NCBI GenBank assembly: GCA_001801685.1
Contig: MGYJ01000013.1
Coordinates: 885 to 35,616, forward strand
Length of the DNA stretch: 34,732 nucleotides
Direction: 5' to 3'
DNA from: Gammaproteobacteria bacterium RIFCSPHIGHO2_12_FULL_63_22
GTDB taxonomy: Bacteria; Pseudomonadota; Gammaproteobacteria; Xanthomonadales; Xanthomonadaceae
Part shown: positions 1-34,732 of the stretch, in pieces
How positions within the stretch are numbered: the stretch's first letter is position 1
How the letters are laid out: each line of letters opens with the position of its first letter
Notes under the pieces: model-generated
What the model was told of the DNA's origin: nothing
Database searches by the model: none
Seen by the model: the letters and a program-made list of their open reading frames with translations, nothing else
Program-made: the position numbers and the translations under genes

Positions 1-148
1 TTCGCCGCTGGCACGGAAACCGAATGACCCTGTGCATCTCGAGAAAGCAATAGAACCTCACGCCGGACTTCGTCTTTCCCCGCCACACGCGACTCTCGAC
101 GCCGTTCAGCAGATAAGTTTTGCCCGTCGATTCGAGTTGCAGTTTCAT
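1..148 (-). CDS. Hypothetical phage protein, C-terminus beyond window
   Basis: The first 49 residues of a protein that runs off the left edge. The start ATG has a good Shine-Dalgarno (AGGAG, 8-10 bases upstream). The visible N-terminus (MKLQLESTGKTYLLNGVESR, then V-W-R-G-K-T) resembles small phage proteins of unknown function that open with an L-E-x-T and R-x-W-x-G-x-T pattern; that similarity is recalled, not searched. It follows the HNH-like gene by 32 bases in the same direction, so the two are probably co-transcribed. No function can be given. Confidence 0.6.
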   Translation of the reverse strand, partial: MKLQLESTGKTYLLNGVESRVWRGKTKSGVRFYCFLEMHRVIRFPCQRR

Positions 149-180
149 GCGTGATCAGCTCCTGTCGCAGTAACAACGTG

Positions 181-1230
181 TTATTCGACTTGAGCCGGCT
201 CCCAGCCGACGGCCGAGAGTGCATCGACGGATGTGAATCCGTAAGAAATCTGAGTAGTGAAGTAGCGTTTCACCGCGAGCTTCGCGGCATTGCGCAGATC
301 AGCGATCCGCCTTGAACGTCGGCTATGACAGTTCATTGCCGCCTCGAAGGCCGGACCGAGCACCTCGTCCTTGCGAGCCTCTGAAGCGGCCGACGCGACC
401 TCTAGCGCGATTCTGAGGCACAAATCCCGGCCGGCCCTCCCCCAGTCCGCGCGGACATTCTTTCGGATCCAATTGGAATAGTGGCCTTGAACGAACCGGC
501 GGTATTGTCCCAGGGAAACGTCCGGAGAATCAAATTTGGCAACGGGCGTCACCTGGCCGCACCCGCATTGACAGAGTCCGCCCGGGTTCGGAACGACGGC
601 AGGCCTCTTCGGCGGCAGGATGTCCGCGCGGGCATCGGCCGGCGGCCGTGACAGTCGCCGGAAATCTGGAAACTTTCGAGTGATTTCACCGCCTCGCATC
701 AACTCGAATGGGAGGACAATGGGAATGCGTCCATTTCGCGAAATACTCAGTCCGAAGAGCAGCAAAGTACCGCGGCGAGATCTCCGCGGAAGATTGAGAA
801 CGGCGCTCCGATCTGGAAACACGGCGTACCATTGAGTTGGCAACCAGATCTTCGCACGATTGCGCTTTCCGGTTTCACGATTGAAACGCGCGGTGCCCTC
901 GCTTGCCGCTTTTCGATTCCGATCCCACATCGTCGGATCTTTCTTCGCGGCGATGCAAAAAACGTCTCCGGGTTTCACGGCACCGACATTGACGCCGGTC
1001 AGGTTCCACGGATTTCCGTCGAGAAGCACGATGCGATGGCCGGCGGGAACGGGCCCGCGATTGTTGAGCCACCACCATCTCGCCCAGGGAATCCAGTTGT
1101 CGCGATGATCGTTTCCGTCCGCTCGAATCTTAATGTACGGCGTCAGCGCTTTTCCCTTACGGCGCAAGCGGATTGTTCCGATCGGCTGCTCCATATGAGA
1201 ACGTGTCGGCGGCTGGATCTCGATCGCCAT
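181..1230 (-). CDS. HNH-like / Cys-rich phage protein
   Basis: A 349-residue protein. Residues 43-85 carry an HNH-endonuclease-like signature: an R-W-W-W-L-N-N-R-G-P-V-P segment, G-H at 64-65, then L-D-G-N-P-W-N and V-N. In active HNH proteins the segment usually supplies two histidines and an asparagine; here only one His is obvious, so activity is doubtful. Residues 220-225 hold C-Q-C-G-C-G followed about 24 residues later by G-H (249-250), a Cys/His arrangement seen in phage HNH-associated proteins and possibly a zinc site. The C-terminal third is basic and helical. The start follows the stop of the upstream 42-residue membrane protein by three bases, and its ribosome site (AGGAG) lies inside that gene. 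Likely a homing or packaging-associated nuclease relative, or a DNA-binding derivative. Confidence 0.75.
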   Translation of the reverse strand: MAIEIQPPTRSHMEQPIGTIRLRRKGKALTPYIKIRADGNDHRDNWIPWARWWWLNNRGPVPAGHRIVLLDGNPWNLTGVNVGAVKPGDVFCIAAKKDPTMWDRNRKAASEGTARFNRETGKRNRAKIWLPTQWYAVFPDRSAVLNLPRRSRRGTLLLFGLSISRNGRIPIVLPFELMRGGEITRKFPDFRRLSRPPADARADILPPKRPAVVPNPGGLCQCGCGQVTPVAKFDSPDVSLGQYRRFVQGHYSNWIRKNVRADWGRAGRDLCLRIALEVASAASEARKDEVLGPAFEAAMNCHSRRSRRIADLRNAAKLAVKRYFTTQISYGFTSVDALSAVGWEPAQVE

Positions 1231-1233
1231 GAC

Positions 1234-1362
1234 TCAGTAACTCCTGGACTCAAACGACTTGAAAGCCAGGTAACAGAACATCCCCAAAACGGCGAGCCCC
1301 GCGACCCACACAATCGCCTCAGGGAATCCCATCCCACTTTGATCAGCCAGCAGCAAAATCAT
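1234..1362 (-). CDS. Small single-pass membrane protein (42 aa)
   Basis: A 42-residue reading frame with a good Shine-Dalgarno (AGGGGG, about 7 bases before ATG). Residues 14-34 (EAIVWVAGLAVLGMFCYLAF) form one hydrophobic helix, followed by a short basic/polar tail (K-S-F-E-S-R). It sits between two small genes of the same strand, and its stop is three bases before the next start. Single-helix proteins of this size in phage genomes are often holin-like or spanin-accessory proteins, but nothing here proves a lysis role; no endolysin is visible nearby. Confidence 0.6.
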   Translation of the reverse strand: MILLLADQSGMGFPEAIVWVAGLAVLGMFCYLAFKSFESRSY

Positions 1363-1390
1363 GTCGCGATCCCCCTGGTTAGCCCTTCGA

Positions 1391-1654
1391 TCAACCGATT
1401 GGAGCCAGTTCGGCCGTGTTGGTATCTGGCGAAATCTCCGGCCGCAGCCCCGCCTTTTCGCATTCGCGCCGCAACAGCGACAGCGTGCTGGCGAACAGAT
1501 CGCCGCCGGAATCCAGGTCCAGCACCCAGGCCAGGCCCAGCGACATCAACCGCAGCCGCGCGAGGTCCGGCCCTTCGAGCGCCGACGGCAGCCGGCCCGT
1601 CGCCGTGTCGATCAGCAGCGCATACGCCTCGGCGATTTCCTGCGGTCGTCTCAT
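1391..1654 (-). CDS. Hypothetical small phage protein (87 aa)
   Basis: A soluble, mostly helical 87-residue protein starting MRRPQEIAEAYALLIDTATG. The frame is open for a further 106 codons upstream, but ATG at 1654 is preferred: it has GGGAGAAG 7 bases upstream, and it overlaps the stop of the preceding gene by ATGA, a typical translational coupling. Acidic and leucine-rich with no cysteine pair, except a single Cys near residue 65. No family recognised. Confidence 0.65.
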   Translation of the reverse strand: MRRPQEIAEAYALLIDTATGRLPSALEGPDLARLRLMSLGLAWVLDLDSGGDLFASTLSLLRRECEKAGLRPEISPDTNTAELAPIG

Positions 1655-1791
1655 GGCAGCACTTCTCCCAGCACCCATTGAATCCACCACAACCAGAACA
1701 CGGTCACGACGAAGACCCACACCACCGTGAGCCAGACCTGCCAGCCGGGAGGGCGTTGAAACGGCGGACCGTCCGAAAAGGGATCGATCAT
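1651..1791 (-). CDS. Small Trp-rich single-pass membrane protein (46 aa)
   Basis: A 46-residue protein: a polar, proline-rich N-terminus (MIDPFSDGPPFQRPPGWQ) followed by one strongly hydrophobic, tryptophan-rich helix (VWLTVVWVFVVTVFWLWWIQ). GGAGG lies 11 bases upstream of the ATG. Its TGA overlaps the ATG of the next gene (ATGA). Topology is probably N-out/C-in or the reverse with one membrane pass. Together with the 42-residue membrane protein it could form a two-component holin-like pair, but that is inference from size and topology only. Confidence 0.62.
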   Translation of the reverse strand: MIDPFSDGPPFQRPPGWQVWLTVVWVFVVTVFWLWWIQWVLGEVLP

Positions 1792-1850
1792 CGTGGGGGC
1801 TTCCTCCAGCCGGACCAGGTGATTTGTCCGAGGTACAACGCGCGCTGCGC

Positions 1851-1997
1851 CTAACGATCGTCCACGAAGTCCTCATGTGATCGGCGGACGAGCGTGTCCC
1901 ACGGCTTCGCGCCGTACTGTTTTTGTTGCAGCCGGATGCGTCCGTTCCCGGCCGAGCGGAACGTCGTCTCATAGCGACGACCGAGGCGCGCCATCAT
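1851..1997 (-). CDS. Small basic phage protein (48 aa)
   Basis: A 48-residue, Arg-rich reading frame beginning MMARLGRRYETTFRSAGNGR. GGAGG stands 5 bases before the first ATG and 8 before the second, so either Met (1997 or 1994) may be used. It is the first gene after the terminator at 2021-2055 and is followed 60 bases later by the Trp-rich membrane protein. Its hydrophilic sequence and clear ribosome site support it as real; function unknown. Confidence 0.5.
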   Translation of the reverse strand: MMARLGRRYETTFRSAGNGRIRLQQKQYGAKPWDTLVRRSHEDFVDDR

Positions 1998-2020
1998 GCG
2001 GGCCTCCGATCTGTATCGGG

Positions 2021-2055
2021 AAAACCCGCCCCTGCGACGACGACGCAGGGACGGG
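2021..2055 (-). terminator. Rho-independent terminator downstream of integrase
   Basis: Read on the minus strand: a hairpin of about 12 bp (arms CCCGTCCCTGCG and CGCAGGGGCGGG, one mismatch, 7-base loop) followed directly by TTTT. It lies about 220 bases after the integrase stop and just before the small-gene cluster, separating the two units. The 219 bases between it and the integrase stop hold no convincing gene. Confidence 0.7.
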
Positions 2056-2274
2056 CCTCAACAGCCGACGGGCCAGACGGCCGTTGATTCAGGCGCAGAA
2101 TTGATCGAGAGAAAAACGGCGACCCTTCCCCAACCGCCACAGACCGCGGACCCGCCCAGGCGAGGCCGCGCAGACCGACGGAAGGAGCAGAGGCCGCCCC
2201 TTCCCAGTGACCGCACAACAGCCCCTGGAGGCTCGACGTGCGGTACTGCGGAAGGCCCGCTCCGGGGGCGGCGA

Positions 2275-3447
2275 TTAGAACCGCTCGAAACACGCGGGTT
2301 GCGCTACGGCGTTCATGGCCTCGAAAATCAGTTCGCTCGGCTCCATGTAGCTCTTGGCGTTGAGCGTCAGTCCGTGCCCCAGGACAAACAATCCTGTGCC
2401 GTCGCGAACAGAATTGAGCCTGGTATTGCAAGTGGCCCGCGCTGCCTGAAATGGCTTGGGAAAGTGCAGCCCGACCTTCGCGAAGGCCGCCTTGATGATG
2501 TCCCGCCGACGTCGAGCAGGCTTGCTCTTCTCTGGTTCGAGCGCGGCAGGCGATGAGCGCCCGGGAAAGAGATAGGTGTCTGCCGTGTTGGACAGTCGCA
2601 ACAACTGCCGCACCGTGACCGGCGCCAGCGGGACTACCTGCTCCTTGCCGGTCTTCCTCGCGCGGTAGCTCAGAGTCGGCCGATCGCCGATCAAGTCGAG
2701 CTGGTCTCGGCGCAGCAGAAACAGATCGACGGGTCGCGGGCCGGCATTGATCCCCAGCACAAACGCCACCTGCAAATCGGGCCAGGAAGCCAGCGCCCCA
2801 TAGGCCGCCTCGATCTGATCCGCCCGGTAGATCTGCACTCGGCGAGCCTCGGTCTTCAGTCGCTCCGGCTTCGGGGCGAACTCCAAGGCCCGGACCTTGA
2901 CCGCATGATTGAAGATCGTGCGGAGATGGCTCATGGTGCTCTTGGTCGTGGCTGCACCCAGCTCCAGACGCATGCGCTGGATCACGTCGTCGAGATAGAG
3001 GCTCGTGATCGCGCCGATCGGCACGCCGGGCCAGGCTTTCTCCGGCGACCAATCCGCCGGGCGTGAAAATCGCTCCCATCGCGACAGCGATTGGCGATCC
3101 TTGTCCAGCGTCCCTTTCGCCAACTGTCGCCGCTCGACCCGCAGCAGCCGCTCCGGCAGCATCCAGTCGCAGTAGAACTGCCGCAGGCTCAGCGACTTTC
3201 GCAACCAGGTCCGGTTCGCTTCCGGCACGACCGGATCGCGAAACTGCCGGGCCACAACATCGGCGACTGCCTGCACTTCTGGATCGACGGTCGTCGGCCA
3301 GAGCGTTTCTTGATCCTTCGCCGGCTTGTGTCGGCGTCTCGGGTTGGGGGGGCACCCAGGAGTAATACTCCTGGGTGCGGGGGGCTGGTAGATGGCGAAC
3401 GGAATCGTCGCCGGCGGGTCCTGATCCGCGAGAGTCAGAGCCGACAT
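2275..3447 (-). CDS. Tyrosine recombinase / integrase (390 aa)
   Basis: A phage-type tyrosine recombinase. A SAM-like core-binding domain spans about residues 55-190 and the catalytic domain 205-385. Catalytic positions visible: Arg238 (in A-G-P-R-P-V-D-L), Lys265 (R-K-T-G-K), the HxxR box as Q-A-A-R (Arg337, with Gln334 in place of the usual His), L-G-H (His358) and the nucleophile Tyr367 (K-S-Y-M-E-P). The frame is open for 37 codons further upstream, but ATG at 3447 has a strong AAGGAG 8 bases before it. The proline-rich N-terminal extension (residues 20-40) is partly encoded by a palindromic repeat. Catalyses site-specific integration and excision. It is the second integrase in the window, unlike the one at 6215. 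Confidence 0.92.
   Translation of the reverse strand: MSALTLADQDPPATIPFAIYQPPAPRSITPGCPPNPRRRHKPAKDQETLWPTTVDPEVQAVADVVARQFRDPVVPEANRTWLRKSLSLRQFYCDWMLPERLLRVERRQLAKGTLDKDRQSLSRWERFSRPADWSPEKAWPGVPIGAITSLYLDDVIQRMRLELGAATTKSTMSHLRTIFNHAVKVRALEFAPKPERLKTEARRVQIYRADQIEAAYGALASWPDLQVAFVLGINAGPRPVDLFLLRRDQLDLIGDRPTLSYRARKTGKEQVVPLAPVTVRQLLRLSNTADTYLFPGRSSPAALEPEKSKPARRRRDIIKAAFAKVGLHFPKPFQAARATCNTRLNSVRDGTGLFVLGHGLTLNAKSYMEPSELIFEAMNAVAQPACFERF
3352..3378. repeat. 27-bp palindrome inside the integrase coding region
   Basis: Perfect inverted repeat: arms GCACCCAGGAGTA and TACTCCTGGGTGC around one central base, flanked on both sides by runs of G. It encodes residues 24-32 of the integrase in frame, in the variable N-terminal extension. 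The form is typical of dispersed REP-like genomic palindromes; copy number elsewhere cannot be judged here. Confidence 0.75.
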
Positions 3448-3571
3448 CCGAGGCTCCTTGAGCGGGTTGCATCGATCTGACGAGGATCGGCGAGCGAACA
3501 TACAGCACTCCGAGCGGGGGTGTCTGAGCCCTCCGTGACGAATTGCGCATGGTTCCATCCCCCGAAAGCAT

Positions 3572-3588
3572 AGTGCACAAAGTGCACA
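3572..3588. promoter_or_regulatory. Direct repeat upstream of integrase, possible operator
   Basis: Two copies of AGTGCACA, nine bases apart start to start, each containing the palindrome GTGCAC. They lie about 125 bases upstream of the integrase start, between the terminator-like hairpin and the gene. Spacing of about one helical turn suits a regulator or recombination-directionality binding site. The binding protein is unknown; the neighbouring XRE protein is a candidate. Confidence 0.35.
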
Positions 3589-3633
3589 GGCGAAGACCGT
3601 GACGTGAACGGCCGTCGTATTCCGGGTGGGAAC

Positions 3634-3665
3634 AAAAGCAGCCGGTCGGTGTCTGCCGACCGGCT
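3634..3665 (-). terminator. Terminator-like hairpin (possible attenuator) before integrase
   Basis: Minus strand: arms AGCCGGTCGG and CCGACCGGCT (10 bp, perfect), 6-base loop CAGACA, then GC-TTTT-G-TT. It lies about 70-90 bases after a strong promoter and about 190 bases before the integrase start, so it could end a short transcript or attenuate the integrase. Confidence 0.65.
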
Positions 3666-3725
3666 TGAACCCCCTCTCACCGTCCCGCTGGAACAGCGAA
3701 GCTCAACCCGGCCAGTCAGACACCG
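3634..3725 (-). ncRNA. Candidate short leader RNA / sRNA
   Basis: Defined by the promoter at 3732-3759 (expected start near 3725) and the terminator-like hairpin ending near 3634, about 92 bases with no reading frame. The 5' end reads CGGTGTCTG, which is exactly complementary to CAGACACCG in the loop and 3' arm of the terminator hairpin, so an antiterminator fold is possible. It also holds a small CGCTG-TTC-CAGCG hairpin. Expression is unproven. Confidence 0.3.
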
Positions 3726-3731
3726 GGGAGC

Positions 3732-3759
3732 ATGATAAACTAAACTTATATGGTGTCAA
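3732..3759 (-). promoter_or_regulatory. Sigma70-type promoter TTGACA-16-TATCAT
   Basis: Minus strand: a perfect -35 (TTGACA, 3754-3759) that overlaps the stop codon of the XRE gene, 16-base spacer, and a 5/6 -10 box (TATCAT, 3732-3737) in a locally AT-rich stretch. It is the best promoter match I found by eye and points at the terminator-like hairpin and the integrase. Confidence 0.65.
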
Positions 3760-3995
3760 GCATCAATTTCGGAAAAAATCCCAGGAGACAGAAATGCGTG
3801 CGGCTCGGTGCCAAGTGCTTTTCCAAGCCTCGCCAGAAGATCAATTGACGGAGCTGATGATCCTGATTCGATTTGCGCGATTTGCGCTTGGGTGACGTCG
3901 ACAAGTTTCGCCAACTCGCGCTGCGTTAAATTCCTCTCGGCACGACGAGCTTTGAGATTCGACGCGACACAGTCTCGAAGTTCTTGAGCAGTCAT
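3756..3995 (-). CDS. XRE/Cro-CI family DNA-binding regulator (79 aa)
   Basis: A single-domain helix-turn-helix protein. The HTH_XRE core spans about residues 12-68, with T-Q-R-E-L-A-K-L-V-D-V-T-Q-A-Q-I as helix 2-turn-helix 3 and I-E-S-G-S-S-A-P-S-I-D-L-L following. It lacks a peptidase or dimerisation domain, so it is Cro-like in size and not a LexA-type CI. An ATG nine bases upstream (4004) is possible, but AGGGA sits 9 bases before the ATG at 3995, so the shorter form is preferred. It lies between the lipoprotein and the integrase, and its stop overlaps the -35 box of the leftward promoter. Probably regulates lysogeny or integrase expression. Confidence 0.85.
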   Translation of the reverse strand: MTAQELRDCVASNLKARRAERNLTQRELAKLVDVTQAQIAQIESGSSAPSIDLLARLGKALGTEPHAFLSPGIFSEIDA

Positions 3996-4020
3996 ATTTG
4001 TCATTCCCTAAGTATAGCGA

Positions 4021-5169
4021 TCAACTTCTTTTTTTCTGCGCAGATTTTCCAAGCAGTTTTTTGGCTTCTTTCGCCGCCTTCGTCTTGGGGAAGTCTGCGA
4101 CGATTGTTTGCAACTTCGCCCGTGCCGACGGCAGCCGCTTCTGCCGAATCATTTTCTCGGCGATCGCGAACTGTTCGGCCGCGGCGACTTCTTCAGGGTC
4201 CAGGCTTGTTGGTGATGACGAACTTTCCTTTTCGGTCGAAGCAAGAACTCCCGCGGAAGGCGGGTCGACTATTTCGGGTATGGTCTGTTCGACTGGTTTA
4301 TCCTTAATCGGCGGGGGAAACTTGTTCGGGTCCTGACCAATTTCATCATCAATGGGCGGGAATTTTTCTCGTTCCAATTCCTCGAAGAAGGCTTTCCCGT
4401 ACATAAACGATTTGCCAACGCGCACGACTTTGACTTCGTAAGTGTGCTGAACGACGAGCGCAAACAAATCGCTGCGTGGCGAACCGTCGTAGCGCACGAA
4501 CTTTCCGGTTGCTGCCCAGAAGCCGTCCGAATTCAGTTGCACGCGCAGCTCAGGACGAGCGGGATCATCGGGCCACTGCACTTCGAACGGTTGGCGTGTT
4601 TTCGACTTGATGGCATCGTCGATCGCCGCCTGGACGTTGCGGACTTCCTTGGCGACGTGCTCAGGCGGGGCGTTAAGGCTGTTGCCGATCTCTAATGGAA
4701 TTCGCTCATCGCGTTCGCGCTGAGCTGCCGATTTGTAAACCCACTCGTCCCCGACACGAATCTGATCCGTTGAAAACGCATCCGATTCAGGATCCCATCG
4801 GACCAGCAAACTGAAGTTCTCGCTGCGTCGTGTGCCGCTCCCGTCTTCGTGATCCAGCAGCCCCATCACCCACCAACTCACGCCGGATGAATTGCGTGTA
4901 CGATCTGTGCTGCTGTTGACGAAATCAATCGGCCGATTGACCGTGCTCCGAATCAACCGGCGTGCGACAAAATAGACTTCCTCATCGCCTGGCTCGCCAT
5001 TTTCCAGGCGCTCCCAGACGGGCTTTTCGACCGCGAGAACATCGGTCTCTATGCGTGGCGGCAATCCCTCTGCATTCACTTCAGCTTGTTCGACAGCCCG
5101 TCCGCAGCCGGCCAAAAGGCCGGAAAGCATTGCGAGCGGAAGAGCTACTCTGAGGATCACTTCGTTCAT
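4021..5169 (-). CDS. Predicted lipoprotein with TPR-like C-terminus (382 aa)
   Basis: Signal peptide at residues 1-21 ending in the lipobox L-L-A-G-C, so Cys22 should be lipidated and the protein membrane-anchored outside the cytoplasm. The middle (about 50-265) is a globular domain of unknown family. Residues 285-330 are a Pro/Ser-rich linker, and residues 330-375 (A-E-Q-F-A-I-A-E-K-M-I-R-Q-K-R, then A-R-A-K-L-Q-T-I-V-A-D-F-P) look like a TPR-type helix pair of the kind common at the C-terminus of planctomycete envelope proteins. GGAG is only one base from the ATG and the predicted transcript start is close by, so translation may be nearly leaderless. It lies in an accessory position between integrases, so it is either host DNA or a lysogenic-conversion gene. 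Confidence 0.8.
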   Translation of the reverse strand: MNEVILRVALPLAMLSGLLAGCGRAVEQAEVNAEGLPPRIETDVLAVEKPVWERLENGEPGDEEVYFVARRLIRSTVNRPIDFVNSSTDRTRNSSGVSWWVMGLLDHEDGSGTRRSENFSLLVRWDPESDAFSTDQIRVGDEWVYKSAAQRERDERIPLEIGNSLNAPPEHVAKEVRNVQAAIDDAIKSKTRQPFEVQWPDDPARPELRVQLNSDGFWAATGKFVRYDGSPRSDLFALVVQHTYEVKVVRVGKSFMYGKAFFEELEREKFPPIDDEIGQDPNKFPPPIKDKPVEQTIPEIVDPPSAGVLASTEKESSSSPTSLDPEEVAAAEQFAIAEKMIRQKRLPSARAKLQTIVADFPKTKAAKEAKKLLGKSAQKKRS

Positions 5170-5175
5170 GCTCCG

Positions 5176-5204
5176 TGGTATAACAACCAGCGGGAATTTG
5201 TCAG
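5176..5204. promoter_or_regulatory. Overlapping divergent promoters
   Basis: Plus strand: extended -10 TG-G-TATAAC (5176-5184) serving the gene at 5229. Minus strand: CTGACA (5199-5204), 16 bases, TATACC (5177-5182) serving the lipoprotein. The two -10 elements share the same TATA, so the two directions should compete for RNA polymerase. Confidence 0.45.
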
Positions 5205-5228
5205 TCCGGAATTTCAGGAGGAAAACTT

Positions 5229-5552
5229 ATGGCCGCGCCGATCGCACCGGAGTCTGGGATTGAACGCCGCCCCTGTTATCTGCTGCATTCGGCGACCGAG
5301 GGGCAGCGGTTGACGCCGATGACCGGCTACCGAGGAACATTTCTGGTGCGCATCAATGGGCGGGCAGGCGACCAATTCGACGTCGCGGAGTTTCGGACAA
5401 TGGAGGGGGCGACGTTCGAGGAGATCACGCTCCAGAATCTTGAGGACGTGATTCATCGCTTGCGATCCTTCGTTTCAGAGCGCGTCTCCGAGATCGGTCT
5501 CGGTCCGAGCGCTTCCGGCGAGTCATCCTTAAGCCACTTGCCGGTTCTGTGA
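5229..5552 (+). CDS. Hypothetical protein (107 aa)
   Basis: A plus-strand gene with an excellent ribosome site (AGGAGG, 7 bases before ATG). The protein has no signal peptide or membrane segment; it alternates strands and helices (Y-R-G-T-F-L-V-R-I-N-G near residues 38-48, then L-E-D-V-I-H-R-L-R-S-F-V near 71-82). No family recognised. Its last 100 bases overlap, in antisense, the 3' end of the convergent gene at 5453. It is probably expressed from the extended -10 promoter next to the lipoprotein start. Confidence 0.65.
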   Translation: MAAPIAPESGIERRPCYLLHSATEGQRLTPMTGYRGTFLVRINGRAGDQFDVAEFRTMEGATFEEITLQNLEDVIHRLRSFVSERVSEIGLGPSASGESSLSHLPVL

Positions 5553-5701
5553 TCACGAAAAAACAGCGGCTCCAGTTGAATGTTCACGCGGCCCGCCACG
5601 GGGTCGTGCGACTCGTCGACGAATTCCTGCTGCCCGAACGTGATGATTGTTTCGGGAGGCAGCCGCTGAAGCCGTTCGCACAACTGTTGGACGGTGATCA
5701 T
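5453..5701 (-). CDS. Hypothetical protein (82 aa)
   Basis: An 82-residue protein starting MITVQQLCERLQRLPPETII. The frame allows a GTG one codon earlier (5704), but ATG is preferred; ribosome site weak (GAGG about 10 bases upstream). The N-terminal helix followed by a strand (T-I-I-T-F-G) and two further strands recalls small proteins of unknown function. The C-terminus is charged and overlaps the convergent gene at 5229-5552 by 100 bases; one of the two C-termini may be shorter in reality, but both frames look coding. Confidence 0.55.
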   Translation of the reverse strand: MITVQQLCERLQRLPPETIITFGQQEFVDESHDPVAGRVNIQLEPLFFRDHRTGKWLKDDSPEALGPRPISETRSETKDRKR

Positions 5702-5738
5702 CACTTCCGGGCCTCGCGTTCTAACGGTAGTTTTCCAG

Positions 5739-5780
5739 TGGTCAGGGGCGGGATCGAACCGCCGACACCAGGATTTTCAG
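5739..5780 (-). pseudogene. 3' half of a tRNA-Phe (candidate att core)
   Basis: Minus strand: anticodon loop CTGAAAA (GAA anticodon), a variable region, a perfect 5-bp T stem (GGCGG / CCGCC) around TTCGATC, then the 3' acceptor strand CCTGACC and discriminator A. No D arm, 5' acceptor strand or matching anticodon-stem 5' strand lies upstream, and CTG stands where CCA could be. The match to the 3' half of bacterial tRNA-Phe is clear by eye. 3' halves of tRNA genes are classic integrase attachment sequences, and an integrase lies 430 bases away. Confidence 0.6.
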
Positions 5781-5800
5781 ACGCGGGCGACACCAGGACT

Positions 5801-5848
<48 letters not shown>

Positions 5849-5921
5849 GTATCCCCAGACTGCCCGACTTCACGCCGAACCGCCGGCAGAGTTGACAGTT
5901 GCGCGTGAAACTGGGTAAGGA

Positions 5922-5948
5922 GAGTACCGGACTCATAGTCCGGTACTC
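5922..5948 (+). other. Anticodon-arm-like hairpin with CAT loop
   Basis: A perfect 12-bp inverted repeat (GAGTACCGGACT / AGTCCGGTACTC) around CAT. The inner part, CCGGA-CTCATAG-TCCGG, has the form of a Met-type (CAT) anticodon arm, but no T arm or acceptor stem follows. It lies 18 bases upstream of the start of the plus-strand gene at 5966 and could act as a leader hairpin. Confidence 0.45.
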
Positions 5949-5965
5949 GAGTAAGGGCCCTCACC

Positions 5966-6166
5966 ATGCGACGCCCCCTCATCCGATTTCGCCGGCTCGG
6001 TAGTGAGCGATGGGAGATCGCCTTCAGCGAACGGCACCTACACGAAAAGCTCGACGGCGAGATGGCGGAAGTCGAGATGCCGGCGAAACCCTGGCTGACG
6101 CGACTCTGGCTCAAGGTCTGTCCGATGCGCGCCCACAGGCAAGGCGTGTTGCGATCCGGCGATTGA
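5966..6166 (+). CDS. Hypothetical small protein (66 aa)
   Basis: A plus-strand gene with TAAGGG 8 bases before the ATG. Basic N-terminus (MRRPLIRFRRLGSERWEIAF), then an amphipathic stretch (H-L-H-E-K-L-D-G-E-M-A-E-V-E-M). No membrane segment or known domain. Its last codons overlap a 16-bp palindrome, and it converges on the integrase at 6215. Could be an integrase-linked accessory such as an excisionase by position and charge, but no winged-helix pattern is evident. Confidence 0.45.
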   Translation: MRRPLIRFRRLGSERWEIAFSERHLHEKLDGEMAEVEMPAKPWLTRLWLKVCPMRAHRQGVLRSGD

Positions 6167-6180
6167 TTTCGCGCGAAATC
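6165..6180. promoter_or_regulatory. 16-bp palindrome GATTTCGCGCGAAATC, copy 1
   Basis: Perfect 16-bp palindrome lying across the 3' end of the small plus-strand gene, between it and the integrase. The identical 16-mer occurs at 20270-20285. Its frame ATTTC-NNNN-GAAAT is that of the Noc site (ATTTCCCGGGAAAT) and is close to the ParB site parS (TGTTTCACGTGAAACA), so a ParB/Noc-family recognition site is possible. Confidence 0.45.
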
Positions 6181-6214
6181 GCGCCGTCGGATCGACGCCT
6201 GCGCGCCGCCGTTG

Positions 6215-7090
6215 TTACGCCGCCTTCGGCGGGTGATCTTCGCCGACTTTGTCCTGCCACTCGACCAGCTTCGCGTTCTTGACCTTCACGTACCGCCTGA
6301 CCGTCTGCAGGCCGGAGTGACCGAGGCTCTCGGCGACGGCGTTGATGTCGACGTCGGCGTCCACCAGGCGGCTGGCGAATTCGTGGCGGGCCAGATACAT
6401 CACCAGATCCTTCGGCAGTCCGCCGGCGGTGCGGAGGCGGCGGAAGACCTGGCCCAACGCGGGGACCGTCCAGGGCTTTCGCTGCGAGTTGAGCAGCACG
6501 ACGCCGTCGGTCCGGTCGCCGATCGCCGTGCGGAGCAGTGCGCCGAAATCCTGGCCGATGGCGATCCGCCGCGGCTTGCCCGTCTTGCCGGCCGTCTTGT
6601 GATCGGCCAGCTCGATGATGCGCTGATCCCATTTCAGATCGGCGATCGTCGTCCGCGCCAGTTCGCCCGGCCGCGCGCCGCACAAGCGGAGCGCGCGGTA
6701 GAACACGGCGAACGGCGGCGGCGACAGACGGAGAATCGTCTCCGTCTCGGCCGGCGTGGGGATGCGATCGCGTCCGCGGCTGCCGGGCTTCTCGAATTCG
6801 GTCACGAGGACCGCCGCAAGATGTCCGGCCTTGATCGCGAACTTCTGCCACTGGTCGAAGGCGATGCAATTGGCGCGGATCGTGTCGGGGGCTTTGGGCC
6901 GGCCGTCCGGGAAGCGGGAGGCCTGGTCGAGCTGCTGGCGGATCTCCAGTTCGGTGAGCGTCGCCGTCTCGCGATCGCCGAACTGGCGAGCGAACTCGGC
7001 GAGCCGGCCGCGGTAATGCGCGACGGTGGACGCCTTGCGGCGGGCGCCCCGGGCGAGGAGAAACGCGGTGAGGGAATCGCGGACGAGCAT
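6215..7090 (-). CDS. Tyrosine recombinase / integrase (291 aa)
   Basis: A compact tyrosine recombinase: N-terminal core-binding domain (about residues 1-100, with the S-T-V-A-H-Y-R-G-R-L-A-E-F helix) and catalytic domain 105-280. Visible active-site residues: Arg140 (C-G-A-R-P-G-E-L), a Lys in H-K-T-A-G-K-T-G-K, Arg235-His236 (L-A-R-H-E-F-A-S-R-L; the first His of HxxR is a Tyr), G-H at 257-258 and Tyr267 (V-R-R-Y-V-K-V). It starts 12 bases after the stop of the tail fibre gene with no clear ribosome site, so it appears to be translated from the late tail transcript or from a promoter inside the fibre gene. It lies next to the tRNA fragments at 5.74-5.85 kb, its likely attachment site. Confidence 0.93.
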   Translation of the reverse strand: MLVRDSLTAFLLARGARRKASTVAHYRGRLAEFARQFGDRETATLTELEIRQQLDQASRFPDGRPKAPDTIRANCIAFDQWQKFAIKAGHLAAVLVTEFEKPGSRGRDRIPTPAETETILRLSPPPFAVFYRALRLCGARPGELARTTIADLKWDQRIIELADHKTAGKTGKPRRIAIGQDFGALLRTAIGDRTDGVVLLNSQRKPWTVPALGQVFRRLRTAGGLPKDLVMYLARHEFASRLVDADVDINAVAESLGHSGLQTVRRYVKVKNAKLVEWQDKVGEDHPPKAA

Positions 7091-7102
7091 GGAGAGCGGT
7101 TC

Positions 7103-9349
7103 TCAAAAGTCCCGGAACGCGGAGGAATACGCCATGCAGTTTCGATGAACGCCGGCCTTCGCGAGCTCTTTGATCCAGATCCGCTCGCCGCCCAACGTGA
7201 TGCGCTCGACGCACACCAGGGAGTAGCCGCCGGCGGCCTGCTGTGTGATTGCGTACCCCCCTGCGATGATGAAGCTGTTTTCTGCCGTGGAAATGTCGTT
7301 CGCGAAGAGAAAAAAGTTCTGGAGGGAGCCTATGCTCAGAGGGGTTGGCGTGTGTTGAAGCGTCGCGACGGCCCCGTCGACTGCGATAACGGTGAACGTG
7401 AGGAGTCCGTAGTCGTTCGTGACGTTGATGCGCAGCATGGTCCCAGCGGCCATCCAACTGGTATCGGTGAATGTCACTGCGACCGTACCGCCGGCGCTGG
7501 GCATGACAAAATCAGAGGCGGTCTGGGTCGGCGGGCTCGGGAGGTTGCCGGTGACGCTCCATTTCTGGACAGAATTTCCGCTGAGAACATGCCGACCAGG
7601 GTAAAGCTCCCGCGACATTGCGAACTGGTACGCAAATGTCGGCGTGCCGTTGTGCGTTGTCGCGCCGAAGATGTTCCATTTGGAATTATCCGCGTAGGAC
7701 AGCCAGCGACCGCTCGGAGGGTTGCTGGAGTAGGTCTGAAAAGTGTGCGACACCCAATCGGCCGCGACCGATGCCGCCCAGGCCAGAATGCCGCCGTCGT
7801 GGTGCGCGGCCAAACTGCTCGGATAGTAGGGCGTGAGGCCGTTCGCCCAATCATAATTTCCATAGTACGGCGGCGTGGGAGCCCAGTTCGGCGTCCAATC
7901 CGGCAGAGCCTTCTTCCAGCCCACGTCGTACAGAGGATCGGCGCCGATGGCATAGACCGAGTCGGGATCGTTGGTGAACTTCGCGAGGTGCCGGGTGACG
8001 TGTGGGCCGTACACGCTGTTCGTGGTGATGAAGTCTGGAAATCCGAGGACGGGCGAACCCAGGTACACCTGCTGGCCCAATTGATAGGGAGAGGGAATGA
8101 CCTGTCCGTTGTACTGGAGCGATTTTGGCGAAATGCCGAACACGTCTCCCGTGCCGGGATCGATCGTGAGGCCGAGCCAGCAGCGCCTGCTGGCGGAAAA
8201 ACTGCTGCTCGGCGAGATGAACTCCGGCAAGTACACGGGATACCGCCACTGGTTGGCGAACGAGACGTTCCCCTCCAAATCCATCCTCGCCAAGGTGTTG
8301 TACGGAGTCAAACCGTAGGAGTTGTACTGGGCCGGATGCTGGCCGGCGCTGAAGACAATCTCCTGACCGTCCTTCGAGGCGATCTTTCCGACGGCGACCC
8401 GACCGTAATTAAACCCGGTCCCGTAGCATTCGATGGCTGTACGCCCCGAGGCGTCCGGAAACGCGTGGGGAAACTGAAACGTATTCGGCGCGCCGTACTG
8501 GGCGATCATGTCGCCGGTGGCAGGGTCCATCTGGTAGAGGTAGTTTCCGGCGTTGTCGCTGACGGTGCCGCACCAGAGCGTTTCGTTCGCGTCGAGCAGC
8601 AGCGAGCAACCGGTTGCCAGCACCGAGTAGGGCTCGATGATGTTGTACCAGAACATCGGGCCTTCCGGGTTCGTCGGCATGTACAGAGCGGCGGGGAAGT
8701 CGACCAGCCAAATCAGGTTGCCATCCTTGTCGATCTTGGCCATGCCTCCGTTGGGCGGGATCTCGTCCCACGTAGCGCCCGGGCCGCCGAGGCTTTGGGA
8801 GGAGAAGGCGGGAATATATCCGTGATCCCACTGGTAATCGAAGCCGACGAAAATGTTGCCCTCGGCGTCGATGATCGCGCGACTCGCGCGCCGTGATCGG
8901 GTCACTGTGGTCGCTGGAGCGCCGACCGTCGCGTGGAATCTGGTCAGCACGCGTTCGCCGAGGTCATAGGTCCAGAGCGTTTCCGCGGAGTCGGGGTGTA
9001 AGCGCGACACATTGCCGAAGCCGGCGTCGGTTTCGCAGCGGCCGTGGCAGACGATCAGGATCGGTTGCAGCGGCGCCGGCGGCGCCGGCTGCGGCGACCA
9101 CCAGCGGCCGTTGATCAGGACGGCTCCGGCGATTCGTTCCGCGAGGATCGGCTGGCCGGTCCAGATGTATTCATAACGTGAGCTCGACCCGACGAAGTCC
9201 TGCGCGCCGGCCTCCAGAGGGAACGTCGGGCCGGCGACGCGACGTCCGAGCACGACGGTTGTGCCGTCCTCTTCCGCCGGCGGCAGCCGGACGGTGACGC
9301 GGTCGACCGGTCCGCTCGTCTGCTCGAATTCACTCGTCTTCCGGCGCAC
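7103..9349 (-). CDS. Tail fibre / receptor-binding candidate with propeller-like repeats (748 aa)
   Basis: Starts with GTG (GGGGG 8 bases upstream), overlapping the previous gene by 20 bases. Residues 1-85 are clearly similar to the whole 112-residue protein encoded just upstream (M-R-R, S-G-P, D-G-T-T, P-T-F-P-L-x-x-G-A-Q, N-G-R-W), so this is a duplicated virion-attachment module. Residues about 115-550 contain recurrent blade-like units (I-I-D-A-E-G-N-I-F-V-G; K-I-D-K-D-G-N-L-I-W; M-D-P-A-T-G-D; M-D-L-E-G-N-V; I-D-P-G-T-G-D-V-F-G), as in beta-propellers. Residues about 605-660 hold a D-T-S-W-M-x-x-G domain found in many phage tail fibres. Being the last structural gene, it probably binds the host surface. 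Confidence 0.8.
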   Translation of the reverse strand: MRRKTSEFEQTSGPVDRVTVRLPPAEEDGTTVVLGRRVAGPTFPLEAGAQDFVGSSSRYEYIWTGQPILAERIAGAVLINGRWWSPQPAPPAPLQPILIVCHGRCETDAGFGNVSRLHPDSAETLWTYDLGERVLTRFHATVGAPATTVTRSRRASRAIIDAEGNIFVGFDYQWDHGYIPAFSSQSLGGPGATWDEIPPNGGMAKIDKDGNLIWLVDFPAALYMPTNPEGPMFWYNIIEPYSVLATGCSLLLDANETLWCGTVSDNAGNYLYQMDPATGDMIAQYGAPNTFQFPHAFPDASGRTAIECYGTGFNYGRVAVGKIASKDGQEIVFSAGQHPAQYNSYGLTPYNTLARMDLEGNVSFANQWRYPVYLPEFISPSSSFSASRRCWLGLTIDPGTGDVFGISPKSLQYNGQVIPSPYQLGQQVYLGSPVLGFPDFITTNSVYGPHVTRHLAKFTNDPDSVYAIGADPLYDVGWKKALPDWTPNWAPTPPYYGNYDWANGLTPYYPSSLAAHHDGGILAWAASVAADWVSHTFQTYSSNPPSGRWLSYADNSKWNIFGATTHNGTPTFAYQFAMSRELYPGRHVLSGNSVQKWSVTGNLPSPPTQTASDFVMPSAGGTVAVTFTDTSWMAAGTMLRINVTNDYGLLTFTVIAVDGAVATLQHTPTPLSIGSLQNFFLFANDISTAENSFIIAGGYAITQQAAGGYSLVCVERITLGGERIWIKELAKAGVHRNCMAYSSAFRDF

Positions 9350-9668
9350 GGATCAGCCCCCGAATGAACCACCGGCCGTTCTGTTGATCGGCCAGCACAA
9401 GCGAATCGTCCGCATAAAACACGGCCGCATCCGCCCACAGGAAATTGCCGATCTCCGATTCGTCGAACGTCATCACTTGCGCCCCGACTGCCAGCGGAAA
9501 CGTCGGGCTGAGCAACCGGACTCCCCAGTAAACCGTCGTCGTCCCGTCATCTGCCGGATAGTCGAGAAACTCTCCGGGATTGTTCGGGTCCGGCGGCGGC
9601 GACAAACGGAACAGCGCGTGCGTCAGCGGTCCGCTGATCGATTCGGGCTGACTGATCTCGCGTCTCAT
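9330..9668 (-). CDS. Small distal tail protein, paralogue of the fibre N-terminus (112 aa)
   Basis: A 112-residue protein starting at an ATG that overlaps the hub gene stop (ATGA). It shares with the N-terminus of the next protein: M-R-R, S-G-P, D-G-T-T-T-V, P-T-F-P-L-A-V-G-A-Q and N-G-R-W. This suggests a tandem gene duplication in which the second copy gained a fibre. It probably acts as a baseplate or tail-tip adaptor. Function is inferred from position and paralogy. Confidence 0.75.
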   Translation of the reverse strand: MRREISQPESISGPLTHALFRLSPPPDPNNPGEFLDYPADDGTTTVYWGVRLLSPTFPLAVGAQVMTFDESEIGNFLWADAAVFYADDSLVLADQQNGRWFIRGLIRAPEDE

Positions 9669-11632
9669 GCGATCAACCCCCGGCGCTCATTGCTCAATTC
9701 CGGTTCGTAGGTTTCGAGTAAGAGTTCCGTCCGCTGCTGGCCGTCGAGCTTGAACACCAGGCCGATGATCTGCAGCCGCCGCGGCGTGCCGGACTGCGGC
9801 TTGTTCGCATCGAGGATCAGATTGCGACCGTCCACCTTTTCGATCAGTTTACCGATCGTATATTCGGCGTGATCACAAGCATCAAGCGTGACCTGCGTCG
9901 AGACGGTCGCGCAGTCTTCCAGGTCGCGGATTTTTTCGGCATAGGTTTGGGCGGCGGTCCAGTCATCGGCAATGTCGGCCTCCGCCTGGCCGTCGAAGAT
10001 CGACGTGCCGTCGATGGCGCGACTGTGGAATTTATCCTTGACGTCCAGCACCAGCGTCAGATCGCGGCCGTTGGGCGATTCGTCGCGGCGGGTCGCTTCG
10101 CCCTTCACGCGGCGATCGCCGATAACAGTGGCCGTCACGCGCAGCCTGGCGGCCGCGCCGAGCGAGTGCAGTGGCTCGGGCGGCGTCGGCCCCTCAAACA
10201 GAATGCCGCATTCCTTTTCCAGCACGGAGAACGGCCATTTGACTTTTTGCCAGCCGGGATCGGCGGGATCCGCCGCGGACGTGGCTCCTGCGACATCTTG
10301 ATCCCACCAGTCGAGCCGGACGCCGTTGGATTCCGCCTCCTCCGTGTCGGCATGTTTTGAGAGGCATTTCAGAAACTTCCGCCGGCGGATGAGCGTCGGC
10401 GGTTCAAGGATCGATTCCAGGTCGAAGTGTTCAGTGATCTCCGCGCGGGTGTCGTTGTAATCACCCGCCTCGTTCAAGACCCATTTGCGAAACGCGAACG
10501 GTTTGGCCGCGGCGGTTGGCAGTCCCCGTTCCAGTTCAAACAGATCGAGACTGTCGTCGGCGGTCGGCCAGCCGCGGACCAGCTCCTGCGTGAACTCCCG
10601 TTCGATGAAATCGCCCAGGATGATGATCTTGTTCGCTAATTCCACGATGTTGTAGTTGACCGACAGGTCGGCGATGTTGGTTTTCGTGGCGTCGATCTGC
10701 TCCCCCGGCCGCTGCAGCTTGAGCGAGACGAGATCGCCCTGGCCCCGCTGATAAAAGCGGATCTTGGTTTCCCGCTCGTCGGCGGCGTTGAGCGTGTGTG
10801 CCAGATACCAGCTACAGCCCCACGGCCGGAGCAGATCGTCGAGCAGCTCGGGGAGATGCCGGCCATACTCCAACGCCTGGTTACGGAGAAAGGCGGGCCC
10901 GACGCCGGCCAGCTCGTCGAGCAGCTCCGTTCGCTGCGGATTCTTGATGTCGGTTTCGTCGGGGTTGAGATGCCAGCACAGCGTCATGATCGCTTCAGCG
11001 AGCGTCCAGGTGGCCGCGGTCGCGTCCTGGAGGTCCCGCGCGGGAGCGGTCCGTATCGACTCGGGGTCGAGGAAGATGTGGAATGATTTTTCGTCGTCGG
11101 CCCCGTTGCCCCCGTACTGCAGCTTTGACGATTGATTCGCCTGGGTTTCGTCGTCGATCTCCGGGTTGAAGACGCAGGGGCGCTCAGCGTTGATGAAGTC
11201 GGCGGCGATCGGTTCCCAGAAGGGGATGTCCACCAGCGGGCCGCCAAACAAGTACTTGTCGACGCGGACATCTAGTTCGACGGTCTCGTGATCTTTGCCG
11301 ATCCCCTGCTGCTGGGCGGCGATCACGCCCCAGAACGCGACGATCGTCGGTTCGCCGTCGTCATCCAGCCGGCGGATTTCCACCTGGCGGTTGTGCCCGA
11401 CGGGAACCGTGGTGTCGACCAGGCGGACTTCCGCCTTCGCGAGATCGTATCTAAGACGGGCGGAATCGATGCGGCCGCCGCCGGCGGTGTGGCTGATTTC
11501 CAAGACCGTCAGATCGTCGGTCTCATCATCGACGGTGGGCGCGGCGCCGGCCGCATCGCCGAGTAGCACGACGAACTGGCTGATCGGCCGGGTGACGGTC
11601 GCATTCCGCCGGCGCGGGGGGCTGCTGGGCAT
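9665..11632 (-). CDS. Tail hub / baseplate protein candidate (655 aa)
   Basis: A 655-residue, mainly beta protein. ATG with GGAG 7 bases upstream; the upstream stop lies one base before it. The early part (S-A-R-L-R-Y-D-L-A-K-A-E, then N-R-Q-V-E-I-R-R-L, V-A-F-W-G-V-I-A-A-Q-Q) is like the first domain of tail hub proteins of the gp27/gp44 type. The C-terminal end (G-K-L-I-E-K-V-D-G-R-N, R-L-Q-I-I-G-L-V-F-K-L-D-G-Q-Q-R-T-E-L-L-L) is strand-rich and like the closing hub domain. Position between distal tail proteins and the fibre also fits. A hub assignment is an inference; no lysozyme domain is seen. Confidence 0.7.
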   Translation of the reverse strand: MPSSPPRRRNATVTRPISQFVVLLGDAAGAAPTVDDETDDLTVLEISHTAGGGRIDSARLRYDLAKAEVRLVDTTVPVGHNRQVEIRRLDDDGEPTIVAFWGVIAAQQQGIGKDHETVELDVRVDKYLFGGPLVDIPFWEPIAADFINAERPCVFNPEIDDETQANQSSKLQYGGNGADDEKSFHIFLDPESIRTAPARDLQDATAATWTLAEAIMTLCWHLNPDETDIKNPQRTELLDELAGVGPAFLRNQALEYGRHLPELLDDLLRPWGCSWYLAHTLNAADERETKIRFYQRGQGDLVSLKLQRPGEQIDATKTNIADLSVNYNIVELANKIIILGDFIEREFTQELVRGWPTADDSLDLFELERGLPTAAAKPFAFRKWVLNEAGDYNDTRAEITEHFDLESILEPPTLIRRRKFLKCLSKHADTEEAESNGVRLDWWDQDVAGATSAADPADPGWQKVKWPFSVLEKECGILFEGPTPPEPLHSLGAAARLRVTATVIGDRRVKGEATRRDESPNGRDLTLVLDVKDKFHSRAIDGTSIFDGQAEADIADDWTAAQTYAEKIRDLEDCATVSTQVTLDACDHAEYTIGKLIEKVDGRNLILDANKPQSGTPRRLQIIGLVFKLDGQQRTELLLETYEPELSNERRGLIA

Positions 11633-11633
11633 C

Positions 11634-12383
11634 TCAATACTCCACGGCGGACAAACCCGAGACCGCCGGCGGGCCGTCGCCGTCCGCGGTGAACGTGATG
11701 CCGATGACCAGATCCTTCGACGTCGCTGCCGCCTCGCCGCGGATCGTGAACGTATAGGCCCCGGCGTCCTGCAGGCTGGCGATCGTCAGCTCGTAACGCC
11801 GCTGGCCGGCGACGAACAACGTCACGCCGGGCAAGGGCGACGTCGGCCCGGCCGTGCGGCTGAGAGCGAACTGTTCCGGCTGCGCGCCGTCGCGGACGGC
11901 GTCATAAATGAACCGGACCAGCACGCCGCCGCCATCGAGCGCCAGCAGCTCCGTCACGCGGGCCGTGCCGAGGATTTCCGCCGCGTCGCCGCCTGAGCCG
12001 TCGAGCACGATCCGCCGCGGCCGGTAGAGCGATTCGTTTTCGACGTCGTCTTTGAACGTGCGGACCTGCGCCCAGACCACGCGGCCATAGAGGGCGGCGG
12101 GGATCGCGTAGGCCATCTCCTCCGTCGGCGATGTCACTTGATCGACGGCCGGGGACTTGTGGTAGCTCGCCGCGCCGAAGTCGTGAATCTCGCCACAGAG
12201 GACCGGTTGATCGGAGCCGTCGAGGATTGTGTTGCGGCGGTAGAGTATCGACACCGGGCCCGGATCGGTCAACGGATCGCCGTCGCCGAGATAGAGCGAC
12301 GCTCCGATCCCGCCGGCGAACGGCCGCTGGGAGGGAAGGAGGCTGTGATCCTGGCAGATGAGCCGCATAGTACCGCCTGCCAT
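11634..12383 (-). CDS. Distal tail protein, Fn3/Ig-like C-terminus (249 aa)
   Basis: A 249-residue beta-rich protein. A GTG one codon earlier (12386) is possible; ATG at 12383 is preferred because of the TGATG overlap with the upstream stop. The C-terminal part (V-T-L-F-V-A-G-Q-R-R-Y-E-L-T-I, D-A-G-A-Y-T-F-T-I-R-G) has the strand pattern of an Ig/Fn3-like fold, as in many tail-surface proteins. It ends two bases before the hub gene starts, so the two are translationally coupled. Confidence 0.65.
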   Translation of the reverse strand: MAGGTMRLICQDHSLLPSQRPFAGGIGASLYLGDGDPLTDPGPVSILYRRNTILDGSDQPVLCGEIHDFGAASYHKSPAVDQVTSPTEEMAYAIPAALYGRVVWAQVRTFKDDVENESLYRPRRIVLDGSGGDAAEILGTARVTELLALDGGGVLVRFIYDAVRDGAQPEQFALSRTAGPTSPLPGVTLFVAGQRRYELTIASLQDAGAYTFTIRGEAAATSKDLVIGITFTADGDGPPAVSGLSAVEY

Positions 12384-13051
12384 CACGGGATGGCGGTGAA
12401 TGATTTGATCGCCGTGTACGCGATCCCGAGGTACGTGATCGTGACGTGCATGTCGTAGACGCGGTCCGCCGTGAGATTCGGATCGGCCTCCTCCGCCTCG
12501 AACACGTCGCGCGTGACGGCCGATCCGAAATCCCCGGTGCTCAGGGCGAACTGCGCGACGCCGGAACCGTGCTGATAGACGTCGACCGCGCAGGTTGCCG
12601 CGGGATCGAGGGTCGATAGATCCACTTTGAGGCCGTTGTCTTCGAGCCAGGCCTGGAGCTGCAGCGCTGTGCCGCCGGTCGTCTTCGAGCAGACGACGAC
12701 CCGCGGAATGACTCCGCCTTTCGTGACGTCGATCGGCGCGGCGATCACGCGCAGGTCGATGGCTTCGCCCGCGATCCGTATGTCCGAATCTTCCGTCGCC
12801 CAGGGGGAATCGGGCGCGTCGACGCGGTAGAAGCCGCCGCCGGAGGAGTATTCCTTCACGCCGCCGTCGGCATGGGCCGAATCGATGGCCGCCAGGTCGC
12901 TGAGCGCGCCGAACGCAATCGGCGCGGTCGAAGTCCGCAGCGCGTAGAGCGCGGGGAACGTCGCGGCGACCAGGCCCGTCACCGGGACGCCGACATCGTC
13001 GACGATCTGCACCTTAAAGGAGCGATCGGCGGAACCGGGGCGGATCACCAT
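12383..13051 (-). CDS. Distal tail / virion surface protein (222 aa)
   Basis: A 222-residue beta-rich protein with AGGAG 9 bases before the ATG. The N-terminus (D-R-S-F-K-V-Q-I-V-D-D-V-G-V-P-V-T-G-L) resembles the opening strands of phage structural proteins that carry a carbohydrate-binding or Fn3-like domain. Residues 30-80 contain A-L-R-T-S-T-A and G-G-G-F-Y-R-V-D-A-P, a pattern known in tail and baseplate-associated phage proteins. No precise role can be named. It overlaps the LamG gene stop by seven bases. Confidence 0.62.
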   Translation of the reverse strand: MVIRPGSADRSFKVQIVDDVGVPVTGLVAATFPALYALRTSTAPIAFGALSDLAAIDSAHADGGVKEYSSGGGFYRVDAPDSPWATEDSDIRIAGEAIDLRVIAAPIDVTKGGVIPRVVVCSKTTGGTALQLQAWLEDNGLKVDLSTLDPAATCAVDVYQHGSGVAQFALSTGDFGSAVTRDVFEAEEADPNLTADRVYDMHVTITYLGIAYTAIKSFTAIP

Positions 13052-14685
13052 AGGACGGATCTCCTGCGGAGTGACAGTAGTCGCCCGGCGGCCTGCCGGA
13101 ACTTGAGATGCACCTCGGCCGTGATCGGTGCGATCGTGGCGGCGACCGCGGCGACGTTGTCCGGATCGGTGTCGGTCGCCGAGACCGCGGCGACGATGGC
13201 CCCGATCGTCGCGTTGACCGTGGCGTTGAATGCGTTTTCGGTGAAGGTCGCCATCGCCTGGGCGGTGACCGGTGCGATTGTGGCGGCGACCGCGGCGGCG
13301 TAATCCGCCGGCGTGTAGGTGGCGGCGGTCGCGGCCTCTACCGGCGCGATCGTGGCGGCGACCGTGGCCGTGTTGAGGCTCTCATCGGCGGCGGCCGAGG
13401 CCGCGGCATAGACGGGACCGATCTGGGCGGCGACCGTGGCGGAGGACACCGGCGCCGCAACTTCCGCCGCCGCCTCGGCTGTGACGGCTCCGATCGTGGC
13501 GGCGACGGCGGCTGTGACGACCGGCGGCGTGACAGCCAGCGCGGCGGCAGCCGTCGCCGGTGCGATCGCGGCCGCGACGCTCGCGGTTTTCGTTCCCCCC
13601 GCGGCGTAGGAGCCGGAGACGGCGGCGGTGACGGCGCCGGCGAGCGCGGCGACGCTGGCCGTGAAGCTGCTGCCGATCGACACGCCGCCGGCAGCGGCGG
13701 TGACAGCGCCGATCGTGGCGGCGACCGTGATGAGTTTGTTGGGGCTGACGCTTTCGGCGGTCGCTTCGGCCGTCACGCCGCCGATCGTCGCATTCACGGA
13801 CGCGGTGTATTCGGGCGAGGTGAACGCCGCGCCGGCGGCGGCGGTGACCGGTGCGATCGTCGCATTCACTAAGGCCGTGAAATCGGTCACGGCCGGAGCG
13901 AAGAGGAGCGTACTGCGCGGCCGCTCGATCCGATTCAGCAAGCCCGGATGGCCGTCGCGAGTGGATCGATACCATTCCTGAATCTCGGCGGCGGAGAGGT
14001 GCCGGCCCCACACGGCCACATCGTCGCAGGCCATGTTGGCCGGGGCGACATTCGTGTACCGCTGCCCCAAATTGATTGTGCTGTTAGGAAATGTGCCGGT
14101 GCCGACGTCGCCGGTGAAATTCTGAGTCAGTCCCGCCGGCGAGACTCCGTCCAGTAGCACGGTCGGGAACCGAATGCCGGTCCCGGAGACGGTGAAGTCC
14201 ACAGTGAAAAGGTAATGGTGCCACACGTCGCGCGACGGCAGCGTGAAGACCATCGCATTCGTGTTGCCACCGCCTTTGATGGCGAGGATAACCTGAGTCC
14301 CTGCGTTGAAGCCGTGATCAAACAGGATTCCGCCGGTGGAACTGTTGTAGTTCGCGGTCGTCTCCAACACGATGCTTTCGGTCGTGTTCCTGAGCAGGAA
14401 CCAGCCGGCGACGGTCATTTTGTTGAAGGCCGACATATCGAGCGTGGCTTGCGCGCCGCACGTCGAGCCGTCAAAATTCAGATCGCCATCGCCGCCCGGC
14501 CGAATCAGTGAACGGCCCCATCCATGCGTGGACGGCATCCCGACAAACGAGAGGTGGTTGCGCCCCAACAAATCGAACCAGCGCGGCCCACCCGCCAAGC
14601 CCGGCACATAGCGCCACCACGCCTGCATCGCTTGCGCGAGCCGGTGTTGGCGATTGACGGGACGGGAGAGCCGAACCGGCAGCAT
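13045..14685 (-). CDS. LamG/ConA-like tail protein with 11-copy Ala-rich repeats (546 aa)
   Basis: Residues 20-60 hold a W-W-R-Y-V-P-G-L-A-G-G-P-R-W segment typical of LamG-type proteins in planctomycete elements. Residues 65-240 form a LamG/concanavalin-like jelly roll (L-N-F-D-G-S; M-T-V-A-G-W-F-L; W-H-H-Y-L-F-T-V-D; D-D-V-A-V-W-G-R-H-L-S-A-A-E-I-Q), a fold that binds glycans or proteins. Residues 270-533 are eleven repeats of 23-25 residues with consensus T-A-x-V-x-A-T-I-x-x-V-T-A-x-A. A short Arg-rich tail follows. It is probably an exposed tail fibre or adhesin. The start overlaps the upstream stop by one base. Ribosome site not obvious; coupling is likely. Confidence 0.8.
   Translation of the reverse strand: MLPVRLSRPVNRQHRLAQAMQAWWRYVPGLAGGPRWFDLLGRNHLSFVGMPSTHGWGRSLIRPGGDGDLNFDGSTCGAQATLDMSAFNKMTVAGWFLLRNTTESIVLETTANYNSSTGGILFDHGFNAGTQVILAIKGGGNTNAMVFTLPSRDVWHHYLFTVDFTVSGTGIRFPTVLLDGVSPAGLTQNFTGDVGTGTFPNSTINLGQRYTNVAPANMACDDVAVWGRHLSAAEIQEWYRSTRDGHPGLLNRIERPRSTLLFAPAVTDFTALVNATIAPVTAAAGAAFTSPEYTASVNATIGGVTAEATAESVSPNKLITVAATIGAVTAAAGGVSIGSSFTASVAALAGAVTAAVSGSYAAGGTKTASVAAAIAPATAAAALAVTPPVVTAAVAATIGAVTAEAAAEVAAPVSSATVAAQIGPVYAAASAAADESLNTATVAATIAPVEAATAATYTPADYAAAVAATIAPVTAQAMATFTENAFNATVNATIGAIVAAVSATDTDPDNVAAVAATIAPITAEVHLKFRQAAGRLLSLRRRSVLW
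13087..13878 (-). repeat. Eleven tandem 23-25-residue protein repeats
   Basis: The unit runs V-x-A-T-I-[AG]-x-V-T-A-x-A-x-A followed by 8-10 variable residues. Copies diverge at the DNA level but keep the core; one copy has A-L-A-G-A-V instead of A-T-I-x-x-V. At DNA level the repeat appears as recurrent blocks of GGCGGTGACxGGxGCGATCGTGGCGGCGAC type on the plus strand, in pieces under 20 bases. Confidence 0.8.
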
Positions 14686-15140
14686 TACACCAGCTCCCTC
14701 GTGTACGGAGTGAGGATCAGTGTGTTGCCAGATGCGTTCCAGGTTTGCCCGGTGCCATCATTTTTCAACAGCACTTTCGAGAGGCCGGGCGGGAGCGGGA
14801 TGTCCTTGATCGTGACTCGCTGCGCGCTACTAGACGCCGCTAGCGGAATCACGAAATCCGGCGCGCGGGCCGGCGTGGTCGACGTGCCGCCGTCCTCGTA
14901 ATTGGTTCCGTCCGGGGCTTGGAGAAACCAGCCGGTTGCGGATTTGTTCGCGGTCAGCGTGCCGCCCGGCGCGGCGAGCGCCAGCTCGATCTGGCACAGC
15001 GTGTAGCCGTCGCCGGTCTGACCAATCGTGTTGTCAAATGCCGACGAAATCGCCAGCGAGTTGTTCGCCAGTGAATTCAACCCGGTGGATAGGACGGTCG
15101 TGGACGAGGCCAGCAGCAGTTTTTCGACGACAGCAACCAT
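14685..15140 (-). CDS. Phage structural protein of unknown role (151 aa)
   Basis: A 151-residue beta-rich protein with AGGAG 9 bases before the ATG. Features such as G-W-F-L-Q-A-P-D-G-T-N-Y-E-D-G, A-R-A-P-D-F-V-I-P-L and L-P-P-G-L-S-K-V-L-L-K-N match a family I recall in many tailed-phage genomes near tail genes, but whose function is not established. It starts two bases after the previous stop. Probably a virion component. Confidence 0.7.
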   Translation of the reverse strand: MVAVVEKLLLASSTTVLSTGLNSLANNSLAISSAFDNTIGQTGDGYTLCQIELALAAPGGTLTANKSATGWFLQAPDGTNYEDGGTSTTPARAPDFVIPLAASSSAQRVTIKDIPLPPGLSKVLLKNDGTGQTWNASGNTLILTPYTRELV

Positions 15141-15142
15141 GC

Positions 15143-15622
15143 TTACTTCGCTCCTTCGTCGTGCTGATCGGTGGTCCGATCAGCGGCCATCGCTGCGGAG
15201 ACTTGGTCCGCGGTGATCGTCGCGCGCACTTTGGCCAGCGCGAGCAACTGGCTGGCTTCATCGGCGGTCACCAGTCCCGCCGCGGCCCACTGCTGGAGAA
15301 ACGTCTTGGCGTCCGGGTGGCTGATATCCAGGCCGTCGCCGTCGCCGCCGCGGGGTTGCAGCAGATCGACGACTTCCGCGGCAATCGGGGCCTGCTCTTT
15401 GTCGCCGCTCTCGGCGACGGCGCGGAGCTGCCCCATGATCTGCACGCCGCGAATCAAGCCGAACATCCGGTGCAGCGTGCGCTTGGTGATCAGGTAGGGA
15501 CGTCTCTCGCGCGGTGCGATCTCGCTCAGCCAGCCCGCACAAGCGGCGTCTTTCCCGGCGGAGGCGAGCTGCGCGGCCTCAACATCACCATCGATCAAGG
15601 CTCGGAGTTCTGCGGGTGTCAT
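15143..15622 (-). CDS. Phage protein of unknown function (159 aa)
   Basis: Mostly helical, about 159 residues. The frame opens 10 codons earlier, but ATG at 15622 (MTPAELRALIDGDVEAAQLA) has AGGGGCG about 9 bases upstream and begins where the family seems to begin. The core pattern A-G-K-D-A-A-C-A-G-W-L-S-E-I-A-P-R, then R-M-F-G-L-I-R-G-V-Q-I-M-G-Q-L, recalls helical proteins encoded in tail regions of siphophages. Function unknown. Confidence 0.65.
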   Translation of the reverse strand: MTPAELRALIDGDVEAAQLASAGKDAACAGWLSEIAPRERRPYLITKRTLHRMFGLIRGVQIMGQLRAVAESGDKEQAPIAAEVVDLLQPRGGDGDGLDISHPDAKTFLQQWAAAGLVTADEASQLLALAKVRATITADQVSAAMAADRTTDQHDEGAK

Positions 15623-15666
15623 GGCTTGTCGCCCCTGGGTTTGCGGTCGCATCCGAAGCTAATGGA

Positions 15667-16128
15667 TCAGCGGAGCTTATCCGCCGTCCGCGGCTCGATG
15701 TCGTGGGCGATCTCCTTGACGTGCCACAGCAAGTGAAACGCCGCGTCGCGCAGTTCCTTCGCCGCGGGATCGACGATGTCGCCCGAGCCGTCGGCGTTGG
15801 CCCGGCCAGTCGGCAGCGTGTTGAACAAATCTTCCAGCGGCTGGCATTCGCGCGGGTAGGGCGTCACGTCCCAGAGCGCTTCGATTTGCTCCGGCGGCAG
15901 CGGGACGACATCGCACGTCTTGCCGATCGTGGCCAGGTCCATTCGGGACGCCGCCGGCAGCGTCGATTCGGGGAGCCGGTCCCAGGCCTTGACGCAATGG
16001 AGGCAGGTCGCCAGCGCGTCGCGCAGTTCGCGGCGCGATTCCGGCAGGGCCAGCGTCAACTCTTCATACCGCGCGAGGGCCGCGTCGGTGAGCGGCGGCG
16101 CGAAACACATGAGGCGTTTATCGTCCAT
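15667..16128 (-). CDS. Hypothetical phage protein (153 aa)
   Basis: A 153-residue helical protein with AAGGAA 8 bases before the ATG. Contains C-L-H-C near residues 42-45, and a Pro/Leu-rich middle. No signal peptide or membrane segment. Family not recognised. It lies between two tail-region genes on the same strand, so it is probably a tail or assembly factor. Confidence 0.6.
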   Translation of the reverse strand: MDDKRLMCFAPPLTDAALARYEELTLALPESRRELRDALATCLHCVKAWDRLPESTLPAASRMDLATIGKTCDVVPLPPEQIEALWDVTPYPRECQPLEDLFNTLPTGRANADGSGDIVDPAAKELRDAAFHLLWHVKEIAHDIEPRTADKLR

Positions 16129-16167
16129 GATTCGGTTCCTTAAAAAATTGGGTTCAGCCGCGGCTGA

Positions 16168-16575
16168 TTAGCTGATGGGAACGGTGACGGTCATTGACGT
16201 GACGGCGATCGTGCCGCCGGCGACGATCGTGGTGTTGTCGAAGTTGAAGGTCCCCGATCCCTGCGCGGCGTCCGCGTCGGCGATCACGGAATCGGCGAAG
16301 TCTTTAATCCGCGCGTGGCCGGCGGTGCCGGAGTTGTCGGCGCTGGTGTCGGACGTGATCGCCGCCGCCGTCGCCACGCCGGCCGAGGCGTTGCCGAACG
16401 CGGTCGCCGCAAATGCCAGCGTGCCGAGGAGCGTGCCGGTGTCGGCGTCGCCGACGTTCGTCGGCTGCGCGCCGGTGCGAATCAGGATCTTCCCCGCGCC
16501 GCCGCCGGCGTCGATCAGATCGACAATCGCATTGCAGGCGGCGTTGCGGGCCGCCGTGCCAAGTCGAAAGGCCAT
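16168..16575 (-). CDS. Small virion protein, common phage family (135 aa)
   Basis: Starts MAFRLGTAARNAACNAIVDL with CGGAGA 7 bases upstream. The pattern A-A-R-N-A-A-C-N-A-I-V-D-L-I-D-A-G, I-R-T-G-A-Q-P, G-T-L-L-G-T-L-A-F, then a C-terminal I-V-A-G-G-T-I-A-V-T-S-M-T-V matches a phage structural family I recall from many genomes but without an agreed function. The C-terminal strands are Thr/Ala-rich as in tail-surface proteins. Confidence 0.7.
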   Translation of the reverse strand: MAFRLGTAARNAACNAIVDLIDAGGGAGKILIRTGAQPTNVGDADTGTLLGTLAFAATAFGNASAGVATAAAITSDTSADNSGTAGHARIKDFADSVIADADAAQGSGTFNFDNTTIVAGGTIAVTSMTVTVPIS

Positions 16576-16644
16576 AATTGTCTCCGATCAACGAATGAGG
16601 TCAGGTGAGTGGTGATAGATGCAGCACGGCCCGGCCGGCAACAG

Positions 16645-17271
16645 TCAGTAGGCAAACTCCGCGATCAGGTTTCCGGCGGTCGACGCGAGCGTAAACCGGT
16701 TTCCGTCCGAGTCTTCGGTCACGTCCTTCGGGGGAACGAGAGCCGTGACGGCGACCTCTGCGGCGTCACCGGCGTTGCCGTCCGGCCAAGTCTGATCCCG
16801 GGGCGTGACGCGATACGTCCAGACTCCGCTGGAGCCGACCGGGGGGGCGTGAAACTGATAGTCGCCGTCTCCGGCGAACAGGACGCGGCCGACCAGGTTG
16901 TCGGCGTCGACCGCCGCGCCGGCCGTGGGCGATGCCAGAATGTCCCAGTAGCGGGTGTCGGCGGGATAGCCGGTCGCCGTCCAATCCAGTGAAAACCGGT
17001 TCCAGGGCCACTTCGGCAGCTGGGGCCCGAAGTCCGTCAGGCGATCGGCGACGCTGACCCGGACGATCGTGAGCGGCGTCGGCGTGTCATCCGGGACGAG
17101 CTGCCCGACCAGGCGGCGTTCGGTCGACAGGGACGTCGAGGCGATCCGCGTCCGCCCGGCGTAGAGCTGGTAAAGCCAGCCGGTTTCGGCCGTGGTGAAC
17201 CGGACGTCGACGGCGTTGGGTCCGGCCCAGCCGATGAACGTGATCGCGAATCCGCCGAGGAAGGCTGACAT
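16645..17271 (-). CDS. Tail protein with Fn3-like features (208 aa)
   Basis: A 208-residue beta-rich protein. ATG at 17271 overlaps the upstream TGA (TGATG), so it is translated by coupling; a GTG at 17274 is the alternative. Residues 25-70 (V-D-V-R-F-T-T-A-E-T-G-W-L-Y-Q-L-Y-A-G-R) and 125-165 (G-D-G-D-Y-Q-F-H-A, G-V-W-T-Y-R-V-T-P-R-D) show the strand pattern of Fn3-like folds. A tail role is inferred from position. Confidence 0.65.
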   Translation of the reverse strand: MSAFLGGFAITFIGWAGPNAVDVRFTTAETGWLYQLYAGRTRIASTSLSTERRLVGQLVPDDTPTPLTIVRVSVADRLTDFGPQLPKWPWNRFSLDWTATGYPADTRYWDILASPTAGAAVDADNLVGRVLFAGDGDYQFHAPPVGSSGVWTYRVTPRDQTWPDGNAGDAAEVAVTALVPPKDVTEDSDGNRFTLASTAGNLIAEFAY

Positions 17272-17657
17272 CACTCCGGCCCCAGTTGGAGGAAGCGGAG
17301 CGTCACGACGGCGAACCAGCCGATCGTCGAGGGCGGGATCGGCCCTTCATCCAAAGTGAAACCGAGGAACTCGACGTTCGCGATCGTGCGGCTGACGTTG
17401 CCGAGTTCGACGAGCGTCCCGACCGTGCCGATCTGCCCCTCCAGGTTGCCGAGCGCGGTGAAGCAGTCGTCCGCCGAGGAGTAGCTGTCGTGAATCCACA
17501 TCGAGACGTCGATCCGGCGTCGGCTGCGGCCGCCGTCCAGGACTGTCGCGCCGTCGAGGCCGAAGACGGAGTTGTATTGCGCAGCCCGTTCCCACTCGCC
17601 GTACTTGGGCGATTCATGCGTGCCGGGGATACTGAAGCCGGCGTGAGTGAAGGCCAT
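17271..17657 (-). CDS. Tail protein downstream of tape measure (128 aa)
   Basis: A 128-residue protein (MAFTHAGFSIPGTHESPKYG). Features such as V-D-V-S-M-W-I-H-D-S-Y, L-G-N-L-E-G-Q-I-G-T-V-G-T-L-V and F-L-G-F-T are reminiscent of distal tail or tail-tip connectors that follow the tape measure gene, but it is much shorter. No Shine-Dalgarno is seen; the 5' leader is instead occupied by a heptad repeat whose sense strand reads CCCTGAA. Weak initiation or another mechanism is suggested. Confidence 0.65.
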   Translation of the reverse strand: MAFTHAGFSIPGTHESPKYGEWERAAQYNSVFGLDGATVLDGGRSRRRIDVSMWIHDSYSSADDCFTALGNLEGQIGTVGTLVELGNVSRTIANVEFLGFTLDEGPIPPSTIGWFAVVTLRFLQLGPE

Positions 17658-17668
17658 AGGAGGGCCGA

Positions 17669-17689
17669 GGGTTCAGGGTTCAGGGTTGA
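17669..17689. repeat. Heptad microsatellite A, GGGTTCA x2 + GGGTTGA
   Basis: Three heptads in the gap between the tape measure stop and the next start. Related arrays occur at 21180 and 22119, each also just upstream of a minus-strand start codon. Confidence 0.7.
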
Positions 17690-17710
17690 GAGCCGGAAAA
17701 ACAAAACGAA

Positions 17711-19951
17711 TCAGGGGCGTTGTCCGGCCGCGGCGGGCCGGGGGCCGGGGGGTTTCGTGTTGGCGCGAGCGGCCGGATTGGCGATCTTTTTCAGTTCGTT
17801 GTTGCCTTCTTCTGCGAGCCGGTTTGCCTTGTCGCCCTGTTTTTCTTGGTGATCGACGAAGCGGTTGAGGGCGTCGGCCAAGGTCGCCAATTCCTGTGAT
17901 GCGCGGCGTCGATTAGGGTCGGTCGTGGGAACGGCCTCATGGGCATCCCCGCTCATGCCTTCGCCATAAGCCAGTCCGCCACTCACGGCGATCTGATCCT
18001 GGCTGAGAGAATGAGACTTCTGCCGCAACTGCTTTTGCAGCTCCTTCACAGGGGCGTCTTGCCCGCCCACTGTGGACGCCTCAAACGCGATCCCCGCCAC
18101 GTCCTGGCCGATCTTGCTGACGCCGGCCGCGGCGAGCGCTTGTTGCAGCCCTTCGCGCGCGATCGACCCCTGCGCGCCTTGAATGTCACTAAGCTGCATG
18201 CCCGTGACGCCGGATTCCAGCGTTCGTTTCAACAACAGATTTTTTTGCAACGGCTCTTTGTTGAGTCGGTTAATCATCTCGCCGAAGGCTGGGGCTGCGG
18301 CATGAATCTCCGGGATGCTGGCGTAAGCGTTTTTATAGAGCTCTCCCGCGCGCCCTTCCCCCTTCAGCAGTTCGATGATCGTCGTGAAGGCTTTCGCTTC
18401 CGCGGTGATCTCTCCGCCGGCATCACCTTTTGCTTTTTTGAAGTTCTCTCCGAACACACCCAGCAACCGCCGTTTAATTTTCTCATTCTCTGGAAGCTGC
18501 ATCGCGGCCAGACGCCCCGTCGTGCCGCCGGCGACGTTCGGCAGCACTTCGGCGAGTTGCTTAGACAATTGTGTCGTCGCCGTCGCCGTGACGCGCCCCT
18601 CGGTATCGTTGATGCTCTGGCCGATGGCGGCATTCAACGCAGCGGATTCGCGCGCGGTGTTGCCCCACGCCTGACCGGACGTGATGTTCGGCACGACGTG
18701 TTCCGCGAACACCGCGTTTTCAATCACCGGCGACGCGACTTTCGCGGACAGAATAAATCCCATCGCCTGAGCGGGGGTGACCGTTTTGTCTCGCTTGATC
18801 AGCGCCATCGCCGCGACGGTGTTCTTCTGAATTGCCTCGCCGTTGGTTGGATCGAGTTCTGCGGCGGAGCCGATCACATCCAACGCCTGTTTATTGGAAA
18901 GATCGCCCTTGAACGACGCTGCCGCGGAAAACGATTTCCACAAATCCGTCTGGCTTGCTCCCGTCTTGGCCGAAATTCCCGCAACCAGTTCTGACGCCTT
19001 GCCATTGGCGAGTTCCGGATCGCCCCCGATATTCTGGAGCGCGGCGCGCTGCGCCTGGGCCACGTCGATCTGCCGGTCGGCGGCGGTCTTCTGTCGCTGA
19101 ACGAGGTTGTCGTATTCCGCCCGAAGTAATCGAGCCGCCAGGGAAATTCCGCCCAGAACGCTACCGACGCCGACGGCGGCCGCGGTGAACTTCGCCAGAT
19201 TCAGCGCCGCCATGGCCGCTGAGGAATGCTGCTGTTGCGTCGCCTGCTCTAATTGCGTCTTGGAATGCGCCACCGCCCGAGCGTACTGGTTCTCATCAAG
19301 CTTATTTTTTTGCCGCAACGTGCTGAGCATCCCGAGCTGGCGGTTGTAGCGCTCCTGCGGCGTGGTGATGGATTCGATCACCTGTTTCTGTTGCGTGGCA
19401 AGCTCCTGCTCTTTGCGTTTTCGCTCGTCGACTTTCGCCGAGCCTTTGACCAGCTCCTCGCGGGACTGGCGGATCGCGCGGCTGTATTGTTCCTGCGTCA
19501 ACAGCCCGGCCTGCAGCTGCTCCTTCAGGCCGGCCACGCGCTGGCGATAGCCCTCGAACGGCGTCTGGATCGCCTGCAGGACCTGCTGCGCGGAGCGGGC
19601 CAGTTCCCGCTGTTTCTGAGCGGCCTCCGCCAGCGCGGGGTTTGAGCCGTCCAGTTCCGTCTGGATCTTCTTCAGACCCTGCGAAAACTGCTCCGCCGAA
19701 ATGTCGCCGGCCGCCGACAGGCGCTCGAGTTCCCCGAGCTTGCGGCCGTAGCGCCCGGTCGCCGTCTCCAGCTCGCCGAGCACGCGCGACTTGACGCGTC
19801 CGTATTCCGCCGCGGCCTGCGATGCTTTTTTGTCCTCGTCCGCGCGCTTGCGATCGACCGCGAGCACCGCCTCGACGGCGGACGCGTAGCGCTGCCAGGC
19901 GGATTCCGCCTGGCCCCCCTGCACGGTCAGATCGACCTTGGCTTCGGACAT
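17711..19951 (-). CDS. Tape measure protein (746 aa)
   Basis: Long helical protein setting tail length. Residues 10-240 are coiled coil with three related modules ending in A-T-G-R-Y-G-R-K-L-G-E-L, T-P-F-E-G-Y-R-Q-R-V-A-G-L and T-P-Q-E-R-Y-N-R-Q-L-G-M-L, each followed by a Q-Y/Q-F-S/A-x-A/G-[IVL] turn about 17 residues on. A hydrophobic segment at about 250-275 (A-A-L-N-L-A-K-F-T-A-A-A-V-G-V-G-S-V-L) may insert into the host membrane. Residues 290-650 are helical and Ala-rich; the tail is proline-rich. ATG 15 bases after the frameshifted chaperone stop; ribosome site weak, so coupling is likely. At 746 residues a tail of roughly 110 nm would be expected by the usual 1.5 Angstrom per residue rule. 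Confidence 0.9.
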   Translation of the reverse strand: MSEAKVDLTVQGGQAESAWQRYASAVEAVLAVDRKRADEDKKASQAAAEYGRVKSRVLGELETATGRYGRKLGELERLSAAGDISAEQFSQGLKKIQTELDGSNPALAEAAQKQRELARSAQQVLQAIQTPFEGYRQRVAGLKEQLQAGLLTQEQYSRAIRQSREELVKGSAKVDERKRKEQELATQQKQVIESITTPQERYNRQLGMLSTLRQKNKLDENQYARAVAHSKTQLEQATQQQHSSAAMAALNLAKFTAAAVGVGSVLGGISLAARLLRAEYDNLVQRQKTAADRQIDVAQAQRAALQNIGGDPELANGKASELVAGISAKTGASQTDLWKSFSAAASFKGDLSNKQALDVIGSAAELDPTNGEAIQKNTVAAMALIKRDKTVTPAQAMGFILSAKVASPVIENAVFAEHVVPNITSGQAWGNTARESAALNAAIGQSINDTEGRVTATATTQLSKQLAEVLPNVAGGTTGRLAAMQLPENEKIKRRLLGVFGENFKKAKGDAGGEITAEAKAFTTIIELLKGEGRAGELYKNAYASIPEIHAAAPAFGEMINRLNKEPLQKNLLLKRTLESGVTGMQLSDIQGAQGSIAREGLQQALAAAGVSKIGQDVAGIAFEASTVGGQDAPVKELQKQLRQKSHSLSQDQIAVSGGLAYGEGMSGDAHEAVPTTDPNRRRASQELATLADALNRFVDHQEKQGDKANRLAEEGNNELKKIANPAARANTKPPGPRPAAAGQRP

Positions 19952-19965
19952 GGTTTAGTTTTTAC

Positions 19966-20073
19966 TCAACTCACGAACTGCATCAGGAAGACTTCGGCAA
20001 TCGACACCTCGCCGGCGACCGGGCCGGTTTTCACCCGGCGGACGGCGCGGAGCCAGAGGGGCTTTCCGCTTGT
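19966..20073 (-). CDS. -1 frameshift extension of the tail assembly chaperone (35 aa)
   Basis: This frame starts at the last A of the A9 run and gives TSGKPLWLRAVRRVKTGPVA followed by G-E-V-S-I-A-E-V-F-L-M-Q-F-V-S and a TGA 15 bases before the tape measure ATG. Joined to the first 221 residues of the upstream gene it makes a 256-residue protein, like the gpG-T product of lambda. There is no start codon of its own in a good context. The alternative explanation is a sequencing error in the homopolymer. Confidence 0.6.
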   Translation of the reverse strand, partial: TSGKPLWLRAVRRVKTGPVAGEVSIAEVFLMQFVS

Positions 20074-20735
20074 TTTTTTTTCTCCAGATCGGCCAGGATC
20101 GGCCGCACCTGGTCCGCGGCCCCCACGTAGAACGCGGTCGTGAACAGATCGTCGTCCCGGAACAGGCCGAGCCGGGTGGCGATCTCGGCGTTGATCCGGT
20201 AATTGAGCGCCAGCGCGGACACGACGAACCCGAACAGCCGCTGCCAGGTCCAGCCGGCGGAGTCCAACTGATTTCGCGCGAAATCGGCGAGCAGTTCGCC
20301 CGACTCGGCCGCGAACTGCGCGTAGGCCGCGTCCGGGATTTTGCAGAGCTGCCCCTGTGGGTCGAGGCCGATCACGTGCGGCACGTAGTCGACCGCCGGC
20401 ACGGCCCAGGGCTGGCCGTCGCGCAGCACCTGCGTCCGTCCGCCGTACTGAAACTTGCGGGCCAGAGACTCGGGCGGCGGCTGGCCGGCGTCGAAGCCGT
20501 ACCAGTACGGCGCGCCGCGGGCCTGGTGCCAGGTCTGCGACTCGGGGCGGTAGGCCGGAGCGCTGGTCGGTGACAACCAGCTCCAGACCTGTCCGCCCTG
20601 GCCGCCGGGTCCCGGTCCGTCCAGGTCGACGCACGCCGGCTGCTCGTCGTCCGGGCGGAGCAATTCGCCCAGCCCGGCGTCGAGCAGGTGACGCGGGTTC
20701 GCACCCGCCTGTTTCGGCAAAAACAGATGCAGCAT
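20031..20735 (-). CDS. Tail assembly chaperone (234 aa; frameshifted form 256 aa)
   Basis: Protein encoded directly upstream of the tape measure gene, the usual place of the tail assembly chaperone (lambda gpG). The zero frame ends at 20031 with a short, Ser/Pro-rich tail (Q-A-E-S-P-S-G-S-A-P-S-A-G). Near residue 219 the codons are GAG AAA AAA AAA CAA, containing the slippery heptamer A-AAA-AAA, and the -1 frame stays open to just before the tape measure start. Residues about 150-215 (Q-R-L-F-G-F-V-V-S-A-L-A-L-N-Y-R-I-N-A-E-I-A-T-R-L-G-L) are helical. N-terminal half has tryptophan-rich strands. Sequence similarity to known chaperones is not evident; role rests on position and frameshift. Confidence 0.75.
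   Translation of the reverse strand: MLHLFLPKQAGANPRHLLDAGLGELLRPDDEQPACVDLDGPGPGGQGGQVWSWLSPTSAPAYRPESQTWHQARGAPYWYGFDAGQPPPESLARKFQYGGRTQVLRDGQPWAVPAVDYVPHVIGLDPQGQLCKIPDAAYAQFAAESGELLADFARNQLDSAGWTWQRLFGFVVSALALNYRINAEIATRLGLFRDDDLFTTAFYVGAADQVRPILADLEKKKQAESPSGSAPSAG
20073..20081 (-). promoter_or_regulatory. Slippery A9 run, programmed -1 frameshift site
   Basis: Nine A on the coding strand, in register so that the zero frame reads AAA AAA AAA C; this contains A-AAA-AAA, a canonical X-XXY-YYZ heptamer as in dnaX. The -1 continuation yields a 35-residue extension. Confidence 0.65.
20270..20285. promoter_or_regulatory. 16-bp palindrome GATTTCGCGCGAAATC, copy 2
   Basis: Identical to the palindrome at 6165-6180, here inside the tail chaperone gene (coding D-F-A-R-N-Q). 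A second exact copy in a coding context suggests a selected or host-wide DNA motif. Confidence 0.45.
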
Positions 20736-20768
20736 GGAAATTGATCCATCAAAGAGCGGCGATCGGAA

Positions 20769-21155
20769 TTACGGGGTCGAATCCTGCAGGGCGCGAATCT
20801 CCAGCGTGCCGTCGTCGCCGGAGGCGTTCGCGACGTACAGCGCTGTGACATCGACCGTGAGCAGGCAGGTCGCGGGCGACCCGTCCCACCAGACGTACGG
20901 TTCGCCCGCGACCAGGGCGATCGTGTCGTCCGGCACGCTGGAGCTGTTCGTCTTCAGCGTCATCGCCTTGTCGGCGACGATCACCAGGCTTTTCACCTCG
21001 CTGACGTCGAGAGCCAGGCTGACGAGCAACGCGGTCTGACCGTCGGCGACGGCAATCGATCTATTGATTTCGCCGTCGGCGGACTTAGAGACCGCCTTGG
21101 AGAACTGATCGTTCCCCCGTTGCCAGTTCGTCGTGATCTGATGTGTGAAGGCCAT
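20769..21155 (-). CDS. Phage structural protein (128 aa)
   Basis: A 128-residue beta-rich protein beginning MAFTHQITTNWQRGNDQFSK, with AGGA 8 bases before the ATG. It contains repeated strand patterns (N-R-S-I-A-V-A-D-G-Q-T-A-L-L-V-S-L-A-L, V-K-S-L-V-I-V-A-D-K-A-M-T-L-K-T). It lies between the tail tube gene and the chaperone gene, in the place of minor tail proteins. Role in the virion is inferred; family recalled as common in phages but unnamed. Confidence 0.65.
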   Translation of the reverse strand: MAFTHQITTNWQRGNDQFSKAVSKSADGEINRSIAVADGQTALLVSLALDVSEVKSLVIVADKAMTLKTNSSSVPDDTIALVAGEPYVWWDGSPATCLLTVDVTALYVANASGDDGTLEIRALQDSTP

Positions 21156-21179
21156 TTTGAAATCCTGGCTAAGTGTTAA

Positions 21180-21200
21180 GGGCTGAGGGCTGAGGGTCAG
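21180..21200. repeat. Heptad microsatellite B, GGGCTGA x2 + GGGTCAG
   Basis: Three related heptads between the tail tube gene stop and the start of the next gene. Confidence 0.6.
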
Positions 21201-21209
21201 GCCTCGGAG

Positions 21210-22106
21210 TTACGACGGGTAGGCGGCGGTCGTGTTGATCGTCAGGGGGCCGGCGGCGGTGATCATCAGCCGGGTTTCGGCATCCTGATCGCCCTGCCCG
21301 GGCACTTCGGCCAGTTCATACGTGGAGCCGGCCGGGAACGTCACCGCCAAATGCGTGCTGGAGGCCGGCAACTGGTCCGATCGGAGGAAGTAGAGCGTGA
21401 TGCCCGACACGCAGGCGGTCAGCTCGAAGTCGGCGGCGTTCGCCAAGCTGAGATTGTCGGCGGTGATTTCGCCGGTCGCCGCCCGCTTGGTGATCGAGCC
21501 CACCGAGGGGGCCGTGTCGCCGTTGGCGCGCTTGGTCTGATAGGTCAATCCGAAGTTGAGCTGGCTCCGCTGGACGCCGCCGAGGATGACGCCGTCGATC
21601 ACCACGGGGCCCAGCTTGTAGGCGGCGGCGACGGCCGGCGATCCGCTCAGCGCCTGGGCGACGTTGATCTGCATGGGGGGATTGCTCCCCGATTTCAGAC
21701 CGTAGTATTTGAGCTGGATCAGCGCGGGGTTCTGGTCGTCCTGCTGCGCCTGGATCGATTCGGGGATGAGCATCCCTTTCGTGCTGCTCATCGTGACGTG
21801 GTTGGAACCGCTCTGAAACGCGCCACCGTCGGCGCGGGCTTGGAACTGGATCTTGGCCAGCGTGCTGACGGCCAGGCCGACCGTCGGCGAGACGCCTGTC
21901 AGCACGGCTCCCAACCCGACGGCGGAGAGCGTCGCCACCGGATCGAGCGAGACCAGCGCAATCAGGCCGGGATCGAGCGCACCCCCGGGCGTGACGACCA
22001 TCTTTTGAATCGCGGCCGAGGGCGTCACGTTGACCACGTCGGGGATGGTCAACGCGTCGAAGATCGCGGGATAGATCGAGAAACGTTCAAAGTCGGTGAT
22101 GGCCAT
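21210..22106 (-). CDS. Major tail (tube) protein candidate (298 aa)
   Basis: A 298-residue protein placed between the tail completion genes and the chaperone/tape measure pair, where siphophages encode the tail tube subunit. GAGG lies 7 bases before the ATG. The sequence is a mixture of strands with many small residues; N-terminus A-I-T-D-F-E-R-F-S-I-Y-P-A-I-F. Residues 110-140 (G-M-L-I-P-E-S-I-Q-A-Q-Q-D-D, L-I-Q-L-K-Y-Y-G-L-K) and the repetitive C-terminus fit a beta-barrel tube protein. Not clearly related to a named family by eye. Confidence 0.65.
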   Translation of the reverse strand: MAITDFERFSIYPAIFDALTIPDVVNVTPSAAIQKMVVTPGGALDPGLIALVSLDPVATLSAVGLGAVLTGVSPTVGLAVSTLAKIQFQARADGGAFQSGSNHVTMSSTKGMLIPESIQAQQDDQNPALIQLKYYGLKSGSNPPMQINVAQALSGSPAVAAAYKLGPVVIDGVILGGVQRSQLNFGLTYQTKRANGDTAPSVGSITKRAATGEITADNLSLANAADFELTACVSGITLYFLRSDQLPASSTHLAVTFPAGSTYELAEVPGQGDQDAETRLMITAAGPLTINTTAAYPS

Positions 22107-22118
22107 GGGAAATCCTCG

Positions 22119-22146
22119 TTGAGGGTTGAGGGTTCAGGGTTGAGGG
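22119..22146. repeat. Heptad microsatellite C, GGGTTGA/GGGTTCA array
   Basis: Three full heptads plus partial units, between the stop of the 22154 gene and the start of the tail tube gene. Same unit as array A. Confidence 0.7.
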
Positions 22147-22153
22147 CCGGAAG

Positions 22154-22702
22154 TCAGCCGCCGGTGCGGACCTTGTATTTCTGGCCGGGCTTGTTCGCCC
22201 GGTCGGCGTAGTCTTTGTGGACGAATTCGTTGATCGAGCGCTGCTCGTCGGCGGAGATAACTTCGATCTCCGCGATTGTGCGGAGCAGCGTCTCCTGGTG
22301 GACGGAAAGCCCGCTGCCGCGAACCCGCAGCCGGCCGCTACCGCCGCGGAACGGCAGCCGCATTTTCAGCGTCGCCCGTTTCTGCGTGGCCGTGACGTTA
22401 AAGCCCTGCATCACGGCGAGCGTCGTCGGCAGCCGGCCCTGGCGGCGGGAAAACGGCGAGACAAGCGGCCCCAGGCCGAGGCGGTCCTTAAGTTTCTGGT
22501 ACTTGCGGCCGCGTCGTGCGTAACCGTATTTCGCGGGGGCGAACGATTGAAAGTGCCGCGGGATATGCGTTTCGTGATGCCAGTTCGCCGCGGCCCGCAG
22601 CGTGTCGTTGAGATGCTTGCCGTGATTACGGACGAGCAGCCGCGGGTCACGCGGCAGCGTCGTCGTGACGATCAGTTTTGGCGGGGAGAAATCTTCGGCC
22701 AT
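22154..22702 (-). CDS. Head-tail / tail completion protein (182 aa)
   Basis: Basic 182-residue protein. Its ATG lies one base after the upstream stop (TGA-G-ATG), so translation is coupled. Residues 25-55 (N-H-G-K-H-L-N-D-T-L-R-A-A-A-N-W-H-H-E-T-H-I-P-R-H-F) resemble the start of HK97 gp10-like tail completion proteins, and its position between the connectors and the tail tube gene agrees. Arg/Lys-rich throughout, suggesting contact with DNA or with acidic connector surfaces. Confidence 0.6.
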   Translation of the reverse strand: MAEDFSPPKLIVTTTLPRDPRLLVRNHGKHLNDTLRAAANWHHETHIPRHFQSFAPAKYGYARRGRKYQKLKDRLGLGPLVSPFSRRQGRLPTTLAVMQGFNVTATQKRATLKMRLPFRGGSGRLRVRGSGLSVHQETLLRTIAEIEVISADEQRSINEFVHKDYADRANKPGQKYKVRTGG

Positions 22703-22703
22703 C

Positions 22704-23219
22704 TCACACCCAGTTCAGAATGAAGAGACCGATCCGAAACGTTTTTTCCACGGTGGGATCCGCGTCGAGGGCGTCCTCGGATTTCTGCTGCCAGCCGATC
22801 GAGACTTTTCGCCAACCGGTCAGGTTCCAATGAAACCCGCCGCCGGCGGCCGGCGTCTTCGACAATGTGAGCATCTCGGCCAGGATCGCGCCGAGTGTGT
22901 TGCGCCATTCCTTGAGATCGTTTTTCGAGTCGGTCGCATGAGTGACCGACTTCGCCGCGGAGAGGACCAGGCCGAGCTGACCCCCTTCTTTGCCGGACCA
23001 GTCGCGGAACTGATCGAGCGATTCGTCGTCAAACAGATAACCGCCGGGGATCAGGTAGTCGCCGGCTTCCAAATCGCGATAGGGGTAGTCGATCGAGTCC
23101 AGGGCCTCGGTGGCATCGGCCGCGCTGACCAACGCCTGGAACGTCGCCGACGCCGCGAGCAGCTCGGCGGCGAGCGCGAACGGTCGAGACAGCGGTCCGC
23201 TGGCGATGACATCGGGCAT
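22704..23219 (-). CDS. Tail terminator / head-tail joining candidate (171 aa)
   Basis: A 171-residue protein with N-terminal P-F-A-L-A-A-E-L-L-A-A-S-A-T-F-Q-A-L-V and a middle helix-strand pattern (E-W-R-N-T-L-G-A-I-L-A-E-M-L), comparable in size and position to tail terminator proteins. No Shine-Dalgarno; the upstream TAA lies six bases before the ATG, suggesting coupling. Starts MPDVIASG. Assignment is by position only. Confidence 0.55.
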   Translation of the reverse strand: MPDVIASGPLSRPFALAAELLAASATFQALVSAADATEALDSIDYPYRDLEAGDYLIPGGYLFDDESLDQFRDWSGKEGGQLGLVLSAAKSVTHATDSKNDLKEWRNTLGAILAEMLTLSKTPAAGGGFHWNLTGWRKVSIGWQQKSEDALDADPTVEKTFRIGLFILNWV

Positions 23220-23225
23220 GGTGGG

Positions 23226-23597
23226 TTATTGGCGGGGTTGGGCCGAGAGGCGGGCCTGGGTGGCCTGTTCGCGGCGGGTGAGTCGGACGGTTTGCACGCC
23301 GCGGCCGGAGATTACGGCCGTCGCCTGCCAGGTCGCTGCGTTAATGCTGAAATTCGACGGCACCTTGCCGAGCGTGACAGTCACGCTCGACGGCAGGACG
23401 AGTTTGGCGGTGCGGACGCGCTTCAAGCCGTCGGCGGCATCGTGTTGATCCGTGTCGTCGTTATCAAATTCCGCAAAGAGACCTTCCAGCTCCTCGCTGT
23501 CGCCGCTCGGCGGATAGTGCGTCACGGAGATCGCAAATCCGTCGGCGGCAAACAGGAGGTCATCGGCGCCGGAATCGATCAGGTCCTGGAACGTCAC
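23226..23597 (-). CDS. Head-tail connector candidate (123 aa)
   Basis: A 123-residue protein using a GTG start with GGAG 8 bases upstream, three bases after the previous stop. N-terminus acidic (M-T-F-Q-D-L-I-D-S-G-A-D-D-L-L-F-A-A-D-G), middle V-T-H-Y-P-P-S-G-D, then strands V-T-V-T-L-G-K and A-T-A-V-I-S-G-R-G-V-Q-T-V-R-L. Size and position match small head completion proteins. Not assigned to a family. Confidence 0.6.
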   Translation of the reverse strand: MTFQDLIDSGADDLLFAADGFAISVTHYPPSGDSEELEGLFAEFDNDDTDQHDAADGLKRVRTAKLVLPSSVTVTLGKVPSNFSINAATWQATAVISGRGVQTVRLTRREQATQARLSAQPRQ

Positions 23598-23600
23598 GCG

Positions 23601-24422
23601 TTACGCTCCGAGGGCATACTTGTAATCAACTTCCATCAGCGCAATCTTCACGGCGGGCGTGCCGGTGCCCGACGCCTTTTGAAGCTGCACGAAAGGCTGC
23701 ACGTTGAGACCGGCCGACAGGGCCGACATATCGAACGTGGTCCCCTCGGCGACGCGTTCGCCGTCGATGAAGAAACGGACGTCGGTCAGGCCGCGGGTAA
23801 AGTCGATGTGCAGCAGCTTGTAGACCGCGGCCAGCGTCTGACCGCTCGCCTTGTCGTCGTTGTCCGTGGTGGCGTCGTCGGTTTCGACGACGAGCGCCGT
23901 GGTCGATACCGACCCTTGCATCCGGAACCAGGCATTCGTCGCCACGGAATCCGCGGTATCGTTCTGCGCGGCCCCCAGGCCGACGACCAGAGTCGTGACG
24001 GCATCAATGCCGGAGACCTGCACGATCGCCCGAAAGTGTTGGATCATCCGCACATCGAACATCAGGACGTCGTTTTGATAGAGCGTGACGACCTGGGCCT
24101 CGGACGTAGCGTCGAGCGTCAGGGCCGCCGCGCCGCCGTCCTCGGTCATGCAGAGATACGTCGGCGTGCCGGCCGAGGACGTATCTTTGATCGTCCAGCC
24201 GTTCATGCCGGGCGTTGTCGTAAACGATTGGGCGCGATCGAACTTGTCCGACCAGCAGCGCGTGCCGCGGACGACCAGGCCGACTGCCGGCACCAGCGGC
24301 GCGAGCTGCAGCAGACCGCCGGCGAGGGCGAGTAGACCGCAGACCAGCGCGAGACTGAACAGCGAGGCACACGATTGCATCGTGCGGCGGTTTTTCCAGT
24401 AGTAGAGCGAATACGAAGTCAT
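23601..24422 (-). CDS. Capsid-region protein with N-terminal membrane/signal segment (273 aa)
   Basis: Residues 17-50 (S-C-A-S-L-F-S-L-A-L-V-C-G-L-L-A-L-A-G-G-L-L, P-L-V-P-A-V-G-L-V-V) are strongly hydrophobic, preceded by a basic start, so the protein looks exported or membrane-anchored, which is unusual directly after the capsid gene. Residues 55-270 form a beta sandwich of jelly-roll type (D-K-F-D-R-A-Q-S-F-T, G-W-T-I-K-D-T-S-S, A-W-F-R-M-Q-G-S, L-L-H-I-D-F-T-R-G). Possible head decoration or fibre protein. The hydrophobic stretch might be a removed peptide. Ribosome site AAAGG about 10 bases upstream. Confidence 0.65.
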   Translation of the reverse strand: MTSYSLYYWKNRRTMQSCASLFSLALVCGLLALAGGLLQLAPLVPAVGLVVRGTRCWSDKFDRAQSFTTTPGMNGWTIKDTSSAGTPTYLCMTEDGGAAALTLDATSEAQVVTLYQNDVLMFDVRMIQHFRAIVQVSGIDAVTTLVVGLGAAQNDTADSVATNAWFRMQGSVSTTALVVETDDATTDNDDKASGQTLAAVYKLLHIDFTRGLTDVRFFIDGERVAEGTTFDMSALSAGLNVQPFVQLQKASGTGTPAVKIALMEVDYKYALGA

Positions 24423-24466
24423 GGAAATAAGCCTTTCGAAACTGAGCGGTGTGGTGCGTGGACGGG

Positions 24467-24496
24467 AAAAGCGGCGGCCGGCGATCCGGCCGCCGC
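24467..24496 (-). terminator. Rho-independent terminator after the capsid gene
   Basis: Minus strand: GCGGCGGCCGG and CCGGCCGCCGC (11 bp, perfect, loop ATCG) followed by TTTT. It lies 12 bases after the capsid stop and 44 bases before the next start, so it should make head genes more abundant than downstream tail genes. Confidence 0.8.
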
Positions 24497-24508
24497 GGGC
24501 GATGCGGC

Positions 24509-26737
24509 TTATGCTCCGGCGTGCTTCTGCAGGCCGCGCCAGTTGAGCGCCTTGGCGCCGAACGATTGGAGAATGATGTAGGACTGCGACAACTTGCGCG
24601 GGTCGATGAACTGCCGGGTGACCGGCGTCCGCTGACCCTGCAGGAAACTCACCTCGACGGTGTCGATCTGCGCGGTGTCCGCCGCCAGATACCAGGCGGT
24701 CGTACTGGCCGAATCGAGCAGCGGTTCGATCACGGGGATTAACTGGCTGGCCATGTTGTAGGCCAGCGAGCCGGTCGCCACGTTGTCATACACCGACATC
24801 ACGAGCTGCAGAATCGTGGTCCGCAATGCCGAGGGGCCGATGATGTACCGCGGAATCAGGTTCAGGATGTCGGCGCCTTCCGCCTGTTCGGGCGTGTTCT
24901 CGCCGCGCATCTGCATCATGAGATTCGTCAGCGTCTGCAGCGTCGTCGTCGACGGGGCGCCGGCCCCCGTGGTGAGATTCAGCCGCTTGCGGTTGCCGGT
25001 CACCGTCGAGAACAGGGCCTGGCCGTCGCGCATCGTCGGATTGCTGGTGATGATCGACCAGGCGACCGCGTTCACCGTCCGGCGGGCGGCATTGCCGAGC
25101 TGGGCCGGAATGCGGGACAGGGCGCTCATGTCGTCGTTGATCAGCAGCCGATAGCTGAAATCGACTTCATACGACCGGCATTCGACAGAATACGATTCCT
25201 TCGCGTCGGCGAAGCTGGCCTTTTCCGGATCCTTGTTGTCGTTCCAGACCGGCAGGTTCGGGACGGCGCCGAGCAAGAACACGTTCTTCGCCTTGAAGTC
25301 GACGAAGTCGCTGCCGACCCGCATCACCTGTTCCCAGGTCGACGGGGCCTCGGTATAGCCGAGGGCCATCGACTTGTTGATGGCGTCCATCGTGATGTTC
25401 GCGAAGCTGCCCGTGGTGTGATAGGCGCCCGCGTCGCGGATGCCGAGGATTTCGCAGGCCCGCTGCGGTCCGAGCAATGCGAAATGGGCGATCTCTTCGC
25501 GGGTCATTTCGAACGTGCGGACGCCGTTGATTTTTTCGACGTATTCGCGAGCCATGTCGAACAGGCTGGCGGCCCGGAAGTGGGCAGAATCCTTATCCTG
25601 TTCCGCGACGGGAAAAATCCGCTCGCGGGCCGCTTCCCGCCGCTTGGCGACGTTGTCTTGTTCGTGTTCCGCGACGGGGGAGGCGATGCTGTCCAGCGAG
25701 CGGAGGACGAGGGCTGTCTTCATCTGCTTTTCAAATTTGTCGACCTGGGCCGGGCCGGCGGAAATGAACGTCCGCGTCCCGAACGTTTTCTCCTGCTCTT
25801 CGCGATGATCGAGGACGGCCTTTTCGATGTCCTCGCGCGAGCGGCAGCCGGCGAGTTTGTCGTCGAGGGCGCGGGTCCGTGTCACGCAGGCCAGGTGGAG
25901 CGTGTTGTCGGCGATGCCGCGGAGCTCCTCGGAGCGCTTGGCGGTTTCTTCGATCGCCTTCGTGGCGGCTTTGTTGGACGCGTCTTCGACTATTCGCTGC
26001 ATGCGGACTTCAAAGTCCGCCAGCAGCGTCTTGGAATCGGCGTCTTCTTTGCGTTCGCCCAATTTGTGTTCGACGGCCCAGCGCTGGGCCTCTTCATCGC
26101 TCAATTCCTTCGGCATGCCGCGGGTTTCGAGCAGACTGCGGAGCTCGGGGTTCATGGAGAAGTCCTTTTCTTCCGGTAACGCTGTCGGATCGAAGCCCCG
26201 CAGCTTGGCTTGTTCGTCGGCTCCAATCGGGGTCAACGAGACCTCGCGGAGCTTCCATTTCGTAATAACGTTGACGGGGCCGGTGTAAGACCGGCCATTG
26301 ATGAGTTCGGTCCGGCCGCGCGGCACGAAGCGCTTTTCCAGCCGCAGGTAGCCGGCGGAAACGTCGGTGAAGTGGCCCTCGCGGACCATCGACCAGGCGG
26401 TTTCCGCGCCGTTGGCGAATCGCAGCGTGCCGGTCAGTCCGTCACCTTCGCGGCGGATATTGCGCACCGATCCGAGCTGGTTCGCCATCGTTTTCCGCTG
26501 ATGGTTGTCGAGCAGCGGGACTTGCTCGGGAAATTGCGCGCCGTCCATCCGGAGCACTTCCGGGATCATCTGTTTTCGTTCGGGGTCGGGCATGACGACG
26601 GGCGCTTCGGTGGCGATCGTCGCCGCCACGGAGCGGGCCGTTTCATCCGCGGTTGTCGCCGTCAGCGGCAGCGCGCGGAAACTGAGATCGTTCAGTTCTT
26701 TGGCGGCTTCACGCCGTGCTGTTTGCTTGCTCGGCAT
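24509..26737 (-). CDS. Prohead protease / major capsid protein fusion (742 aa)
   Basis: Residues 15-180 are a prohead protease of the HK97/U35 type: Leu-Leu-Asp-Asn-His with catalytic His79, and D-V-S-A-G-Y with Ser127, then E-V-S-L-T-P-I-G-A-D. Residues 195-320 are a charged helical scaffold (delta) region. From about 330 on there is an HK97-fold capsid subunit of the Mu-T-like type (E-P-L-L-D-S-A-S-T-T-A-W-Y-L-A-A-D and G-A-K-A-L-N-W-R-G near the end). Such fusions are known in phages. The ATG at 26737 is preceded by AGGG (9 bases) and overlaps the portal gene by 29 bases. An internal ATG (Met195) with its own ribosome site could make free scaffold-capsid protein. Confidence 0.92.
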   Translation of the reverse strand: MPSKQTARREAAKELNDLSFRALPLTATTADETARSVAATIATEAPVVMPDPERKQMIPEVLRMDGAQFPEQVPLLDNHQRKTMANQLGSVRNIRREGDGLTGTLRFANGAETAWSMVREGHFTDVSAGYLRLEKRFVPRGRTELINGRSYTGPVNVITKWKLREVSLTPIGADEQAKLRGFDPTALPEEKDFSMNPELRSLLETRGMPKELSDEEAQRWAVEHKLGERKEDADSKTLLADFEVRMQRIVEDASNKAATKAIEETAKRSEELRGIADNTLHLACVTRTRALDDKLAGCRSREDIEKAVLDHREEQEKTFGTRTFISAGPAQVDKFEKQMKTALVLRSLDSIASPVAEHEQDNVAKRREAARERIFPVAEQDKDSAHFRAASLFDMAREYVEKINGVRTFEMTREEIAHFALLGPQRACEILGIRDAGAYHTTGSFANITMDAINKSMALGYTEAPSTWEQVMRVGSDFVDFKAKNVFLLGAVPNLPVWNDNKDPEKASFADAKESYSVECRSYEVDFSYRLLINDDMSALSRIPAQLGNAARRTVNAVAWSIITSNPTMRDGQALFSTVTGNRKRLNLTTGAGAPSTTTLQTLTNLMMQMRGENTPEQAEGADILNLIPRYIIGPSALRTTILQLVMSVYDNVATGSLAYNMASQLIPVIEPLLDSASTTAWYLAADTAQIDTVEVSFLQGQRTPVTRQFIDPRKLSQSYIILQSFGAKALNWRGLQKHAGA
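26163..26169 (-). promoter_or_regulatory. Internal ribosome site for the capsid part
   Basis: AAAAGGA ends 7 bases before the in-frame ATG at 26155 (Met195, MNPELRSLLETRG). Initiation here would give a 548-residue scaffold-capsid protein without the protease. Confidence 0.6.
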
Positions 26738-28343
26738 TCGCTTGACCCTGTTGAGGTTGAGCCGGGGCGGCTGGTTTCTGACCCAGCGATGCGGCGATGT
26801 ACCATTCCGGCAGGCCGTTCGCTTTACATTCAGCGATCCACTCGATGATGTCCTGCTGCACGTCGCCTGAATCGCGGCCGATCGCCGCGTTTTCGATCTG
26901 CGGGGAACTGCGTCCGCCGGCAATCCGCATCGAGGCCGCTTCGTCGTCGTCTTTTGGATTGATGGAGCGAGGGACCGGGCCGCTCCAATTCGTGTCAAGA
27001 AACTCGGGTTCGCGATCGGCGAATTCTTCCGGCGTGACGATGCCGGCAAAATAGCCGGCGGCGACGCCCAGGCGGATCACTTCCTCATAGAACGGCTGCA
27101 GGAAGCCGGAGGCGAACCAGTCCTGCACGCCTTCCATCTCGGGCCAGCAATCGTTGTCGGCGGACCGCTCGGAAGAAAAGGATGAATTGCGATAGTCGCC
27201 GGTGATCGTGCTGGCTTTGACGCCGGGCATGGCCGTCCCGACGCCGCGCAGCATGTGCTGAATGAACGCCTCGGCGTTCGTTGTCGGCTGGTTCGGCGTG
27301 AAGCCTTTGAGGTCGCCGTCCTGGCCGAGATTGATCATCATCCCCGCTTTCATGCGGGTGATCTTGTTGCCGTCGTCGTCGATCAGTTCTCCGGCGTCGT
27401 TGTCGGTGCCATTGAGGCCGAATTGCGTTTTTGAGCGACTGAGCCGGTAGCCGAGGGCCACGCAGGCGGCGATCGCCGCCGACTTGAGGACGTTGTATTG
27501 ATAGTCGCCGGTGGAGTGCGTCTGCAGGATGGCCGGCGCGAGCCACGGCACGCCGCGGAGCTGATCGACATCGTCCTGCACGTAAAGATGGTAAATCTGA
27601 TCGGCGTCGACGCGGGCCACGTCGTCATAGGCCAAGAGATTAAATTCGTCGAGGCGTTGCGACGTGATGTGATAGGCCACACGCTCGCCGTCTTGGTTGA
27701 GTTCGATGCCGCGGTAAAAGTCGTGGCCCGCTTCAAAGCCGTCGGCCTTGGTGAACTGGCTCAATCGCCGCGGGGCGATCATTTGCAACGCGAGCCGAAT
27801 CGGTGAACCGAGGGCCTGCTGCTTGGCGCGGGACAGCGTTTTGCGGCGGACGAGGGCCTCGCCGGAGAGAATGCAGGTCCGCAGGGCCAGTTTCTGCTGC
27901 TCGACCAAATCGAGACCGCCGCGGCCGGGCTTGCCGCGGACGTCGCAGCAGTTGTGCAGTGCCCACCAGAGCTTGCGGGCGGCTTTGCGGAATTCGACGT
28001 GTGGCTTGCCGTCGATCCCCTTCGCCTGGCTGTTCGGGTGCATCCCGCGGCCGATGACCTTCGTCTCGATGGTGCGGACGATCTTGCGCGCGTAGGGATT
28101 GTTGCGATAGAGGTTCCAGGATTCCGCCTCGCATTGATCGAGCTGCGCGCGGGGAATCTGGTTTTCGGGCAGCAACAACCGTTCAAAGGAATTGGTCAGC
28201 CGGTTGTATTTTCCGGCGGCGTAACCGCCTTTGCCGTTGGAGACGGCGGCGATCTGGTCCAGCGTGGCGCGGGCCGCCAGGCGTTCCAGTTGCCGGCCGG
28301 GCGAGAAGAGGCCGACGAGTTGATCGACGAGGCTGGCGATCAT
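26709..28343 (-). CDS. Portal protein, lambda B family (544 aa)
   Basis: Forms the dodecameric portal through which DNA is packaged. Features of the lambda-B-type portals are visible: an early Y-N-R-L-T-N-S-F, W-N-L-Y-R-N-N-P-Y-A-R-K-I-V-R-T-I-E (helix domain), W-A-L-H-N-C-C-D and G-E-A-L-V-R-R-K (wing strands), D-D-V-D-Q-L-R-G-V-P-W-L-A-P-A-I, G-K-F-like K-G-F-T-P-N-Q-P, A-S-T-I-T-G-D-Y-R-N-S-S-F-S-S-E-R (conserved), and a proline/glutamine-rich tail. The frame is open 55 codons further upstream, but ATG at 28343 has GGGGGGCG and overlaps the preceding TGA (ATGA). Confidence 0.93.
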   Translation of the reverse strand: MIASLVDQLVGLFSPGRQLERLAARATLDQIAAVSNGKGGYAAGKYNRLTNSFERLLLPENQIPRAQLDQCEAESWNLYRNNPYARKIVRTIETKVIGRGMHPNSQAKGIDGKPHVEFRKAARKLWWALHNCCDVRGKPGRGGLDLVEQQKLALRTCILSGEALVRRKTLSRAKQQALGSPIRLALQMIAPRRLSQFTKADGFEAGHDFYRGIELNQDGERVAYHITSQRLDEFNLLAYDDVARVDADQIYHLYVQDDVDQLRGVPWLAPAILQTHSTGDYQYNVLKSAAIAACVALGYRLSRSKTQFGLNGTDNDAGELIDDDGNKITRMKAGMMINLGQDGDLKGFTPNQPTTNAEAFIQHMLRGVGTAMPGVKASTITGDYRNSSFSSERSADNDCWPEMEGVQDWFASGFLQPFYEEVIRLGVAAGYFAGIVTPEEFADREPEFLDTNWSGPVPRSINPKDDDEAASMRIAGGRSSPQIENAAIGRDSGDVQQDIIEWIAECKANGLPEWYIAASLGQKPAAPAQPQQGQANAEQANSTA

Positions 28344-28561
28344 CGTTCGCCCCCCGTTTCGACCAGCGATGCCATCGATCCGCCGCCGTCCTCGAGGTCG
28401 TTGATCTGTCGGATCAGGCGATCGCGATCTGCGCTCAGTTCCGCATAACGGGCCTGCTGCCGACGATGGCCGGTCGGGCCGACGTCGAATTCCTGGGCGA
28501 GCCGGCAACGTGTGAGCGCGGCAAGAACTTCAGTCAGTTCGTTTTGCAGAATTTCCAGCAT
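28340..28561 (-). CDS. gpW-like small head-tail joining protein (73 aa)
   Basis: A 73-residue helical protein: MLEILQNELTEVLAALTRCR, then V-G-P-T-G-H-R-R-Q-Q-A-R-Y and D-R-D-R-L-I-R-Q-I-N-D-L. The helix-turn-helix spacing with a basic loop and Y-A-E-L core resembles lambda gpW, usually encoded beside the portal gene. ATG at 28561 is chosen; a TTG six codons earlier is possible. The start codon overlaps the 3' end of the zinc-ribbon gene. Fold-level similarity only. Confidence 0.6.
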   Translation of the reverse strand: MLEILQNELTEVLAALTRCRLAQEFDVGPTGHRRQQARYAELSADRDRLIRQINDLEDGGGSMASLVETGGER

Positions 28562-28892
28562 GCCCTGGTGATAGACCAAGAGCCGGTTTCGGCGAAGAGG
28601 GCCTTTCCGCCGGCGGGAATTTTCCCGCCGGCAAGCGGAGGTTTGTTGCGGTAACTGTAATTTCCAGGTCGACAGACCAAGTGTGGGCGCACGTGTCGCA
28701 TTTGAAATAATGTCGACTCTTACCCTCGTATTGGCCGTTGTGCCGGCCCTGTCCGCCGCGGCCCTCGCCGCAGATCGGGCATTTCTTCCAGTCCGCGGAA
28801 AGTTTCGGAGCTGTGGGGATCGCGGTTTCCGGCATGGCCGGCCGGGTCTGCGGCGCGGGAGCCGGCGGGCGCTTGGAATCCTGTCGTTTCAT
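28530..28892 (-). CDS. Zinc-ribbon protein (120 aa)
   Basis: Two cysteine pairs, C-P-I-C (near residue 39) and C-D-T-C (near 65), with H-N-G-Q-Y-E-G-K-S-R-H-Y-F-K between, form a probable zinc ribbon. The flanks are proline-rich and disordered. ATG at 28892 has GGGAGAG 7 bases upstream and overlaps the terminase stop (ATGA); a GTG two codons earlier is in frame. Position between terminase and portal suggests an accessory DNA-packaging or DNA-binding role, which is inference. Confidence 0.7.
   Translation of the reverse strand: MKRQDSKRPPAPAPQTRPAMPETAIPTAPKLSADWKKCPICGEGRGGQGRHNGQYEGKSRHYFKCDTCAHTWSVDLEITVTATNLRLPAGKFPPAERPSSPKPALGLSPGHAGNSAKRTD
28609..28632. repeat. Palindrome with 11-bp arms in the zinc-ribbon gene
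   Basis: Arms GCCGGCGGGAA and TTCCCGCCGGC around two T bases, coding P-A-G-K-F-P-P-A. No T tract follows on either strand, so it is not a terminator; it may be a dispersed palindrome like that at 3352. Confidence 0.55.
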
Positions 28893-30814
28893 AACCACTC
28901 TCTCCCATCAGATCGGTCGTCGCCGGAAAAGTTCGATGCACGTTTCGCGGCGACGGCCTGAGATACGCTTGGCCGTGGCGGCAGTGAATCCCAAGTCCGG
29001 CCGTCCTCGGTAACGCAGAGTGCGGCCGTGCGCGCGTATCGCAAACAATCGCGAAAGTCGTTTGGTCCGCGCTTCTTCCAGGTGTGGACTTCATAACCGT
29101 CGTCGTTCTTTTCTTCTGCCGGATATTCATTCTGGAGTTCTGCCAGAAAGGTCACGTCAAGACCGATGTCGGCGGCCAGAGTCCAGCCGGGATCTTCAGG
29201 CGTGATCAAATCATTGTTGAGCACGCGCTGAATCCAGCGCTGCGTGCGCTCCGTGTTGACGTTGACCAAGGTTAGCCCGCCCAACTTGGCCTTGTGATTC
29301 AGATTTGATTCGGCTTCGCCGCGGGTCAACTGAAAGCCTTGGTCGAACCGGCTGGTCGAGTGGCCTTTGCAGGGCCAGCAGCCGTGGATCCGGCGGCAGA
29401 AAGCGTAGACGTCTTCCGTCCGATTGCCGTCGCCGGAATCGATCAAGGTCACGCCCGGCCGGAGCGGATTGCCGCCGTCCGCATGAGAGTAATAGCTCTT
29501 CGGTCCATTTATGATTTCGGCGAGCTCATCCCAGGTGGCGCAGAAACCGTAATCCACGACGTGGCCGCGGCCGCGGGGTCCCCAGACGCAGACAATCCAT
29601 TTCAGCCGGTCGCCCTGCACGTCGACCCCGCGCGTCGTGAAGATTGACCAGGCGGGGCAAATCCGCTGCGGATCGCCGGTACAGAGTCTCGCAGCGAGTT
29701 CCGTACCCGAAAGTTGCGGCGGCGCTTCGTCCCACGTGAGGCCAAGCCATGAGTTCACAAAATTTCTCCTCTTTTCATTGTGCCGGCAGGATTCGAGCCA
29801 CTCCTTGGCGATCAAGCCCCAGGTGATCGAGGGCAGCAGGGAATGGAGCGTGGACAACGGACCAAAGGATGCATCGGGACCAGGTCGCAGCGGCTTGCCT
29901 TTGAGTTTGCCTGAACCGGCGACGGTCATCCCCTCAGGAACCCACACGCCGGAATTCAGCATGGCGTACCGGTGACCATCGAGAATCTTCTTTTGGCAGT
30001 GGCTGCATTCGTACCACGCGGTTTCCAGGGCGACGGTTGGATCGCTGCGACCGCTGGCGGGTTTCTCCCACTTAAGGCCGCCCGGTTTGTCGCGCTCGCC
30101 GAAGACCAGCTCCTGCCAGCCGTTGCAGCGCGGGCAGGGGACTTCCCGCCGGCGGTTGTCCGCGGCGAGCCGGGCCGGTTCGATGCGGGAATCCTTTTTC
30201 GTCGCCGGTGTCGACATCTTGAGGATTTTGTGCCGACAGAAACCCTTCGCCCGCTCGCGCATCAGTTCGGCGAAATCCGCCTCGTCGGATTTCCGCCGGG
30301 ACATTTTATCGATTTCATTCAAGACGACGACGAACGCCGCATAGTCGGCGGCGGCGGACGGCGAGCCGGACCAGGCTCCGTGAATCAGCATGTTCGCGAG
30401 TTCGATTTTGTCTGATCCGCGGCGGCCTGGCGGCGGCAACACGTCCGCCAGCTCGGGGATCTTTTCCAGGATCCTCCAGAGACGTTTCAGAACTCGCTTG
30501 ACCGACCGGATATCGGCATCCCCCCACGCGCAGGGGTTCGGGTTGTAGCGCGCGATCCGCGCGAGGCAGGCCTGGGCGAAGACCGTCTTGCCGAGCCTGG
30601 AGGCCCATTGCAGGGAGATCGTGCGGATGTAGGGATCATCGAAACAGTCGAGCGGCTCGCGGGCGTGCGGGAACAGATCGAGGCGGAACTTGCCGCGGAT
30701 TTCGGAGCCGGGCGGGAGCGTGATCTCGCGCTCGGCGAAGTCCGCGGTCCGCACGAACGGCGTCGGGCGGATGACGTCGCAGACCGGAGCGGTGATCCCG
30801 AAGAACAAACCCAC
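28889..30814 (-). CDS. Terminase large subunit, GpA family (641 aa)
   Basis: The DNA-packaging motor and nuclease. A GTG start at 30814 with AGGAG 8 bases upstream is preferred; the ribosome site spans the stop of the small subunit, and no ATG precedes residue 142. Motifs: ATPase Walker-A-like W-A-S-R-L-G-K-T (70-77), Walker B V-V-V-L-N-E-I-D-K (162-170), M-S-T-P (200-203), a zinc-binding pair C-P-R-C (227-230) and C-S-H-C (270-273) typical of the GpA family, and nuclease acidic residues in V-D-V-Q-G-D-R (Asp398) and L-I-D-S-G (Asp459). C-terminus G-P-N-D-F-R-D-C also conserved. The family suggests packaging by recognition of cos-type or similar sites. Confidence 0.95.
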   Translation of the reverse strand: MGLFFGITAPVCDVIRPTPFVRTADFAEREITLPPGSEIRGKFRLDLFPHAREPLDCFDDPYIRTISLQWASRLGKTVFAQACLARIARYNPNPCAWGDADIRSVKRVLKRLWRILEKIPELADVLPPPGRRGSDKIELANMLIHGAWSGSPSAAADYAAFVVVLNEIDKMSRRKSDEADFAELMRERAKGFCRHKILKMSTPATKKDSRIEPARLAADNRRREVPCPRCNGWQELVFGERDKPGGLKWEKPASGRSDPTVALETAWYECSHCQKKILDGHRYAMLNSGVWVPEGMTVAGSGKLKGKPLRPGPDASFGPLSTLHSLLPSITWGLIAKEWLESCRHNEKRRNFVNSWLGLTWDEAPPQLSGTELAARLCTGDPQRICPAWSIFTTRGVDVQGDRLKWIVCVWGPRGRGHVVDYGFCATWDELAEIINGPKSYYSHADGGNPLRPGVTLIDSGDGNRTEDVYAFCRRIHGCWPCKGHSTSRFDQGFQLTRGEAESNLNHKAKLGGLTLVNVNTERTQRWIQRVLNNDLITPEDPGWTLAADIGLDVTFLAELQNEYPAEEKNDDGYEVHTWKKRGPNDFRDCLRYARTAALCVTEDGRTWDSLPPRPSVSQAVAAKRASNFSGDDRSDGREWL

Positions 30815-30819
30815 GACGA

Positions 30820-31299
30820 TCACTCCTGCGGCGAGCGTTTGAGATCCTCGGCGAGCTGCTCGCGGCGGCGGTCGAGTTCCGCCTTGATCCGCGGGCCGAT
30901 CGCCTTCTTGCATTTCTTGCAGCACTCGCCGGCGAGCAGATCGGGCAACTGTTCGCACCAATCGGCCAGGCCGGAGAGGATGTTCGCGAGGAAGAGTTCG
31001 TAACTCGGCCGCGGGAGGAGTTCCTTCTCCTGCTCCTGCAGGTGCAGCTCTTCCTTGCGTGTGCGGATTTTGTCCCGCTTCAGGGCCTCGGCGGCGCGGG
31101 CCACCTTGAGCGTCTGCATCTGCGTGCCGCGGTCGGATCCCTTCTTCGCCAGTCGATCTCGCCAGGCGGTGATCGCATCGAGATCGTAGCCGGCTGAACA
31201 ATCCGGAAAGTCGGGATGCTGTTCGCGCCAGTCGCGGAGCGTCCGCGCTGTGACGCCCAGCTTGTCGGCCGCTTCCTTTTGTTCCGCGACGATCGCCAT
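30820..31299 (-). CDS. Terminase small subunit, Nu1-like (159 aa)
   Basis: The N-terminal winged helix (residues 5-55: A-A-D-K-L-G-V-T-A-R-T-L-R-D-W-R-E-Q-H-P) recognises the packaging site; the middle (65-105) is a long Lys/Arg/Glu coiled coil, and residues 110-140 include C-C-K-K-C-K-K. Length and layout match lambda Nu1-like proteins. The ATG is preceded by AGGG about 11 bases upstream. The gene ends six bases before the large subunit start, giving coupled translation. It is the first gene of the late operon; the divergent intergenic region lies to its right. Confidence 0.85.
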   Translation of the reverse strand: MAIVAEQKEAADKLGVTARTLRDWREQHPDFPDCSAGYDLDAITAWRDRLAKKGSDRGTQMQTLKVARAAEALKRDKIRTRKEELHLQEQEKELLPRPSYELFLANILSGLADWCEQLPDLLAGECCKKCKKAIGPRIKAELDRRREQLAEDLKRSPQE

Positions 31300-31431
31300 C
31301 CATCGTGTTCCCTACACCCGTACAGGACCGGGGCGAGAACGCCGCCGGAAGTCCGAAAATTCTTCCCTCAAGCCTGCCTTGGACTTAGCCTAAAACCGCT
31401 GTTTCCCAGCAGAATTCCTTGTATTTTTGCC

Positions 31432-31460
31432 TTGAACCTTTTCTCGCCGCGCTCGATATT
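31432..31460 (+). promoter_or_regulatory. Candidate rightward promoter TTGAAC-17-GATATT
   Basis: A -35 (4/6) and -10 (4/6) at optimal spacing in the 233-base divergent gap between the small terminase gene and the plus-strand cluster. A GGCCC-TTGCAG-GGGCC hairpin lies about 45 bases downstream, before the ribosome site. No convincing late leftward promoter was found in this gap; the remainder holds no gene. Confidence 0.35.
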
Positions 31461-31532
31461 GATTGCAGACGCGGACGATTGATCCGCGAAACTTAACCCG
31501 GCCCTTGCAGGGGCCACAGACTGGAGAAAATC

Positions 31533-31805
31533 ATGGCGACAACTCAACCGACTGTCGGGCACGTCGTTTACCAGGCAGAGGGCGAGTGGATCGACGGCCG
31601 GCCGATCTCTTTTTCCGGTGCGGGCCATTTGTCGGAAGCTGACGCTCGCGACGAAATCTCCAATCGCCTTGCCATGCTCAGCACGGCCGAGGCGAAGCGA
31701 GTACGATCCTGTTGGGTGAGGCCGTACAAAGTCACGTCGCTCGACGAAGATGCTGCGGATGGCATCGGTTCGATGGAATCCTGCGGCCCTGGCGTCGCAA
31801 TCTGA
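31533..31805 (+). CDS. Hypothetical phage protein (90 aa)
   Basis: The first gene of the rightward cluster, with GGAGA 7 bases before the ATG. Contains V-V-Y-Q-A-E-G-E-W-I-D-G-R-P-I-S-F-S-G-A-G-H, then a helix with E-A-D-A-R-D-E-I-S-N-R-L. No recognised family. It is followed by a 117-base gap that contains strong inverted repeats before the next gene. Confidence 0.6.
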   Translation: MATTQPTVGHVVYQAEGEWIDGRPISFSGAGHLSEADARDEISNRLAMLSTAEAKRVRSCWVRPYKVTSLDEDAADGIGSMESCGPGVAI

Positions 31806-31841
31806 ACCATCCCCGCTTGCAGGCGGCTGACTCTCCAGTCT

Positions 31842-31906
31842 CGCGCGGCGTTCATCATGGGCTGCAACCCGAACGCCGCGCGGGGCGTTTCTTAAGCCCC
31901 GTTCGG
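31842..31906 (+). promoter_or_regulatory. Mutually exclusive leader hairpins
   Basis: Hairpin 1: CGCGCGGCGTTC (31842-31853) with GAACGCCGCGCG (31871-31882), perfect 12 bp. Hairpin 2: CCGAAC (31869-31874) plus GGGGC (31882-31886) with GCCCC-GTTCGG (31896-31906). They share bases 31871-31874 and 31882, so only one can form. Hairpin 2 ends next to the AAAGG ribosome site of the following gene. Confidence 0.5.
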
Positions 31907-31922
31907 AAAGGTTGCGCTCATC

Positions 31923-32363
31923 GTGCGCGCCGAGATCAAAAAACAAGCAAAAAAATTGGGCATCCCGCTGGATGTTGTCGCCGACACGTATCGCGAACTG
32001 CGGGCCTATGAACGCCAAGCCCGCGATTGGGAATGGACGATCCGCCGGCGGGTCTGGGAAATGTATTCCTACAGCCCCGAATCGAACGAGTTCTGGCGGC
32101 ATGGCATGCACGTCCGTTATGCCCGCGCCTTCGGCGAAGGGGATCGGACGCTGATCCCCCGCTGGGATGAAACGGCCGACGAACTGGCGATGGAGTTCCC
32201 CGAGCTGGCCGTCGACGGCGATCCGGCGGAACGTCTCTTTGAATTCATCGCCCGGCGCTACGAACCGCTGCCGACAGCGGAAGACACCTGGAAGCAAGCT
32301 GTTGATGTGTGCCTCGAGCGCGTCGCGGAATGGGCCGTCGACGCCGAACCCGTCCCCTTTTGA
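31923..32363 (+). CDS. Hypothetical protein (146 aa)
   Basis: GTG start with AAAGG about 11 bases upstream, just after the leader hairpins. Basic N-terminal helix (M-R-A-E-I-K-K-Q-A-K-K-L-G-I-P-L), then a Trp/Tyr-rich segment (Y-E-R-Q-A-R-D-W-E-W-T-I-R-R-R-V-W) and acidic C-terminal half (E-L-A-M-E-F-P-E-L-A-V). Reads as a soluble protein with helical character. No family recognised. It is followed 11 bases later by the ASCH gene on the same strand. Confidence 0.6.
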   Translation: MRAEIKKQAKKLGIPLDVVADTYRELRAYERQARDWEWTIRRRVWEMYSYSPESNEFWRHGMHVRYARAFGEGDRTLIPRWDETADELAMEFPELAVDGDPAERLFEFIARRYEPLPTAEDTWKQAVDVCLERVAEWAVDAEPVPF

Positions 32364-32374
32364 AAGGAAACCAC

Positions 32375-32752
32375 ATGCGAGCAATAACGCTAAAACGAGA
32401 ATGGGCCTGGCTGGTGGCCCAGGGTCACAAGCAGATCGAGAACCGCACCTGGGCGACGCGGTACCGGGGGCCGCTGGCGATTCATGCCGGTAAGGGGTCC
32501 GATCCTGCGGCCAGTGTGCTGTGCGGACGGCTGGGAATTGCATTGCCGGAGGTCCTTCCCGAAAGCGTGTTGCTCTGTGTGGTGGATTTGGTCGACATCA
32601 TCGAACTGAGTGGGCTGGATGGGCCGCGTTCCGATCCGTTTGCGGTTGGCCCGTGGTGCTGGATGCTCGAGAACGTCCGGTTGCTTGATCCGCCGATCGC
32701 CTGCGGCGGACGCCAGTGCCTGTGGACGCCGCCGGCTGGACTGGTGGCGTAA
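32375..32752 (+). CDS. ASCH-domain protein (125 aa)
   Basis: The frame is open earlier, but ATG at 32375 has AAAGGAAA 8 bases upstream. The protein begins M-R-A-I-T-L-K-R-E-W-A-W-L-V-A-Q-G-H-K, then I-E-N-R-T-W-A-T-R-Y-R-G-P-L-A-I-H-A-G-K, the ASCH (PUA-like) signature: x-I-x-L, G-x-K-x-I-E-x-R, R-G, I-H-A. ASCH domains bind or process RNA and nucleotides; in phage they are often single-domain proteins of unknown target. Its 3' end overlaps, in antisense, the 3' end of the convergent ABC-GNAT gene by 155 bases. Confidence 0.88.
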   Translation: MRAITLKREWAWLVAQGHKQIENRTWATRYRGPLAIHAGKGSDPAASVLCGRLGIALPEVLPESVLLCVVDLVDIIELSGLDGPRSDPFAVGPWCWMLENVRLLDPPIACGGRQCLWTPPAGLVA

Positions 32753-33860
32753 TCCCGAACCGGCGCGCCTCGTCCGGTCGAGCCGGGCCGACATAACGAA
32801 AACTCGCCGTGAGTCGATCGAGGGCCGCCGTCTTCGCCATGCCGGTTTTTGTCGAGGAATGGCCTTGAGGGCTCATCAGCGACGGCAGCCGGATCATTCG
32901 CCAGAGAGGCGAGCGGGACCGGTGGGCGATCATGCTGGGGTGGCTGGTTGTCGAGTGCACGCCCTTGCCGAGCGAGGCGAACAGACCCATCACGAATTCG
33001 CTGAGCGCGTTGCCGATGCCGATGCCCTGGAAGTCGGGCAGGCATACCGAACGATGCTCGCGCCAGAATCCGCCGTTGGCGTGCGGCGAGTGAATCATCG
33101 CCGTAAAGGCCGCGGGTTGGCCCTGAAACAGAGCGACGAAACAACAGGCGGATTTCATCAGGTTGGACGCTAGATAGTGATGCCGCTTGAATAGCTGCCA
33201 TGCCGACGAGTGGACGCGGACAATCGTGAGGCGGATGGGCGGGCGGCGCCTTTCCAACCTCCAGACGAACCGGCCCGTGGCGGGTTCGTAGATCCAGTCC
33301 GGATCTAGCCAGTCGACGATATCGAAATGGCAGGAGATCGCGACGAATTTGCCGGGGCCGCGGCGGATCGTTTTGGCGACGGCCGCCGATCCGATCTGCG
33401 CGACGGTGCGATCCACGACGGAGGTGAACTCATCGATGGCGACCAGATCCCGATTCTCGGTCAGCGCGCGGGCGAGCGTGACGCGGAACTGCTCGCCGTT
33501 GGAGAGGCAGCCGAACGGCCGCAACCAGCTCGGGGGAGAACTGAAGCCGACCGAGGAGAGCGCCCCTGTGATGTCAGTGATCGAGAGCGATGCCGGGAAG
33601 GCGTCGATCACGGACCGATCGGCCGGCCATTCGTAGCCGTGCACCAGGGCGTCGCCGAACAGTTCGCGCGCGATCGTCGACTTCCCGCAGCCGGACGGGC
33701 CGACGATCAGGCCGATCTGCCAGGGGCGGGCTTCGAGGGGCAGGTCGACCGTCCAGGACTGTTCCGACCGTTTCGCCGGCGGAACGTCGAACATGCCTTC
33801 GAGCTGCATCACCCGCGGCGAGCGGACGACAGGGACCGAACGGGTGATCTCGGCGTGCAT
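32598..33860 (-). CDS. ABC-type ATPase fused to a GNAT acyltransferase (420 aa)
   Basis: Residues 20-205 are an ABC ATPase: Walker A G-P-S-G-C-G-K-S-T (54-62), signature L-S-N-G-E-Q-F-R (119-126), Walker B D-L-V-A-I-D-E-F (138-145), H-switch in S-C-H (178). There are no membrane segments, so it is not a transporter. Residues 210-355 are a GNAT domain: R-H-H-Y-L (226-230), strands C-C-F-V-A-L-F and A-A-F-T-A-M-I, and P-D-F-Q-G-I-G-I-G-N-A-L (275-286), an acyl-CoA pyrophosphate loop. This architecture is that of COG2401 ('ABC ATPase with predicted acetyltransferase'). ATG at 33860 has AAGGAG; nine upstream codons are open. The last about 50 residues, antisense to ASCH, are low-complexity. Confidence 0.88.
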   Translation of the reverse strand: MHAEITRSVPVVRSPRVMQLEGMFDVPPAKRSEQSWTVDLPLEARPWQIGLIVGPSGCGKSTIARELFGDALVHGYEWPADRSVIDAFPASLSITDITGALSSVGFSSPPSWLRPFGCLSNGEQFRVTLARALTENRDLVAIDEFTSVVDRTVAQIGSAAVAKTIRRGPGKFVAISCHFDIVDWLDPDWIYEPATGRFVWRLERRRPPIRLTIVRVHSSAWQLFKRHHYLASNLMKSACCFVALFQGQPAAFTAMIHSPHANGGFWREHRSVCLPDFQGIGIGNALSEFVMGLFASLGKGVHSTTSHPSMIAHRSRSPLWRMIRLPSLMSPQGHSSTKTGMAKTAALDRLTASFRYVGPARPDEARRFGITPPVQPAASTGTGVRRRRSADQATGRSRASSTTGQPQTDRNAAHPAHSVR

Positions 33861-33874
33861 GGGGCTCCTTCGTG

Positions 33875-33907
33875 GATTACTTGACAAGCATGGCTTGTCA
33901 AGTAATC
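33875..33907. promoter_or_regulatory. 33-bp palindrome between ParB-like and ABC-GNAT genes
   Basis: Perfect 15-bp arms GATTACTTGACAAGC / GCTTGTCAAGTAATC around ATG. It overlaps the ParB-like stop and ends 15 bases before the ABC-GNAT start codon; its inner part contains TTGACA on the plus strand. No T tract follows, so a terminator is unlikely; an operator or RNA stem hiding the AAGGAG site is more likely. Confidence 0.6.
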
Positions 33908-34664
33908 AGGCGATGAGCGCTCGGACTTCCAGGCCGTCTTCCGCCTGGAGCCGTTCGAGCAATTCCTTCTGCTGATTCTCGTTCTGGCACGTGACGAGAA
34001 TCTTCCACGCCGAATCGGGCGGGGCCGACGTCGTCGGCTTGCCGCTTTGCTCGGCGGGATCAGATCCGCCTTTGCTCCGCGGAGCCGGCGTCTCCTCGGC
34101 GGCGGCCAGGGCCTCGTTGATGTCGGCGTCGAGATCGCTGAACATGCGCGAGAGTTCGCCGTCGAGTCCGTCCAGCGGAAGTTCCGCCAGGGCCTCGCGG
34201 AGCATATCCTCGTTCCATTCGGACAGCTCGGCAGTCCGATTGTCGGCGATGGCGAAGCCGGTCGCCACCTGGTCGTCTTCCGTGACGAAGATCGCCGGGA
34301 CGTGGGTCCATCCGTTGGCGAGCGCCGCCTGTACCGTGCCATTGCCGGCCCGGACGATCTTCCGGTCGCCGGCGAGCTGCACCACGACGTTCTTTCGGAT
34401 GCCGTAAACCCGCAGGGATGCGGCGATGGCCGCCAGATTCCGTTCATCATGCGTGCGGGCGTTCTTCGGGTCGAGCACCAGCTCGGCGATCGGCACGGCC
34501 AGCGGCCGCAGCCGTTCGTCGATGTAGGGCAGGTCGGTGATTTCGCCGGAAATCACCGATGAAGGCAGGGACGATCCGACTGCGGCCGCAGACGGATCGT
34601 CGGCAGAGGGAAGGGGGGCCTGGCTGGCGTCATCTTGGCGGGTTTTGGCACGTTTTTTGGGCAT
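33906..34664 (-). CDS. ParB/Srx N-terminal domain protein (252 aa)
   Basis: ParB/Srx-type nucleotide-binding domain at residues 54-145: V-P-I-A-E-L-V-L-D-P-K-N-A-R-T-H-D-E-R-N-L-A, I-A-A-S-L-R-V-Y-G, then R-A-G-N-G-T-V-Q-A-A (GxG box II) and I-A-D-N-R-T-A-E. ParB domains of this kind bind CTP/ATP. No HTH DNA-binding domain follows, unlike true partition ParB; instead a Pro/Ser linker leads to W-K-I-L-V-T-C-Q-N-E-N-Q-Q-K-E-L-L-E-R-L (220-239), a conserved C-terminal module of phage and methylase-linked ParB-like proteins. N-terminal 35 residues Lys-rich, disordered. TTG 17 codons earlier is possible; ATG at 34664 preferred. Beyond it, the last 68 bases hold A/T runs only. Confidence 0.88.
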   Translation of the reverse strand: MPKKRAKTRQDDASQAPLPSADDPSAAAVGSSLPSSVISGEITDLPYIDERLRPLAVPIAELVLDPKNARTHDERNLAAIAASLRVYGIRKNVVVQLAGDRKIVRAGNGTVQAALANGWTHVPAIFVTEDDQVATGFAIADNRTAELSEWNEDMLREALAELPLDGLDGELSRMFSDLDADINEALAAAEETPAPRSKGGSDPAEQSGKPTTSAPPDSAWKILVTCQNENQQKELLERLQAEDGLEVRALIA

Positions 34665-34732
34665 TTTCTGGCCGGGGGAAGGAAGGAAGTTGAATTTTTT
34701 CGGGGTTCCGCACAAAAAAAATGCGATTGTTC

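Follow-up and report, generated by a model that had tools for sequence, protein, structure and literature searches.

Three genes for proteins with nucleotide-handling domains lie beside the terminase genes in DNA of Gammaproteobacteria bacterium RIFCSPHIGHO2_12_FULL_63_22: one for a ParB/Srx-like protein, one for an ABC ATPase fused to a GNAT acyltransferase (hereafter ABC-GNAT), and one for an ASCH protein. Do they form a system that modifies DNA or nucleotides, as a sequence-only reading of this DNA had proposed with Mom of phage Mu in mind, and what would that system act on? As judged from its sequence, ABC-GNAT is a new member of the GNAT + ABC ATPase kind that is predicted to acylate DNA, and it is not a Mom. 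Its near-constant pairing with a ParB-like protein among closer relatives, together with two fusions of the two proteins, is new support added here.

Organization of the locus

The window (the whole stretch of DNA analyzed, 34,732 nt) covers positions 885–35616 of contig C13 (35,616 bases), i.e., nearly the whole contig, in a genome of 99 contigs. The contig is that of a phage, with terminase, portal, and capsid genes (Pfam and PHROG matches) and an integrase; a search for a terminal repeat of the contig detected none. All three ORFs exist where they had been placed (Table 1). The ParB-like and ABC-GNAT genes, both minus-strand, are upstream of the terminase genes. ASCH is encoded on the plus strand in a tail-to-tail arrangement with ABC-GNAT, whose 3′ end (residues 370–420) it overlaps by 155 nt. 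With ASCH on the opposite strand and with this overlap, the three genes are not one operon.

TABLE 1. Features of the locus, in window coordinates
Feature	Position	Strand	Remarks
ParB/Srx-like protein	33906..34664	-	ATG 34664; alternative upstream TTG 34715 possible
Inverted repeat, perfect, 15 bp, 3-nt loop	33875..33907	-	In the gap from the ParB stop to the ribosome site of ABC-GNAT
ABC ATPase-GNAT fusion, 420 aa	32598..33860	-	ATG 33860 preceded by AAGGAG
GNAT domain (ABC-GNAT residues 203–372)	32745..33254	-	Motifs HHYL, DFQGIGIG
ASCH protein, 125 aa, TRIP4-like	32375..32752	+	PF04266 24.3 bits; phrog_3193 4e-35
146-aa protein	31923..32363	+	11 nt upstream of ASCH, same strand; relatives in loci L142, L151
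Terminase small subunit	30820..31299	-	phrog_57 1e-12; downstream of the ParB/ABC-GNAT pair
ORF with terminase large subunit (GpA)	28889..31303	-	PF05876 8.5e-43, PF20454 9.5e-39

The 66-nt stretch with the inverted repeat has an RNA fold of −24.1 kcal/mol (z −5.1), and no second copy of the repeat occurs in the genome. The promoter scan found no promoter, and terminator-like matches are at chance level. Assignment to a defense system was rejected, as none of the PADLOC matches (methyltransferase, specificity subunit, ATPases) is specific.

An ABC ATPase fused to a GNAT domain

The fusion described by the sequence-only reading is borne out: ABC_tran and GNAT domains are present in one ORF, and AlphaFold folds both with high confidence (mean pLDDT 88.4; 91.5 for the GNAT alone). 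Values below 50 occur in residues 392–405 and 407–420, all inside the stretch that overlaps ASCH. The match to phrog_11143 is full-length (1.9e-104, positions 3–353 of 357). In Pfam, ABC_tran scores 37.9 bits, over its cut-off of 25, and Acetyltransf_7 scores 20.2 bits, short of its cut-off of 27. In alignments of 25 diverse and 65 closer members, the Walker A Lys, the L-S-x-G signature, the Walker B Asp-Glu, and the H-loop His are invariant or nearly so, as are F..H-Y and Q-G in the GNAT half. The R-H-H-Y-L stretch remarked on at first reading does occur, as FKRHHYL, but only F..H-Y-L is conserved throughout the family. The QGxGxG motif is kept and, with the GNAT fold recognized by sequence and model, places the protein in the acyl-CoA-binding GNAT type, with CoA binding as a prediction. 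The 50 matches listed in the full-length PDB fold search are all, judged by their names, ABC-type ATPases, which makes them uninformative on the GNAT half.

Matches to ABC-GNAT at E ≤ 1e-5 are found in 70 of the 50,697 records of the phage collection, and 10 of them cover at least 80% of the query; the weakest among the matches listed are ABC-only. In the lactococcal, streptococcal, and Oenococcus phages examined, the ABC and GNAT halves are separate adjacent genes, annotated as siderophore or ABC transporter and as unknown. A spread among hosts was rejected: phrog_11143 finds matches in 59 of 61 genomes, but it does so in each of the 14 control genomes too, and these matches are partial, to ABC or to GNAT; among the matches listed, the window alone covers both domains.

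For a GNAT coupled with an ABC ATPase, the relevant passage of PMC7824862 predicts an uncharacterized acyl modification of a DNA base, with QAX98348.1 as example, and credits the prediction to its authors' earlier work (Iyer 2013). The window's ABC-GNAT matches QAX98348.1 across both domains (query residues 28–390, E 8e-52, 34.5% identity) and shares with that system the protein family, the two domains, and intact ABC motifs. The setting differs: the window member, flanked by an upstream ParB and a convergent ASCH, is in a phage contig of ~36 kb, whereas the examples in that passage come from jumbo phages, and at those examined (L067, L076) no ParB was found beside the gene. The DNA or nucleotide modification role of the sequence-only reading is thus already predicted in print for the same family, and we infer it here as the best reading. 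In our searches of the open-licence literature, we found no experimental work on the ABC-GNAT family or on the DNA acylation system predicted in 2013.

In its record, QAX98348.1 is a protein of Aeromonas phage AsFcp_2; the text of PMC7824862 connects this accession with Tenacibaculum phage pT24. In the phage collection, the window's ABC-GNAT has matches in both phages.

We consider it fairly probable that the system is an ATP-gated base acylation that protects phage DNA, where we infer the substrate, the acyl group, and the role of each part. The ParB-like protein and ABC-GNAT would constitute one phage-encoded modification machine. The GNAT half would transfer an acyl group from acyl-CoA (supplied, in the window's phage, by the host) to a base of the phage DNA, at an amino group. 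ATP would bring the ABC half to dimerize, and its hydrolysis would serve both to engage DNA, by loading or by movement along it, and to gate acyl transfer. Recruitment or licensing of the machine would fall to the ParB-like protein, as a binder of nucleotide or DNA. With the pair made beside the packaging genes, the DNA would be marked before packaging and host restriction enzymes would not cut it. Reading or handling of the acylated base could be an optional task of the convergent ASCH. Membership in the family of QAX98348.1 (as named in PMC7824862) and the conservation of catalytic motifs in both domains argue for such a system.

The ParB-like protein and its pairing with ABC-GNAT

The protein encoded upstream of ABC-GNAT is, as first read, of the ParB/Srx type (phrog_620, 4e-25), and no HTH family matched it in Pfam up to E 1. 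The ParB-like domain is at residues ~74–180 of the TTG-started ORF. Pfam ParB_N is below its cut-off (21.9 vs. 26.3 bits), and Noc in the PDB is matched by phmmer at 8e-6. At the P motif, AGNGTVQAA aligns with AGERRWRAV of Noc, and the GERR-type arginines are absent. A canonical ParB (CTPase, segregation) was rejected on this P motif and on the HTH result. In the proteins for which PMC12704722 reports it in the part concerned with this motif, replacing the conserved P-motif arginine abolished nucleotide binding; the absence of the canonical arginines from the window's ParB counts against the proposed machine. The domain also matches the N-terminal part of phrog_498 (3e-21), a DNA methyltransferase family, and so resembles the ParB-type partners of phage DNA methyltransferases. 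This match favors DNA as the substrate. The difference is that the window's ParB goes with a GNAT, not with a methyltransferase, and is a separate protein (of the loci surveyed, L180 and L219 alone have fusions).

The pairing was surveyed at 217 loci: 118 on viral contigs (38 from one search and the best 80 of 595 from another, with some contigs in both), 80 genomic (the best 80 of 431), and 19 in annotated phages (hand-picked among 60 listed of the 70 matching records). "Directly upstream" means that a ParB-family ORF overlaps the beginning of the ABC frame or is no more than 250 nt upstream of it. Such an ORF is present at 111 of 118 viral, 65 of 80 genomic, and 10 of 19 annotated phage loci, and in 140 of 159 testable clusters (80% identity), the viral and genomic sets leaning to the window's closer relatives. 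Seven viral or genomic misses had <650 nt of upstream sequence. At 12 of the 15 testable misses in these sets, a same-strand ParB match is located 252–2532 nt upstream, and at L038 none was found upstream. At two loci, L180 (611 aa) and L219 (584 aa), a single frame encodes a fusion in which ABC-GNAT (E 6e-163 and 8e-141) comes after the ParB domain (E 2e-25 and 7e-41); the two loci are from two planctomycete MAGs, where assembly error is possible.

The pairing and the fusions argue for a joint role in DNA acylation; the nine annotated phages without a directly upstream ParB argue against it. Six of these nine, aligned, are 33%–37% identical to the window protein, and phages that do carry ParB are equally distant (LE3 and Pmp13, 29%; BiggityBass, 35%; NHagos, 36%). 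In Komp_PAO1_1 (L073), a 49-aa ParB-like remnant upstream was left out of the count. A terminase is present within ~1.1 kb after ABC-GNAT in seven of the 19 annotated phages. For Leptospira phage LE3, a table in PMC6078989 gives the order ParB-like gene, directly adjoining ABC gene, and, further on, terminase, which agrees with the annotation of this phage.

Relation to Mom

Mom of phage Mu is a GNAT (PMC7824862, in its account of phage GNATs), and the window's GNAT half had been likened to it. Profile searches do not sustain that assignment. Pfam Mom (PF25680) has no match in ABC-GNAT up to E 1 (2e-75 for the Mu Mom control). HH comparison with eight diverse Moms gives a probability of 1.8% one way and 7.4% the other, and with a 31-sequence set (Mu Mom and close relatives) 0.1%. 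In the viral fold library, the top two matches of the GNAT model are members of its own family, followed by assorted acetyltransferases, and the only recognized Mom homolog among the 50 matches listed is LP65 Orf128 (rank 37, E 8e-4). With no Pfam Mom match, insignificant HH values, and a distant fold rank, ABC-GNAT is a GNAT but not a Mom, and Mom membership was rejected. A point against DNA acylation is that no special closeness of the GNAT to Mom, relative to other GNATs, could be detected. Mom of Mu (PF25680; PDB 8bv8) is, like the window protein, a GNAT, and the H-Y motif is present in all eight aligned Moms; Mom also has a ParB neighbor in some phages and occupies the same genomic slot as ABC-GNAT in one phage pair. 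Unlike ABC-GNAT, Mom is without an ATPase domain, and the eight aligned Moms lack the QGxGxG motif.

The pair is formed by two Arthrobacter phages. Sonny has, in order, gp68, ParB, gp70, and Mom, with a DNA-binding protein and a sliding clamp on the other strand; EastWest has gp73, ParB, ABC-GNAT, two small genes, the DNA-binding protein, and the clamp. The flanking proteins are 65%, 55% (ParB), 80%, and 46% identical, and the ABC-GNAT of EastWest has no match within the Sonny stretch. A putative Mom-like function of ABC-GNAT is supported by this one same-site replacement, which favors DNA acylation. In Microbacterium phage Antuna, ParB is directly before Mom; in Sonny, one small gene is between them. 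Taken with EastWest and the phrog_498 match, these arrangements indicate that one ParB type goes with Mom, ABC-GNAT, and DNA methyltransferases. Mom and ABC-GNAT occur together in Aeromonas phage PX29; the two are thus not simply interchangeable, and this weighs against DNA acylation.

The ASCH protein

The ASCH match is above the Pfam cut-off (24.3 vs. 21.2 bits), and the nearest solved structure is the ASCH domain of human TRIP4 (Activating signal cointegrator 1). There is somewhat less than an even chance that ASCH is a functionally unlinked mobile phage gene at this junction, independently of the other alternatives below. Its opposite strand fits such a gene, as does its distribution: an ASCH convergent with and adjoining ABC-GNAT occurs in only 20 of 217 loci (co-directional and adjoining in one, elsewhere in 14) and in none of the 15 tree tips nearest to the window, L164 having an ASCH 1.2 kb downstream. 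The numbers near and far tell against it. There are 21 ASCH loci near ABC-GNAT and 14 elsewhere, where the near stretch is 180,715 of the 1,967,069 nt surveyed and elsewhere holds ~10 times more DNA (binomial p 1e-13 with loci and 3.5e-8 with clusters as the unit). A convergent adjoining ASCH is present at 13 of the 156 tips of a tree and requires nine parsimony changes (shuffled mean 12.6), i.e., the gene was repeatedly gained or lost beside ABC-GNAT. Enrichment and tree pattern together indicate an association that is non-random but optional. The survey of co-occurrence thus upholds the ParB pairing, the two fusions included, and leaves ASCH as a recurrent but minority neighbor on the other strand.

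YqfB, an ASCH protein, hydrolyzes N4-acylcytidine (PMC6972931, in the text that deals with this enzyme). The window's ASCH belongs to the same family as such amidohydrolases, which are marked by a Thr-Lys-Glu triad and an Arg, and keeps the Lys and Arg of the K..T.R motif. At what we take to be the position of the catalytic Thr24 (YqfB having been placed in the alignment by eye), 29 of 30 aligned ASCH proteins, the window's included, have Glu and one has Asp. YqfB-type amidohydrolase activity was rejected for the window's ASCH, as Glu replaces the catalytic Thr; its TRIP4-like relationship is a further difference from YqfB.

RNA or protein as target

The findings fit DNA, RNA, or protein as target alike, which counts against DNA acylation, and the modified base is a prediction. 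Could the ATPase-GNAT act on RNA, e.g., tRNA, and so alter host translation or shield phage RNA? We find this quite improbable. TmcA/NAT10 is an ATPase fused to a GNAT that makes N4-acetylcytidine, and is a precedent for ATPase-GNAT coupling on a nucleobase. The hydrolysis of N4-acylcytidine by an ASCH protein (YqfB, as described in PMC6972931) points the same way, but the Glu of the window's ASCH at the catalytic position does not. The ParB type, otherwise found with DNA methyltransferases and Mom, and the exchange with Mom at one site also speak for DNA.

Acylation of a host protein (e.g., RNA polymerase) for takeover, with the ParB-like protein as a nuclease, regulator, or adaptor, appears quite improbable. 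According to the passage on phage GNATs in PMC7824862, phiKMV Rac is one of the enzymes that modify the RNA polymerase of the host, and the sequence and fold matches of the GNAT outside its family are generic acetyltransferases. However, a protein target leaves the tight ParB pairing and the fusions, the ABC ATPase, and the Mom exchange unexplained.

Candidate acyl-supply genes

In Rhodococcus phage Jace and at viral locus L005, an aspartate decarboxylase (PanD; Pfam E 2e-33 and 1e-28) and a CoA-transferase III-like gene (N-terminal third of the family matched, 2e-8 and 3e-9) directly follow ABC-GNAT. By phmmer or local profile, the CoA-transferase III-like gene is present in 10 of 217 loci and PanD (by plain phmmer) in nine, all nine also with the CoA-transferase. 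The loci with both form six clusters, with four changes on the tree. At L183, PanD is upstream; at L185, the CoA-transferase is 1.9 kb downstream and no PanD was found. The PanD of Jace keeps the self-cleavage Gly-Ser; the PDB match of the CoA-transferase-like protein is to residues 2–90 only (E 0.007). These genes, like the formyltransferases described below, are candidate acyl suppliers, and the CoA-transferase with PanD favors DNA acylation. Against it, none of the three was found adjoining the pair in the window, and only a minority of the family has them.

PanZ, the factor that matures PanD, is itself a GNAT, and PanD is directly after ABC-GNAT in several loci. It is nevertheless most improbable that the GNAT acts as such a factor or acylates small molecules in pantothenate/CoA metabolism, with PanD in so few loci and GNAT motifs yet conserved throughout the alignments.

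Under DNA acylation, the PanD and CoA-transferase neighbors name one candidate acyl group. ABC-GNAT might be an ATP-gated counterpart of Mom, with an acyl group that differs between lineages according to the supply gene that follows. In the lineages with PanD and CoA-transferase, β-alanine made by the phage would be converted to β-alanyl-CoA and then give β-alanyl bases in its DNA; in the formyltransferase lineage, the mark would be completed in another way, and a matching TRIP4-like ASCH would read or erase it. This elaborate scheme is speculative and, taken as a whole, unlikely; to our knowledge, no β-alanyl base modification is known in DNA. The Mom exchange and these neighbors point to the cultured phages Jace and EastWest, with Sonny as comparison. 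The ParB pairing, the fusions, the Mom exchange, and the candidate supply genes make the 2013 prediction testable in cultured phages.

A formyltransferase adjoins in five of 217 loci, all of them annotated or named phage records, with one change on the tree. These formyltransferases keep HPSLLP or HPSPLP (Pfam was run on three), and for the one compared, that of Komp_PAO1_1, the nearest PDB structure is 10-formyltetrahydrofolate dehydrogenase.

Fusion and exchange of the ABC-GNAT gene

The ParB/Srx-like gene and the ABC ATPase-GNAT fusion gene (ABC-GNAT) occur naturally as one reading frame in two planctomycete MAGs (loci L180 and L219, see the table). In Arthrobacter phages, one and the same slot behind ParB is taken by Mom in Sonny (L280) and by ABC-GNAT in EastWest (L063).

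Coordinates of the fusions and of features near ABC-GNAT
Feature	Location	Strand	Remark
Natural single-frame ParB-ABC-GNAT fusion protein	L180 4302-6137		planctomycete MAG
Natural single-frame ParB-ABC-GNAT fusion protein	L219 4383-6137		planctomycete MAG
Two small genes ahead of ASCH	window 31533-32363	plus	
Perfect inverted repeat (15-bp arms, 3-nt loop)	window 33875-33907		ParB stop to ABC-GNAT ribosome site

Neighboring elements and genes

The inverted repeat may act as an attenuator, an operator, or an mRNA hairpin; a search allowing up to three mismatches returned no further copy in the genome. Family searches with the two small genes gave no convincing match. One of the two encodes a 146-aa protein; of the loci searched, just L142 and L151 have a relative of it, and both carry ASCH as well. 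At the left edge of the window, the run of C then N immediately before it (L040, about 855-884) is a scaffold gap, so that the contig may not hold the whole phage on this side.

In relatives, ABC-GNAT has genes for aspartate decarboxylase and a CoA-transferase III-like protein close by at L005, L006, L033, L062, L134, L175, L177, L183, and L205; these loci come from a phage, from viral contigs, and from genome contigs. A formyltransferase gene, with an HPSLLP/HPSPLP motif in the product, directly follows ABC-GNAT in L069, L072, L073, L079, and L080 (the L073 enzyme being closest to 10-formyltetrahydrofolate dehydrogenase).

Annotations and accessions

In L064, L066, L071, L077, and L078, separate genes encode the ABC and GNAT parts of this family, and their annotated names (siderophore transporter, ABC transporter, DNA polymerase, or unknown) are misleading. 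A passage of PMC7824862 ties QAX98348.1 (L067) to Tenacibaculum phage pT24; according to its record, the protein belongs instead to Aeromonas phage AsFcp_2.
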